From positions 372,001-436,000 of the forward strand of contig JAJCZA010000002.1 of assembly GCA_029262635.1 (NCBI GenBank): 64,000 nucleotides of DNA, read 5' to 3'. Numbering within the stretch: position 1 is the first letter of the stretch; each line of letters starts with the position of its first letter. Below, piece after piece: positions 1 through 64,000 of this stretch. The stretch is from Vampirovibrionales bacterium. Its GTDB lineage: Bacteria > Cyanobacteriota > Vampirovibrionia > Vampirovibrionales > Vampirovibrionaceae. Position numbers and translations under genes: made by a program. Below the pieces are notes generated by a model. It did not search any database. It saw only the letters and a list, made by a program, of their open reading frames with translations, and was not told the DNA's origin.

Positions 1-9137: not shown

Positions 9138-9901
9138 AGGTTGTTCAAATGCTCGCCGAAAAGATGGGCATTCAGCAGAGATAAGGGTTTAAAAGAGCCG
9201 CCATCACCAGAGGTGTCAATGGTTGATAAACCCAGCGTGCTTAAGTCGGGTAATGTGTTAGTGGGGGGGCTAGCGACGGACGGCAAGCCCATTCCCAATC
9301 CACCTAATCCCAACCCACCGGTTAACAAGGGGAAGGTTGACATCATGTTAAACAGGGCCATACCGTATTGGATGATGTTTAGCCGATCCTGATTATCGCC
9401 AACAAATTCTTTTAGAAAGGCAATATCTTTTTTGTCTTGTTCGGTTAGGGATTCGGTTGGAGCTGGAGTTGGCTCCTTAGCGGGAGCAGGTGCCTTAAGC
9501 ATTCCTAAATCAACTGGATCAGAAGAAAGAAGGCTGCTTATATTGGGTAGAAGTAGATCCTGATTGGCCACGATAGCGTTATTAATGTTGTTGTTTATCG
9601 TGTTCAGATTATTGCTTTTTTCAATATCAATACCGAGTTCAGCCAAACCATCAACAACCTGTTGGCGTTGAGCGATCACGTCCTTTTGATCAGGCTCGGG
9701 TTGGTTCAAGGGGGTAAGGTCGGCTGTGACCGAATTATCAAGTACGCCCGCTAACTTTTGTTCAGCCGTGCTTAACTTTTCTGTTAATGCCTGATCCAGA
9801 TTAGGAGCGTTGCCAAGTTTGACTCCCGTAATCAACGGGTTGCTAAATAGACGTGTACCCAAGCCGACGCCTAAGTTTCCTGAAGAACCATTCGCTCCCA
9901 T
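9134..9901 (-). CDS. Hypothetical protein, low-complexity linker type
   Basis: I do not recognise this 255-residue protein. It has a Gly/Leu-rich N-terminus (SSGNLGVGLGTRLF), a helical part, an Asn-rich stretch (NLNTINNNINNAI), an Ala/Pro linker (APAPAKEPTPAPTE), and a C-terminal Gly/Leu hydrophobic run (LLTGGLGLGGLGMGLP) that could insert into a membrane. There is no signal peptide. AGAGAGGTAG upstream of the ATG supports the start. The stop codon shares TTAA with the metH stop, a four-base convergent overlap. Confidence 0.6.
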   Translation of the reverse strand: MGANGSSGNLGVGLGTRLFSNPLITGVKLGNAPNLDQALTEKLSTAEQKLAGVLDNSVTADLTPLNQPEPDQKDVIAQRQQVVDGLAELGIDIEKSNNLNTINNNINNAIVANQDLLLPNISSLLSSDPVDLGMLKAPAPAKEPTPAPTESLTEQDKKDIAFLKEFVGDNQDRLNIIQYGMALFNMMSTFPLLTGGLGLGGLGMGLPSVASPPTNTLPDLSTLGLSTIDTSGDGGSFKPLSLLNAHLFGEHLNNL

Positions 9902-10032
9902 TGGGTCTACCTCTCTTCGTTTTGTAGGGATGTGTAGGACGTGAAATTAGATCTGTAACAGAATAAAAACAATTTTCAATATAAAATTGCTATATTTATA
10001 CCCAACTGAAACAAAGTCGTAACACCTTGAGT

Positions 10033-10080
10033 TTAAAAGAAGGTGGGTAATATCAAAGGTAGAGTCAGCGGTTTTTTATA
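10033..10080 (-). pseudogene. Degenerate duplicate of the glycosidase C-terminus
   Basis: The bases at 10033-10080 closely resemble 10122-10170, which encode the last residues and stop of the adjacent glycosidase. Both contain GAGTC, one base, then GCGGTTTTT, and both read AAAGA(A)GGTG at the end. Read on the minus strand the outer copy would encode a Pro/Leu tail ending in TFF and a stop, against LTSF and a stop in the real gene. It looks like a short decayed tandem duplication. Confidence 0.35.
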
Positions 10081-10121
10081 CTGGGAGTGCATATAAAAGG
10101 GGTATATTTATACTCATGAAT

Positions 10122-13094
10122 CTAAAAAGAGGTGAGCAATAAGGGCGAGGTCGAGTCGGCGGTTTTTGTGTTGATCATAAATTGCTTTTCAGCATAGTCT
10201 AGTAATAACTTGATTCGCATGAGGTATTCAGTAAACAACTGGGCGCGAAAGGGCCGATCGGTCAGCTCGGCTTCAAGCCATGTTTGGCTGGGTTCATCCA
10301 GTGTTTTTAGTGTGTCCTTGAGCTGAGCCAGTATTTTGAAATCTAGCTGATGCGTGTTTTTAGCCGTGTCTTTAAGTTGAGAGGAAAGGGTGGCCAGTTG
10401 GTTGAGCTGAGTCGACAGGGTTTGCGCTTCTTTTTGGGTGAGAACCGTGAGTTCACCTTTTTGGGCGAGGGCTTTAAAATTTTTCTGATAGCGCTGGATT
10501 AATGTATCCAGAGCATAAAGCGGGTCCTGATGTGGCGGAATGGCATTTCTGGTTTTGTAAGGCCCGTGATGGAGAGCTTCCTGCTTGGAATCGTCTAGAT
10601 GAGCAAAGGCAAATAGAGTGCTTCCCAATCCCTTGCTTTCTTGAACCGCTTTTAGGTGTCCGAGCATTTCGTCGGCGTCCAATCGGAAAATAGCGACACC
10701 GGGATAAATAATGGCATGTTGATCCGCTGTATCAATGATTCGGCGAACGGTACTGCGGAAGAGGCTGGGGGATGAGGTATAAATCATGGGACTCAGGGTG
10801 TCAATCCACCCTTTTTCAATCCATGTTTCCCAATCTTGTTGAATGGCTAGAATGCGTTGCGTCCGCTTCATGGGAAAGACGGCTGCCGAAAGTTTTAAGT
10901 CAGGCTTTAAACCCCGTAATTCGTCGGAAAGCTCTTTTACGAAGGTGTTCACCTGGAGGGTTTTCCAGGCGACAAAGCTTTTTAAATTAAAGTCACCGCC
11001 GTTCCCTACGCTCAAGCCGGTTTCCTGATGAAACCGCTGGCGGCTGACAGCTTCGTATCCCACTTGAGATCGAGGACGCTGGAAAGGGTAACGGATGTAG
11101 TCTAGATGAAGGCCGTCAACGTCGTAGCCGGTGATGATTTCTTTGTAGACGCTTTTTAAAAATTCTCGTCCCTTAAGGCTGGCTGGACTTATCCAGTATT
11201 CTGTTTGTCGAGGCGGCATAATACTGCCGCTTTGGGTTTGCAGCGCCTCGCTCATTAATTTGGCCTCTTCAAGAACCGGGCCGGGATAATCAGAGGTTTT
11301 ACCGATAAGGGGGTTATGCTTGGTGTTGCCTACGGCAAAGCACCAGACCCAGGCGTGGATCTCCATGCCTCGTTTATGAGCCTCGTCAACGGCAACCTTC
11401 AAAGGATCCCATCCTTTAATCAACGGGGTTTGTTCAATGAGTTCACTCGGGTACAGCGGAAATCCTGCGTTTAATGACTCAAAATAAATGACGTTAATGC
11501 CGGAACGATCCAGTTTGGCAATCAGCTTTTTGAGACCTTGCGGAGTTTTGCTATCCACAATACTGCCTCGATCCAGCCAGATAGCACGACCTTCAACCTT
11601 GGAGGACAAGGTTGTGAGAACCAGCGCCTTGTTCATGAGCGAATAGGCTTCATCATAAGCGTATTCACCTTCTCCGGTTCTTCCTCGTTGGTAAGCGGAT
11701 TCAGATCGCGCTCTTTGGAGATCCGCCTTGAGAAGAAGTTGTTGGGTTTTTTTAACAGGAATCGGAAGCGAGAGCTGGAGAGCGGCTTCAATCGCATCCT
11801 CCACCCACGAACGGTAATGGTCCAGATTTTTTATTCGTTCCTGATAACTGCCAAAATCAAAATTACTAGAAAGAAGGGGCGTTGTTGGAATTGCCGTGAT
11901 GAGTCCGGTATCCTCCTCTTCTCCCATCAGTGCGTCATTAAAGAGTGGATCTTCATTTGTGGCCGAGCCTTCTTCTTGAGGATCCGGGTGCTTAATTGAG
12001 AACGTTGAATGGGCCGGGGTATTAATAGAAAGCTTCCCGGTGGAAACCGGAGTGGTGCTGGCTGGAGTTGTTTCAGTTTTTATAGGCTGAGTTGGAAGGG
12101 TTGAGAAGGTCGGTTGGGCTGGTGCGTTTTTAGGTGTCGCTTCAGATTGTTTTTGATGGTGTTCCGTGGAGCGCTCCGGGACGTTTTCAGAGGCTTGATC
12201 TGGAACCGGGCTTTCAGGTAAACTGGCCGGTTTTGTGGAAGGCAGAGCCGAAACGGAGGCGATAAACGGAGGCGTTCTATCCATCAGGTTGTAAGCCGCG
12301 GAAGGTTTAAGAGTCTCTGGAGGGGGACTGATAGGCCCGCTTTTAATCTGGATTTTGGGTAAGATGATGGTGGCCTGGTGTCCTTGGGCAATCGGCGTCG
12401 GGTTTTTATTGGCATTCAGTACCTGACGAATAACCTGCTGGCGTTGATCATCGCCGTAATCTGGGCTGGCCCAGCCGGTAAAGATGAGAGCCCCTTTTTT
12501 CGTCTGGATCGCGAGGGGTCTGATATTGTGAGGCGCTTTTTGCCAGGCGGAGTGAGAGATCGGGCCGTTTGGTGTGGGTTTATAAAAAAGTTGGGCGGTC
12601 TCGGAAAAGGGGGCTTCTACTGAAAAAAGAGGTGCTTTTGGGGTGGGTGGAGTTGTTCCAATTGAGGGAAGAGGTGGGGAAAGGTGAATCCCCATTTCCT
12701 TCAGAAGTTCCAGTATTTCCGGGTTCAAGCTGGCATCAAATGCAATGAAAATAAGTTGACCGTTTTTCTCAAGAAAGGAAACCAGGTGGGTAACGGTGTT
12801 TTGAGAGAGAGGGGCCGTTAAGGGCACAATAACCGTGCGGGCGTTTTCCAGTAGAAACAGATTATTTTCCTCAAGCACTTCAGGAGCGGATTTGGGTGTT
12901 GAGGCAGGGGGTGTGCTTAATAAAGCGGATTGAAGAGTCTGCCATTGTTCGGCAGAAGTACTGTTCAATTTAAGAAGCTTAAAATCGCTGGAATAGGCAG
13001 GCATTTCCAGAGAAATAAGGGTGCAAATCAAAATAATAATCGCAAAAATCAGAGGGTTTTTACGAAAAGTTAAGCAATAGTCTTGTTTTTTCAT
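10122..13094 (-). CDS. Secreted GHL10/DUF187-family glycoside hydrolase
   Basis: A 990-residue exported protein. It has an N-terminal hydrophobic signal or anchor (LIFAIIILICTLISL). A ThuA/glutamine-amidotransferase-like domain (residues about 50-220) and a long Pro/Thr/Ser linker follow. The C-terminal half is a TIM barrel of the GHL10 (YngK, DUF187) family. Typical blocks are GRAIWLDRGS, INVIYFESLNAG, AHKRGMEIHAWVWCF, YDVDGLHLDYIRYPF and SPMIYTS. The Asp residues of DGLHLDYIRYP are the conserved core of this family. Known relatives act on bacterial envelope glycans, so a cell-wall or surface polysaccharide role is likely but not shown. I take the ATG at 13094 because the longer 13166 start would overlap the divergent HEAT gene. 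Confidence 0.8.
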   Translation of the reverse strand: MKKQDYCLTFRKNPLIFAIIILICTLISLEMPAYSSDFKLLKLNSTSAEQWQTLQSALLSTPPASTPKSAPEVLEENNLFLLENARTVIVPLTAPLSQNTVTHLVSFLEKNGQLIFIAFDASLNPEILELLKEMGIHLSPPLPSIGTTPPTPKAPLFSVEAPFSETAQLFYKPTPNGPISHSAWQKAPHNIRPLAIQTKKGALIFTGWASPDYGDDQRQQVIRQVLNANKNPTPIAQGHQATIILPKIQIKSGPISPPPETLKPSAAYNLMDRTPPFIASVSALPSTKPASLPESPVPDQASENVPERSTEHHQKQSEATPKNAPAQPTFSTLPTQPIKTETTPASTTPVSTGKLSINTPAHSTFSIKHPDPQEEGSATNEDPLFNDALMGEEEDTGLITAIPTTPLLSSNFDFGSYQERIKNLDHYRSWVEDAIEAALQLSLPIPVKKTQQLLLKADLQRARSESAYQRGRTGEGEYAYDEAYSLMNKALVLTTLSSKVEGRAIWLDRGSIVDSKTPQGLKKLIAKLDRSGINVIYFESLNAGFPLYPSELIEQTPLIKGWDPLKVAVDEAHKRGMEIHAWVWCFAVGNTKHNPLIGKTSDYPGPVLEEAKLMSEALQTQSGSIMPPRQTEYWISPASLKGREFLKSVYKEIITGYDVDGLHLDYIRYPFQRPRSQVGYEAVSRQRFHQETGLSVGNGGDFNLKSFVAWKTLQVNTFVKELSDELRGLKPDLKLSAAVFPMKRTQRILAIQQDWETWIEKGWIDTLSPMIYTSSPSLFRSTVRRIIDTADQHAIIYPGVAIFRLDADEMLGHLKAVQESKGLGSTLFAFAHLDDSKQEALHHGPYKTRNAIPPHQDPLYALDTLIQRYQKNFKALAQKGELTVLTQKEAQTLSTQLNQLATLSSQLKDTAKNTHQLDFKILAQLKDTLKTLDEPSQTWLEAELTDRPFRAQLFTEYLMRIKLLLDYAEKQFMINTKTADSTSPLLLTSF

Positions 13095-13145
13095 AGTTTC
13101 ATCCGTTAAGATAGATAAAGAACCTCTAACAGGAATTGACGCGTT

Positions 13146-13838
13146 ATGTCCGAAGAAGCCATTCATATTTTAAAGGAAAAAAGTTATTCGCCCAAGCGTC
13201 GGATGGATGCGATTGTAGCATTAACTGAGAATTTTAACTTGGCCTATTTTGGTGTGTTTGAAGAAGTGTTTCAGGATACGACGGACCATCCGGATGTGCG
13301 AAGCGCGCTGGCACTGACCTTTGGCAAGTTGGGCAGTTATATGGAATCCACCGATAATCCCTGCTTAAATGTGTTGCTCTATTTTGCGGACGATGACAGT
13401 GTGACGGTGCGTAATTACATTGTGCAAGCTTTGGGGATGATCGGCCGGGAAGAGGCGATTCCGGTGTTGCTTAATGCGCTGGAAGACGATGATAACGTGG
13501 TGTTTCATAGTGCCGCCGATTCTTTGGGGCGGTTGGGCCGTCCGGTGGTGCCGCATTTAATCCGCTTGCTAGAGCAAGGCGCCGAAGACGCCCGATGCGT
13601 TGCGGCGTGGAAACTGGGTGAATTGCGCTATGTGGAGGCTATTCCAGATTTGATTCAGGTGATTGAAGCGGGGGAAAACACGGAACTGATGGCCCTCAGT
13701 GTCTGGGCACTAGGTGAGATTGGGTTTGGATCGGCGGAAGTCTTGTCGATTCTCAATCAGGCCAAGGCCCATGAGAACCCGGATCTGCATCAGCGGGCGC
13801 AAATGGCCATGAAAAAAATCGCCCGCCATTGTAACTAA
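13146..13838 (+). CDS. HEAT-repeat (PBS-lyase type) protein
   Basis: A 230-residue protein built from about five or six HEAT-like repeats of roughly 31 residues. Repeats contain DDDSVTVRNYIVQALGMIG, DDDNVVFHSAADSLGRLG, GAEDARCVAAWKLGEL and LMALSVWALGEIG. These repeats form an alpha solenoid used for protein-protein binding; in cyanobacteria the same type occurs in phycobilin lyases. No catalytic motif is visible, so an adaptor role is most likely. It lies 36 bases upstream of the subtilase-like gene (18 if the GTG start is used) and may be cotranscribed with it. Confidence 0.8.
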   Translation: MSEEAIHILKEKSYSPKRRMDAIVALTENFNLAYFGVFEEVFQDTTDHPDVRSALALTFGKLGSYMESTDNPCLNVLLYFADDDSVTVRNYIVQALGMIGREEAIPVLLNALEDDDNVVFHSAADSLGRLGRPVVPHLIRLLEQGAEDARCVAAWKLGELRYVEAIPDLIQVIEAGENTELMALSVWALGEIGFGSAEVLSILNQAKAHENPDLHQRAQMAMKKIARHCN

Positions 13839-13874
13839 GCACAAAAAAAGATTCCGGTGTTTTTTAAAAACATC

Positions 13875-14951
13875 ATGATCTCTCCAACAAAGCCCCCTTC
13901 ACCCCCCATACGCCCCAAAGTCTTGATTATTGATGAAGCTAATTCTGATCTTATTGATGTTGACGGAGATGGCATTGGCGATCTGCCACATCACGAATTG
14001 ATGGAACGGTTTATTCAAGCTGAATGCCCCACCGTGGAGTGTGAAAAAATTTTATTTGATGTGAAAAATAGATTCTGGAATCGCTTCTCTAATGGTTTTA
14101 AGGTACTTCATCAGTATAAAAAAGAAGAATACGATGCGATTAACATGTCGCTTGCGAGTTACAAGGCTTACGACGAGATCACCGTTAAGGGACAGCCGAT
14201 CAAACCGGATCAAATGCATACAGAAAAAGAAATTTTGAGGAATCAAAGCTGGTTTAATCCTTCTGTCGATAATGCACTTGACTTGATGGAACGCTTCTTG
14301 GGGAAATTGAAAAATCAATTGTGGAACCCCACGAAACAGGGCTGGATGTATATTGGCGCAGGAAATGTTTCCTCTAGTTTTAACTGGCTGAACTTTGTTT
14401 CCGGGGCCATCCATGTGGGCGGAGAGTTGCCCTTGAGCAGTCATAATAGCTTGGTAAATCGTTTAGAACCTTATATTTTCAATGTGGTTAAGCTGGACGA
14501 AGGGTTTGATATTAATAGTGATGGCCGAGTCGATGTGTCAAACGGAGAAGTCTCTGGAGGCCCATCCTTTGCTCTCTCTTTTGTGGGGAAATCGTTAGAA
14601 GAGGTATTGGCTTCTCCTTTGGAGTTACAGAGAATCAAGCAGGGTGAAGACGCGCTTTGTCATAAAAAACTATTTTCGGGGCAACAACTCAGAGCGTTAG
14701 GCTGGATTGATGGAGACCTGGAAAAATGTTTTGCTTCCCTCGGATCCTATGTTTTTTTTGATACAAAGAGAATGGTATTTAAGCCGGGATTTCATTTGAG
14801 TCATGGTCGGATTCTTTATAACCCGGCCAATAAGCCTGAAGATAACGGTAAACATGTCGTGAACGGTCTTTCAGGCACGTCAATATCAGCCCCGCATGCC
14901 TTAGGGAAGGACTTACAGACCGCTATTAATCGTTCGAATGAGCCGTCGTGA
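13875..14951 (+). CDS. Atypical subtilisin-like (S8) serine peptidase
   Basis: The protein (358 residues) is divergent but keeps the S8 hallmarks in order. VLIIDEAN holds the likely catalytic Asp. DGDGIGDLPHHELMERF holds the His. DAINMSLASY matches the conserved strand, and IGAGNVS supplies the oxyanion Asn. LSGTSISAPHALG carries the nucleophile Ser. Two Asp-rich loops (VDVDGDGIGD next to the His, and DINSDGRVD) look like calcium sites. There is no signal peptide or propeptide, so it may act inside the cell or leave by another route. The ATG at 13875 or a GTG at 13857 could be the start; neither has a good binding site. Confidence 0.65.
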   Translation: MISPTKPPSPPIRPKVLIIDEANSDLIDVDGDGIGDLPHHELMERFIQAECPTVECEKILFDVKNRFWNRFSNGFKVLHQYKKEEYDAINMSLASYKAYDEITVKGQPIKPDQMHTEKEILRNQSWFNPSVDNALDLMERFLGKLKNQLWNPTKQGWMYIGAGNVSSSFNWLNFVSGAIHVGGELPLSSHNSLVNRLEPYIFNVVKLDEGFDINSDGRVDVSNGEVSGGPSFALSFVGKSLEEVLASPLELQRIKQGEDALCHKKLFSGQQLRALGWIDGDLEKCFASLGSYVFFDTKRMVFKPGFHLSHGRILYNPANKPEDNGKHVVNGLSGTSISAPHALGKDLQTAINRSNEPS

Positions 14952-15015
14952 CCTTTAATTGGTAGAGTCTTTTTGCTAGACTAAAGCAAACACATTTAGG
15001 GAGAGTGATCAGACG

Positions 15016-16371
15016 ATGAGAGCCGAAATTATTGCTGTGGGCAGTGAATTGCTGTTAGGGGATATTGTCAATACCAATGCGTCCTGGCTTTCCGAGCAGT
15101 TAGCCGTCATTGGGGTGGATGTGTTTCATCACGTGAGTGTGGGCGATAACCCGGCGCGCATTCAAAAAGTGATTGAGCAAGCCATTGAACGGGCTGATGT
15201 GTTGATTTTTACGGGTGGACTGGGGCCGACCCAAGATGATTTAACTGTTGAAACTATCGCCGACTATTTTAAGGTCCCCCTGATTTCGGATCCGGAATCT
15301 GAAAGAATGATTGAAGCGTTTTTTATCGCCCGAGGCATGACCCACGCCAAATCCAACTTAAAACAGGCCCTGCGTCCAGCAGACGCTCAAGTGATTGCGA
15401 ACCCCATCGGAACGGCACCGGGTATTTGCTGGGATGTGTCCGAAAAAACCGGTCGGGAAACGTTTATCTTAACGTTTCCAGGCGTGCCGAGAGAACTATA
15501 TCAGATGTGGGGCTATGGCAAGCGATTTATTCAAGAAAAGCAACAGGAACGGGGCGAACAGCATCAAATGCTGGTGAGTTCGTCGTTGCACTTTTTTGGC
15601 ATTGGAGAATCCACGCTGGGTGAAGAGTTAGCGGATTTGATGGAATCCAGTAACCCGACCGTAGCGCCCTATGTCGGGCGGTCTGAAGTGCGGGTTCGGC
15701 TGGCCGCCAAAGCCAATACGGAAGCTGATGCGTTGGCATTGATTCAGCCGATTAAATCGGAAATTGCCCAACGGCTGAAACCGTTCTATTTTGGCGAGGG
15801 CGACGAGGCTTCTTTGGAAGAATCGGTAGCGGTTCTTTTATTGGAGCAGGGACTCAGGGTGTCGACGGCAGAATCTTGCACCGGCGGGCTGGTGAGTTCG
15901 CGCCTGACGGATGTGTCAGGTAGTTCGGAGTACACGACCCTGAACGTGGTGACATACAGCAATGAGGAAAAAATGAAGGTACTGGGTGTTTCGGTGGAAA
16001 CACTGGAGCAGCATGGCGCCGTGAGTCCTCAAACGGCACAGGAGATGGCCGAAGGCATTCGTCGGCTTTCTGGGGCGGACATTGGTTTATCGATGACCGG
16101 TATCGCCGGACCTACGGGCGGCAATGAGGAAAAGCCGGTTGGCTTGGTGTATATGGGCCTGTCTGGACCGATAAATTCAGAGGGGCAGGACACCCGAAAA
16201 ACAATTGTGAAGAAAATAATGGTAAATCGAAACTATAAGCGGATGGACATTAAATACTGGTTTAGCCAGTATGCGCTTCATTATTTGCGCCACTATTTGC
16301 TCGGCACCCTTCGGGCTGATGAGGATTCATGTGAGTTGAAACCGTCGGCTTCTCCGGTTTCCAACAACTAG
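15016..16371 (+). CDS. cinA: CinA-like protein (competence/damage-inducible)
   Basis: A full-length 451-residue CinA. The N-terminal molybdopterin-binding-like domain has AVGSELLLGDIVNTN and FTGGLGPTQDDLT. The C-terminal nicotinamide-nucleotide amidase domain has STAESCTGGLVSSRLT and GIAGPTGGNEEKPVG. In characterised relatives this enzyme recycles NMN and NAD repair products; in some species it is linked to transformation. GGGAGAG lies upstream of the ATG. It stands alone; recA is not adjacent. Confidence 0.95.
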   Translation: MRAEIIAVGSELLLGDIVNTNASWLSEQLAVIGVDVFHHVSVGDNPARIQKVIEQAIERADVLIFTGGLGPTQDDLTVETIADYFKVPLISDPESERMIEAFFIARGMTHAKSNLKQALRPADAQVIANPIGTAPGICWDVSEKTGRETFILTFPGVPRELYQMWGYGKRFIQEKQQERGEQHQMLVSSSLHFFGIGESTLGEELADLMESSNPTVAPYVGRSEVRVRLAAKANTEADALALIQPIKSEIAQRLKPFYFGEGDEASLEESVAVLLLEQGLRVSTAESCTGGLVSSRLTDVSGSSEYTTLNVVTYSNEEKMKVLGVSVETLEQHGAVSPQTAQEMAEGIRRLSGADIGLSMTGIAGPTGGNEEKPVGLVYMGLSGPINSEGQDTRKTIVKKIMVNRNYKRMDIKYWFSQYALHYLRHYLLGTLRADEDSCELKPSASPVSNN

Positions 16372-16539
16372 AACCCGCTAATAAAATAATTTAAAAAATG
16401 AAACAAAGTCTGGATTAGACTGTTGACTCCCGTTTTTAAGGTTTTTTAACAAAGTGGATGTTTAGGGCGCAACTTTTTTCTTGAGGGGGTTTTATGCTGG
16501 TGAAAATATGTTTATCAACCATTTGAGGACAACATTATT

Positions 16540-16797
16540 ATGAGCGTATCCTGTTGCGCGGGCCCCCGTTTTTCTGCCGCCACCCAACCTAATCCATCTT
16601 CTTCCCAAAAAGCGCCGGTCAATTTTGGCTCGCAAGGGCAAAGCCGTCAATCCACGACACAGCAACCAAAATTTGGAGACTGTGGAGTTGTGACAGGTAC
16701 TGTCGGATTTTTAGGCTGTTGCGGTCTGCTGGTTTGTGGCGCGCTTGGCGGGCTGCTGGCCTTGGGCGGTAAGGCGGTGGGTGCCGTTAAGGGTTAG
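16540..16797 (+). CDS. Small FG-tagged, Cys/Gly-rich membrane peptide
   Basis: I do not recognise this 85-residue protein. It has two halves. The first 47 residues are polar, Ser/Gln/Pro-rich and carry three tag-like motifs: GPRFSA (Phe11), PVNFGS (Phe29) and PKFGD (Phe45). The last 37 residues are one hydrophobic Gly-rich segment with three Cys (LGCCGLLVCGALGG) and GxxxG spacings, able to form a membrane hairpin. The leader-plus-hydrophobic-Gly layout recalls peptide bacteriocins, but no processing or transport gene is adjacent. GAGGA lies ten bases upstream of the ATG. It is 26 bases ahead of another FG-tagged gene. Confidence 0.6.
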   Translation: MSVSCCAGPRFSAATQPNPSSSQKAPVNFGSQGQSRQSTTQQPKFGDCGVVTGTVGFLGCCGLLVCGALGGLLALGGKAVGAVKG

Positions 16798-16823
16798 TAA
16801 TCGATTAAAGGACACTCAAATCC

Positions 16824-17366
16824 ATGGCACTTGCCGTACCACAATCCGCATGGCCTCATTCCCGACCCACTCGGCCCAACCTTCACTTTTGTGGAACGGG
16901 CTGTGGGTGTTCGCGGCAAAAGGTTTCTCCCCAATTCGGATCGCAAGACGATACGGTGACCCTGACGTATGATCCCAATACCTTTCGAGAAGAACGCGGT
17001 GATTACGAGTACGGGAAAATCTACAGCCCTAATGGCGAACTTACCTGGGGTCAACAGGTGTGTACGTCCATGATTCAATTGTATCAACGTCAAACCCGGT
17101 TTAATGAAAATGAATTTTGGGGCGATGTAGGCAAAGCGGTCAGCGCCGGGTGCCCCTATCCCAAACATGACAAGTTGAGCTGTTCAGAATATATGCTGAT
17201 TGCGATTCATAAGCTGGGCGTTATTAAAGGAATTTGGAGCGGAACGAAGCGGCTGACGCGTTGTTTTGCCCCGCCGCTAAACACATGGATGGCCAAAAAC
17301 ATAGACGATCCCGTGTTTAAAATTCAAAGTCCTGCCGCTGGAGAAAAAATTAAAAAACAGCTCTAA
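16824..17366 (+). CDS. FG-tagged hypothetical protein
   Basis: No known domain is recognised in these 180 residues. The N-terminal 40 residues are Pro/Ser/Cys-rich (FCGTGCGCS) and include VSPQFGSQDD, the tag with Phe38, and a weaker NLHFCG. The rest is a soluble alpha/beta-looking domain (DTVTLTYDPNTF near its start, YGKIYSPNGELTWGQ, CSEYMLIAIHKLG). There is no signal peptide. It follows the small FG-tagged gene by 26 bases and is probably cotranscribed with it, and is convergent with the trypsin-like protease gene. Confidence 0.6.
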   Translation: MALAVPQSAWPHSRPTRPNLHFCGTGCGCSRQKVSPQFGSQDDTVTLTYDPNTFREERGDYEYGKIYSPNGELTWGQQVCTSMIQLYQRQTRFNENEFWGDVGKAVSAGCPYPKHDKLSCSEYMLIAIHKLGVIKGIWSGTKRLTRCFAPPLNTWMAKNIDDPVFKIQSPAAGEKIKKQL

Positions 17367-17392
17367 ATAGGACCTGCGGAAAAGCGGGTTCT

Positions 17393-18403
17393 TTAGGACC
17401 CTTTTCCGTTAGACTCCTGACCTAGTAACTTTTCGACGATTTCTTTCAACGCATTAGCCTCAACCGCAAAACCATAGCTCTGTTCTCCCGGTACGGTCCC
17501 GACATTCATAGCCACAACCTCGCCACTCATATTTATTAATGGGCCGCCTGAATACCCTTCCATGATATCGGCATCGGTCTTCACTCCGGGATAATGCTTA
17601 TTGAGAAGCCATTCCGTACTACTGATTAGGCCGTTTACCACAGACCAAGTCATCCCCTTGGGGTGACCAATGGCGATAATCGGATCTCCTGCTCTGACCT
17701 GATCGGCAAGATCGAAGGTTGGCAATTCCAGTTGGCCTATCTCGTTAGGATTGACACGGAGTACCGCCACATCTGCATTGGAATCGCTAGCAATTGCAAT
17801 AGGGTGTAACTCCAAACCATTTTGCATAGTAACAACAATACCGTCTTTGCCCTCAATTACATGATGGTTAGTCACAATAATGCCATCTTTACGATAGATG
17901 AACCCGCTGGCTACAGTTCTTTGAAAATCCCCTAAGCCAAAGGGCATAGTTTTTTTTGTATGAATCGCCACCACTCTGGGCATGGCGTATTCTGTCACCA
18001 AGGGGTAGTGGTTCAAGTCCTTACCAATATCTCCCGCCATGTTTTCTCGGATTTTCGCTAATGTCTGCTTCCCGCGAATAGTGTTTAACTCAACATAATC
18101 TGTGGCGGGAGGTCTCCTTTCTAAAATTGTAAGGGGTTGTGTATTATCCGATGTATTGTGTTTTAGACCCCACTGTGAAGTTAGGGCTAGGAAAGTTGTT
18201 ATGATTAACCCTCCTAGAATAAGCCTATAACGACTTTTTCCCTTCGAATCGCTATTGAGTTTTTTCAGGATATCGGGTTCGGGAGATTGGGGCAGGGGCG
18301 TAAGTTGATCACTCCCAAAGCGGGGGGGCAATGTTTGGAAAGTATTCGGTAAATGCTTCGTCGAGGAATTGGCCGAAGGACGAATGCCTGTCATTATATG
18401 CAT
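17393..18403 (-). CDS. Membrane-anchored trypsin-like (HtrA-type) serine protease with FG tag
   Basis: A 336-residue S1C-type protease. The catalytic triad is His181 (TNHHVIEG), Asp211 (NADVAVLRV) and Ser285 (GYSGGPL). A transmembrane helix covers about residues 60-77 (LILGGLIITTFLALTS), so the protease domain probably faces the periplasm. Before the helix lies a polar Ser/Pro-rich stretch with LPPRFGSDQ (Phe29), the tag shared with unrelated proteins here. There is no PDZ domain after the protease domain, unlike DegP. AAAGGA lies eight bases upstream of the ATG. It is 46 bases downstream of an M41-like protease on the same strand; the two are likely an operon. Confidence 0.85.
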   Translation of the reverse strand: MHIMTGIRPSANSSTKHLPNTFQTLPPRFGSDQLTPLPQSPEPDILKKLNSDSKGKSRYRLILGGLIITTFLALTSQWGLKHNTSDNTQPLTILERRPPATDYVELNTIRGKQTLAKIRENMAGDIGKDLNHYPLVTEYAMPRVVAIHTKKTMPFGLGDFQRTVASGFIYRKDGIIVTNHHVIEGKDGIVVTMQNGLELHPIAIASDSNADVAVLRVNPNEIGQLELPTFDLADQVRAGDPIIAIGHPKGMTWSVVNGLISSTEWLLNKHYPGVKTDADIMEGYSGGPLINMSGEVVAMNVGTVPGEQSYGFAVEANALKEIVEKLLGQESNGKGS

Positions 18404-18449
18404 CTGTTTGGTCCTTTAATTATATCTATTATTGTAGAATCAGTAAGAG

Positions 18450-19634
18450 TCAAGTCTTGGTACTGTTTGATAAGGAAGTCCATTTTTTTGCTTCAGCTAG
18501 TGCTTTTTTAGTCGGTTCTTCCATCTCCCGACGAGTAGGCTCTACTGCAAGTTGATTGACCATACCTGCTAGCTCATCCCAATTAACACCCTCTAAGGCG
18601 TCTCTAATGAGTGGTTCTGCTTTCTTTGTTTCTCCGCCCTTTAAGGATAATATAGATTCGACTAAGGGTTCTAACTGGTCTTTTGGAATTTGTTTAAATA
18701 CTTCAACCATGGTGCCCTCCATTCGGTCTATAAAGTTGTTAATAAACTGCAATTCTTCCGCAGATAGTTGAGGTTTCCGACGAAAAACACGACCGTCTTG
18801 TAAGGCGGTGGTATTAAATCCTGGGATTGCGCCAGAACGCATAAACTTTTCGAGTTCTTTTAGAATTTCATCCCAGTCTTTTTTTCCTATTGGTGTGACG
18901 TCTAAAATATTCTCGTTTTTTCGTATTTCCATAGCCCGACCCGAAACCGCTATAATTGAATGAGCAATTACATCAAGAAAGGAGTCAATTTTATTTTTCT
19001 CTGTTGGTAGTAGAACTGTGTTTCCCAGATGTTTTCCTCGAAGATGGACAGACAATTTCCCCAGTTTATAAGGTTGTTCTGTTAATTTTGGATTTGATTT
19101 TTTTATGGCGTGATTCCAAATTAATACGGCAGTGGCGTGTCCCAATTCATGCCAGGCAGTCGTTTTCCTGTCCTCAATATCGATGGGGGTAAGGTGACGT
19201 GCAATTGACATACCTGCCAGAAATGCAGAGAGCAGTATTAATATTAGCTCCGGTGGTATATCTTGAAAGGCTCTTTCAACAGAATGAGTCTCAATGGGTT
19301 CTTTTACCGATGGTTCAGCACTTTTTAAGTCATCGGTAGTGGTGACCTTAGTGGAGGCATTTATCTCATTCGATGACTTAAAAAGTGCTGAACCAGAAGA
19401 ACCCGTGCTTTCTCCTGCAAGAGCCGAAGGCGTTACAAAAGTAAGAAGTGCTGTTATTAGCGCTATGGAAGGGGTTAGTTTTTTTTGTGTCTTTTTCCCT
19501 CTAAAGTGCATGGGGTAGGACGTTTCTTTGGATAATCTCGTGGAAGGTGTGTGGCTTTTTTTAATCGTGTTAACTTGTGAGGGTAATTGACCCTGTCGGC
19601 TTAGATAGTAATGATTGTTAATAGTAAAATCCAC
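18450..19634 (-). CDS. M41 (FtsH)-like zinc metallopeptidase without AAA domain
   Basis: The protein (394 residues) contains a peptidase domain like the C-terminal part of FtsH. The zinc motif is His162-Glu163-Leu-Gly-His166 (TAWHELGHATAV). IAVSGRAMEI matches the GGR-AEE block of FtsH, and a following GKKDWDEILKEL could supply the third ligand Asp. No AAA+ ATPase domain is present. Two hydrophobic segments lie at about residues 55-72 and 130-145, before the catalytic part. The first is preceded by SYPMHFRGKK, a possible variant of the FG tag. The start is a GTG with AAGGG upstream. An internal ATG at Met42 would leave a classical signal peptide but has no binding site. Confidence 0.7.
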   Translation of the reverse strand: MDFTINNHYYLSRQGQLPSQVNTIKKSHTPSTRLSKETSYPMHFRGKKTQKKLTPSIALITALLTFVTPSALAGESTGSSGSALFKSSNEINASTKVTTTDDLKSAEPSVKEPIETHSVERAFQDIPPELILILLSAFLAGMSIARHLTPIDIEDRKTTAWHELGHATAVLIWNHAIKKSNPKLTEQPYKLGKLSVHLRGKHLGNTVLLPTEKNKIDSFLDVIAHSIIAVSGRAMEIRKNENILDVTPIGKKDWDEILKELEKFMRSGAIPGFNTTALQDGRVFRRKPQLSAEELQFINNFIDRMEGTMVEVFKQIPKDQLEPLVESILSLKGGETKKAEPLIRDALEGVNWDELAGMVNQLAVEPTRREMEEPTKKALAEAKKWTSLSNSTKT

Positions 19635-19978
19635 TAATTAAGAACCCTTGTATTCCCTTTTTCTATATTCGACCCTTCTGACTAGCTACAAGTACACTTC
19701 TTGTTAATGCTAATGTTTTTGTTCTCTTATGTATTAAAGGCAGAGCCCTTCAGGTTGCATGAAGGCAAGCTCGTCTCTTTACTTATTTTACTTTGACCGC
19801 TCGCTTTACCCCTGTTTGACTTCGATGGTCTTACTTTGAGTAACCTGACGGAGGTTAAAGAAAATATAAGATAAGACTTGAATCAAGTTTAAAATACTAC
19901 ACACTTAATTTAACCGCAAGCATTCATTTTGCTTTACGTTACATGGGTATTCTTGAATGTGGGGTGGGAAAAGTGATG
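19635..19978. other. Intergenic region without a gene
   Basis: AT-rich stretch between the M41-like gene and the helicase gene, both on the minus strand. It holds a small hairpin CCTTCA/TGAAGG near 19748-19766. The promoter of the M41/trypsin pair should lie here. I see no reading frame with family character. Confidence 0.5.
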
Positions 19979-22324
19979 CTATAGCTTTTCCAGTTTCACA
20001 TAACGGGGGTCGAGGAGTTTTTTTCCGTCGATTTTGGCGAATTTAATATTGTAAAGATTTTTATTACCGGAGCTAATCACCTGTTCCACAACACCAACAC
20101 CAAAGCGAGGGTGTTTGACTTGATCGCCAGCCTGCAAGACAGCGGCTGTTCCGCTGAATCTTTTGCCATGAGAAGAAACACTAGAGGAACCCAGTGGCGT
20201 TCGGTTGCCGGACCCGCCCAGGGTGACGCCGCTACCGGATCGTTCGCCCAGTCGTCCGCCACCGGTTCGTAACCCACCGGAGTCGCTACCATAAACATCC
20301 GATACCCTTGATTCATGATCCAGACTGTAGGATCCGGTCAGGCGATCCGCCGGGGCTTCTTTTAAGAATCGGCTCGGGGTGGCGTATTTAATATCACCAA
20401 ATACCATCCGTCGTCGGGCAAAACTTAGAAAGAGCCGCTCTTCGGCTCGGGTGACGCCCACGTACATCAGGCGACGCTCTTCTTCCATGCCGTCTTTATC
20501 GCTTAGGGCACGAAAATGAGGGAACAGTCCTTCTTCAAGACCCACCAGAAAAACCACGGGAAACTCCAACCCTTTAGCGGCGTGGAGGGTCATGAGGACA
20601 AATTTGTTTTCAACGGGTTCAGTCGTGTCAATATCACTCAGAAGTGCCATTTGGGTGAGAAAATCTGCCAGGCCGCTGTCTTCTCCTGTGTTTTCCGCTA
20701 TAAATTTTCGGGTCACGCTGACAAATTCTTCCACGTTAGCCACCCGACCCTCGCTATCGGTCGGGTCTTCCAGTTTCAATTCGTCGTAATAACCAGTTTT
20801 TTCTAATATTTGAAGGGTCAGTTCATCCAGAGGTACTTTAAGGGCTTCGGCTTTTAGGTGTTCCATAACCATGACAAAGCTAGCAATGGCTTTTTTCGCT
20901 TTTGGCTTGAGGGCATCAATTTGGTCGGCCTGTTTCAACACCTGATAAAATGGCAGGCCCCGCATTGAGGCAGCCTGTTCGATATGTTCGATGCTGGTTT
21001 TTCCAATGCCGCGTTTGGGGACATTAAGAATTCGTTTGACGCTGTAAGCGTCTTGCTCGTTGAAAATAACGGTGAGATAGGCCAGTACGTCTTTGATTTC
21101 TCGACGCTCGTAAAATTTCAGGCCGCCAATCATGGTGTAAGGAACACCTCGGGAAATTAGCACATCTTCAAGCGCCCGGCTCTGAACGTTGGTCCGGTAT
21201 AAAATAGCGCAATCACCCGGTTTGTATTTGCTTTGGCTCGTCAGGGCCTGCATTTTACTGACCACAAAGTCGGCTTCTTCCCGCTCGTCTTTTGCTTCGT
21301 AGCAAAAAACGCTTTCGCCTTCGCCTCGAACGGCTTTAAGTTCTTTGGGCAGGCGATCTTCATTCTGTTCGATAATTTCGTTGGCCACGGCCAGAATATT
21401 GGCGGTGGAGCGGTAGTTTTCCAACAATTTGATGGTTTGGGCATCAGAGAAATCGCTTTGAAAATTCAGGCAAATCCGAAAATTGGCGCCCCGCCAGCTA
21501 TAAATCGACTGATCCACGTCACCGACGGCGGTCAGACTTCGCTTTTGCCAGAGCATTTTATGGAGTTCTGGTGTCCGTTCGGCTTTGTTGCATCCTTCGG
21601 TTAAAAGCCGGATGAGTTCGTATTGAACGTCGTTGGTATCCTGGAATTCATCCACCAGAATATGCTTGAATTGACTATGATACTGATGAAGCACGCTGGG
21701 GTTTTGTTGAAGCAGTTTGACGGTAATTAATAGCATATCGTCAAAGTCCATGGCGTTGTTGGTGCTCAGGAGGGCTTCGTAAGCATCGTAGATGCGAGCC
21801 AGCTTTTCGGCCCGGAAGTCTGTGGCCGAAGAGGCGTAATCGTAAGCATCAAAGAGTTTGTTCTTGAGTTCGCTAATCATGTAGCGAATGTTTTTGGGGT
21901 TGTACAGCTTGTCATCCATGTCAAGGGCTTTAATGACTTCCTTAACCGCCTTTTGGGACTCTTCCTGGTCGTAGATGACAAAGTTTTGGGTCCAGGTTCG
22001 GTTGGATTGTGAGACGTAGTGGGTGATTTGTCGCCGAAGGATGCGACCACAGATGCTGTGAAAGGTTCCTGTCCAGAGACCACTTGCGATATTTTCCCCA
22101 ACCAACTTGCCTACCCGTTCTTTCATTTCCCGAGCGGCTTTGTTGGTAAATGTAACAGCCAGTATTTCACCTGGTTCATTTTCCTGCTCTAATAAATGGG
22201 CGATCCGATGGGTTAAAACCCTTGTTTTTCCACTGCCTGCGCCTGCCAATACAAGTAAGGGGCCTGTAATGTGGGTAACAGCGGCTAATTGGGACGGGTT
22301 CAGTTTATCTAAAAGGTGATTCAC
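19979..22324 (-). CDS. pcrA: UvrD/PcrA-type DNA helicase
   Basis: A complete superfamily 1 3'-5' helicase of 781 residues used in nucleotide excision repair and replication-fork maintenance. It has Walker A GAGSGKT at residues 28-34, motif II VDEFQDTN, the motif GDVDQSIYSWRGA, and the late motifs LMTLHAAKGLEFPVVF and RRLMYVGVTRAEERL. A Ser/Gly-rich linker precedes a C-terminal Tudor-like module (VKHPRFGVGVVEQV), which in PcrA contacts RNA polymerase. The start is GTG with a GAGAGAAG binding site. PcrA and UvrD cannot be told apart confidently. Confidence 0.95.
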   Translation of the reverse strand: MNHLLDKLNPSQLAAVTHITGPLLVLAGAGSGKTRVLTHRIAHLLEQENEPGEILAVTFTNKAAREMKERVGKLVGENIASGLWTGTFHSICGRILRRQITHYVSQSNRTWTQNFVIYDQEESQKAVKEVIKALDMDDKLYNPKNIRYMISELKNKLFDAYDYASSATDFRAEKLARIYDAYEALLSTNNAMDFDDMLLITVKLLQQNPSVLHQYHSQFKHILVDEFQDTNDVQYELIRLLTEGCNKAERTPELHKMLWQKRSLTAVGDVDQSIYSWRGANFRICLNFQSDFSDAQTIKLLENYRSTANILAVANEIIEQNEDRLPKELKAVRGEGESVFCYEAKDEREEADFVVSKMQALTSQSKYKPGDCAILYRTNVQSRALEDVLISRGVPYTMIGGLKFYERREIKDVLAYLTVIFNEQDAYSVKRILNVPKRGIGKTSIEHIEQAASMRGLPFYQVLKQADQIDALKPKAKKAIASFVMVMEHLKAEALKVPLDELTLQILEKTGYYDELKLEDPTDSEGRVANVEEFVSVTRKFIAENTGEDSGLADFLTQMALLSDIDTTEPVENKFVLMTLHAAKGLEFPVVFLVGLEEGLFPHFRALSDKDGMEEERRLMYVGVTRAEERLFLSFARRRMVFGDIKYATPSRFLKEAPADRLTGSYSLDHESRVSDVYGSDSGGLRTGGGRLGERSGSGVTLGGSGNRTPLGSSSVSSHGKRFSGTAAVLQAGDQVKHPRFGVGVVEQVISSGNKNLYNIKFAKIDGKKLLDPRYVKLEKL

Positions 22325-22659
22325 AGCTTCTCTCTCAATCCTGATGACTTCTCTATTCTAATTCTATTCTTTTTTAGCGGGCTTATTGCTTTTTGTATAT
22401 TCAGCCAACGCCTGTCCTAGTCAATATAAAAGGTGTAAGGGTGATTTCACCCGCTGGTCTATCCCACGAATTGTACTATAATAAAAAGGCTTTTATTGGT
22501 GAAACTTTGTAATTTGTAACCTCCTGTTATCCTGACTCGGCGAGTTTTGGCAAAGGTTTATACCATAAAAGGCATGTATCAACGGTATTAAAATGACTGA
22601 AAGACTTATATATGAACGAATTGCTTCTTTCCAAACAAGCCCGTCAGGGAGTTTTAAAC

Positions 22660-23211
22660 ATGTCCGCTGACGAGAAAACGACAAAAGCAACGGGCGCGGC
22701 AGTTACCGATGGAAATGCCGACGAAGCGGATCCCAATGATGAGTTGGCCGCTGAGTTTAGTGCGTTTCGTCAGCCCATTAAAGATATTGCTATTATTGGT
22801 AGCCGAAATGTTCCTCTGCCTCATCAAGACCTGATTGAAGCCCTGGCGTTTATGCTTGTGAAAGACGGGAACAATATTATTACCAGTGGTGGTTCGTCAG
22901 GTACTAACGCAGCGACCATTCGAGGTGCCATGCGGGCGGATCCCTCTAAATTAAAAGTTATTTTGCCGCAGAGTATCGAGCAGCAACCGTCTGATGTGCA
23001 GGATCAATTGATTGGAATCCCCAATATTATCGAGCACCAGGACTGGGCTAAAATGACCTTATCGGACGCTAGTCGTCTATGTAATCGAGAGATTATTGAT
23101 CAGTGTCAGCAGTTGGTCATTACCCTGTTTCACGATAGTCATACGCTGCAAAAGGCCATTGAATACGCCGGAGAGCAGCACAAGATTGTTACGCCGCTGT
23201 TTTTAGATTAG
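22660..23211 (+). CDS. SLOG-fold DprA-like protein
   Basis: A 183-residue protein with a Rossmann-like SLOG domain related to DNA-processing protein A. The core is IAIIGSRNVPLPHQDL, then NNIITSGGSSGTNAATIRGA and LKVILPQSIEQQPSDVQDQL. SLOG proteins bind nucleotides or single-stranded DNA. Cyanobacteria carry a stand-alone protein of this type, which is part of the reason I place the organism near them. The first 40 residues are acidic and disordered. I take the ATG at 22660 (GGGAG upstream) over one at 22612. A possible -10 TATAAT lies at 22477-22482. Confidence 0.7.
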   Translation: MSADEKTTKATGAAVTDGNADEADPNDELAAEFSAFRQPIKDIAIIGSRNVPLPHQDLIEALAFMLVKDGNNIITSGGSSGTNAATIRGAMRADPSKLKVILPQSIEQQPSDVQDQLIGIPNIIEHQDWAKMTLSDASRLCNREIIDQCQQLVITLFHDSHTLQKAIEYAGEQHKIVTPLFLD

Positions 23212-23262
23212 TTTGCAACAAAAACAGGGATTAAGTCGTAGCGAATCATAAATACTATTTAT

Positions 23263-23297
23263 AAAAACGCCGTCAATTTTAATTGACGGCGTTTTTG
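23263..23297. terminator. Bidirectional terminator
   Basis: AAAAACGCCGTCAATT at 23263-23278 and its perfect complement at 23281-23296 form a 16-pair stem with a two-base centre. It has T runs on both strands. It separates the convergent SLOG and SPFH genes. Confidence 0.9.
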
Positions 23298-23323
23298 TTT
23301 CAGCTAACAAACAGAAAGAGGAC

Positions 23324-24184
23324 TTACTTAAGAGGCAACAGGACGTTTCCGCTGTCTTCACCCACCACCACGGTTTGAGGGGAGACACCGTTCCATTTTT
23401 TCAACACCTTTTCCATCATTTCCAGTTCCAGTTTTTTTATTTCCAGCTTTAGGAGATCCGGTGAGGAACGAAGGGCATTACCACGTGCCTGAAGGGCCTT
23501 AGCTTCTTGGAAAGCAATGTCCGTTTGCTTGGTTACTTTTTGGAGTTCATAGGTTTTTGCCTGAGCTTGTTGTTCCATGATTTGTTTTTGCTCAATTTCA
23601 TGCTCCAGTTTTTCGGTTAGCTCAATGTTGGTAATGGGAAGCTTAACGAGTCTTACCAGTGCGGTTTCACTTTTGTTTTTCGTTTTTTCAATAGCCATTT
23701 CTTTCAAACTTCGAGTAACGACTTCTGTTGCTTCCCGTTGTACGGCTTCTCGCTGTTTTACCGCATCTTCAGCTCGATAGTTAGAAACAGTCTGCTTTAA
23801 GGCGTCTTGAATCAGTGGATCCACCATTTTTTGGTAAGGGTTACCTTGATATTCCTGGTGGAGAAGAGGGATTTTGTTAGAAGGAAGAGCGTAGAAGGCA
23901 CTGTATTCAATGTTTACGGTCTGTAGATCTTTACTGTAGCATTCAGCAATGCCTTGCTGTGTGTTTTGTTTGATGGAGTAACGGTAAATTTGCTCAACAA
24001 AAGGCATTTTAAACGTAAGGCCTTCTTGCCGAACCATATGATCCATCTTACCTAAAGTAACACTAACACCCCGTTCACCGGGTTCAATAATGGTAAAGCT
24101 TTGCGACGCTATAAAAACCAGAGCGACAGCTATAAAGCCAAACGCGGCTGAGGACATACCCATAATGTTGTCATATTTACTCAT
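23324..24184 (-). CDS. SPFH/prohibitin-like membrane protein
   Basis: A 286-residue band-7 family protein. An N-terminal transmembrane helix (residues about 11-30, FGFIAVALVFIAS) leads into the SPFH domain: IIEPGERGVSVTLGKMDH, TFKMPFVEQIYRYSIK and AFYALPSNKIPLLHQEY. A long charged helix follows (residues about 125-250, with EIEQKQIMEQQAQAKTYELQ), the coiled-coil flotillin/prohibitin arm. The C-terminus WNGVSPQTVVVGEDSG resembles the prohibitin tail. Such proteins form membrane rings that organise microdomains and restrain FtsH-type proteases. GGAGAG lies upstream of the ATG. The gene is alone, near tRNA-Cys. Confidence 0.88.
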   Translation of the reverse strand: MSKYDNIMGMSSAAFGFIAVALVFIASQSFTIIEPGERGVSVTLGKMDHMVRQEGLTFKMPFVEQIYRYSIKQNTQQGIAECYSKDLQTVNIEYSAFYALPSNKIPLLHQEYQGNPYQKMVDPLIQDALKQTVSNYRAEDAVKQREAVQREATEVVTRSLKEMAIEKTKNKSETALVRLVKLPITNIELTEKLEHEIEQKQIMEQQAQAKTYELQKVTKQTDIAFQEAKALQARGNALRSSPDLLKLEIKKLELEMMEKVLKKWNGVSPQTVVVGEDSGNVLLPLK

Positions 24185-24226
24185 TGATTCACTCTCCGTA
24201 TCTCATCTCTATGTGTGATGAAAAAT

Positions 24227-24300
24227 TGGAGGTGGCACCCAGATTTGAACTGGGGATAAGAGTTTTGCAGACTCCTGCCTTACCGCTTGGCCATGCCACC
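24227..24300 (-). tRNA. tRNA-Cys (GCA)
   Basis: On the minus strand a complete cloverleaf starts GGTGGCA and ends TGCCACC, with discriminator T and encoded CCA. The anticodon loop CTGCAAA gives anticodon GCA. Confidence 0.95.
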
Positions 24301-24479
24301 ATCCAGTCATCAAATTACGGTGCCTAGCATAGGTAGAAGATACCGTAAGGTCAAGTGCTTGTAATGGATACACCGAAGATAAAAGAGATTTACAGACGTC
24401 ATTGAGCCGGTAGGACAGATGGTGGTAGGATAGGTGTGTTCACGAATTCGAACATGCGATTAATTGAGAGGATTAGCCT

Positions 24480-24692
24480 ATGCCTTGTGCCGTTTGTGGT
24501 GGCCGCTCCATCAAGACAGAAACGGGTGAGCGGTGTATGAAGCCAGCGTGCGATGGCGCAAAAGAGACATCAGGCCCGGATGTCAAAGAGGTTAAATGCT
24601 CGTGCGGTCGACTGATGAGCTATCAGGGATTGACTCAATTGGGTGAACCTATTTATAAGTGTCAGCCGTGTGGACGAACCACGAAACTGTAA
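24480..24692 (+). CDS. Small zinc-ribbon protein
   Basis: This 70-residue protein has eight Cys in paired knuckles: CAVCGG, CMKPAC, CSCG and CQPCG. These suggest two zinc sites. It has no helix or membrane segment. GAGGA lies upstream of the ATG. Its stop codon is 13 bases before the likely start of an FAD oxidoreductase, so the pair is probably cotranscribed. Function unknown. Confidence 0.7.
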   Translation: MPCAVCGGRSIKTETGERCMKPACDGAKETSGPDVKEVKCSCGRLMSYQGLTQLGEPIYKCQPCGRTTKL

Positions 24693-24705
24693 AGGCACAT
24701 TAGGC

Positions 24706-26250
24706 TTGGGCGTCTTACAACATTCTACAAACTCCGGTAAGCTACCCGATTTGGATCTGATTGTTATTGGGGATGAAGTGGAAAGCGTAATTACCGCTGT
24801 TTCAGCGGCTCGCTGTGGGCTTCGAGTCGCCGTTATACGTTACTCAGAAAGCTTGCTGGGTGGATTATGCACCCGAGCGGGGCTGAACTACATGGACATT
24901 ACCCCGGAATACACAAGCCCCATGTTTGCCGAATTCCTGGCAAAAGCTGATGTTAAACGTGTGGCACTGGATGCTGATAAAGGCCATCGGGTACTTCAGG
25001 AACTGTTGGGCGAGGCTGGGGTTCGTTTAATCAGTGGTGTTGAGATGCGTGCAACCTACGATGACGAAAACGCTTACTGGCAGACTGAATGGCAGGGAGA
25101 GTTAAATTCTCTGGAGCCGGTGACGACTCGCTTGCTCATTGATGCCACCCCAGACGCGGATATTGCACGGCAATTGGAATTACCCTACACGGTTGGGCTG
25201 GGCGGTATTTTCGGTGACGCTCATAACTTTCTGGGGGTTTCGCCCGTGTTTCGGATGCGAGGTGTGGATCGACAAGGGCTTATTAACTTTGAGCGCCTTT
25301 TGAGAGAACGGCTGGATATGTTCCATTGTCTGGAAAAAGCCTTGCCTCATCATCCGTTGGCCTTTCGACGAGAATTGATTGAGCGTCCGGTATACTCGCC
25401 GGATGATATGGATTATATTGATATTCTAAATCCGGTGATTGGGATTGCCTTTCACCATTGGTGTTATGGAGAAGTGGACACTTACCCCAATGCACCGGTT
25501 TACATTGATGGGTTTAACACGGCGCGCTTGTCTGGAGACATGTTGGGGTTTAATGGGCTGGTGATGCGAATGAACGATTTTGACGCCTTGCTGGCATACT
25601 CCCATGGTGACGAGCGCTGGCCAGAACCGCTGGTTGAGGCGTTGCAGGATTTTCCTCGCTTTCTTCGGGAGGAAGGCGGCTTTGCACACGTTGACCTTGT
25701 TTTACCTGAAGAACTGTATGTTCGTCAGACCCTCAACATGCATGCCCAAACCATAATGACGGCGGAAAAGGCAATCCGGGGCGGAGTGCCGGAAAAAGAT
25801 GCCATTGGGACGTTTAGCTACTGGCTGGATCTACGAGGCGTTACGTTTACAGAATTCTTTAAAAACCATAGCCCTTTGCCTAAGCCGGTATTCAATGTCG
25901 GACTCGGTGTTTGTTTTCCGGCCAATCCAGCCATCAGGCAGTTTGCCTTTGTCGGGCGGTCGGCAGGGTATTCGCCTATTGGACAGGGGGCTTGCCGAAT
26001 TGTTCAGCATAATGCCATGCTCGGCGAGGCGCTCGGGGTTTCGGCGGCACTTGCGATTCAGGGCGATCCGTCTCATTGTTCTATGAAAAACGTTCAGGCG
26101 TTAGACATTCGTGAGACGCTTGCTAAACGTTGGGGGAAACCGATTGAGCTTTCCGGCCATGCGACTTGGCCGGATGAAGCCATTCAGCAAAGTTCGTTAA
26201 TTCAGGCGGATAACCAGGTTGTTGAACGCACACGGATTCGTCGAATATAA
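24706..26250 (+). CDS. FAD-dependent oxidoreductase
   Basis: An enzyme of about 514 residues whose N-terminus is a Rossmann FAD site: LDLIVIGDEVESVITAVSAARCGLRVAVI, in which the usual GxGxxG is altered to G-D-E-V-E-S. The motif LLGGLCTRAGLNYMD matches the FAD-dependent oxidoreductase family (PF12831). A C-terminal block (NPAIRQFAFVGRSAGYSPIGQGACRIVQHNAMLGEA) resembles the closing FAD-binding segment. The substrate is unknown. The start is uncertain: I choose TTG at 24706, which has AGG ten bases upstream. GTG at 24643 would overlap the zinc-ribbon gene by 50 bases. Confidence 0.75.
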   Translation: MGVLQHSTNSGKLPDLDLIVIGDEVESVITAVSAARCGLRVAVIRYSESLLGGLCTRAGLNYMDITPEYTSPMFAEFLAKADVKRVALDADKGHRVLQELLGEAGVRLISGVEMRATYDDENAYWQTEWQGELNSLEPVTTRLLIDATPDADIARQLELPYTVGLGGIFGDAHNFLGVSPVFRMRGVDRQGLINFERLLRERLDMFHCLEKALPHHPLAFRRELIERPVYSPDDMDYIDILNPVIGIAFHHWCYGEVDTYPNAPVYIDGFNTARLSGDMLGFNGLVMRMNDFDALLAYSHGDERWPEPLVEALQDFPRFLREEGGFAHVDLVLPEELYVRQTLNMHAQTIMTAEKAIRGGVPEKDAIGTFSYWLDLRGVTFTEFFKNHSPLPKPVFNVGLGVCFPANPAIRQFAFVGRSAGYSPIGQGACRIVQHNAMLGEALGVSAALAIQGDPSHCSMKNVQALDIRETLAKRWGKPIELSGHATWPDEAIQQSSLIQADNQVVERTRIRRI

Positions 26251-26476
26251 AAGTACGCTCTGGATATTTAAACCGATGGGGCTTTAATGCTTATGGAGAA
26301 AAGGTAAAGGGCCATAAGAAGAGAGAAATAATGCTGTAAAAAATTAAGAAATGTAACAGAAAGTATATCTTTTAGCAATAATATATATCTCCAAACGTTT
26401 ATTTAAATAGAACAAGTCACAACATCTCAATTTCATCTCATTCATTTTTAAGTCGCATAACGTTAGGAGTCATCCC

Positions 26477-27709
26477 ATGTTTTATTCAGCGAACCATTCA
26501 TTTTACTCCCAGCCTCAGTCTCAGGGATTTCAGTTTCAGCAACAGCAACAGAGGTTCCCTAGTCAACAAACCTCATTCACCCCGTATCAGCCATCTTACT
26601 TTCAAGCGCCGCAACAACAATATTCTTTTGCTCCTTATTTTCAGGCTAACCCCTTTGTCGGTCCTCAAACAGGTTCTTTTGGCAATGGTTTACTCTCTGG
26701 TATGAGCATTGGTCCAGCCATTACTTTTGGTCAAACTCAGAGTTCTCAGCCTTCTCAGCCACAATCTCCCATGTCTTACGGTCATTCTGATTATTTAATG
26801 AATATGTTCTTTAATTTTTCGAACCTGATAAATACGATGATGAATAGTCAGACCCCGGATCCAACACCGACACCAGACCCCTATCCAACCCCCGATCCAA
26901 TCCCAACCCCGGATCCAGTCCCGACTCCTGATCCTTATCCAACCCCCGATCCAATCCCAACTCCCGATCCAGTCCCAACCCCGGATCCAATCCCGACTCC
27001 TGATCCTTATCCAACCCCCGATCCAGTCCCGACCCCGGATCCAATCCCAACCCCAGACCATGACTGTCGTGTTACTGGAGCGGCGGGGCTCTTCGGCGAC
27101 CCATTCTTCGGACTTTTTACACCTGAATTGGGTGAGATTCCTAGCGAACTCCAGGCGTTTGATATTAATATCCAGCCGGAAGACGGACTCGTTAGTGTTC
27201 TAAACGACTCGGATAATGGCGGATTCGATGTATCTGTACAAACGTACGCTATTAATCCCGAAGGTAGTGTTGGTGTCCAGCAAGCGGCGATTACCGTTGG
27301 TACAGACAGTATCAGTTTTCAGAACAATGGTGATTTGATCATCAATGGTCAAGTTCGAGGTAACATCAATGACGCAGGCAGTATTGCTGAAATTCAGTTG
27401 GCCGGTGGCTCTGTAATGACCCGTGAAGAAATTGACGGCCCCAATGGGGTGACGGCTGAACGATTTGTGGTTCGTACCGATGAATATAAGGTTACGGCTG
27501 CTGTTCGCTCTCCAGAAGGCGCCGGGTCTTACCTCGATATGAACTTTGAGGAACAAACCACAAGTGCCGCTAATAACGCAACAGGGCACAAAAGCCAGGT
27601 TTCAACCTTGAATAACCCAGCGACTGGCACCCCCCTGGAAATGGGCTTAGCGGAACTCCTTAGCCTCGAAGCGAACAGTACTATCCTTGAGTTCCTTCGG
27701 TTAGCCTAG
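26477..27709 (+). CDS. PTPDP-repeat protein with vWFD-like C-terminal domain
   Basis: A 410-residue mosaic. Residues 1-100 are rich in Gln, Phe, Tyr, Ser and Pro (prion-like composition). Residues about 128-194 are eleven near-perfect PTPDP-[I/V/Y] hexapeptides, a stiff spacer. The C-terminal 210 residues look like a von Willebrand factor D domain. FGDPFFGLFTPE stands where GDPH opens that domain. SDNGGFDVSVQT and VGTDSISFQNNGDLIINGQ match its core strands. His of GDPH is replaced by Phe. There is no signal peptide. TAGGAG lies upstream of the ATG. An extracellular or surface role is likely but not shown. Confidence 0.65.
   Translation: MFYSANHSFYSQPQSQGFQFQQQQQRFPSQQTSFTPYQPSYFQAPQQQYSFAPYFQANPFVGPQTGSFGNGLLSGMSIGPAITFGQTQSSQPSQPQSPMSYGHSDYLMNMFFNFSNLINTMMNSQTPDPTPTPDPYPTPDPIPTPDPVPTPDPYPTPDPIPTPDPVPTPDPIPTPDPYPTPDPVPTPDPIPTPDHDCRVTGAAGLFGDPFFGLFTPELGEIPSELQAFDINIQPEDGLVSVLNDSDNGGFDVSVQTYAINPEGSVGVQQAAITVGTDSISFQNNGDLIINGQVRGNINDAGSIAEIQLAGGSVMTREEIDGPNGVTAERFVVRTDEYKVTAAVRSPEGAGSYLDMNFEEQTTSAANNATGHKSQVSTLNNPATGTPLEMGLAELLSLEANSTILEFLRLA
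26860..27058 (+). repeat. 18-bp coding tandem repeat (PTPDP spacer)
   Basis: About eleven copies of an 18-base unit encode PTPDP plus Ile, Val or Tyr. The units CCCGATCC and CCAACCCC recur with synonymous third-base changes, and a higher-order order of Ile, Val and Tyr units is visible. Expansion and contraction by slippage are likely. Confidence 0.9.
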
Positions 27710-27790
27710 TTTTATAAACTTCCTCCCCAATTTTCCTACCTACTTATTAAGATGACTTAAAACAATGATGACTTTTGAATGAGATTTCCA

Positions 27791-27824
27791 GGGAAGCCCT
27801 TCAAGGCTTCCCTTTTCTTTTTTT
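27791..27824 (+). terminator. Terminator after the PTPDP-repeat gene
   Basis: GGGAAGCC at 27791-27798 pairs with GGCTTCCC at 27805-27812, followed by a T-rich tract. Confidence 0.85.
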
Positions 27825-27912
27825 GTCGTGTCCATTGCTCTTGTGACAACGATATAAGGATGTCTTAAATAATACAGGCCCTAGGGAAATCATTGAATTT
27901 TGGCTTCTTTTT

Positions 27913-27931
27913 GATAATAATTCTCATTAGC
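27913..27931. promoter_or_regulatory. Fur box upstream of feoAB
   Basis: GATAATAATTCTCATTAGC matches the 19-base Fur consensus GATAATGATAATCATTATC at 14 positions. It lies 32 bases upstream of feoA, where a repressor would block transcription. This implies iron repression of ferrous iron uptake. Confidence 0.7.
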
Positions 27932-27962
27932 ATCCCTTTCGCCTATCTCGTAAAGGTTTTTT

Positions 27963-28190
27963 ATGACACTGAATGAAACCCAAGTCGGTGATACCCTCTG
28001 CATTATCGACATTGCCAACCCGCAAATCGCTACCATGGCCATGCGATTGGGTATTTGCAAGGGAAGCAATCTCTCCGTTTGTTCTAAAGTTCCTGGCGGG
28101 CCCGTGGTGGTGCGCCGAGGTCATATGGAAATCGCGCTGGGCCGGGATATCTGCAAACAAATTACCGTAACCAAAGTATCATCCCAATGA
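27963..28190 (+). CDS. feoA: Ferrous iron transport protein A
   Basis: A 75-residue FeoA with the SH3-like fold typical of the family. Characteristic parts are VGDTLCIIDI, MAMRLGICKGSNLSV and the ending VRRGHMEIALGRDICKQI. FeoA is a small cytoplasmic partner that binds FeoB. The last codon and stop overlap the feoB start by four bases (ATGA), which suggests translational coupling. A Fur box lies just upstream. Confidence 0.93.
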   Translation: MTLNETQVGDTLCIIDIANPQIATMAMRLGICKGSNLSVCSKVPGGPVVVRRGHMEIALGRDICKQITVTKVSSQ

Positions 28191-30025
28191 CCCATACCCT
28201 CCTTCCACCCGACGCTCTTATGGCGCTCAAACCAGAGCCATCCGCCGGTGAGCGGCTGGTGATTCTGGCCGGTAACCCTAATGTGGGTAAATCCGTTGTT
28301 TTCAATGCCCTCACCGGCTTATATGTCAATGTGTCCAATTTCCCCGGTACCACGGTGGACATTCCTCGCGGTAAGCTGGATGAAAACACGACCCTGCAAG
28401 ACACGCCAGGAATTTATGGCCTGTCTGGCATGAGTGAAGAGGAACAGGTCGCGGAAAAAGCCATCTTGAATGCTGATGTGGTCATTAACGTGGTCAGTGC
28501 CATTAGCTTGGAGCGGGATTTGTTCCTCACTCAACAGTTAATCGACTACGAAAAACGCCTGATTGTTGCTGTGAATCAGATGGATGAAGCTTGTGAGCGG
28601 AAACTGGATATTGACATGGTTAAGCTTTCAGAGCTTTTAGGGGTTCCGGTTTATGCTTGTGTCGCGACTCAGGGGCAAGGTATTGATAAACTTAAAACCC
28701 ATGTCTGGGATGCCAAAACAGGCAACAAGACCCCGGACTCCCCTCCGGCAGAAGTGCTTCAGGAAGATGAAAAACATCCCGGAAAACGTTTGACGCTTTA
28801 TGGCCACCGTCGACACCACGTCAATGCCATTAGCGCCAATGTGGTTCATCAACATGAGGACGAAAACAAAAATACTTGGCGTCACCAATTTTCCCGGAAA
28901 CTCGGTGACGCTTTTCTCAATCCGGTTATTGGTCTTATTGCAATGGCCGGCGTCCTTCTTTCCCTGTATCAAGTAGTCGGGGTTTGGGTGGCAGGCGATA
29001 CGGTTGATTTTACCGAAGGCACCGTCATGCTAGGCTATGTGGTTCCTTTCCTTAAAGGGCTGGTTGAAACCGTGGTGCCTGCTGGCAACTGGTTCCATCA
29101 ACTGTTGGTTGGTGAATTCGGGGTCATCACCATGAGTATTCAGTACATCTATGGCGTATTGTTTCCATTGGTGTTGGGATTTTATATTTATATCTCCCTG
29201 CTGGAAGATTGCGGCTACCTGCCCCGGGTGGCTGTTCTTTCGGATAGTCTTCTTAGTCGAATTGGCTTGAATGGTCGGGCGGTAATCCCTATTATTCTTG
29301 GTTTCGGCTGTGTCACCATGGCGACCGTCTCAACCCGGGTTCTGAACACCCAACGAGAGCGAACCATTGCCTCGACGATTTTGGCTATCACTGTTCCCTG
29401 TTCGGCTCAGCTTGCTGTGATTATGGCATTGATGGCCTCGGCAGGCGGACTTAAAGGCTGGCTGGTCTATGTTGCTTGTTTGTTTACCATTATGATTGCC
29501 CTGGGCACCATTTTAAATAACCTGCTTCCGGGTAAATCTACGCCACTGGTATTGGACTTACCCCCCATGCGACTTCCGTCCCTGAAAAACGTGTTTCAAA
29601 AAACATGGGTACGAACCCAAGCGTTTATTCGAGAAGCGGCCCCTTTGTTTATATTGGGGTCGGCCATTGTTGCTATTTTTCAGGTTAGCGGTTTTCTGGA
29701 CAAAATCCAGGTCTGGCTTTCGCCTGTCACGGTATCCTTGCTTCATTTGCCCAGTGAAACGGCCACGGCATTTGTTATGGGCATGGTGCGTCGGGATTTT
29801 GGCGCGGCGGGACTGCTTCACCTGAGTTCTTCCATCAATGCCATTCAAATGATGACGGCGCTTATCGTGATCACCCTGTTTGTTCCCTGTATTGCTTCTG
29901 CCGCCGTTTTTTGGAAAGAGCGAGGCATTAAAGAAGCAACCATGATCCTGATTGGTTCATGGTTGCTCGCTTTCGGTATTGGGACGCTGGTTTGCCGATT
30001 GCTCGAAGCCGTCCCTATCCTGTAA
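28187..30025 (+). CDS. feoB: Ferrous iron transporter B
   Basis: FeoB imports Fe2+ across the inner membrane under control of its GTPase domain. G motifs are GNPNVGKS (G1), FPGTTVD (G2), DTPGIYGL (G3) and NQMD (G4). The membrane part has GFGCVTMATVSTRVLNTQRER and the conserved PCSAQL. At 612 residues it is clearly shorter than E. coli FeoB (773). The region between the G domain and the first membrane helix is reduced, and holds a His-rich stretch (GHRRHH, VVHQHED). It is coupled to feoA and no feoC follows. Confidence 0.95.
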   Translation: MTHTLLPPDALMALKPEPSAGERLVILAGNPNVGKSVVFNALTGLYVNVSNFPGTTVDIPRGKLDENTTLQDTPGIYGLSGMSEEEQVAEKAILNADVVINVVSAISLERDLFLTQQLIDYEKRLIVAVNQMDEACERKLDIDMVKLSELLGVPVYACVATQGQGIDKLKTHVWDAKTGNKTPDSPPAEVLQEDEKHPGKRLTLYGHRRHHVNAISANVVHQHEDENKNTWRHQFSRKLGDAFLNPVIGLIAMAGVLLSLYQVVGVWVAGDTVDFTEGTVMLGYVVPFLKGLVETVVPAGNWFHQLLVGEFGVITMSIQYIYGVLFPLVLGFYIYISLLEDCGYLPRVAVLSDSLLSRIGLNGRAVIPIILGFGCVTMATVSTRVLNTQRERTIASTILAITVPCSAQLAVIMALMASAGGLKGWLVYVACLFTIMIALGTILNNLLPGKSTPLVLDLPPMRLPSLKNVFQKTWVRTQAFIREAAPLFILGSAIVAIFQVSGFLDKIQVWLSPVTVSLLHLPSETATAFVMGMVRRDFGAAGLLHLSSSINAIQMMTALIVITLFVPCIASAAVFWKERGIKEATMILIGSWLLAFGIGTLVCRLLEAVPIL

Positions 30026-30603
30026 TGTTTTAAAAACCCCTAATCCTTTCCGAGTCCCTCCACTAAATAACAATAAATTCCTCTGAGTCGGTCTTTTCGC
30101 TCCTGACGACACCTCCTTATTGCGCTTGACCCTATTTTACCCTTAACCACCTTGTCTATGATGCTCCTTCCTACTTTTGTTGGCCTTAAATAAAATGAAT
30201 GCCCTGTTTTTTCAATTTTTCTCAATTAAAACGATGAATTTTTAACGTTTACCTTTTTAAAATAAACCGACCTACGCTCCACCCTGCACCTGTTTTCGGT
30301 TTTGTTTTCCCCTGTGTTTATATAAAAAACGATTTCCTTATTTTTGGAACGGCTTTGCGCCAGGTTTAATCTTGTCTTAAGAATCCGCTTAAAAAATGTT
30401 CGGTATATCTCTGTGGCCCACATGGGCTACCTAGAGGAGGAAAAGGCTTTGGCGAGCCGTTATGCTAAAACTACATTGAGACAAAGATAGAAAATTAAGA
30501 AGAGAGTAACAGAACGAAAGAAACAAACTCCTGCAAGTTGTTGTATCCACGAACCTTCAGTTGTTTAGTTATATAGAGAAGAGAATTTAAAGAAGGGGGA
30601 TTC
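30026..30603. other. Intergenic region with a structured leader candidate
   Basis: The 577 bases between feoB and the EF-hand gene hold no convincing gene; the small reading frames on the minus strand have no family character. Near its end a nested hairpin (CTCT/AGAG enclosing TGGCCCA/TGGGCTA, 30410-30437) is followed by a second hairpin GGCT/AGCC at 30445-30458, about 145 bases before the EF-hand start codon. This could be a leader RNA. I do not recognise a known riboswitch. Confidence 0.4.
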
Positions 30604-31248
30604 ATGAGTATTGAATCCATGGCGGGTTCCGTCGGTAAAGAATTGCTCAAATCAGCGACCCGAAAAGAGGGCACGATTCGAAAACTCGGCGAGTCGCTGG
30701 GCAAAAAACTGTTGGAAAAATTCAGCGACAAGCTATCAAGCAACAAAAATTTTCAGCAACACCTTCAGCGCCTGCTGGATAAGCATGACGCTAGCACACC
30801 GACCAACGCAGGCACCACTCCGGCGCGCCACCACTTGCACCGCCCTTGGGGAGATGCCCTCGACTCGTCACCGGGGATTCAGTTCGGCCGTATCAACACC
30901 GAAAAAGCCCTGAGCGCCTTTCAGTCGTTTGATACCGATGCGAACGGAGAAATTAGTCAGGACGAACTGAGTCAAGGCATTGCGGATTTGGATACCCAAC
31001 TGGCCAATCTGCATGATCGGGATCATTCTGGCGCCTCGACAGAAAGCCGAACCCAACGGGCCGACATGAATAAAATGCGAAATATGGCCCAGAGTGCTTT
31101 GAATAACTATCAGATCATCGCCGGACTGGATGGCAATACAAAGGGACTGACCAGTGAGGACCTGATGGCGTTAGCGGGTCAGGATACTCATACCGACTCT
31201 ATCTCGCTTCGAGACTGGAGAAGTGTCCTGACAGGCAAGAAAGTCTGA
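30604..31248 (+). CDS. EF-hand domain protein
   Basis: A 214-residue soluble protein. One canonical EF-hand loop, DTDANGEISQDE, lies at about residues 113-124 with Asp/Asn/Glu ligands in the right places, preceded by the helix EKALSAFQSF. A second, non-canonical loop GLDGNTKGLTSEDL follows about 65 residues later. The first 60 residues are a basic amphipathic helix (GKELLKSATRK, LGKKLLEKFSDKL). An internal SPGIQFGR stands just before the EF-hand and resembles the FG tag but is not N-terminal. No signal peptide. AAGGGGGA lies upstream of the ATG. Confidence 0.75.
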   Translation: MSIESMAGSVGKELLKSATRKEGTIRKLGESLGKKLLEKFSDKLSSNKNFQQHLQRLLDKHDASTPTNAGTTPARHHLHRPWGDALDSSPGIQFGRINTEKALSAFQSFDTDANGEISQDELSQGIADLDTQLANLHDRDHSGASTESRTQRADMNKMRNMAQSALNNYQIIAGLDGNTKGLTSEDLMALAGQDTHTDSISLRDWRSVLTGKKV

Positions 31249-31526
31249 TTCTGTCTGCGATGTAGCGAATCGTAAAGCTTCCATCAAAAAGCGGTTAAGT
31301 TTTGACCGTTTCGACCGAAACCCATATCAAGAAACTTAAAAGATGGATAAACATCAATAGAAAAGACCATAACCCAATCTATTTAACCTAACCTGTTTTT
31401 TTCCCAAAACAATCCACACTCTGAGCTAGAGCACCCTGAGACGTATAAGCGTCCATATCAATGGGCGCCTGTTGCCGTTCGTATTACATACCACCTCACC
31501 CTAACCTTAATAGGAGGCCCTTCCCG

Positions 31527-32684
31527 ATGGAATGGAATGAGCTGTCATGCCTCGGTCAAAATCTAAATCCAGCCGATTCACTAAACAGTCGGATGATGGC
31601 TCCTTTTGACGAGGAGTACTATAAGGCTCTGGGGAAAAAACACCTGAACCATGGGCAATGGGAAAAAGCCATTGAAGCTTTAAACCATGCGACAAAACTT
31701 AATCCAAATGATGCGGAAAGCTTTAAAGAATTAGGCAAAGCTTATCGTTATGCGGGTCATCGGGAAAAAGCAGAAGAATGTTGCCAGCAGGCACTTGAAA
31801 TTGATCCGAGCTATGCCCCGGCCTACTGTAATTTGGCGATTCTCGCCAAAGAACGGTTTCAGTTCCAACTGGCGGAACAATACTATCAAAAAGCGTTGAC
31901 ACTGGATTCTAATCTCGCCCCAATCTGGTCGAATCTGGGTAATCTGTATTGCCTCATGGATCGTCCGGACGAAGCTTTTAAAGCCTATCAGGAGGCGATT
32001 ATGGCAGATTCCCAGTTTGCCCCGGCCTTTCTTAACATTGGGCGTCTGTATTACGCGCAAGGCGAAAAAGAACTTGCGCAACTTAGTTTGGAACGTTCGG
32101 CTGAACTGGTTTCTGATACGAAATCACCTCAATATGCTGAAATTTACCATTCTCTCGCCCAATTTTATGAACAGAACAATCAGATTGAACCGGCTATTCC
32201 GCTCTATGAAAAGGGGTTACTCCTGTCCCCCGAAAATATTGAAATCTGGAAAAACTTGGGAAAAGCCTATGCTAATCAGGGGCAATTTAAAAAGGCCATT
32301 GGCAGTTTTGCCATGGTCATGGAGCTGGATCCGGAAAATGCCCGAAATTATTATGAAGTCGCTCAGCTCTACTATCATTTGGGCGATCTGGAAAAATCCA
32401 ATACCGCATTAAGGCAAGCTCTTTCGGTGGCCCCGAAAATGACAGAAGCTTATTATGACTTAGGCGCTAATCTTTATGAACAGGGCGATTTGGACAGTGC
32501 CATGATGTTGGTGAGTCAGGCCATGGATTTAGAACCGGAGTACGACCTGCCGTATTATTTAATGGGCATGATTGAACTGTCTCAAAACAACCTGAAACAA
32601 GCTTACCGATTCTATGAGCGCCTGCAGGATCTTCGCTCTAATTGGGCTGAGCCTTTATTCAATCATATTAAAACGAATCCTTGA
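31527..32684 (+). CDS. Tetratricopeptide-repeat protein
   Basis: A 385-residue protein made of about ten TPR units of 34 residues after a 30-residue N-terminal stretch. Clear repeats include YYKALGKKHLNHGQWEKAIE, AESFKELGKAYRYAGHREKA and IEIWKNLGKAYANQGQFKKA. TPR solenoids bind partner proteins; no catalytic domain is attached. The ATG at 31527 has TAGGAGG ten bases upstream; an ATG at 31461 has none. A second TPR gene follows after 320 bases but does not look like a simple duplicate. Confidence 0.9.
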   Translation: MEWNELSCLGQNLNPADSLNSRMMAPFDEEYYKALGKKHLNHGQWEKAIEALNHATKLNPNDAESFKELGKAYRYAGHREKAEECCQQALEIDPSYAPAYCNLAILAKERFQFQLAEQYYQKALTLDSNLAPIWSNLGNLYCLMDRPDEAFKAYQEAIMADSQFAPAFLNIGRLYYAQGEKELAQLSLERSAELVSDTKSPQYAEIYHSLAQFYEQNNQIEPAIPLYEKGLLLSPENIEIWKNLGKAYANQGQFKKAIGSFAMVMELDPENARNYYEVAQLYYHLGDLEKSNTALRQALSVAPKMTEAYYDLGANLYEQGDLDSAMMLVSQAMDLEPEYDLPYYLMGMIELSQNNLKQAYRFYERLQDLRSNWAEPLFNHIKTNP

Positions 32685-33005
32685 TTCGTTAACGGCGATA
32701 ACGACGTTGTCGCCATGCTCATCGTCACGTATCTTTTGTACGATCCTCAACAACTGTGCTTTTGACGCCTCATAGGCGTCAAATTGATTACAGGCCCTAA
32801 GGTGAATTCTAAAGTCTTAAAAAAGCCCAGGATTCTTTGTTAATAGGGATTGGGCTTCTCTGTAATAACATCTCTATAGCCGTAAATATTTGTAACGCTT
32901 TGACGGAAAATCCAAAAGAAATCATGGGCATCTTCCGATACCTAAGACAAGAGAAAACGAGATGATATTTCATGTGTTAGATAACGAGGTCTAGAGGGGT
33001 CGCTG
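32685..33005. repeat. Intergenic region with stacked hairpins
   Basis: Between the two TPR genes several inverted repeats follow one another. A near-palindrome around GGCGATAACGACGTTGTCGC sits near 32694-32714. TTTGACGCCT (32761-32770) pairs with AGGCGTCAAA (32774-32783). AAGCCCA (32823-32829) pairs with TGGGCTT (32851-32857). No coding region is present. This has the look of a dispersed extragenic repeat or a structured 3' end. Confidence 0.45.
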
Positions 33006-34571
33006 ATGCGCCTACGGGAGAATAATCCATTAATACCAACCACGGCTGTTTATTCGCTGACACAGATAGAAGAAACTGCTTATCAAAATTATGTCAAAAC
33101 GGGCGAATACTTGCTAAGAAAACATAATGATGTAACTCATCCGGCTAATTTACTGGACGAGGTACTCAACGAGTTTTCCAAGGCTTTGGAAATTCGTCCT
33201 GATTCCGCAGATTTGCAAGGGCGAATGGCGCGAGTTTGGGTTAAGAAAGGCCACTACCCAAAAGCTGAAACTTACGCCAAAAAAGCGCTCAAAAATAATC
33301 CTAATCAGCCTGAGGCCCACTACGTTCTTGGCTATATTGCCTACAAACGAGACGGCTTGGAAGAAAGCTTGAAGCACCTCCATCAAGCGGTTTGCCATGG
33401 TGGCTTAAAAACCAGCTCATACCGTTTTTGCCTTGCCTATGTCTATAATGCGTTAAGCGAAAAATCCGCTGGCCTGAGTTCTCTGAAACGACTCAGTCAA
33501 GTGGCTTATTATATCGCCACAGGCTTACCGTTTATGGGTCTGGAAACAGAGCGACTGAGCTTGTCTAATCTGTTTAAAATTATCCCTTCTGCCATTAAAG
33601 CTTACCAGCAGGAGAAGGGTCATGATCTCGACGGTGCTCTTAAAGAATTGCTCAAAACACACGAAGCCTTTCCCGGCCTGCCCGCCATTCAAAATATGAT
33701 CGGCGCTTTATATCATAACAAAGGGCTTCGCGAAGAGTCATCCTATTGGTACCGAAAAGCCATTCATCGAAATCCGCTCAATGAAGAGGGCTATTTACAA
33801 CTGGGCCGTATTCTGGAAGAAAGCGGCGTCTATGATGTGGCATTGGAAATGTATCAAAAGTTGCTCAGTCTAAAACCCAACAACCCTGAAGTCCATTGTA
33901 GTATGGGCAATGTGCTGTACATGAGCGAGCGATTTGAAGAAGCCATTCACTATTATCGATCCGCTTTTCAGCTCAGCGACGATAAACCCTGGAAAGCTCT
34001 GCTTGCGCAAAGCATGTCTAAAATTTATCAGGATCAGTTTCTGAATCCAGAAGCTGCTCAAGGCGCCTTGCAACTTGCCATTGAACTGGATCCCGGTGAT
34101 GTCGTCCATTATATTCACTTGGGGATTCTCCACTTTGAAACCGGTGATTACCTCAGTGCGGAAAAGTTATATGAATCCGCACTGAAGATTGAGTCCAGCC
34201 ATCCTCAGCTTTACTCCAGTCTGGGCTACCTGAAGTGGATGAACGACGATATTGACGAAGCGCTTCGTCTGTACGAAAAATCCGTTGAACTGGATCCTTT
34301 CTATGACGTGCCCTATAACAACATGGGTGTTATTTATCTCGATACCTTGGGCAATATTCCAAAAGCCATTACACTCTTTGAGGAGGCCATTAGCCTGAAT
34401 GAAAACTATGCGCTGGCTCACTATAATCTGGGGCGTGCCCACAGTTTTCTCAACAATAAGCTGGAAGCGGCCAGCGCGTTTCGAAAAACACAAAGAATTA
34501 ATGATGTGACCAACGAATTGGATAATTCTGAATTAGAAGATCGTATTTTTAAATTATTTGAAAGCCAGTAA
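33006..34571 (+). CDS. Tetratricopeptide-repeat protein
   Basis: A TPR protein of 521 residues with about eleven repeats spread over its length. Examples are ADLQGRMARVWVKKGHYPKA, PEAHYVLGYIAYKRDGLEES, PEVHCSMGNVLYMSERFEEA and YNNMGVIYLDTLGNIPKA. A less regular segment (residues about 140-215, with LSNLFKIIPSAIKAY) interrupts the array. It has no signal peptide or enzyme domain. GAGGGGT lies upstream of the ATG. It is likely a scaffold or regulator adaptor. Confidence 0.9.
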   Translation: MRLRENNPLIPTTAVYSLTQIEETAYQNYVKTGEYLLRKHNDVTHPANLLDEVLNEFSKALEIRPDSADLQGRMARVWVKKGHYPKAETYAKKALKNNPNQPEAHYVLGYIAYKRDGLEESLKHLHQAVCHGGLKTSSYRFCLAYVYNALSEKSAGLSSLKRLSQVAYYIATGLPFMGLETERLSLSNLFKIIPSAIKAYQQEKGHDLDGALKELLKTHEAFPGLPAIQNMIGALYHNKGLREESSYWYRKAIHRNPLNEEGYLQLGRILEESGVYDVALEMYQKLLSLKPNNPEVHCSMGNVLYMSERFEEAIHYYRSAFQLSDDKPWKALLAQSMSKIYQDQFLNPEAAQGALQLAIELDPGDVVHYIHLGILHFETGDYLSAEKLYESALKIESSHPQLYSSLGYLKWMNDDIDEALRLYEKSVELDPFYDVPYNNMGVIYLDTLGNIPKAITLFEEAISLNENYALAHYNLGRAHSFLNNKLEAASAFRKTQRINDVTNELDNSELEDRIFKLFESQ

Positions 34572-34762
34572 GACGATTTATTTGATATTTATTCCTTATT
34601 AAAAACTCCTCCCCTTATTCATAATATATACCGGCCGGACTCGCCCAAGAGAAAGGTCGGTTTCTTTATGAGGGCAATTTTTTTCTTTCAGTGGATTTAT
34701 GTTTGTATTCACCATTTATCTGTCGGTTCGTTTTTTAACGCATCAAATTAGAGGTTCCTATT

Positions 34763-35224
34763 ATGACATTATCTTTGACATCCCCATGCCAACCCCAATT
34801 TGGCCAACTTTCTTATACGACGGTTGGGAAGAAAAAATATTCCGGGTATCCCCACTCAACGCATCAGCTCAACATTGCGGCGACGGATGATGCTTTTGAC
34901 CAATATCAATCTGTTCTCAAGCCTGAACAGGCATTTGTTTTTGATCCCAAACAACCTAATAGTAAAGGCCCTTCTGTTAAACTAGGCACCGTCACCCTTG
35001 TTTTTGATCTCAACGCCAAACAGGTAGATATCATCACCGAGAAACGCCTTGGCGAAGAAGGAAGTCCACTTCCTTCTATCAGAGACATGAATTTAATTAA
35101 AAACATGGTAACGATCCTTGGCGTGACAAATTTGGGCCCGAAAAATGAGTCAATGCTCCAGCAGTTTGTTGATATTCTAGGGCAGGTTCAAACTTTAGAA
35201 TCAACGGAACAAACAGGCACCTAA
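34763..35224 (+). CDS. FG-tagged hypothetical protein
   Basis: This 153-residue protein matches no family I know. The N-terminus reads MTLSLTSPCQPQFGQLS, with the FG tag at Phe13. The rest is an ordinary soluble alpha/beta sequence (SVKLGTVTLVFDLNAKQVDIIT), with a helical C-terminus. No signal peptide or membrane segment. AGAGGT lies ten bases upstream of the ATG. It stands alone between the second TPR gene and tRNA-Ser. Confidence 0.6.
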   Translation: MTLSLTSPCQPQFGQLSYTTVGKKKYSGYPHSTHQLNIAATDDAFDQYQSVLKPEQAFVFDPKQPNSKGPSVKLGTVTLVFDLNAKQVDIITEKRLGEEGSPLPSIRDMNLIKNMVTILGVTNLGPKNESMLQQFVDILGQVQTLESTEQTGT

Positions 35225-35361
35225 AAAACATTTTCCTTTGTCCATACTCAATTTTATTCTCCCAATGCCTGCTTATCCCTGCCATAAAAACACACACTTC
35301 TCATTCAGGGTGGATTCGGTATAATAAATGGCCGACCAAAAATTCAAAAAAAGTAGCCCAT

Positions 35362-35447
35362 GGATGTGATCCGAATTGGCTAGGAAGCCGCCTCGAAAGC
35401 GGTCGCCCCTCACGGGGTTGCAGGTTCGAGTCCTGTCACATCCGCCA
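35362..35447 (+). tRNA. tRNA-Ser (CGA)
   Basis: An 86-base class II tRNA with acceptor GGATGTG/CACATCC, anticodon loop CTCGAAA (anticodon CGA), a long variable arm (CGCCCCTCACGGGG) and encoded CCA. It lies 29 bases from the 3' end of a convergent zinc-ribbon gene. Confidence 0.96.
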
Positions 35448-35476
35448 CTTTTCTCTTTCGTATTATCACAGGGACT

Positions 35477-35923
35477 TTAGATAGCGGGAGCCAATAGGCC
35501 ACGGCAAATGTTGTTAGCGTGTTTCGATTCTGGTGTCTGGCTTCCCGCTGAATCAAACCAGACTTTGGGCTTGCCTGTAAAAGCTTGGTGGCGATTGAGA
35601 TAAGCATGTTCATCCTGAACCACCAGAATCGCTTTGTGTAGGTGGTAATAGGCGGGGTTTTCCAGATAGTCCAGTCGTGTTTCGTTTTGACCGCAAGCTG
35701 TACAGTAGTTTTCCAAGGGGAAAACCGTCCGAAAGATAAACCGGCTGGCCCGTTTCGTCTGGCAAAACTCACACCGAAGTACGGCCCATTGCAGAATCAC
35801 CGTCCGTCCGCAGTCCGGGCAAATCGATTTTCCTTCCGTAAAGGGGGCATTGGCATGATTGCAACTAAACACCGCATAAAACAGGCGATAGCTTTCAAAC
35901 AGGATGGCCAACAGTCCTTGCAT
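35477..35923 (-). CDS. Zinc-ribbon protein of unknown function
   Basis: A protein of about 148 residues with seven or more Cys arranged as zinc ribbons: CPDCG, CEFCQ and CTACG. A hydrophobic stretch (LLAILFESYRLFYAVF) precedes them. It is divergent from comF, and both share Cys-pair zinc sites, but it has no phosphoribosyltransferase motif. The start is uncertain. I choose the ATG at 35923, which has AGAGG very close upstream. Candidates at 35941 (ATG) and 35968 (TTG) are also open. Confidence 0.55.
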   Translation of the reverse strand: MQGLLAILFESYRLFYAVFSCNHANAPFTEGKSICPDCGRTVILQWAVLRCEFCQTKRASRFIFRTVFPLENYCTACGQNETRLDYLENPAYYHLHKAILVVQDEHAYLNRHQAFTGKPKVWFDSAGSQTPESKHANNICRGLLAPAI

Positions 35924-36085
35924 TATCCTCTGTACAATCATATTAAAATCATAAAAAGCTTTCTGCAAAAATCAATGTTCTTTCTGATTTTTATTGGTTA
36001 GGACGGCCTCACTACTAAAATTTGTATCATTTTGACAGAACGAGCGCTTGCATATGGTATAAATAAAGCGTTTATCATTCGGTCA

Positions 36086-36841
36086 ATGCATATGCTCAAC
36101 CAACTGCTCACCAAAATTAAAACTGCCCTGAAAAACGAGACCTGCGCTCATTGCCAGGCTGTTGAAATCGTTTCCCGCGGGTTGATTTGCGATGACTGCC
36201 GAGGCAAGCTGGGTATTCGGGAAGGGTTTCCTTTGGCTAAAAAAGGGGGATTCACCCTCTATTCAGCGGCTATGTTTAATCCCCGGATCAAGCGACTCCT
36301 GTATCCTTATAAGTTTTATCACCGTACCGATTATGCGGAGTCGCTGGCCGATATCCTTATCGATCACTGGCAGCAGGTGAATATCCCGGAAATTTCTTCC
36401 GAAAACGTGTTGGTCGTTCCCATTCCCAGCCGATGGAAAGAAAATCACGTCAGCGCCTTTGCCGAGGCTTTTGCTCGTGGGTTTAGCTACGGCTTTGACG
36501 ATACCCTGCTTCAGTGGGAACGAGATACCATTCCCCAACATAAATTGACCGGCAAAAAACGGCGCTGGGAAAATATGAGCGGCAGTATGCGTGTCGCCAC
36601 GACCTCCTCCGTGGATCTATCCCTCCCAGAAGACTCCAAAAACTTGCAACGGGACAAACAAACGCCTAGAATAGGGGCGTTAACATCAAAAACGGTTTTG
36701 ATTATTGATGACATGACCACCACTGGCGCCACATTCTACGAAGCCTCTCAGGCGTTCCGGCGTATCCCCGATTTTAAAGGGGATATCATTAACCTTTCCC
36801 TCTGTCATGTACCCCTTGCTCTTCGGAAGCAGATTATTTAA
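36086..36841 (+). CDS. comF: ComF-family phosphoribosyltransferase
   Basis: A 251-residue ComF. A zinc finger near the N-terminus (CAHCQAVEI...CDDC) is followed by the body and the PRPP-binding loop IIDDMTTTGAT near residue 207. ComF proteins are needed for DNA uptake in competent bacteria and bind Pri-type helicase factors. An internal insertion (residues about 170-200, with SSVDLSLPEDSKNLQ) is unusual. The start is one of two close ATG codons at 36086 and 36092. It is 31 bases upstream of the homoserine dehydrogenase gene. Confidence 0.85.
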   Translation: MHMLNQLLTKIKTALKNETCAHCQAVEIVSRGLICDDCRGKLGIREGFPLAKKGGFTLYSAAMFNPRIKRLLYPYKFYHRTDYAESLADILIDHWQQVNIPEISSENVLVVPIPSRWKENHVSAFAEAFARGFSYGFDDTLLQWERDTIPQHKLTGKKRRWENMSGSMRVATTSSVDLSLPEDSKNLQRDKQTPRIGALTSKTVLIIDDMTTTGATFYEASQAFRRIPDFKGDIINLSLCHVPLALRKQII

Positions 36842-36872
36842 TTAAATACCGTTGCCACACAAGGTTTTTCCC

Positions 36873-38207
36873 ATGCTTGATACCCCTAACTCTTCGACTC
36901 TGGCTCATACGGCAACCTCTGATTCGCCCGATTTTTCCGTTCCCATTGTTCTGGGCATGATTGGCTTGGGAACCGTGGGTACTGGCGTTTATAAAATCCT
37001 GAGCCGCCGAACGGATCTTGTTTTTCATCAAATTGCCGTCCGTTCTCTGAAGAAAGAACGTGATCTCCCCGGTTTGGATTCTGAACGCTTGACCGATAAC
37101 GCAAAATCCATCGTGTCTGATCCAGCCATTCAAGTGGTTATCGAAGTAATGGGTGGTGTGGATGAAGCTCGCCCTCTGGTCATTGAGGCGTTCAAAAACG
37201 GCAAGCATGTGATCACCGCCAATAAAGAGCTCATCGCCAAACACGGTGCTGAACTGTTTGATTTAGCCAAGGCTCGCAACGTTCGTCTGATGTTTGAGGG
37301 AGCGGTTGCTGCGGGGATTCCCATTATTATGCCGCTTAAACTCTCATTGGCCGCCAATAATATTCTGGAGATCGCTGGTATTTTAAATGGCACCACCAAC
37401 TACATGCTAACCCAAATGGCTGAAGAGAACTGGAATTACGAAGAAGCCCTGCTTCAGGCCCAGAAAAAAGGGTTTGCCGAAGCGGACCCGACCAGTGATG
37501 TGGGTGGTCATGACGCGGCTTATAAGATTTCTATTCTCGCTTCCATTGCCTTTAAAAAGCGTATCGACATGAAACACGTTTATTGCAAAGGCATTACCAG
37601 CGTTACTGCCACTGATATCCAACTGGCTGAATCGTTGGGGTATACTATCAAACTGATTGGCTTATGCCGACAGGCTGAAGCTGGTCAATTGGACATTCGG
37701 GTACATCCAGTTCTGGTAGAACACGACCATCCGCTGGCCAGCATTAAAAACGAAAACAATGCCATCTGGATCAAGGGCGATGCCGTCGGCGATGTTATGT
37801 TTTATGGAAAAGGCGCTGGCGAAATGCCAACGGCCAGTGCGGTTTGTGCTGATCTATTGGCTGTCACCACGGATTTGCATAAGGGCAACGACCCGATTCC
37901 ATCTATGGAAATTGAAACCACGGGTTTTGCCAATATTCTGCCTGTGACCGAAACTAAAAACAAATATTTTGTTCGTCTCCATACCGCCGATCATCCGGGG
38001 GTTATTGGGTTGATTGGAACTGCCTGCGGCGAGTTCGGCGTCAGTCTGGAATCCATTGTGCAGCATGGCATTCATGAAGAAGACGGCACCGCCTCCATTG
38101 TATTTATCACCCATGAGCTGGCCGAAAAGCAAATGTTAAAGGCCCTGGATAAAATCAAAGCCGATCCGGCTATCCAGAAGTTGGGCTGTGTCTTGCGTAT
38201 TTTATAA
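36873..38207 (+). CDS. hom: Homoserine dehydrogenase
   Basis: Makes homoserine from aspartate semialdehyde, the branch point to threonine and methionine. The 444-residue protein has the NAD(P) site GMIGLGTVGTGVYKIL, the catalytic region with NGTTNYML and EADPTSDVGGHDAAYK, and a C-terminal ACT domain (YFVRLHTADHPGVIGLIG) for feedback control. The start at 36873 has AAGG upstream; a TTG at 36852 is possible. thrC follows after 30 bases. With metH elsewhere in the window, both uses of homoserine-derived carbon are represented. Confidence 0.96.
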   Translation: MLDTPNSSTLAHTATSDSPDFSVPIVLGMIGLGTVGTGVYKILSRRTDLVFHQIAVRSLKKERDLPGLDSERLTDNAKSIVSDPAIQVVIEVMGGVDEARPLVIEAFKNGKHVITANKELIAKHGAELFDLAKARNVRLMFEGAVAAGIPIIMPLKLSLAANNILEIAGILNGTTNYMLTQMAEENWNYEEALLQAQKKGFAEADPTSDVGGHDAAYKISILASIAFKKRIDMKHVYCKGITSVTATDIQLAESLGYTIKLIGLCRQAEAGQLDIRVHPVLVEHDHPLASIKNENNAIWIKGDAVGDVMFYGKGAGEMPTASAVCADLLAVTTDLHKGNDPIPSMEIETTGFANILPVTETKNKYFVRLHTADHPGVIGLIGTACGEFGVSLESIVQHGIHEEDGTASIVFITHELAEKQMLKALDKIKADPAIQKLGCVLRIL

Positions 38208-38237
38208 CCGACCTTTTTAGAGCAGGAGATTTTCATT

Positions 38238-39305
38238 ATGCCCGGCTTACTTGAGCGTTATCGTCATATCTATCAACTGGATGCCGATTATCCGATTGTC
38301 TCTTTAAACGAAGGGTCGACACCGCTTATTCTTGCGTCTGCCGTGGCCCGGCATATTGAAACCCTCTACGGTGTGAAGGACTTAAAGGTTTTTGTAAAGT
38401 TCGATGGTCTGAATCCTACCGGTAGCTTTAAGGATCGAGGCATGACCTACGCCGTATCCCAAGCGAAAAAGCAGGGTGCTACCCATATTATTTGCGCAAG
38501 TACCGGAAACACTAGTGCTTCTGCCGCCGCTTATGGGGCTCGAGCTGGTATAAAAACCTTGATCATTATCCCCCAAGGAAAAATCGCTTTAGGGAAACTC
38601 TCTCAAGCCATCATGTATGGGGCTTCCATTGTAGAGATTGATGGTAATTTTGATGTGGCACTGGATATTGTCCGAGAATTGGGGAAAACTGGTCGGGTTA
38701 CGGTGGTTAACTCTATTAACCCCTATCGAATTGAAGGCCAAAAGTCCGCCGCCTTTGAGATTTGCGATGAATTATTTGACGCGCCCGACTACCACTTTAT
38801 CCCGGTGGGTAATGCGGGGAACATTACGGCCTACTGGGCTGGCTACCGGCAATATCACGACTTGGGCAAAAGCACGAAACGTCCTAAAATGATGGGCTAC
38901 GAGGCAGAAGGATGTGCGGCCATTGTGCTGAATAAAAAAATTGAAAACCCGGAGACCTTTGCTACTGCCATTCGTATTGGTAACCCGGCCAGTTGGCAAG
39001 GGGCTGTGGATGCTCGAGATGAGTCTGGCGGCGACATTGGCATGGTGAGTGACGATGAAATCGCATCGGCCTACCAGTTTCTCGCTAGGAACGAGGGTGT
39101 GTTCTGTGAGCCGGCCAGTGCAGCTAGTGTGGCAGGCCTGTTTAAAGCTTGTCAGGCCGGTCAGGTGAAACAAGGGGCCACCATTGCCTGTACCCTGACT
39201 GGAAACGGGCTGAAAGACCCTGATAGCGCCATACGTTTGGGCGAAGCAGACCGGGCGACCCTGCCCGCTGATGTGGCTCGGATTCAGGCGCATTTTGGCT
39301 TGTGA
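38238..39305 (+). CDS. thrC: Threonine synthase
   Basis: The protein (355 residues) converts O-phosphohomoserine to threonine with pyridoxal phosphate. The PLP Lys65 is in GLNPTGSFKDRGMTYA. The glycine-rich phosphate site is PVGNAGNITAYW. The short N-terminus is the class II-like cyanobacterial/bacterial form without the long plant-type domain. GCAGGAG lies upstream of the ATG. It is cotranscribed with hom; thrB is not adjacent. Confidence 0.95.
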   Translation: MPGLLERYRHIYQLDADYPIVSLNEGSTPLILASAVARHIETLYGVKDLKVFVKFDGLNPTGSFKDRGMTYAVSQAKKQGATHIICASTGNTSASAAAYGARAGIKTLIIIPQGKIALGKLSQAIMYGASIVEIDGNFDVALDIVRELGKTGRVTVVNSINPYRIEGQKSAAFEICDELFDAPDYHFIPVGNAGNITAYWAGYRQYHDLGKSTKRPKMMGYEAEGCAAIVLNKKIENPETFATAIRIGNPASWQGAVDARDESGGDIGMVSDDEIASAYQFLARNEGVFCEPASAASVAGLFKACQAGQVKQGATIACTLTGNGLKDPDSAIRLGEADRATLPADVARIQAHFGL

Positions 39306-39308
39306 TTA

Positions 39309-39686
39309 TTATTTAAAGCGAATAACACCCTTCATCATGTTCATGCTGCAATAAAACGGGTATTCGCCCGCTTCCTGGGCCGGAACATGAACGACCACGC
39401 TTTCCCCATTGGGAATGGTTCCTTCGTAGCTGGCAGTGGGGACAACCAAATCCCGGGCGCAGCTTTCAGTGGTTTCCTTGCGGGTAAAAGTCAGCTCAAG
39501 CGGATAGCCCGCCTTGGCTTCAATAAGATTGGGTTGATACCCATGGTTAATCATAATTTCCAGATGCTGTGTCCCATCCTCTTCCTCTAGGGCCGTGGTG
39601 GGCATTTTATCGAGTTGATCACCCGAACACCCGCCGATAAAAAGCCCCATCCCCAAGCAAAGTAGTAATGTCAGTAAACATCGCAT
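39309..39686 (-). CDS. Cupredoxin-domain lipoprotein
   Basis: This 125-residue exported lipoprotein has a signal sequence ending LFIGGCSGD, in which Cys20 is the lipidated residue. The mature part is a single cupredoxin (EfeO/plastocyanin-like) domain of about 90 residues. YPFYCSMNMMKG near the C-terminus gives copper-ligand candidates Cys and Met. The usual first His is replaced by the region ESCARDLVVP. It faces the periplasm and could carry copper or electrons. It is convergent with thrC, three bases apart. Confidence 0.8.
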   Translation of the reverse strand: MRCLLTLLLCLGMGLFIGGCSGDQLDKMPTTALEEEDGTQHLEIMINHGYQPNLIEAKAGYPLELTFTRKETTESCARDLVVPTASYEGTIPNGESVVVHVPAQEAGEYPFYCSMNMMKGVIRFK

Positions 39687-39787
39687 GTTAAAGCTCCCGC
39701 TAATGTATTCAAAAATAGAATACTAAAAACAGGGTCATCCCGCTCTTAACTTAAATTTAAATGGGCTGGAAAAGTTTGACCTTTACC

Positions 39788-40336
39788 CTAGCCGATAAGG
39801 TTTAACCCGCCGCCAATCTGCTGTTTTTGTTCGCCGGTCAGGGCCATGCCTCCGTTTTTTGCCATCATCGCTTGTTTTTTTCCGGCCATGGATTGAGCTT
39901 TCGCGATCAACGAACTTGCTTTCGAGGCAATCGATGTATCCGCACCGGATGGATCTTGTGGTGCCAAGGCGGCGGCCCGAATCTGCTGAAAGTCAGAAAC
40001 GCGCTGTTCGGCGCTATCCACGGTTAAGCCCGGAATACTAATGGGCACGTGGCCGCTCACCGCAATGCCATTGGCATCGTAATCAATATGGATGCCACCG
40101 CCAAAACCACCCGCAGCCGACTGGTGTGCTTGCTCGTGGCCATAAATATGGGCATAGCTTTCGCTTCGCTTCTGGCTTAGCTTGGCCTGTTGCTGACTTC
40201 TTGCCTCAAGAGGGGTCATGCCGCCTTTTCCGCTACTTTCACCTTTTGGCGCAGAAACGCCTTGGGCAGAACCGTTTTGTCCTGCTCCCGATGAAGGAGG
40301 TGGATTAGCTGACACGCCAGGCGTCATCCTTAACAT
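39788..40336 (-). CDS. SprA-related metallopeptidase
   Basis: A 182-residue protein matching the SprA-related family (PF12118). The zinc motif is His67-Glu68-Gln-Ala-His71 (YGHEQAHQSAAGG). It is followed by the family pattern: IDYDANGIAVSGHVPISI, then a helix with IRAAALAPQDPSGADTSIA. The first 40 residues are Ser/Gly/Pro-rich and disordered. There is no signal peptide. Family members are poorly characterised peptidases. AAAGG lies upstream of the ATG. It stands alone. Confidence 0.85.
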   Translation of the reverse strand: MLRMTPGVSANPPPSSGAGQNGSAQGVSAPKGESSGKGGMTPLEARSQQQAKLSQKRSESYAHIYGHEQAHQSAAGGFGGGIHIDYDANGIAVSGHVPISIPGLTVDSAEQRVSDFQQIRAAALAPQDPSGADTSIASKASSLIAKAQSMAGKKQAMMAKNGGMALTGEQKQQIGGGLNLIG

Positions 40337-40534
40337 GCTTGTTTACCTTTTACCGCTCACTTAACTTACTGACTTGCTTTTGCTGACTTGCTTTTTCTTT
40401 CAGGGTGCCATTGATACGAACTCTCTATGGCATAACCTAACTTCTTTTCTCCACTATAGCCTGTATTTCAGGTAAACGCTCTGTTCGTAATATTTAATTA
40501 ACAAAAAACTCACAATTTGTTACGTTTATAATAT

Positions 40535-42388
40535 TTATATTCCCATGATCGAGTCTTCATAAGCTTTAAAAGAGTCTGCTGCCGGGCTGGCCATAATTTC
40601 GGCTGGTGAAAGGTCGAAGTCGGGAGCGACTTCCTCAAAAGAGGGCATGGGGATCTGCTTTACCGGATCATTCCCTCGTAGGTCAAATCCTGTATTCGCT
40701 GGCATCGAAGGGGTGTTTGGCCGTTGATCCAGATTCATATCCAGCTCACTGAACCGGCCAATGCGCTGTAAGGGCTTGCCCGGTTCACTGCCCATGGCTT
40801 GAACAAGGCCCTCAGCCTCTAATTCTTCTTTGATCACCGATTTGGGCTTCCCGAAAATTGCATGAGAAACGGCCTCACCCGCTTTCTGGAAGTAATGCCC
40901 GATGCCGAACATGGCTAACATCTCTGTGGCAAAGCCAACCAGGGTAATGCCCCACTTCACGGCGGCCAGTTTGGAGCCAACTAATGGAATCTTCGTCAAC
41001 ACGCGCGGAATCTGAATCGCGATTTTCTCCGCCCAATGGCTTCGGTTCAAGAATCCCATGATTTGAGGCACCACCTGGAATTTATTCAGGAAGGCTCGAC
41101 CCACTTCCCAGCCGAGAAAGTTACCCAGTCCAAATCCAAGTAAATCATGAGAGAAGGTTGCCAGCTTATCCCCTTCCTCCGCTTTGGTACCCCGTGTGAA
41201 AGACAAACCAATAATAGTTATTCCCATTAAAGCAGGAGCAAATATTTTGCCCAACAGACTACCGGAAGCGGCTTTTTTACCCGCGTCAGCCAAGGCGTCT
41301 GGAATTAGATTCAACGTATTTCCACTAAACAGACGACGAACATTGTTTCCCATGCTGGCAAAAAATCGCCCAATAGGGCCTACCACTTTGTCCCCATGTT
41401 TTAGAGTCTGCCGTAATTGGTACTGGGCTTTATAGATCGGGAAATAGTGATTCTTCAGCCCGTTGATTCGGTTATAAGCGCCCCGCATCCGATGGTAGGC
41501 TCCTGCTTTGGTCTTCGCTGTCGCTAGCCGATTTAGCAACTCTTTCCGAAGGGGTGCTTCAATCGGAGTGCGGCCCATGCCCAACCGTCGGAAAAATCCT
41601 TTATTGCTAATAATTTTCTCGGCCTGCTTCAAATTCTTGGTTTTCAGCAGTTTTTCGGCAACCTCTTTGTACCCTTTTTGCCCTGACAGGTTTTGAAATG
41701 CCTTCTGAATCGTCTCGGCTTCGGTCACATGGGAACTCTTCATCGCCGCTTCCAGCGCTTTTATAGTTGCTTCAGCGGTCTGAGGTTTGGCTTTCATGAG
41801 TTCATCGTAGGCTACTTTCGGTATGGTCGGCTTTAATCGGTCCATCACCTGAGAAACCATATATTTTTCCGCATCCTCAGGCAGCATTCGGATGGTGGCT
41901 TGCGACCAATATTTTTTCTTCGCCAGATCTTGCATGGTTTCAATGCTCTCGCCTATTTTGTCCACGAGGTTGGTTTCCAGCCATTGGCTCGCCTGACGAA
42001 TACCCGGCAGGTGATCAATGCGCTGGGCGATATCGATAGCCTTTTTGGCGTTGTTTGCATAGAGCTTTTCTAACCCAAACGAGGCGGCAACACCGCCCAG
42101 AGCGCCATAAAGCATATGGAGAGGCTTGGGCAGCATTTCGTTTTCTACCATCCAGTCATACGTGCCAAAAGGTGCTTTTTCAGCCCCTTCTGCCTCCGGC
42201 GAAAGGTCGGCTGTATCCCCATTGGGGTTCGCCAACGATTGCTGAATCATCTGCTGGATGCGCGGATCATTCAATGCGGGAGGCGTGGCTCCATTAGTGG
42301 CGTATCCGGGAGGAGTGTATCCTGGATACCCTGGATTTCCCGGAGGCATGAATGGTTGGTATGGCTGATATGGTGGCTGTTGTCCCAT
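40535..42388 (-). CDS. Large hypothetical protein with Pro/Tyr-rich N-terminus and hydrophobic segments
   Basis: No known family is recognised in these 617 residues. The first 45 residues are Pro/Tyr/Gly-rich (QPPYQPYQPFMPP, GNPGYPGYTPPGY). A helical, basic domain follows. Hydrophobic, Gly-rich segments lie near residues 100 (LYGALGGVAASFG), 370-395 (IFAPALMGITIIGLSF), 415-430 and 480-500 (GITLVGFATEMLAMFGIG). The C-terminus is polar. It may be a membrane scaffold. The ATG at 42388 has AGGGGAT ten bases upstream; a start at 42499 lacks one. A promoter-like motif shared with the gene at 60879-61913 lies 55-85 bases upstream. Confidence 0.6.
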   Translation of the reverse strand: MGQQPPYQPYQPFMPPGNPGYPGYTPPGYATNGATPPALNDPRIQQMIQQSLANPNGDTADLSPEAEGAEKAPFGTYDWMVENEMLPKPLHMLYGALGGVAASFGLEKLYANNAKKAIDIAQRIDHLPGIRQASQWLETNLVDKIGESIETMQDLAKKKYWSQATIRMLPEDAEKYMVSQVMDRLKPTIPKVAYDELMKAKPQTAEATIKALEAAMKSSHVTEAETIQKAFQNLSGQKGYKEVAEKLLKTKNLKQAEKIISNKGFFRRLGMGRTPIEAPLRKELLNRLATAKTKAGAYHRMRGAYNRINGLKNHYFPIYKAQYQLRQTLKHGDKVVGPIGRFFASMGNNVRRLFSGNTLNLIPDALADAGKKAASGSLLGKIFAPALMGITIIGLSFTRGTKAEEGDKLATFSHDLLGFGLGNFLGWEVGRAFLNKFQVVPQIMGFLNRSHWAEKIAIQIPRVLTKIPLVGSKLAAVKWGITLVGFATEMLAMFGIGHYFQKAGEAVSHAIFGKPKSVIKEELEAEGLVQAMGSEPGKPLQRIGRFSELDMNLDQRPNTPSMPANTGFDLRGNDPVKQIPMPSFEEVAPDFDLSPAEIMASPAADSFKAYEDSIMGI

Positions 42389-42442
42389 ATAAGTAAATAT
42401 CCCCTGCCAGCACCGATGCTGTTGGTTAAAAGCCTCTAACCA

Positions 42443-42473
42443 TATTAAACCCGTTTTCCTCGTTTTTGTGCGG
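42443..42473 (-). promoter_or_regulatory. Shared upstream motif, copy 1
   Basis: Read on the minus strand this contains GAGGAAAACGGGTTTAATA followed by TGG. It is nearly the same as the copy upstream of the gene at 60879-61913. The TTTAATA part could be a -10 element for the 40535-42388 gene. The plus strand reads CCGTTTTCCTCGTTTTTGTG, which recurs at 43395. Confidence 0.4.
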
Positions 42474-42622
42474 TTTGTTAACTCGATCCTCTCATACACC
42501 CCTAAGCCCTTTAGACTAACCCACGACCTACATTCTATATTCTTTTTATAAATGGCTTTTTGTTTACTGTAAAATTAAAATAAAGTGACGTAGTAGAATA
42601 AAAACGAAAAGGATGACCTTTT

Positions 42623-43363
42623 ATGAATATTTCTCCCTATCGACCCATCGCCCCTCCCCAGTTTGGCGCAATGGAGACAGGCCATTGGCAATCATTTCAA
42701 GTTAACGAGGTTGAGCAACTGAAAAAAGCAGTCGATCAAGTCGATTCGGCTCTTACCATAAAGGCTTCTGAAAAGTCCGATGTACTGCCGGTTCTTGAGG
42801 CCTTATCCGCTTTCACGACCGCAGCGAAAACACTTGAACAAACAGGAGTGAACACGGGTGACGTCATCAGCGATTTATGGGAGAACATCCTGGACAAAGC
42901 GATAAGGACCCTACTAGAGGGAGGAAACATAAAGCTTGAGCAATTTACAATGCTTGGAAAAATGGATTTACTGACCGTAACAGGGTTCGCTGATAAGCTT
43001 TATACGATGGTTCAACAGATGGAATCCATAGTAGAAAAGGGTTCTTCTGTCAATAGCTTAATCCCCTCATGTAATAGGGGTTATGCGGGCTATAGGGACC
43101 GCCTAATGGGACGACTCTGGCAAGGCGCTTTGGTGGAGGCAAGGGACAGAGCTTTAACAGAGGGCTTTCGAGGTGGAACGTTTGATGAGTTTTGGAGAGA
43201 AGTTCTTAAAACACTCGTAGCCCAAATGAGCCAAGACGATCGAAATTACCCTTCCCTCATTACCGACCACTTAAAAGCCGAGTTCGAAGAAAATGCCCAA
43301 GCCACACAAAGTACCCTGATGAAAAACTTAGTGGTAATGAGCAAAAGATCAAGTGGAAAGTAG
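42623..43363 (+). CDS. FG-tagged helical protein, tandem paralogue A
   Basis: I do not recognise the family. The 246-residue protein starts MNISPYRPIAPPQFGAME, with the FG tag at Phe14, and is otherwise all helical and charged with no signal or membrane segment. It is a paralogue of the frameshifted gene directly downstream. Shared features are the tag region, GLW or RLW, an R-rich helix, FDEFWREVL against LEKWGIVL, then NYPSLI against TYPPFI. AAAGGATG lies just upstream of the ATG. Confidence 0.65.
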   Translation: MNISPYRPIAPPQFGAMETGHWQSFQVNEVEQLKKAVDQVDSALTIKASEKSDVLPVLEALSAFTTAAKTLEQTGVNTGDVISDLWENILDKAIRTLLEGGNIKLEQFTMLGKMDLLTVTGFADKLYTMVQQMESIVEKGSSVNSLIPSCNRGYAGYRDRLMGRLWQGALVEARDRALTEGFRGGTFDEFWREVLKTLVAQMSQDDRNYPSLITDHLKAEFEENAQATQSTLMKNLVVMSKRSSGK

Positions 43364-43380
43364 TTTAAGCCTAAAAAGTA

Positions 43381-43416
43381 TTTGAAAAATTAATCCGTTT
43401 TCCTCGTTTTGTGCGG
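43381..43416. repeat. Tandem-duplication boundary repeat
   Basis: TTTGAAAAATTAATCC at 43381-43396 occurs again, identical, at 44289-44304, each just downstream of one of the two paralogues. The overlapping CCGTTTTCCTCGTTTTGTG at 43395-43413 differs by one base from 42451-42470. This marks the edges of a tandem segmental duplication. Confidence 0.6.
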
Positions 43417-43542
43417 TGGGCACCTTTTTATTTTGCATCTTCAAATTTTTAATATAATATTATGGCTTCCTCTAGGCAATTCATGCCCTTGAGGGGGTTT
43501 GTTCAAAAACAACCCAAAATACAGAAGGATGCTTTCCCCATG

Positions 43543-44245
43543 ATGATTTCTCCCGTTTCTCACTCTACACCTCCTCGGTTTGGTTCTCTGGATACAACCT
43601 CGTGGAATGACTCCCGAACCCCTGAACTTAAAACATACAAACAGGCCATGACAGAGCTGCATCGGATTCTTAAAATCTCCAGCGACTCCCACCTTGCGCC
43701 GCGCTCCACAAGACAGATATTTAATGGCCTCCTTACAGCCGCAAGAGCCTTCCAAGGCCCTAAATCTGAAGAGGAAAAAGGACTATGGATAACCACCCTC
43801 ACTATTATTAAACAAAAAAAGCTAACAGACCTTTGTATAAGCCCCAAGGATTTAGGGCGAACTTAAGACCCATCTTGAAACGACGGCTCTCCAAATAAAA
43901 GAGTTCTTAGATTTAATTCCCGCTGACTCTCAGCTAATGCAAAAAGCAGACATTAATCCTGAAACCCTCATGGAAGGGTTGTGGACTCAATGCCTAACAG
44001 AACTGGAAACTCGTATAAAGGAAGAAGAAAAAGTCGATTCTCTCGAAAAATGGGGTATCGTTCTTAACTCTCTTATCGAAAAAATGAAAAAAGATAGCAC
44101 CACATACCCCCCTTTTATTAAAAGAAATTTACAAAAAGCTTTTGAGAAACATTCGGCTGAGATGGCTATTCATCTCTCCTCTCAAATACAAGGAATGAAT
44201 GCTCTAGCTAAGGCAGCCCTTGCTAAAATACAACCTGAAAAATAA
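43543..44245 (+). pseudogene. FG-tagged helical protein, tandem paralogue B, frameshifted
   Basis: This copy is split by a single-base shift near 43855. The first part starts MISPVSHSTPPRFGSLD (FG tag at Phe13), has AAGGATG upstream like paralogue A, and ends in a stop at 43866. The second part is open in the next frame from 43856 to 44245. Reading GG instead of GGG at 43855-43857 restores one frame through DLGELKTHLE. Past that point it aligns to the C-terminal half of paralogue A (EGLWTQCLTELETR, YPPFIKRNLQKAFEKH). It could be a real pseudogene, a sequencing error or a frameshift signal. Confidence 0.7.
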
Positions 44246-44450
44246 TTAGCCCTTTCTTATCGAGTGTTTTTTCAATAAAAATGCGTTTTTTGAAAAATTA
44301 ATCCATTTTTATCCTCTATAGGGTTTAGAAAGGTCATTAAACTCATCCATTTGGTCGTACTCAATATCGGGTCGATTCGATATGATAATCACAGCTATTC
44401 TTTGTACGTAACTTGCAGGTGGTTATTAATTTAACGCCTTTGTGGATTTC

Positions 44451-44478
44451 AGAGACCCCTCACCGGGTCTCTTTTTAT
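44451..44478 (+). terminator. Rho-independent terminator
   Basis: AGAGACCC at 44451-44458 pairs with GGGTCTCT at 44465-44472, then a T run. It lies 200 bases after paralogue B, so it may end a longer 3' region. Confidence 0.75.
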
Positions 44479-44490
44479 TGGTTGGCGAAG

Positions 44491-44520
44491 CCAGCCTTAC
44501 CCAGCCTTACCCAGCCTTAC
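44491..44520. repeat. Three perfect copies of CCAGCCTTAC
   Basis: The decamer occurs three times in direct tandem between the terminator and the inverted-repeat element. Confidence 0.9.
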
Positions 44521-44537
44521 TTAGGGGGGCTAATTTC

Positions 44538-44635
44538 GGGGCTGATTTCGTCAACGGAGTTTTAGCTCCTCTTGTCATTCCCGCGAAGGCGGGAATCCAG
44601 GCCAGCCAGCATAAGTAGTTTACGAAATCAGCCCC
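44538..44635. mobile_element. MITE-like element with 14-bp terminal inverted repeats
   Basis: GGGGCTGATTTCGT at 44538-44551 and its exact complement at 44622-44635 bound 98 bases. Inside is a hairpin ATTCCCGC/GCGGGAAT (44577-44596) within GTCATTCCCGCGAAGGCGGG, a motif I recall as a dispersed repeat in several bacterial genomes. There is no reading frame. It lies just downstream of recR and could also act as its terminator. Confidence 0.5.
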
Positions 44636-44661
44636 AAATAATGACAGTTGTACTGTCCTGG

Positions 44662-45279
44662 CTAAAACTCTTGGCGGCCGTCGAGGGCGCGGGCGATGGT
44701 CATGTTGTCAGCGTATTCTAAATCGCCGCCAACGGGTAGGCCAAAGGCAATTCGGGTGAGTTTGATGCCCAGAGGTTTGATCAATTTGGAGAGATACAAA
44801 CTTGTTGTATCGCCTTCAATCGATGGAGGCAAAGCGAGAATCACCTCTTCCACCCGATTTCGGCCTTCAGAGTCTGTTGTCAGACGGGCTAACAGTTCCC
44901 GTATTTTTAAATCTTCTGGCCCGATGCCCTCCATAGGAGAAATCAGCCCATGGAGCACATGGTATTGCCCGGAAAATTCCCCGGTTCGCTCCAGAGCAAA
45001 CAGATCCTGAGCGTCAATTACCACGCCAATGGTTTTAGGGCTTCGGTTGGGATTGGCGCACAGTTCGCAAGGCGATTGGCCGGATAAATTAAAGCATTGG
45101 GCACACTCGCCTATTTTTTCCTTGGCGTCTAGCAGGGCATCCGAAAAGTTTTTTATATCATGGGACGACTGCTTTAGCATATGGAATGCTAGTCGTTGAG
45201 CTGACTTTGGGCCAATGCCCGGTAGGGTCTGAAAGGCTTCAATCAGGCGAGCCAAGGGTTGAGTGTAGGTACTGACCAT
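44662..45279 (-). CDS. recR: Recombination protein RecR
   Basis: A full-length 205-residue RecR, which works with RecF/RecO in loading RecA at gaps. It has the helix-hairpin-helix LPGIGPKSAQRLAFHML, the zinc site CAQCFNLSGQSPCELC, and the Toprim domain with VVIDAQDLFALERTGEFSGQYHVL-type sequence and the ending TRIAFGLPVGGDLEYAD. It is 23 bases downstream of ybaB/ebfC, the usual pair. dnaX, often upstream of them, is absent here. Confidence 0.97.
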   Translation of the reverse strand: MVSTYTQPLARLIEAFQTLPGIGPKSAQRLAFHMLKQSSHDIKNFSDALLDAKEKIGECAQCFNLSGQSPCELCANPNRSPKTIGVVIDAQDLFALERTGEFSGQYHVLHGLISPMEGIGPEDLKIRELLARLTTDSEGRNRVEEVILALPPSIEGDTTSLYLSKLIKPLGIKLTRIAFGLPVGGDLEYADNMTIARALDGRQEF

Positions 45280-45302
45280 TCGTATTCACGCCGATACTTA
45301 AG

Positions 45303-45620
45303 TTAGAAAGGAAGTTTAGGCATGCCGGGAATGTTCATGCCACCGGTCACGGCCTTCATTTTTTCTTCGGTCATTTTTGTGGACTTATCCGAAGCGTCTT
45401 TCAATGCGGTGAGTATCAGATCTTCCAGCATTTCAGTTTCTCCGGTCGCATCCGGGCTGATTTTAATGGATTTAAATTCCATCTTGCCGTTGCACACAAC
45501 GGTCACGGCTCCGCCGCCTGCGGTGCCTTCGACGTCTATTGCGGCCAATTCGTCTTGTACTTCCTGCATTCGGGTTTGCATCTGCTGGGCTTGTTTCATC
45601 ATTTTCTGAAGGTCAAACAT
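45303..45620 (-). CDS. ybaB: YbaB/EbfC nucleoid-associated protein
   Basis: A 105-residue member of the YbaB/EbfC family, a dimeric DNA-binding protein. Typical sequence is MMKQAQQMQTRMQEVQDELA, then GGAVTVVCNGKMEFKSIKI and LEDLILTALKDA. It is cotranscribed with recR. Confidence 0.95.
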   Translation of the reverse strand: MFDLQKMMKQAQQMQTRMQEVQDELAAIDVEGTAGGGAVTVVCNGKMEFKSIKISPDATGETEMLEDLILTALKDASDKSTKMTEEKMKAVTGGMNIPGMPKLPF

Positions 45621-46172
45621 GGGCGATCTATCTCCACACTAAAAAATCTCACGGCTACATTTCGTCTCATTATAAACAGAACTACCCCCATGGATCCACT
45701 TTATAAACAAGACAAAAGCAAAGAAAAAGAATGAGGCCGTTTCTTTACGTTGATAGTCAGCGCAAAGAAACCTCATTCTAGAAGTCTATAGACACAGTCG
45801 GTGAGAGAGTATAAGAAGTTTTTATTTTTATAGTATGAGAGTGAGTTACAAGGATGTTAAAGGTTCAAAGAAACTAAATAAAGTGAATCAACTAAAGTGT
45901 TTGTTTTATTAATTTTATTTTCTCACAACTCGTCTATAAACCATAGAGATCAATCTTTATGATTGGAGTGCCTGATATAAAATGCTTGTGCGAAAGAAAA
46001 AATCCACCCACTACCACGGCTAGAGACGGGGTTGGTATTTTTTTCGTTTGGTGTATGATGTTTGACACATTTGAAGTGGCGCTTTCCAAGCAATTTGACG
46101 CCTCCTTTGGTTTTATTTAAATTCATAATGTGATCGATACAAGATAATAGAATGATTTTGGAGCTTTTTCCC
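45621..46172. other. Intergenic region with a long hairpin
   Basis: No gene is seen in these 550 bases. A large imperfect hairpin covers 45728-45779: AGAATGAGG and TTTCTTT on the left pair with AAAGAAA and CCTCATTCT on the right. It lies between the divergent ybaB and L25-like genes and has no T run on the plus strand. The promoters of both genes should be here. Confidence 0.4.
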
Positions 46173-46658
46173 ATGTCTACGTCAGCAAAACCCATTAAAC
46201 TTCAAGCGACTGAACGGGATACGACCCTGAACCCCCGACAGCTTCGCGCCGCTGGATTTGTTCCAGCCACCATTTACAGCAAAGACACGGATTCCCGTTC
46301 CATTCAGGTTCGTGCTAAAGAACTAGCCTATCAGTACGGGAAAGGCATGCGGATTTTTGAGCTGGATGGTTTAAAACTCATTGCCCGAGCCCAGCAAATT
46401 CAGGTGGATCCCTTAAGCCAGCAAGTGCTTTCCATTGAGTTTCTGGAAATCAACCCGGAAGACGCTAAAGCTGCCATGGCCGCTGAAGCTCAACGTCGTG
46501 CCGATGAGACCGCCGCTCTTGAAGAAGCCAAGGTTCAGGCTCGGGCCAACGCCAAAGCCGCCGAAAGCGCCGCTGCCGCCGCTGAAGAAGAAGCTTCTGA
46601 TAGCGCTCCGGCTGAAGAATCCGCCGCTGAAGCCGAAAAAGCCACCGCCACCGCATAA
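46173..46658 (+). CDS. rplY: Ribosomal protein L25-like (Ctc/RplY) protein
   Basis: This 161-residue protein starts with the L25 5S-rRNA-binding domain: LQATERDTTLNPRQLRAAG, VPATIYSKD, and VRAKELAYQYGKG (residues about 8-90). The family TL5/CTC form would have a beta-rich C-terminal domain; here the tail is an Ala/Glu-rich helix of about 55 residues (AEEEASDSAPAEESAAEAEK). The ATG at 46173 has GGAG eight bases upstream. A tail this low in complexity is unusual for L25. Confidence 0.8.
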   Translation: MSTSAKPIKLQATERDTTLNPRQLRAAGFVPATIYSKDTDSRSIQVRAKELAYQYGKGMRIFELDGLKLIARAQQIQVDPLSQQVLSIEFLEINPEDAKAAMAAEAQRRADETAALEEAKVQARANAKAAESAAAAAEEEASDSAPAEESAAEAEKATATA

Positions 46659-46676
46659 ATAACAAGCAAGATAATA

Positions 46677-46716
46677 AAAAACCGCTTCATTTATATGAAT
46701 AATGAAGCGGTTTTTT
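46677..46716. terminator. Terminator between convergent genes
   Basis: ACCGCTTCATT at 46681-46691 pairs with AATGAAGCGGT at 46701-46711, flanked by an A run on the left and a T run on the right. It ends the L25-like gene and, on the other strand, the gene at 46731-47165. Confidence 0.85.
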
Positions 46717-46730
46717 ATTATCTATTTTTA

Positions 46731-47165
46731 TTAGACGAGCGCATCAAAAATGCGCTTAACATGCGTATCTGTAATCGAATCTATCTTTTTAATATCCGAA
46801 AGGTCAAGGGAAGATGCTTTTTTTCGAAGAGAGTCGATTTTGTAAGAATCCCCTTCCCCTTCAGCAGCAGAATACTCTTGAAAGTCATTACCACTAACGA
46901 TATAAACCGTATCACTACCAACTTTAGTATAGCCGACTAAGAAATTTTCTCCCCCTTTTTCTCTTAATTTGGCAACCAAAACATCGAAGATGGGAACCGC
47001 ATACATTGCCCATGTTTTTGAGATTGCTCCAACGCCATCTGTTTGAAACTGCTTAGGGATTTGGGGGGTTAACATCCGACTTGTACGCTCACTAGGTCGA
47101 GTCTTAACTCTAACCACTCCTGCAAAACGAGGGAACTGAACCGGCTGATTAATTGGTAAACTCAT
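46731..47165 (-). CDS. FG-tag-variant hypothetical protein
   Basis: I do not recognise this 144-residue protein. The N-terminus MSLPINQPVQFPRFAGVV has Phe14 followed by Ala-Gly, a variant of the FG tag. The rest is an alpha/beta sequence with LVAKLREKGGENFLVGYTKVG and a C-terminal helix with DLSDIKKIDSIT. It has no signal peptide. It is convergent with the L25-like gene and 69 bases downstream of dnaB on the same strand. Confidence 0.55.
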   Translation of the reverse strand: MSLPINQPVQFPRFAGVVRVKTRPSERTSRMLTPQIPKQFQTDGVGAISKTWAMYAVPIFDVLVAKLREKGGENFLVGYTKVGSDTVYIVSGNDFQEYSAAEGEGDSYKIDSLRKKASSLDLSDIKKIDSITDTHVKRIFDALV

Positions 47166-47234
47166 AAGAAAGAAAAACCTTAATAAACATTTACAGAAGC
47201 GGAGCTCTTTCGCTTGCCCCGGCGGACGTATCCG

Positions 47235-48623
47235 TTAAAAAATGTTATTAGCCTGAGTCGCCGGGTTGAGGAAGCGGGTGATGTTGTGGCGGAAGAGGAG
47301 AGAGACTTCGCCCACCGGGCCGTTTCGTTGTTTGGCGATGATAATATCCGCCGTGCCGGGGCGTTCGGAATCTTTATTATAGTATTCGTCCCGATAAATA
47401 AAAGCGACTAGATCCGCATCCTGCTCGATGGCGCCGGATTCCCGAAGATCGCTGAGCATGGGCTTCTTGTTTTCCCGACTCTCCACGGCACGGGATAGCT
47501 GAGATAGGGCAACGACCGGCGCGTCAATCTCCCGGGCAATGCTCTTTAATCCTCGAGAAATCTGGGAAATAATCTGAACCCGGTTTTCGAATCCACCGCT
47601 ACCGCCGGGTCCTTCCATTAACTGAAGGTAGTCAATGACAACCAGGCCCACTTCGCCCACCTCCATCTTTAGTTTACGGGCCTTGGAACGGACTTCCATC
47701 ACCGTCATCCCCGGCGTATCATCAATATAAAGAGGCGCGTCACCCAACATGCCCATGGCATTAGAAATCTTCGCAAAATCTTGTTCGGTCAGCTGGCCGG
47801 TTCGGATTTTCTGGGCATCCAGCTCGCCTTCGGAACACAGCATCCGGGTAACCAATTGTTCTTTACTCATCTCCAGGCTAAAAAAGAGTACCGGTCTTTT
47901 CTCTCGAAGGGCCACATGACTGGCAATGTTCAGACAAAACGCGGTTTTCCCCATGGAGGGACGGGCCGCGATGACGATCATGTCTGATTTCTGAAGCCCG
48001 GAGGTCATGGTATCCAGATCGTAAAACCCGGTGCTAACCCCCATGAGTTTGTCTTTGTTCTCGAAACGATCCTCAATCTGTTCGTATGAGGTGGCAAGAA
48101 TGTCCTTGATATGGGAAAAATCTTCTGCCATTGTGTTTTGGGCGATTTCCAAAATCAAAGATTGGGCTTTGTCCAAGGCGTCGACCGATTGAGATTCTTG
48201 AAAAGAGCTTTCAATAATTTGGGAACCCGCCTGAATCAAGGCCCGGAGTTGGGATTTGTTTCGAATAATCTTGGCATAATAGGCCACATTCACCGATGTT
48301 AAATGCATTTCGGCCAGACTCATAATATAGGAGCGTCCACCGGCGTTTTCCAGACTCTCCTGATCACTTAGCTGTTCGGAGACCGTGATAATATCCACGG
48401 GCTCGCTCATCTCAAACAGCTCGATCACGGCTTTATAAATGGTCTGATGCCGGGGGCGATAGAAATCATCAGGCTTCAGAATTTCGATCACTTCGTTCAG
48501 CGCGTCTGAATCCACCAAAAGACCGCCTAAAACCGCCTCTTCCGCTTCTAAGCTATGGGGTGGCACCCGTTCAATGGGTTGCTGAAGTGAATCGGTCGGG
48601 TCATAAAACGACTGTGTGGCCAC
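47235..48623 (-). CDS. dnaB: Replicative DNA helicase
   Basis: A complete 462-residue DnaB. The N-terminal domain has LEAEEAVLGGLLVD and the C-terminal RecA-like domain has Walker A ARPSMGKT (residues about 219-226), Walker B VVIDYLQLM and the late SQLSRAVESRENKKPMLSDL. No intein is present. It starts with GTG, and GAGAGAGG lies upstream. A perfect -10 TATAAT lies about 60 bases upstream on the minus strand. Confidence 0.97.
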   Translation of the reverse strand: MATQSFYDPTDSLQQPIERVPPHSLEAEEAVLGGLLVDSDALNEVIEILKPDDFYRPRHQTIYKAVIELFEMSEPVDIITVSEQLSDQESLENAGGRSYIMSLAEMHLTSVNVAYYAKIIRNKSQLRALIQAGSQIIESSFQESQSVDALDKAQSLILEIAQNTMAEDFSHIKDILATSYEQIEDRFENKDKLMGVSTGFYDLDTMTSGLQKSDMIVIAARPSMGKTAFCLNIASHVALREKRPVLFFSLEMSKEQLVTRMLCSEGELDAQKIRTGQLTEQDFAKISNAMGMLGDAPLYIDDTPGMTVMEVRSKARKLKMEVGEVGLVVIDYLQLMEGPGGSGGFENRVQIISQISRGLKSIAREIDAPVVALSQLSRAVESRENKKPMLSDLRESGAIEQDADLVAFIYRDEYYNKDSERPGTADIIIAKQRNGPVGEVSLLFRHNITRFLNPATQANNIF

Positions 48624-48659
48624 CCGTTAACCTCTCTCTCATCTAATCATTCTTTTGGT

Positions 48660-48710
48660 TTGACACCTTATCGAGCCGTTATTATAGCGAACTCATTAAT
48701 GAACTTAAAG
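48660..48710 (-). promoter_or_regulatory. Probable dnaB promoter
   Basis: On the minus strand TATAAT is at 48686-48681, with a weak -35 (TTAAGT) 17 bases above it. On the plus strand TTGACA (48660-48665), 17 bases and TATAGC (48683-48688) overlap it, so a promoter in the opposite direction is also possible. Confidence 0.5.
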
Positions 48711-49010
48711 CGAACGCAGACATTTTATCGACTGAACCTGCAACAAACCGTAATGATTGCCCTTAGTAGACAGGTCTGTTCACTTTTGGGTCTGCTGTTT
48801 ACAGGAAGACATCCCTTAAAATGCTATTTCAGCTAATAAATACCCCTTTTATATATCTAACAGAAATAAATAAAGCATTTACTTTTGTAAACTTAGTTAC
48901 TGGAAAAAGCAATTCACTTCTTAAGATTGTTTTTATTATTTCATAAGATAAATTAATATAACATCTCAATCCCCCCATATACATAACTATTTATAGAAGG
49001 AGAGCAAATT
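48711..49010. other. AT-rich intergenic region
   Basis: Three hundred bases between dnaB and the 49011 gene. I see no gene, no clear hairpin and no repeat here. Confidence 0.5.
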
Positions 49011-49340
49011 ATGGGTTTTGCAGCATCCCAAGCAAGATTCATGATGTTGACAGCTCGGAAAAGCGATCTGGAGCTTCAAGGTCAGTTCATTAACCAAGCT
49101 CGATTATCCCTTGCAAATATCACGGGCGACCTATTTGCCTTAAGTGCCAACCTGGAACCTGAATCCCCTCAAATGTTAGCACTACAGGCAAGAATCGCAT
49201 CGTTGCAATCGATTGATAAAGCGCTTGAATTACAGCTCCGACGAGTGGATACCCAGCGTGACGCTGTTCAAACCGAAATTGACGCCGTAAGAAAGGTCAT
49301 CGGAAAGAACATCGCCTCCACCTTCAAAACCTTCGTATAA
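49011..49340 (+). CDS. Lineage-specific coiled-coil protein (MGFAASQARF family)
   Basis: An all-helical 109-residue protein opening MGFAASQARFMMLTARKSDL followed by ELQGQFINQARLSLAN. From memory, short proteins with this opening recur in Vampirovibrionia, often in many copies per genome. The C-terminal 60 residues are a coiled coil (LRRVDTQRDAVQTEIDAVRK). No signal peptide is present. The opening recalls the N-terminal helix of flagellar rod and hook proteins, but no other flagellar gene is in the window. AAGGAGAG lies upstream of the ATG. Confidence 0.7.
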   Translation: MGFAASQARFMMLTARKSDLELQGQFINQARLSLANITGDLFALSANLEPESPQMLALQARIASLQSIDKALELQLRRVDTQRDAVQTEIDAVRKVIGKNIASTFKTFV

Positions 49341-49455
49341 AAAACACATCGGGTTTTGTAAACGGTATCTTGCAACACATGCACACAACATAAAAACTAA
49401 ACAACACCGTTAGTTTCTCACTTTATATTCATTTTATGACCCTTGTGCCACCGCA

Positions 49456-49471
49456 CGCTTCTATAGAAGCG
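49456..49471. promoter_or_regulatory. Perfect 16-bp palindrome
   Basis: CGCTTCTATAGAAGCG is self-complementary and lies about 50 bases upstream of the FG-rich gene. It may be an operator or a hairpin in the leader. Confidence 0.4.
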
Positions 49472-49518
49472 GCTAGGCGCAGACGTTAAGCATTAATTTT
49501 TAGAAAGAGGAATTTCCT

Positions 49519-50040
49519 ATGGCAATTTCACCATTAGCACAAGGCGGCGGTTTTCCCTTCGCGACAGGCTTTGGACCAACCAGTACGCCCGGCGGGTTCT
49601 CCAATTCATCTTTTGGATTCCCTGGCGTTACCGGATTCGGTTTTCCGCCTCCCTTTGTTGATCCCTTCTTTTTCTTCGCCCCGGCGGCAAGCTCCTTTAA
49701 CATCAACCGATTACTCGGAGCCTCTAGCGGGCAGTCTGTTCCCATCAACATTGGACCCACGCCATCCACGTTAGGTATTGCACCTTTCATTCTTGGCTTC
49801 CCGTTCTTTGGCGGTGGCAGTGTTCCGAACCAGCCCCCTCAGGCACCGAGCCCCTTCCTGTCCAGTAATCCTTTCAGCCAGGGAGCACAGCAGAGTCCGT
49901 TTGGCGGCCAACTCTTTAATCCGTTTCCCAGCTTTGGTACCAATCAATTCACCCCATTTGGTGGACTTGGACAGCAGTCTATGTTTGGCGTCTTCGGCGG
50001 CGGCGCTGGTGGATTCGGCAACCCCGGGTTCTTTGGATAA
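49519..50040 (+). CDS. Phe/Gly/Pro-rich low-complexity protein
   Basis: This 173-residue protein is dominated by Phe, Gly, Pro, Ser and Gln, with repeated SPFG, TPFGG, SMFGV, NPFPSFG and SSFGF pieces and a central hydrophobic segment (APFILGFPFFGGG). It has few charged residues. The pattern resembles FG-repeat and prion-like low-complexity domains that self-associate. I find no catalytic domain. AGAGG lies upstream of the ATG. A terminator follows. Confidence 0.65.
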   Translation: MAISPLAQGGGFPFATGFGPTSTPGGFSNSSFGFPGVTGFGFPPPFVDPFFFFAPAASSFNINRLLGASSGQSVPINIGPTPSTLGIAPFILGFPFFGGGSVPNQPPQAPSPFLSSNPFSQGAQQSPFGGQLFNPFPSFGTNQFTPFGGLGQQSMFGVFGGGAGGFGNPGFFG

Positions 50041-50078
50041 ACCCAAAACATCCCATACCCTATTATTATCGAGGAGGC

Positions 50079-50116
50079 GAGAACACCGACCGTATGGTCC
50101 GTGTTCTCTTTCCTTT
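50079..50116 (+). terminator. Terminator after the FG-rich gene
   Basis: GAGAACAC-C-GACC pairs with GGTC-C-GTGTTCTC around a GTAT loop, followed by TTTCCTTTT. Confidence 0.8.
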
Positions 50117-50150
50117 TAAATAAAGCCGTTCGTTTGCGGGCTTGCCAAAG

Positions 50151-50840
50151 TTATTGAAAAGAGACTTTGTACTCCAGGACCTCGAAGGCCCGGGTGATTT
50201 CAAAGTCTTGAATATCAATGGGCGAATAGTTTTTATTCACCGGAATTAACTGCCCGCCATCAGGCGACAGCTTTAACAGTTTCAACGTGGTTTCGTGCTG
50301 ATCGGTCTGCACCACGTAAATTCCGTTGGGCCGATACGTCTGGCTGGGACGGACCAGAATAATGGCCCCGTCGGGAATCAGCGGGCTCATGCTATCGCCC
50401 CGCACTTTAAGGCAAAACATGTCGGATGAGTATTCTTTCACATCGGCCCATTCGTAATAAACCGTGTCTTCCACTTCATCGATCAATTCCATTTGTCCGG
50501 CCGTTACGGCTCCACGGCAGGGGAAACGGTAGAACCCTTCAATCTGTTCCAGATTTTCTATTTTTTCCACATCGGTATTTTCACACGCCTTTAAAAGAAT
50601 TTCTTTCGAATACTCATCCACCGCTTTCCAGGCGGCCAGCGTTTCATAGGTCACATCAAAATATTCTGAACCGGCCAACGACTCCAGCATGGTGTTTGAA
50701 AAAAGCCGGTTCTCTGAAACACAGCGGGTGTATTGTGAAGGGTTAATTCCCGAAAGCATGAGTAATTTGCTTTTCGACTTTTGGGTTTGCTTAGCCGCTT
50801 GTTGAATCAGCGCTTCCACATTATTGAATAAAACATTCAT
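50151..50840 (-). CDS. LexA/CI-type repressor with S24 self-cleavage domain
   Basis: A 229-residue repressor. A helical DNA-binding part (residues about 1-90) is joined to an S24 domain. The scissile bond is Ala114-Gly115 (VTAGQM). The catalytic pair is Ser150 (VRGDSMSP) and Lys187 (TTLKLLKLS), 37 residues apart as in LexA. Such repressors cleave themselves when RecA is activated by DNA damage. The N-terminus is not LexA's winged helix but looks like phage CI. No phage genes lie nearby. It is divergent from a small gene at 50980, a likely target. Confidence 0.85.
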   Translation of the reverse strand: MNVLFNNVEALIQQAAKQTQKSKSKLLMLSGINPSQYTRCVSENRLFSNTMLESLAGSEYFDVTYETLAAWKAVDEYSKEILLKACENTDVEKIENLEQIEGFYRFPCRGAVTAGQMELIDEVEDTVYYEWADVKEYSSDMFCLKVRGDSMSPLIPDGAIILVRPSQTYRPNGIYVVQTDQHETTLKLLKLSPDGGQLIPVNKNYSPIDIQDFEITRAFEVLEYKVSFQ

Positions 50841-50869
50841 GGGCCTATTGTAAATGAATTAAGCATCAA

Positions 50870-50920
50870 TGTTTTTACATTGTTGTACAAACAAAAATGG
50901 TATGGTATGGTATTGCTGTT
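50870..50920. promoter_or_regulatory. Candidate repressor operator region
   Basis: The divergent region holds an imperfect palindrome around TTGTTGTACAAACAA (50881-50895) and three tandem copies of ATGGT (50899-50913). An autoregulatory operator for the S24 repressor is likely here. Confidence 0.35.
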
Positions 50921-50979
50921 CTCTGAGGCTAATTTGGTCATCTTTTCGCCTTACCGATTAAAGGAGTGAAACCCAATCC

Positions 50980-51312
50980 ATGCGTCCCCCTTATTTTAAT
51001 GAACCCTACGATAAAGGCGAGACTGATCACCCACTTGAACTTGATCATGTTGCCTGTTCTGATTTTTTGATGAATCTGGCTCAAGGTGAGCGATCTCCTC
51101 AAGCTCAGGAAGGTCCTTTGAATGATTCATCGGACATCTCTATCGAGGAAGAACAGATCATTCGAGTTCTCCGGATTTTGAATTTGCTGTGTATCGAGTA
51201 TTTCTCGTATGCTTTTGCCAGCAGTATTGTCAAGAAACAGCAAAAAATTTTTTTTAACAGTTGGTTACAACGAGTTCGGCAGGCTGTTTTTCCCCATAAT
51301 AATCTTCAGTAA
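50980..51312 (+). CDS. Small hypothetical protein next to the S24 repressor
   Basis: This 110-residue protein is unknown to me. The N-terminal half is acidic (DHPLELDH, SSDISIEEEQI). The C-terminal half is an amphipathic helix, IIRVLRILNLLCIEYFSYAF, followed by a basic tail. There is no signal peptide. The divergent position suggests control by the S24 repressor. AAAGGAG lies upstream of the ATG. Confidence 0.5.
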   Translation: MRPPYFNEPYDKGETDHPLELDHVACSDFLMNLAQGERSPQAQEGPLNDSSDISIEEEQIIRVLRILNLLCIEYFSYAFASSIVKKQQKIFFNSWLQRVRQAVFPHNNLQ

Positions 51313-51623
51313 TTTTTGCCAAAGAAAAAGCCTGACTGAAACAGTCAGGCGACTCAAGTGGGTTCTTTTTAAGAGTGAGTGAGGATTTTAAGGAGTGTAT
51401 GTATTTAATCGAGTATTGTGTAAGGGGGATTTTCTCGATTCAGTCGGTTAGGGTACTTATTAATCGTACCTACCGACTATAGTTAGAAGTATATGCCAGT
51501 ACTTATATTGTGTCAACCTAACCAGAGTTAGTAGTAAACATTTTTTAACAATGTCTTCTCGCTTGTGGCTCTAACAGGTTGTTAAAAAACACGAAAGCTC
51601 GGTCGTGGGGCCTGTTTAAGGGC
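51313..51623. other. Intergenic region with hairpins
   Basis: No gene. GCCTGACTG (51330-51338) pairs with CAGTCAGGC (51342-51350); on the minus strand it is followed by TTTTTCTTT, so it is a terminator for leftward transcripts. A second hairpin (AGTCGGT/ACCGACT, 51442-51478) lies between it and the isomerase gene. Together they could end a long 3' region or contain a small RNA. Confidence 0.45.
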
Positions 51624-52445
51624 TTAAATAATCAGGCTTTTGGTCACCATTTGCTCTTGTTGCATTTTGATAAAGGGTTTGACCAATTCGTAGCTGTCCT
51701 TTAGCCCGGCCAGATCTTGAACCCCAATGGACAAATGAAGGCGTTGAGGCAAAAGAGCCATGTGGTTGATAAAGGCCTCCATGTCGACGGTACCTGTGAG
51801 AAACGATTCTCGGCTATTCACTTTGCCATCGTTATTGGATGCTCGAACGTATTCCACATCACTACCCATTGCGTCCAGCCAGTCCAATGCAGGCATCTGA
51901 GAGAAAATATTAGCGTAACCCACGTCGATACACCCTTTGACCCGAGGTGAATCAATCCGGCTGATGAGTTCTGTTAGCTGACCTGGTGATGCTTCCATCA
52001 CGTTAGCAATCAGCAAGACAATGTTTGTGGAGCGCAATTGTTCTTCCACTAATTTCTGCCAAAAATCGACACTCGCTGCCAACCACTCGTTATAACCGCC
52101 CGAAATATCCCGGACAGAGTGGTAAGGCGAATTAAAAATAACGTACTTGGCTCCCATGGCCTTACAAACCGAAATGGCTTGTGTATAACGGTGAAGTGAG
52201 ACCAAGGCGATCTCGGTATCACCGCTCATCGGGTTCACATCTGCGGAAGGCCCCTGAATGGCTAGCCATCCTCCAATAAGGTCGTATTTTTCGATTGCTT
52301 TTTCAAGATGTTTTTCTTTGTTTATTAGTTTTTCGGCGGTTGAAAAAGAAGGCACTTCGTAGCTTAATTCATTTTGCATGGCAAAAGCGACCCCGGAGCT
52401 TTCGTCCTCCAAGCCTTTTGGTGCGGCGAAAATCTTGTCAATCAA
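51624..52445 (-). CDS. Sugar phosphate isomerase/epimerase-like TIM barrel
   Basis: A 273-residue protein of the AP endonuclease 2 / xylose isomerase-like barrel superfamily. Motifs are LIGGWLAIQGPSADVNPMSG, VCKAMGAKYVIFNSP, and VKGCIDVGYANIFSQ, whose Asp is a typical metal ligand. The C-terminus has LHLSIGVQDLAGLKDSYE. The substrate is unknown. It starts with TTG, and AAAGGA lies nine bases upstream. Confidence 0.7.
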   Translation of the reverse strand: MIDKIFAAPKGLEDESSGVAFAMQNELSYEVPSFSTAEKLINKEKHLEKAIEKYDLIGGWLAIQGPSADVNPMSGDTEIALVSLHRYTQAISVCKAMGAKYVIFNSPYHSVRDISGGYNEWLAASVDFWQKLVEEQLRSTNIVLLIANVMEASPGQLTELISRIDSPRVKGCIDVGYANIFSQMPALDWLDAMGSDVEYVRASNNDGKVNSRESFLTGTVDMEAFINHMALLPQRLHLSIGVQDLAGLKDSYELVKPFIKMQQEQMVTKSLII

Positions 52446-52712
52446 CGCGTGCGTCCTTTGCCTTCCAAAATAATAATGCGCTTACCTGTTATTACTAATA
52501 GAGTTATCGTCTGATAATCGACCAACTTTAATTTGGCCAGCACAGCTGGCTTTACTTATTTTTAGGCTAAATTATTGCTCTTGTTAAAATAATAAATATA
52601 ATTTAATATAATATTATAAGGTAATTGACTTTTACTCGTCACGTTCCCTTGAACCCCTTCTTCAAAGTGTGAGGACTGTTTTATTTACTTTTGCTTCTCG
52701 TAGGAATTGCCC

Positions 52713-53576
52713 ATGTCGATTTTCTCATTTCCTATTTTTATGCGTCATTATGGCCTCTTTTTTGTTTGGGCTGGAATTTTGTGCCTGTCTTTTAGCCAGG
52801 GCCTGAGTGACTCGTCTGAAGTTCTTACGGGTAGTATTCGTCAAACCGCTTACATGTCATCTGATCAAGCCAATCAAACTTTTCAAGGCGTTGTTTATGA
52901 TCAGACCACGGGTCAGCCCATTGCTCAAGCTAGAGTCCAAATTCCAGCCCTGGGTTTAACGGTATTCACCCAAGGGGATGGCTCTTTTTCATTTTCTCCC
53001 AACGCTACTTCAGCCCAGCCTTCAAGCCGGCGCTTTATCCTTAATGTTGAGAAACCGGGCTTTTTACCAGGCAACGCGATTTTAGACTGGGAACGCCCTG
53101 CTTTATCGCCACTGCAAATAACGCTCCAAAAAACCCGTCCTGTCGTGATCATCGACCCTGACTTACATCATCTGGGGGATAATAGTTATTCTCACTATTC
53201 GTCAGGTGCCGGACAATTTCAACAACATGCCGAAGGTGTTTTGTTGGTGCGCCATTTCTCGCTTGCTGGGGCTTTGCCCTCCCCACAAACCCAACTGCTT
53301 ATTGGCGCCGTACTAGGGTTGGATACGCTTCGGGCTCATGAAGCGGGTCAAAGTACTATTCCTTACGCCAGCAGCCCGGTGGTGGTTCGGCTCAACGGAA
53401 AGACGATCGCTCACATTACCCTTAATGGGCTCCGTCAACATATTCCGGTGCCGCAAGGGCTTTTAAGTCCTATGGGGTATAACACCCTCGAAATCCAAAC
53501 CGGATATCATCGACCTGATGGTGTTCGGATTGATTACGATGACCTAGAATTAATGAACGTAATATTAATGCTTTAA
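52713..53576 (+). CDS. Exported protein with carboxypeptidase-regulatory-like domain
   Basis: This 287-residue protein has an N-terminal signal sequence (FFVWAGILCLSFSQG). A CarboxypepD_reg-like beta sandwich follows: GVVYDQTTGQPIAQARVQIP, FTQGDGSFSFSP, RRFILNVEKPGFLP. The C-terminal 130 residues (HHLGDNSYSHYSSG, ending in NTLEIQTGYHRPDGVRIDYDD) look like another beta-rich, carbohydrate-binding-like domain. It is likely periplasmic or surface-bound. The ATG at 52713 has TAGGA upstream. Confidence 0.7.
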   Translation: MSIFSFPIFMRHYGLFFVWAGILCLSFSQGLSDSSEVLTGSIRQTAYMSSDQANQTFQGVVYDQTTGQPIAQARVQIPALGLTVFTQGDGSFSFSPNATSAQPSSRRFILNVEKPGFLPGNAILDWERPALSPLQITLQKTRPVVIIDPDLHHLGDNSYSHYSSGAGQFQQHAEGVLLVRHFSLAGALPSPQTQLLIGAVLGLDTLRAHEAGQSTIPYASSPVVVRLNGKTIAHITLNGLRQHIPVPQGLLSPMGYNTLEIQTGYHRPDGVRIDYDDLELMNVILML

Positions 53577-53657
53577 ACCAGAAACCGGTATAATAGGTAA
53601 TTATAAGTAAAATAGAGTGTCTTTTTAAATACTGTTCAAAGGGACTAAATCAACCTT

Positions 53658-54002
53658 ATGAATCTTGCTCACCGAGTTATAAATGATGATGTCGTCGTCG
53701 TTGATATTAACGATGATAATTTTGAATACCCGAAAACACAGGTTTTAAAAAATTACGTGATGCACCTGCTGGATGATCAATATAAATATCTGGTACTGAA
53801 TCTGAGTAACGTTATGATGTTGGATAGCTTTGGCATCGCTGTGTTTATTTCCATTTTTAAAAGATGCAAGCAAAATGGCGGCAACCTGACCATGTTCGGC
53901 CTGAATAAACAGGTAACTCACCTGATGGAACTCACCCGGATGGATCGGGTGCTGGATATCTGGGAAGGCGAAGGGCAGGCCGTTGCCCATGTTAAGCCTT
54001 GA
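53658..54002 (+). CDS. STAS-domain anti-sigma factor antagonist
   Basis: A 114-residue SpoIIAA/RsbV-like protein. VMMLDSFGIAVFISIFKRC carries the conserved Asp56-Ser57, the Ser being the usual phosphorylation site. Partner-switching systems use such proteins to free a sigma factor or other target. No kinase or phosphatase of this system is adjacent. It precedes the MoxR operon by 124 bases. Confidence 0.9.
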   Translation: MNLAHRVINDDVVVVDINDDNFEYPKTQVLKNYVMHLLDDQYKYLVLNLSNVMMLDSFGIAVFISIFKRCKQNGGNLTMFGLNKQVTHLMELTRMDRVLDIWEGEGQAVAHVKP

Positions 54003-54126
54003 TAAACCCTGATTAAGCTTTGAAGCCTTCGCCTTAAATTTTCGTTTTATAAAAAGTAATAAAAAGTCGGTTCCCTTTTTCTCCGTTCCCGTCGCCTTTG
54101 GGGATGAATCCGTGTAAAATAGGGAT

Positions 54127-55128
54127 ATGACACAACTCTCAGAAAATCAGGCGCAAGAAGCCCATCAATTGCTGGAACGGGTTCATTATGAGCTTAAAAA
54201 AGTGATTGTGGGGCAGGAACACTTGCTGGAGCGTTTATTGGTGGCTGTGATTGCCCAAGGCCATGTGCTGGTAGAAGGTGCGCCGGGGCTGGCGAAAACA
54301 CTGACCTTACGGAGTCTTGCCAAAGTGGTGGACGTGGACTTTAAGCGAATTCAGTTCACACCCGACCTTCTGCCTTCCGATTTGACCGGCACCCGAATCT
54401 ACAACCCAACTCAGGGTGGTTTTTCCACCGAATTAGGGCCGCTATTTACCCATTTTGTACTGGCCGATGAAATTAATCGCGCCCCGGCTAAAGTCCAGAG
54501 CGCCTTGCTGGAAGCCATGGAAGAGCGCCAGGTTACCGTCGGACGAGACACTTACCCGCTTAAAATCCCGTTTATGGTTATGGCCACTCAAAATCCTATC
54601 GAACACGAAGGCACCTACCACCTGCCCGAAGCCCAACTGGATCGCTTTTTATTTAAACTGTTGGTTACCTATCCCGACAGTCGGGAAGAAATGGCCGTGG
54701 TTCAACGAATGACAGCGGAAATCCCTCCAGAACTCTCCCCCATTCTTAATGCCGAACAGGTGATTCATTTGGGTGAGCTGGCTTCCAAGGTTTATGTGGA
54801 TCCTAAAATCATGAATTACGCTGTGGACTTGGTTCAAGCGACTCGCCGAGATACAGAGGGTTCTACCGTTTCCTCGGAGATTGAAAAATTTATTCAGTAC
54901 GGTGCCTCCCCCCGGGGCTCGCTGGCTCTTATCAAGGCCGCTAAAGCACTGGCACTACGTTCAGGCAGAAATTACGTTACGCCACACGATCTGACAAGCC
55001 TGGTCAACGATTGCTTGCGGCACCGAATGATTCTTTCCTATGAAGGGCTGGCGGCTGGTCTGACCACGGATGAGGTTCTTAATCAAATCAAAGCCACCAT
55101 TACCGAGCCGAAACTGACTTCGGTTTAA
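54127..55128 (+). CDS. MoxR-family AAA+ ATPase
   Basis: The protein (333 residues) has Walker A GAPGLAKT, Walker B VLADEINRAPAK and the sensor NPIEHEGTYHLPEAQLDRF. MoxR ATPases act as chaperones with VWA-domain partners. It is first in a three-gene operon with DUF58 and VWA membrane proteins, the standard order. The spacing to the next ATG is 15 bases. Confidence 0.95.
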   Translation: MTQLSENQAQEAHQLLERVHYELKKVIVGQEHLLERLLVAVIAQGHVLVEGAPGLAKTLTLRSLAKVVDVDFKRIQFTPDLLPSDLTGTRIYNPTQGGFSTELGPLFTHFVLADEINRAPAKVQSALLEAMEERQVTVGRDTYPLKIPFMVMATQNPIEHEGTYHLPEAQLDRFLFKLLVTYPDSREEMAVVQRMTAEIPPELSPILNAEQVIHLGELASKVYVDPKIMNYAVDLVQATRRDTEGSTVSSEIEKFIQYGASPRGSLALIKAAKALALRSGRNYVTPHDLTSLVNDCLRHRMILSYEGLAAGLTTDEVLNQIKATITEPKLTSV

Positions 55129-55143
55129 TTGAAAAGGAATCCC

Positions 55144-56160
55144 ATGATAGCCGCCCGACTAAAAGCATGGTTTCTGCCCGTTTTGGATCCGGGCGCTTAT
55201 TTGGACCATCTGATAGTCGATGAAGCGGTTAATACGCTGGAATCCGATGCCAGTCGTTTGCTGGAACGTTTGCAATGGCAACTGATTCAGCGGCTCAAGC
55301 TCATGGATCCAGGAAGTCGGGCCAGCTTTTTAAAAGGACAAGGGCTGGATTTTGCCAATTTGCGGGAATATGTACCGGGCGATGATATCCGAAAAATTGA
55401 TTGGAATGTGTTTGCTCGAACTTTAACGCCCCACGTTCGAGAGTATCACGATGAGAAGCAAATGACCGTCTGGCTCGTGCTGGATTTAACCCCCTCCATG
55501 CAGTTTGGCCATCGTAAACGCAAGGCCGAACTCGCCGTTGAACTAGCTGGTCTGCTGGGAACATGCGCTATGAAAGCTGGATTCAAGGTGGCCAGTATGG
55601 TCTTCGATGGGGTTCACCGGGAGGTGATTCAACCTAAAGCACACCAAAAACACCTGCAACAGATGTTTCAGCGAATTTTGGTACAACAGGACGAATCGGC
55701 CAACGCTCCCTTCTCTCCTGAGGCCTCTTTCAGCGCTTTGTTTGAATACACACAAGAACTGGCACATTTGGTCCCTAAAAACGCCTTTGTCTTTTTTCTC
55801 AGCGATTTCTTATCCTCCAGCCCCGGCTGGGAAAATGCGTTAAGCGATTTGGCACGCCATTCGCTTTTAACCTGCGTTTTGATTCAGGACCCTGTAGAGC
55901 GTGACTTACCGGAAGGCGTGGGGCTTCTAGAGACGTTTGACCCGGAAACCGGCGGAGTTATAACGATAGACTGCGATAATCCTGACTTTTGCAACCGGTA
56001 CGCCCAATGGACAGCTGAATACACCGAACGTTTAATCCAACAGATTAGCTTGTCGGGTCATGTTATTTCCACGGATACGACGGTTTCGCCTGAACAAACG
56101 ATTATTGAACTCTTTCAAGCCTCCAGCTCCCGGCCATTACCACGGGGAGGACACCGCTAA
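55144..56160 (+). CDS. DUF58-domain protein
   Basis: A 338-residue DUF58 protein with the family signature LREYVPGDDIRKIDWNVFAR, followed by a VWA-like region with VWLVLDLTPSMQFG, a variant MIDAS with Thr in place of the first Ser. It lacks N-terminal membrane helices. AAAAGGA lies upstream of the ATG. It overlaps the next gene by one base (TAATG), so translation is coupled. Confidence 0.93.
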   Translation: MIAARLKAWFLPVLDPGAYLDHLIVDEAVNTLESDASRLLERLQWQLIQRLKLMDPGSRASFLKGQGLDFANLREYVPGDDIRKIDWNVFARTLTPHVREYHDEKQMTVWLVLDLTPSMQFGHRKRKAELAVELAGLLGTCAMKAGFKVASMVFDGVHREVIQPKAHQKHLQQMFQRILVQQDESANAPFSPEASFSALFEYTQELAHLVPKNAFVFFLSDFLSSSPGWENALSDLARHSLLTCVLIQDPVERDLPEGVGLLETFDPETGGVITIDCDNPDFCNRYAQWTAEYTERLIQQISLSGHVISTDTTVSPEQTIIELFQASSSRPLPRGGHR

Positions 56161-57206
56161 TGCTTTTTTGGAACACGCTGGATGTGTCTTATATTTATTT
56201 TAAATGGCCATGGGTACTGCTTCTTCTGGCTCTATGCCTGATTCTTCCTTTCCTGTATCAAAAAATACAAAAAAAACGCTGGCAACGTGCTTTGCGTTTT
56301 AGCTATAGCTCTGCGGCCAGTCATTTATCACATAACCGCTCTCGATTTAAACGCCTGTTACCCCCTTTAATGACACTTTACATCCTGTTTTTACTGATTA
56401 TTGCCCTAAGCCGACCCACTGCTGTTGTAGAAATTCCAACAGAATCGGTGGATATGATGATGGTGGTGGATGTATCCTTGAGCATGAAGGCTAAAGATAT
56501 TCAGCCCAGCCGGCTTGAAGCGGCTAAACTAGCGGCAAAACGCTTTATTCAAAGTTTGCCGAAGGATGTTCGGGTGGGGTTGATTTATTTTGCGGGCACC
56601 AGCGCCATTCAATCGCTTCCAACCCGAGAGCATCGACAAATTGAATCGATTTTGGACAGGCTGGCCGAAGAAGATTTACGTCCTGGAACCGCTCTGGGTG
56701 AAGGGCTAAAAGATGCCCTTAAGGCTATGGAGCGTCGCCAAACGTTGGATCAACAGGAAAGTAAAAAACTTTCTCCTCCCTCAGCTCCTTTTAAAAAAGA
56801 GGGCATGATTTCGCCTCAGCGGGTTGTGATTTTAATCAGTGATGGGGACCAAAACACAGGGTATCCCTGGACGGTCGCTTCGAGTCAGGCGTTGGAAGAA
56901 AGCACGGTTGTTCATACGGTTGCCATTGGAAGCCGAGAAGTCACGGAAATCGAACATGAAGGGCAGTTTTATCCCGTCTATCTTGACGACAATACTTTGC
57001 AGCAAATCGCCCGAATTACCCGAGGTAGCTTTTATCGAGCCTTTAAAGATGAAGACTTTAAGGCGATTTACGAACAAGTGCGTCAGCGGGCTATCGTGTT
57101 TGAGGAGTCTCACGAGGGTATGGGCTTTATCTTTGTTGGACTGGCCCTGTTTTTACTTCTGTTTCAGCAGTTTCTACTGGCATTTTGGCTGAAACGGGTT
57201 CCCTAG
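56160..57206 (+). CDS. BatA-like VWA-domain membrane protein
   Basis: A 348-residue protein with two N-terminal membrane helices (WVLLLLALCLILPFLYQ; LMTLYILFLLIIAL), a VWA domain with the metal site DVSLSMKAKD, and a C-terminal helix (GFIFVGLALFLLLFQQFLLAF). It matches BatA/BatB proteins of MoxR operons, thought to serve envelope stress or protein maturation. It is followed by a convergent methyltransferase gene. Confidence 0.9.
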   Translation: MLFWNTLDVSYIYFKWPWVLLLLALCLILPFLYQKIQKKRWQRALRFSYSSAASHLSHNRSRFKRLLPPLMTLYILFLLIIALSRPTAVVEIPTESVDMMMVVDVSLSMKAKDIQPSRLEAAKLAAKRFIQSLPKDVRVGLIYFAGTSAIQSLPTREHRQIESILDRLAEEDLRPGTALGEGLKDALKAMERRQTLDQQESKKLSPPSAPFKKEGMISPQRVVILISDGDQNTGYPWTVASSQALEESTVVHTVAIGSREVTEIEHEGQFYPVYLDDNTLQQIARITRGSFYRAFKDEDFKAIYEQVRQRAIVFEESHEGMGFIFVGLALFLLLFQQFLLAFWLKRVP

Positions 57207-57214
57207 ATTGTTTT

Positions 57215-57931
57215 TTAAAAGCTGGATTTTTTGCGTGCTACTAATAAAATCGCTGGACTCAGGGCTCGCCCTATTTGAGTTGGCCAATGAAGGTAGATAC
57301 CCAGCGGGGTAAGGATTCGAAAAATCCCATGCCAGTGAAGCATCTCAAAGTGCCCACCCAACTTCTCCACCCAGAACTGTCGACTTTGTTTATGGATATG
57401 CGTCGGATCCTTGTCCAGCGCATGGACAATAAAGCCGAGTGGGCCATCGTAGACAGGAACCACGGCCATTAACAATCCGCCGGGGGTCAGCTTGTCGTTA
57501 GCAGTTTCCAAAACCCCGTCCAGATCCTCAATGTGTTCCAGTACATCAAACGAGGTTATCACATCTACGGTAGGCATTTGTTTCAGGGCACTTCGGCTAC
57601 CCACAAGAAATTGACCGTTGGGGATACTCGTTTTTGCCCGCTCAATAGCTGCCGAGTTGACATCGATCCCGTACAAGGCTTTCAGGGTTGCTTTGTTTCG
57701 GGCATGCATCAAAAACTTTCCGCTGGCACACCCCAGGTCCAGAAGGGAAAACGGCGTTTTACGAAAGCGATTGAGGCAGTTGAGATAGTGCTGATATTTA
57801 TACGAGGGGTTTTGCTGGTCGTAATTAGGGTACACTACCTGATAGTAAGCCGGGTCATGGGCCAGCGTGGACGTTTCAACCGGCGGTGCTGAAGCCGCCA
57901 CAGGTTGTTTTTCAATGTCTGTTGTTACCAT
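57215..57931 (-). CDS. SAM-dependent methyltransferase
   Basis: A 238-residue class I methyltransferase with motif I LLDLGCASGKFL, acidic residue IDVN, and motif SFDVLEHIEDLDGVL. The C-terminal part (GIFRILTPLGIYLHWPTQ) is hydrophobic and may touch membrane. The substrate is unknown. I start at the Met of MVTTDIEKQ; an upstream start at 57985 would add 18 residues. Confidence 0.85.
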   Translation of the reverse strand: MVTTDIEKQPVAASAPPVETSTLAHDPAYYQVVYPNYDQQNPSYKYQHYLNCLNRFRKTPFSLLDLGCASGKFLMHARNKATLKALYGIDVNSAAIERAKTSIPNGQFLVGSRSALKQMPTVDVITSFDVLEHIEDLDGVLETANDKLTPGGLLMAVVPVYDGPLGFIVHALDKDPTHIHKQSRQFWVEKLGGHFEMLHWHGIFRILTPLGIYLHWPTQIGRALSPAILLVARKKSSF

Positions 57932-58202
57932 GATTGCTAATCGCCTTTTGAAATAATTAATAAGCAGATTGTATCTAAAAGGCACCTCAAGCGAAAAAAA
58001 TGCGTTAAAAACTTTACGCCTTCTCCATCCATTGGTCTTTCAATCAGAAAGATTAAATTTCAATCGGAGTGTCCGATCCACTGAATTTTTACCTTAACTC
58101 GCCGATACTTGATTACAGGAGATTCAAGTTTGTTGTCATAGTGCTTTTGACTGGGCCACACGATCTTTTGTTGAGGAACACACCGTGTAATAGGACCCTT
58201 GA

Positions 58203-60611
58203 ATGAGTTCACCGGATAAATTGCCATCCAATGCTGAACAGCCGTTTAATCGGCTGATTGCTATTGTGCTTTCCGTGACGTTAGGGATGGCGGTATTTTG
58301 GGCGGCAAACTTCTTTGAAGTGAACCGTCTGATCGATGCGCTGGAGATGAAAACCTATGACATCCGGGCGTTTATTCATAACGGCCAACATGGTAACTTT
58401 CCCGCTAATCTGCCGAGTGATGACATTGTAATCGTTAAGTTTGATGACCCGACTCTGAACAACTTTGAGGAAAAATATGGGACATGGCCTTGGCCTCGGG
58501 ACATTCACGCCGATATGATCCAGTGGATGAACAAGTCGGAGCCTAAAGCCATTGCCTACGACATTATGTTTGTTTCCAAAAAGAAGGGGGAAGGCAAGGA
58601 AGACCAGAAGCTCATCGATGCTTTTTATAACAACGACAATGTTTATCTCAGCATGAACTTCGATAACAATACAAGCATGCTGAGGACACTGGGCAAAGAA
58701 CTTAAGCCTGCGGACTATCGCTTGATCCAGCCACTGGGCTTTGAGCTAAAAAGCGAAATGGCTCCAAACAAAGGGGGGCTCCAATTTCATTCGACTCCGT
58801 TTGAGGTGAACAAGGAAGGGACCTTTTTTACCAATAAATCCATGACCTTTACCAATTATAGGGGAATTATTCCGGAATTGTTGGCTTATCAAGATCGAGT
58901 TGCTTTCGTTAATCATGCACGGGATAAAGATGGCATTAGCCGAAGCAACCCGTTGGTTTTTCGACTGGTTTGGGCCGAACCGGAAATTAGCGAAGCCGTT
59001 CCCTATCGTCTTAAAAAGAAGACGAAGCCGTGGCTTACTCGCCAGGGAGTTGTCCAAACTAAAAAATGGTTTGATAGCCAAGGCAACTGGGTTGATGAAA
59101 ACGGATGTAAAATGGTTCCTCTGGATAAGACGAACCGCTGGCACTGTCGTGAGGCCTTTCGGACGGATTATTACCCTTACATGGGGCTTCGGCTGGCATT
59201 GGATCTGAAACAGCCTGACAAGCAAAAGCAAAATGCGGTACTCACCTCAGAGGGGCACCTGGATTTTCCGGGAGCCAACCTAAGCATTCCATTGAGTCGG
59301 GATGGGGCTTTTCTCATCAAGTGGTACAATGTGAACGCGGATCAGATTTCCATTGAAAAAAAGCTCGTTCACTTAACAAAATACCGGGCAACACTAGGGC
59401 CAACCCAGACCGTCGAACGTGCGAAGGTTGATGAGATCTTCAACTGGGAAAACCAACAGCTGGAATACATTAAAAATAATTTTCAGCCACAACCCTATCG
59501 GGAAATTTCGGCCTGGAAGATTTTAAAAGCTATTGACGATGAGTCCAAAGGGATTATCCGTAAAGAGAATTTAGCACTCAAAAAATTGCTCAAAGACAAA
59601 ATTATTTTTGTCGGCACCACGGCCGTATCCACTTATGATATTAAGACCACTCCGATTAATAAGGTCATGCCCGGTGTTGTCCTTCAGGCAACCGCTTTCG
59701 ATAATATTTATCAAAACACAACCTACATGAGGCGCTTGAGCGACCTTAAAAACAATTTGCTTACAGGGCTTATTTGCTTTATATCCGCCTTGATTATCAT
59801 CCGACTCCGCTCCGCTCTGGCGGGAATGGGATTGGTGCTTCTTCTTGCCGGGTTATATGTTATGGGCGCCATGGTTCTTTACCAGCAAATGGCGCTTTGG
59901 GTTAACATCGCTGCTCCCATTACGTTTATGACGGTTGTGACGACCTTGACATACATGGTCAAATACATTTCCAAGAACCGGGATTATGAAAAAACCTACG
60001 TTATGGCTACCACCGATGCCATGACCGGCCTGAAAAATCACCGATTTTTTCAGGAACACCTTCGCGAATCTATCGAATACGCCGAGCGATTTAATAGCAA
60101 ATTCTCGCTGTTGCTGATTGACATTGATCATTTCAAAAAATTTAATGATACATATGGTCACCAGGCCGGTGACGAAGTCCTGCGTGCCGTTGCTCTGAAG
60201 CTGAAAAATTCGGTTCGGGGTAATGATTTGGTGGCTCGGTACGGGGGGGAAGAAATGACAATTATTCTGGATAAAACCGGTGAAGAAGAAGCCTTAAACG
60301 TTGCTGATAAAGTTGTTCGAGCCATTGCTGAAGAATCCTATTCTATTGCTGAAGGGGTTTCCAAGCACGTTAGCATCAGTTGCGGGGTGGCCACCTACCC
60401 AACCCATGGCACCTCTCCCACTGAACTGATTGAGTTTGCGGATCAGGGGCTTTATCGTGCGAAAGATTCAGGTCGGAATCAGGTGGGCGTTCAATATGAT
60501 GATGAGCTATCCGGTGCGACTCCCGCAAGGCGTGCTGAAGACGGACTAAGACAAAAGCCCGATGAGTTGGATGATTTGGACGACTTAGACGATCGCTCAG
60601 CGTCGGCTTAA
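58203..60611 (+). CDS. CHASE2-domain diguanylate cyclase
   Basis: The protein (802 residues) has an N-terminal helix and a large periplasmic CHASE2 sensor domain (IVIVKFDDPTLNNFEEKYGT, WPWPRDIHADMI, IFVGTTAVSTYDIK). Membrane helices follow at about residues 520-590, then a GGDEF domain. The active-site motif is GGEEM at 681-685, which still has the catalytic Glu/Asp pattern but Met in place of Phe. DIDHFKKFNDTYGHQAGD precedes it. It should make c-di-GMP in response to an outside signal. The tail is acidic (DDLDDLDD). Confidence 0.93.
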   Translation: MSSPDKLPSNAEQPFNRLIAIVLSVTLGMAVFWAANFFEVNRLIDALEMKTYDIRAFIHNGQHGNFPANLPSDDIVIVKFDDPTLNNFEEKYGTWPWPRDIHADMIQWMNKSEPKAIAYDIMFVSKKKGEGKEDQKLIDAFYNNDNVYLSMNFDNNTSMLRTLGKELKPADYRLIQPLGFELKSEMAPNKGGLQFHSTPFEVNKEGTFFTNKSMTFTNYRGIIPELLAYQDRVAFVNHARDKDGISRSNPLVFRLVWAEPEISEAVPYRLKKKTKPWLTRQGVVQTKKWFDSQGNWVDENGCKMVPLDKTNRWHCREAFRTDYYPYMGLRLALDLKQPDKQKQNAVLTSEGHLDFPGANLSIPLSRDGAFLIKWYNVNADQISIEKKLVHLTKYRATLGPTQTVERAKVDEIFNWENQQLEYIKNNFQPQPYREISAWKILKAIDDESKGIIRKENLALKKLLKDKIIFVGTTAVSTYDIKTTPINKVMPGVVLQATAFDNIYQNTTYMRRLSDLKNNLLTGLICFISALIIIRLRSALAGMGLVLLLAGLYVMGAMVLYQQMALWVNIAAPITFMTVVTTLTYMVKYISKNRDYEKTYVMATTDAMTGLKNHRFFQEHLRESIEYAERFNSKFSLLLIDIDHFKKFNDTYGHQAGDEVLRAVALKLKNSVRGNDLVARYGGEEMTIILDKTGEEEALNVADKVVRAIAEESYSIAEGVSKHVSISCGVATYPTHGTSPTELIEFADQGLYRAKDSGRNQVGVQYDDELSGATPARRAEDGLRQKPDELDDLDDLDDRSASA

Positions 60612-60781
60612 TATTTATCTTTCAACAGAGGTTTAAAAAAGAGGACGACTAACGGGTTTCAGCGAAGTATGCTAACGGATGTAAATTTTTTTGAATACTA
60701 AACAAATAAATTACTCAACAAAAACAATATTCTGTTATTATATGAATAGTCTAACCATTCCTTTCTTTCTTACGTAGAATA

Positions 60782-60808
60782 AGCGGCCCTGAGTGGCTGC
60801 TTTTTTTT
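60782..60808 (+). terminator. Terminator after the diguanylate cyclase
   Basis: AGCGGCC at 60782-60788 pairs with GGCTGCT at 60795-60801 (one G-T pair), then a run of T. Confidence 0.75.
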
Positions 60809-60814
60809 CTCTTT

Positions 60815-60861
60815 AAATAAATCCCCCTCTTTTGGAATCACCAAAAGAGGGGGATTTATTT
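60815..60861. terminator. Perfect 21-bp stem, terminator of the minus-strand gene
   Basis: AAATAAATCCCCCTCTTTTG and the next base (60815-60835) are exactly complementary to 60841-60861 around AATCA. It lies just beyond the stop of the gene at 60879-61913. Confidence 0.8.
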
Positions 60862-60878
60862 TGAATCTTTGTGCAGTT

Positions 60879-61913
60879 TTAATCCGTTGCTGCTAGAGGC
60901 TCCAGGTGAGAAGGTGTTGTCGTTTGACCTTTGATAACCTCAGGCTTGAGTAACCCCTTTGGGTTGTGAAGCTCGTGCTGAACGTCTCGATAAACCTTCA
61001 TATCCAGTGCTGGATTTGTGGGTTGAGCAGACGTTCCCGTTGAACTGGCTGCACTTTTAGGAATTTCTTGTCTACTAAAGGTTTGTCGGTTTGGACTATA
61101 TGGATTGGATAAAGGTTTGCTGTATTTCGCCGCCGCCGCTTTATTTATTGTTTGAGCTTGCTGTCCTGTTGAATTCACTGTTGCCTTAGGGGCCGTTGCT
61201 CCTGTTCCAGAAGCTGTGGAAGCGATGGGCGCACCCGGGTTTTGCTTGAAGGCTTGAAAATTGCTCTTGAAGGAGTTCCATACCGAGAGCAGATTTTCTT
61301 TTCCTAAGGCATAACGCAGTGTCTCAAGTCGGCTCATCTGAGCTAGGTCATCGGCACTCTTCAGGCCGGTGGCCCCTTTACTTGCCGCCGAAGTTAACGC
61401 GCTTCGGGCACCCAAAGCCGATAATCCAACCGCACCGATACCAGTTCCCATATTATAAAATGCTTTTTCCGCCTCATCGCCATCGCGGGCGGTAACGAGG
61501 TTAAGCGCTCCTTTGCCAAATTGATAAGCACCATAAATGGCACCACCAGCAAGGAGAAGCGGTGCGCCGCCTAACATGACAATCCCGACACCGGCGCCAA
61601 TCATGGCACTTCCTTTCAGGAATCCACCAACGCTGGAGGTCATCATATCCACCGTCTCGGTAATGGGTGAAACGACCCCTTTGGCTAAGTTTCCAATTGC
61701 TTCAGTGAAACTGAATTTCCCATCATTGGAAGCGTTAACTTTGCGTCGAAAATCCACGCGATCACCAGGGTAGTGCGGGTAATTAAAATTAGACTGATTC
61801 AGGTCGCCGTATCGTGCCTCTAACTCTGGAACCAATGTCCGTTCCATGTGTCTTGAATAACGTAGCGGATCAAAATCCATCATACTCATTGGTAAAATAC
61901 TCCCCATTGTCAC
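60879..61913 (-). CDS. Hypothetical membrane protein with glycine-zipper helices
   Basis: I do not recognise this 344-residue protein. It has a soluble N-terminus of about 95 residues and a Gly-rich hydrophobic hairpin (GSAMIGAGVGIVMLGGAPLLLAGGAIYG). A second weaker Gly/Ala segment (GTGIGAVGLSALGARSAL) comes next, then a Ser/Thr/Ala-rich low-complexity tail. There is no signal peptide. GxxxG spacing suggests helix packing or oligomers. It shares an upstream motif with the gene at 40535-42388. Confidence 0.6.
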   Translation of the reverse strand: MTMGSILPMSMMDFDPLRYSRHMERTLVPELEARYGDLNQSNFNYPHYPGDRVDFRRKVNASNDGKFSFTEAIGNLAKGVVSPITETVDMMTSSVGGFLKGSAMIGAGVGIVMLGGAPLLLAGGAIYGAYQFGKGALNLVTARDGDEAEKAFYNMGTGIGAVGLSALGARSALTSAASKGATGLKSADDLAQMSRLETLRYALGKENLLSVWNSFKSNFQAFKQNPGAPIASTASGTGATAPKATVNSTGQQAQTINKAAAAKYSKPLSNPYSPNRQTFSRQEIPKSAASSTGTSAQPTNPALDMKVYRDVQHELHNPKGLLKPEVIKGQTTTPSHLEPLAATD

Positions 61914-62044
61914 TTACCACGCTTTTTTAGCGTTTCAAGTGGCTTTGCCCTGCTGTTTTTATTCCCTGTTGACTGGTATTTCGAGTCGTTGTTTTTTTAT
62001 GCCCCTCAAGAACGTGCTCGAAATAAAGTAAATAATGCTCTTGT

Positions 62045-62073
62045 CCGTATAAAACCCATTTTCCTGATTTTGT
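62045..62073 (-). promoter_or_regulatory. Shared upstream motif, copy 2
   Basis: Read on the minus strand this contains CAGGAAAATGGGTTTTATA followed by CGG, matching copy 1 at 42443-42473 at most positions. It lies about 140 bases upstream of the gene at 60879-61913. Confidence 0.4.
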
Positions 62074-62177
62074 TGACATTATAAACAAAATATTAAAACA
62101 GCTTTTTCATCAAAAACCCTGGCACTGAAAGGTTTTTCAAGATGTAAATGCTTGTTTACATTCTCTGTTTTCTAGAT

Positions 62178-63989
62178 TTACTTTGCTGAGGACTGTCCGA
62201 CTAATTCTTCTTCCGAGGGCTTGGCCGGTCCATCCAAAAAGAGGCGGAAGCCAAATGTGGTACCCACACCCAATTCGCTTTCCACAAACACTTCACCTTG
62301 ATGATGGGTTTCGATGGCGGTTTTTACCAAATGAAGCCCAAGACCAGTTCCTTTCACCGTATGCACTTCGTTCTCAATACGGAAAAACCGGTCAAAAATC
62401 TTGTCGAGATGGTCTTCCGCAATACCGATGCCACTATCCTGAACAAAAACCTCCACCGCATCCCCGGCCTGATTCACTTCGGCCCGCACTCGAATCCGCC
62501 CGCCGTCTTCTGTGTATTTAATGGCGTTACTCAATAGGTTCCGCATCACCCGCTCAATGGTGTCCCCATTAATATAAACCTTGGGTAGGTTGGATTCAAT
62601 GGCCGTTGTGATGGCCAGTTTTTTCTGCTGAGCAATTACCTTAAACGATTGCACTGTCAAATTAATCAAGGGCGTCAGGTCTTCGTAATCCATCTCTAGC
62701 GTATTGCCCGCTTCTTCCAGCCGAGAGAAATCCAGAATATCGTTGACCATCTTTTTCAGCCGATCGGTTTCCACGTGAATGGTTTCGATAAACTCTTGAT
62801 ACGTATCCGGGTCCAACTCACTGGAATGGTTATAAATGGTATCTACGTAACTTTTAATGGTGGTGACCGGGGTACGCAACTCGTGGCTGACGTTGGAAAT
62901 AAAGTTGGTTTTCAGCTTATCCACTTCCGCCTCGCGGGTAATATCGTGGGTTGTTGCGACAAAGCCCAGATCATGGCCCTCGGCATCTTGAATATTGGAA
63001 ATCAGTAGTGCCAGTGTAATGCCCGGTAGATCCAGTTGCTTGGTGAAGACCGCAGGCAGAACACCCCCGTGCTCTCGCATGAGTTCCTCAAATTCGGCGA
63101 TAATTTTTTCAAAACACTTATCCCCCTCAACCGTTACATATTCCCGGATGTTCCGTCCGATCATCAAATCGCTGGATTCAATGGCCAGATGCTTGCAAGC
63201 CGAATGGTTAATCATACTGACCTCCCCATCCATGTTACAGACAATGGTACCATCGGCGATACTTAGCAGGACTGCTTCCATCTTATTTCGTTCAAATGTA
63301 ATGGTATCTAGGTTTTGATCTTCGTAAGCCCGCAGGCGGAGGGACATATCGTTAAAAGATTCGGCCAGGGTCTTCAGTTCGCCCCACAGATCTTCTTCTG
63401 GAATACGGTAGCCAAAATCACCGGTGGAAAGCCGCCGAACCCCTTGAACCAGTCTTTTTAGGTGTTTATGGAGAATATAGGTGTTCGCTGAAACAGAAAT
63501 CAGTGTTAGCATCCAGGCGCAAACAAACACCACCAGTAAAATATTGCGGGTGGATTCGGAAATGTTTTGAATGGTTTTCCCAGACAATTTAATGTGAACC
63601 GATCCCAAATACTGGGGATCGCCCCCCTCAGTGACCATTAGTTTTGAAGAATATACCCGGGGAATACTCGTTTTCAGGTCGCCGGTCAGTTTGTGATTTT
63701 CATAAATCACATTGCCATCCACATCATGAAACTCGATGGCTTCCAAATCGTTATTATGCTCCAGCATCTTATCTACAAAATGCTTGAGCTTCAGTTCCGG
63801 GCTGAATTCTGACTCTAGCCGTTCGGCGCCGCCGGCTGATACTACTGAAGCCACCATGGTGCCGAATTTATCGTAATTTTCGTCCAGTGACGCTTGATAT
63901 TGGGTGTACAGGAAGTAGGCAATTAGCATAAAAAACAGGGAAATCGCAACGATTAGCCCCATCAGCGTTTTATTCTCGGATGAAAACAT
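62178..63989 (-). CDS. Membrane sensor histidine kinase (HAMP-PAS-HisKA-HATPase)
   Basis: The protein (603 residues) has a first membrane helix (LMGLIVAISLFFMLIAYFLY), a periplasmic domain, a second helix near residue 150-165, a HAMP domain, a PAS domain (residues about 240-345), then HisKA with the phospho-acceptor His369 in SNVSHELRTP. The ATPase domain has NLLSNAIKYTEDGG and the G-box GTGLGLHLVKTAIE. The order is like PhoR/WalK kinases. The response regulator would lie outside the window. Confidence 0.95.
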   Translation of the reverse strand: MFSSENKTLMGLIVAISLFFMLIAYFLYTQYQASLDENYDKFGTMVASVVSAGGAERLESEFSPELKLKHFVDKMLEHNNDLEAIEFHDVDGNVIYENHKLTGDLKTSIPRVYSSKLMVTEGGDPQYLGSVHIKLSGKTIQNISESTRNILLVVFVCAWMLTLISVSANTYILHKHLKRLVQGVRRLSTGDFGYRIPEEDLWGELKTLAESFNDMSLRLRAYEDQNLDTITFERNKMEAVLLSIADGTIVCNMDGEVSMINHSACKHLAIESSDLMIGRNIREYVTVEGDKCFEKIIAEFEELMREHGGVLPAVFTKQLDLPGITLALLISNIQDAEGHDLGFVATTHDITREAEVDKLKTNFISNVSHELRTPVTTIKSYVDTIYNHSSELDPDTYQEFIETIHVETDRLKKMVNDILDFSRLEEAGNTLEMDYEDLTPLINLTVQSFKVIAQQKKLAITTAIESNLPKVYINGDTIERVMRNLLSNAIKYTEDGGRIRVRAEVNQAGDAVEVFVQDSGIGIAEDHLDKIFDRFFRIENEVHTVKGTGLGLHLVKTAIETHHQGEVFVESELGVGTTFGFRLFLDGPAKPSEEELVGQSSAK

Positions 63990-64000
63990 AGAGAAACGAG

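Follow-up and report, generated by a model that had tools for sequence, protein, structure and literature searches.

Motorless M41-type protein and PDZ-less HtrA-type protease encoded side by side in a Vampirovibrionales genome with an FG-tagged set of accessory proteases

A 64,000-nucleotide stretch of the genome of a Vampirovibrionales bacterium (hereafter the window) carries two adjoining genes for putative membrane proteases, one an M41-type protein without the AAA+ motor of FtsH and the other an HtrA-type protein without PDZ. The question raised by this locus is whether the two work together and, if so, on which side of the membrane, the initial annotation having proposed a proteolytic cascade on its outer face. 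The host belongs to a branch of the Cyanobacteria that is non-photosynthetic, poorly studied and partly predatory.

The locus and its two proteases

Both open reading frames are intact and span exactly the coordinates initially assigned to them. The first (18450–19634, minus strand) encodes a putative M41-only membrane metalloprotease of 394 aa and begins with GTG, the first in-frame ATG coding for residue 42. It is followed on the same strand, after a gap of 46 bp, by the gene for a putative HtrA-type (Trypsin_2) membrane serine protease of 336 aa (17393–18403). A pcrA/uvrD-type helicase gene (19979–22324) lies upstream of the M41 gene on the same strand, leaving no room upstream for an AAA+ module ahead of this next gene. 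Downstream of the HtrA-type gene is a convergent YidD-like gene (16824–17366, plus strand) whose FG-tagged product (HFCG, QFGS) contains part of a YidD domain (PF01809, 36.6 bits); together with the gene for a small membrane protein with motif matches to the FG tag (16540–16797, plus strand; NFGS, KFGD), the genes at 16540, 16824, 17393 and 18450 constitute a run of four tagged genes. Strand and spacing suggest that the M41 and HtrA-type genes form one operon; a promoter and terminator scan of the locus returned no more than shuffled sequences yield.

The gene pair is not conserved, a finding that goes against the initial annotation on the very point it had offered for its own refutation. An orthologous standalone M41 protein was not found in 57 relatives, in which the query matched AAA-bearing paralogs only, and the pair is missing beside or downstream of pcrA in seven family genomes that have pcrA. 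Nor is there an M41 gene beside the HtrA-type relatives at two other loci, one in another genus (L030) and one in the window's own genome (L031).

Pfam Peptidase_M41 (PF01434) matches residues 152–236 of the M41 protein with 24.9 bits (E 2e-5), under its 29.9-bit cut-off, the NCBIfam FtsH equivalog model TIGR01241 scores 20.2 bits versus a cut-off of 600, and no AAA domain is matched by Pfam at E 10. The zinc motif HELGH (residues 162–166; 19137–19151, minus strand), the GRAMEI block (residues 232–237; 18924–18941, minus strand) and D253, the predicted third zinc ligand (18876–18878, minus strand), are all present. H162, E163, H166, G232 and D253 are invariant when the protein is aligned with the AAA-bearing FtsH paralogs, as are A234 and E236 of the GRAMEI block; D253 is nearly invariant in another alignment. 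An initial AlphaFold (AF2) model, with an input of six sequences, had low overall confidence (pLDDT 52), and its best 47 Foldseek matches are all FtsH-type proteases. A second model, of residues 118–394 and with 17 input sequences, reached pLDDT 78 and pTM 0.76, all of its best 48 matches in the PDB being chains of FtsH, m-AAA, YME1 or FtsHi (top E 4e-5). The predicted structure, which the initial annotation had suggested as a check, thus confirms the M41 fold, and Pfam, AlphaFold and Foldseek agree on the M41-like protein with HELGH and GRAMEI that had been read from the sequence. Sequence ahead of the second membrane segment that by eye resembled a relic of the AAA lid scored not above shuffles, and this reading was rejected.

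The HtrA-type protein is matched by Pfam Trypsin_2 (PF13365, 88.3 bits) and Trypsin, and its lack of PDZ, also part of the initial reading, is upheld by a Pfam search with no PDZ match at E 10. The trypsin-like domain occupies residues 165–299 (17507–17911, minus strand) and has an intact catalytic triad (H181/D211/S285), with 51 residues remaining past the serine. Its best subfamily matches are Do, HhoA, HtrA and DegS models, NCBIfam degP_htrA_DO scoring 129 bits, below the 416 cut-off; PADLOC returned weak trypsin-domain matches only. A second protease pair in the same genome consists of two trypsin-like proteins encoded near each other (L194 and L197; C7, 56–58 kb), tagged or near-tagged and with PDZ present.

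That both proteins are membrane-anchored, with an FG tag or variant before the first helix, also holds. The HtrA-type protein has the tag PPRFG (residues 26–30; 18314–18328, minus strand, motif match) and a single predicted anchor oriented N-in (residues 61–81; 18161–18223, minus strand), preceded by six K/R and one D/E. The M41 protein has the variant PMHFRG (residues 41–46; 19497–19514, minus strand), but where one N-terminal helix had been described it has two hydrophobic segments (about residues 56–74 and 126–146). The first of these (TM1; SIALITALLTFVTPSALAG; 19413–19469, minus strand) is either a membrane segment or a signal peptide by Kyte-Doolittle hydropathy and charge count, with five K/R and no D/E in the preceding stretch, and the second (TM2; 19197–19259, minus strand; Kyte-Doolittle maximum 1.93) ends 15 residues before HELGH. 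A C-terminal helical tail (residues 292–360; 18555–18761, minus strand) is seen in alignments and is common to the Vampirovibrionia family of FtsH paralogs.

Paralogs of the M41 protein and the FG tag

Five M41-type genes are present in the genome. Besides the window protein, they encode a canonical FtsH, AAA-bearing paralogs of 770 aa and 1234 aa, and an M41-only protein of 252 aa. The C-terminal tail is shared by the window protein and the paralogs and is missing from canonical FtsH, thus grouping the window protein with the local FtsH paralogs and suggesting that it descends from an FtsH-type paralog that lost its AAA module. The 1234-aa paralog has a block of tag and TM1 similar to that of the window protein (equally good in 2 of 300 shuffles), and these two proteins share HExGH. 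The M41-domain tree separates the canonical FtsH rows with a support of 100/100, and the standalone proteins form long branches whose place among the paralogs is not fixed by the tree.

A first contig scan with the M41 protein as query found no relatives; related FtsH paralogs occur in named records of Melainabacteria and Vampirovibrio MAGs. Two further AAA-less M41 proteins occur within the family of the window organism. The 252-aa protein of the window's own genome (L066, 1474–2232) is FG-tagged and has lost HExxH, making it a pseudo-protease M41 domain without ATPase, and an M41-only protein from another genus of the family (L062) has HELGH and FG motifs and no membrane segments. Among the matches listed for 146 genomes of the class, M41-only members are confined to the window's family, and a class-wide standalone family is not supported; short frames that resemble contig-edge fragments of FtsH (e.g. 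G064, G015, G133) were set aside from this count. The window M41 gene itself has a GC3 of 0.33, versus a genome mean of 0.48 (SD 0.06), a hint that the gene may be young, foreign or under relaxed constraint.

The FG motif was fixed as P.{0,2}[KRHQNT]F.?G once the window and an initial genome sample had been read, and was scored in the first 60 residues of proteins from 400 kb fetched thereafter. These held-out sequences contain 24 N-terminal matches, whereas the remainder of the proteins would predict 3.6 (about sixfold enrichment, Poisson 1e-12). Reversing the motif gave 6 matches versus 3.4 expected, which is not a significant excess; the tag is therefore real and beyond chance. Tagged genes neighbour each other above chance (p about 0.005). 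Most of the tagged proteins that were scanned match no Pfam family, and proteases stand out among those recognised: counted on sample stretches read from the genome, the tag or a close variant is carried by 4 of 5 M41, 5 of 8 Trypsin_2 and 2 of 3 ClpP genes, and also by one M17 aminopeptidase. The strict motif marks 8 of these 17 peptidase genes, compared with 37 of 741 ORFs (Fisher p 1e-6). Some circularity enters this comparison, since the motif was defined at a time when several of the eight had already been seen.

Canonical copies of FtsH, HtrA and ClpP are untagged, the tag being carried by accessory copies. Independent support comes from another genus (G005), where the accessory ClpPs (L204, L214) likewise have the motif or a close variant and the canonical ClpPs do not; in one of them the tag is at the matching place (RFGGAKL versus HFSGAKL). 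FtsH paralogs are tagged inside the family (RFAG, LFG, RFQG) and untagged outside it, and in small samples of four other families of the class (f3, f4, f6, f8) the strict motif is not above background. A limited literature search found no description of the motif. We propose tentatively, at somewhat less than an even chance, that in Vampirovibrio and its relatives P-x-[QRHK]-F-(x)-G sorts or docks a duplicate proteolysis machinery to one place or partner, apart from the untagged canonical copies. With like reserve, the machinery may comprise FtsH-like proteins with or without AAA, an HtrA-like protein, two ClpP-like proteins, the M17 aminopeptidase and possibly the YidD-like factor. The restriction of the tag to accessory copies points to a dedicated second system of protein degradation, and this tagged set is a more interesting lead than the window pair.

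The two accessory ClpP paralogs of the window's genome (L188, 1402–2415; L189, 1096–2154) have N-terminal extensions with several FG tags, and the M17 leucyl-aminopeptidase-type protein (L106, 17290–19332) combines a tag with a predicted membrane segment, which is unusual for a normally soluble enzyme. A protein encoded in the window at 4643–5443 has SPFGS near its N-terminus and matches MTP18 (mitochondrial 18 kDa protein) with 37 bits, above the cut-off; this family is known mainly from eukaryotes. Runs of three and four adjoining FG-tagged proteins occur at L115 (14606–16291), where the N-termini read MNPT(T/A)PIQFGQI, and at L183 (135–3456), with no Pfam family among the proteins scanned in them.

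Proposed mechanism and alternatives

With a basic stretch ahead of TM1 and another hydrophobic segment just ahead of HELGH, the M41 domain would lie in the cytosol both if TM1 is cleaved off as a signal peptide and if it stays as an anchor, and the single N-in anchor of the HtrA-type protein, with its basic N-terminal side, would place that protease domain in the periplasm. On these hydropathy and charge counts, the two proteases probably act on opposite sides of the membrane. The reading that we consider somewhat more probable than all others together is that of a motorless accessory FtsH acting independently of ATP at the cytosolic face and a periplasmic HtrA-type neighbour, both in the tagged accessory set. 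The M41 protein would be a diverged accessory FtsH that lost its AAA+ motor and kept its zinc site, held by two hydrophobic segments with its protease domain at the usual FtsH side. It is most likely an ATP-independent inner-membrane metalloprotease whose substrates would be segments already unfolded or exposed, possibly within a mixed ring with AAA-bearing FG-tagged FtsH paralogs. The HtrA-type protein, without PDZ, would choose substrates through its anchor and protease domain, so that both proteases might sample the membrane from opposite sides as parts of a lineage-specific accessory set. Their shared N-terminal FG tag probably sends or docks such proteases to a common place or partner. 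It was reasonable to conclude initially that a protein without AAA+ is unable to unfold substrates. Yet robust unfoldase activity is, by one account, missing in FtsH as well (PMC8197885), and loss of the AAA+ part may therefore cost translocation more than unfolding.

The outer-face cascade is very unlikely in light of the predicted topology, in which the M41 domain is cytosolic and only the HtrA-type domain lies outside. The two genes are indeed on the same strand 46 bp apart and both products are anchored and tagged, but the pair is unconserved and a cleavage link between the proteases is putative. A stronger alternative, although still an unlikely one, is that the M41 protein serves mainly as a structural or regulatory subunit in a ring of AAA-bearing paralogs, like plastid ClpR and FtsHi, its own catalysis being secondary. 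M41 domains make the hexamer base in FtsH, the genome holds two AAA-bearing tagged paralogs, the M41-only relative without HExxH can only be structural, and FtsHi motor complexes are among the Foldseek matches; however, the window protein keeps all of its zinc and catalytic residues and its contact with the paralogs is putative.

Counting against the favoured reading are the long branch formed by the M41 protein, its occurrence in a single genome and its low GC3, which would also suit a foreign gene or one in decay. That the gene is what is left of a decaying FtsH paralog, close to becoming a pseudogene and adjacent to the HtrA-type gene by chance, is rather improbable. Consistent with decay are also the lost AAA part, the sister copy without HExxH and the general clustering of tagged genes, against which stand a stop-free ORF of 394 aa that retains zinc ligands, GRAMEI block and tail, and the second HELGH M41-only protein in another genus. 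Export of the tagged proteases to algal prey, with the tag as secretion signal, is scarcely credible: Vampirovibrio chlorellavorus is described as preying on Chlorella by means of a type IV secretion system and has many predicted proteases (PMC4451040), and ankyrin and MTP18-like domains occur among tagged proteins, but several tagged proteins have transmembrane anchors, and VirB4 was not found in the window's genome although the tag is common there. Type IV secretion as a route for the tag was rejected on this ground, with VirB4 present in one of 17 genomes of the order, and the predatory lifestyle of V. chlorellavorus is accordingly not extended to the window organism.

Relation to known proteases

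The M41 protein resembles FtsH (MEROPS M41) in its fold, HExGH, GRAxE-type block and Asp as third ligand, and in two N-terminal membrane segments with a protease domain predicted to be cytosolic. It differs in lacking the AAA+ module and second region of homology, in the 15 residues between TM2 and HELGH, and in the divergent tail common to the Vampirovibrionia paralogs. Another parallel is Arabidopsis VIRESCENT3 (VIR3), a putative, membrane-associated chloroplast metalloprotease with HEAGH and without an ATP-binding domain (PMC9166295). Compared by description only, both proteins lack the ATP-binding domain, keep HExGH and are membrane-associated; they differ in HELGH here versus HEAGH there and in lineage. 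We know of no FG tag or HtrA neighbour of VIR3.

The HtrA-type protein shares with HtrA/Deg proteases (DegP, DegS, HhoA) the trypsin-like domain, the His-Asp-Ser triad and an N-terminal anchor, and departs from them in having an FG tag and no PDZ and in scoring far under the subfamily cut-offs. PDZ-less trypsin-like proteases are common. In plastids, FtsH and Clp include paralogous subunits that are partly inactive, the pseudo-proteases FtsHi and ClpR (PMC8197885), and the HExxH-less M41 copy of the window's genome is comparable; the window M41 protein is the reverse of FtsHi, in which AAA is kept and the protease site lost. As VIR3, PDZ-less proteases and plastid pseudo-subunits are already known, the window pair is a variation on known kinds and not a new kind, AAA-less M41-type proteins having a precedent in VIR3. 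The presence of a motorless bacterial M41 domain and AAA-bearing paralogs in one genome provides a natural test of an ATP-free FtsH protease ring.

Most other AAA-bearing M41 paralogs of the Vampirovibrionia have HExxGH in place of HExGH, with an insertion of one residue (L032, 7540–9852; L036, 7049–9157; L034, 6884–8857; L035, 8787–10760; L071; L073). This pattern is otherwise known from dipeptidyl peptidase III, as HELLGH (PMC3268031). In the FtsH-like paralogs it takes the forms HEVGGH, HEVVGH and HEPAGH, is kept in at least six genomes and is possibly functional.
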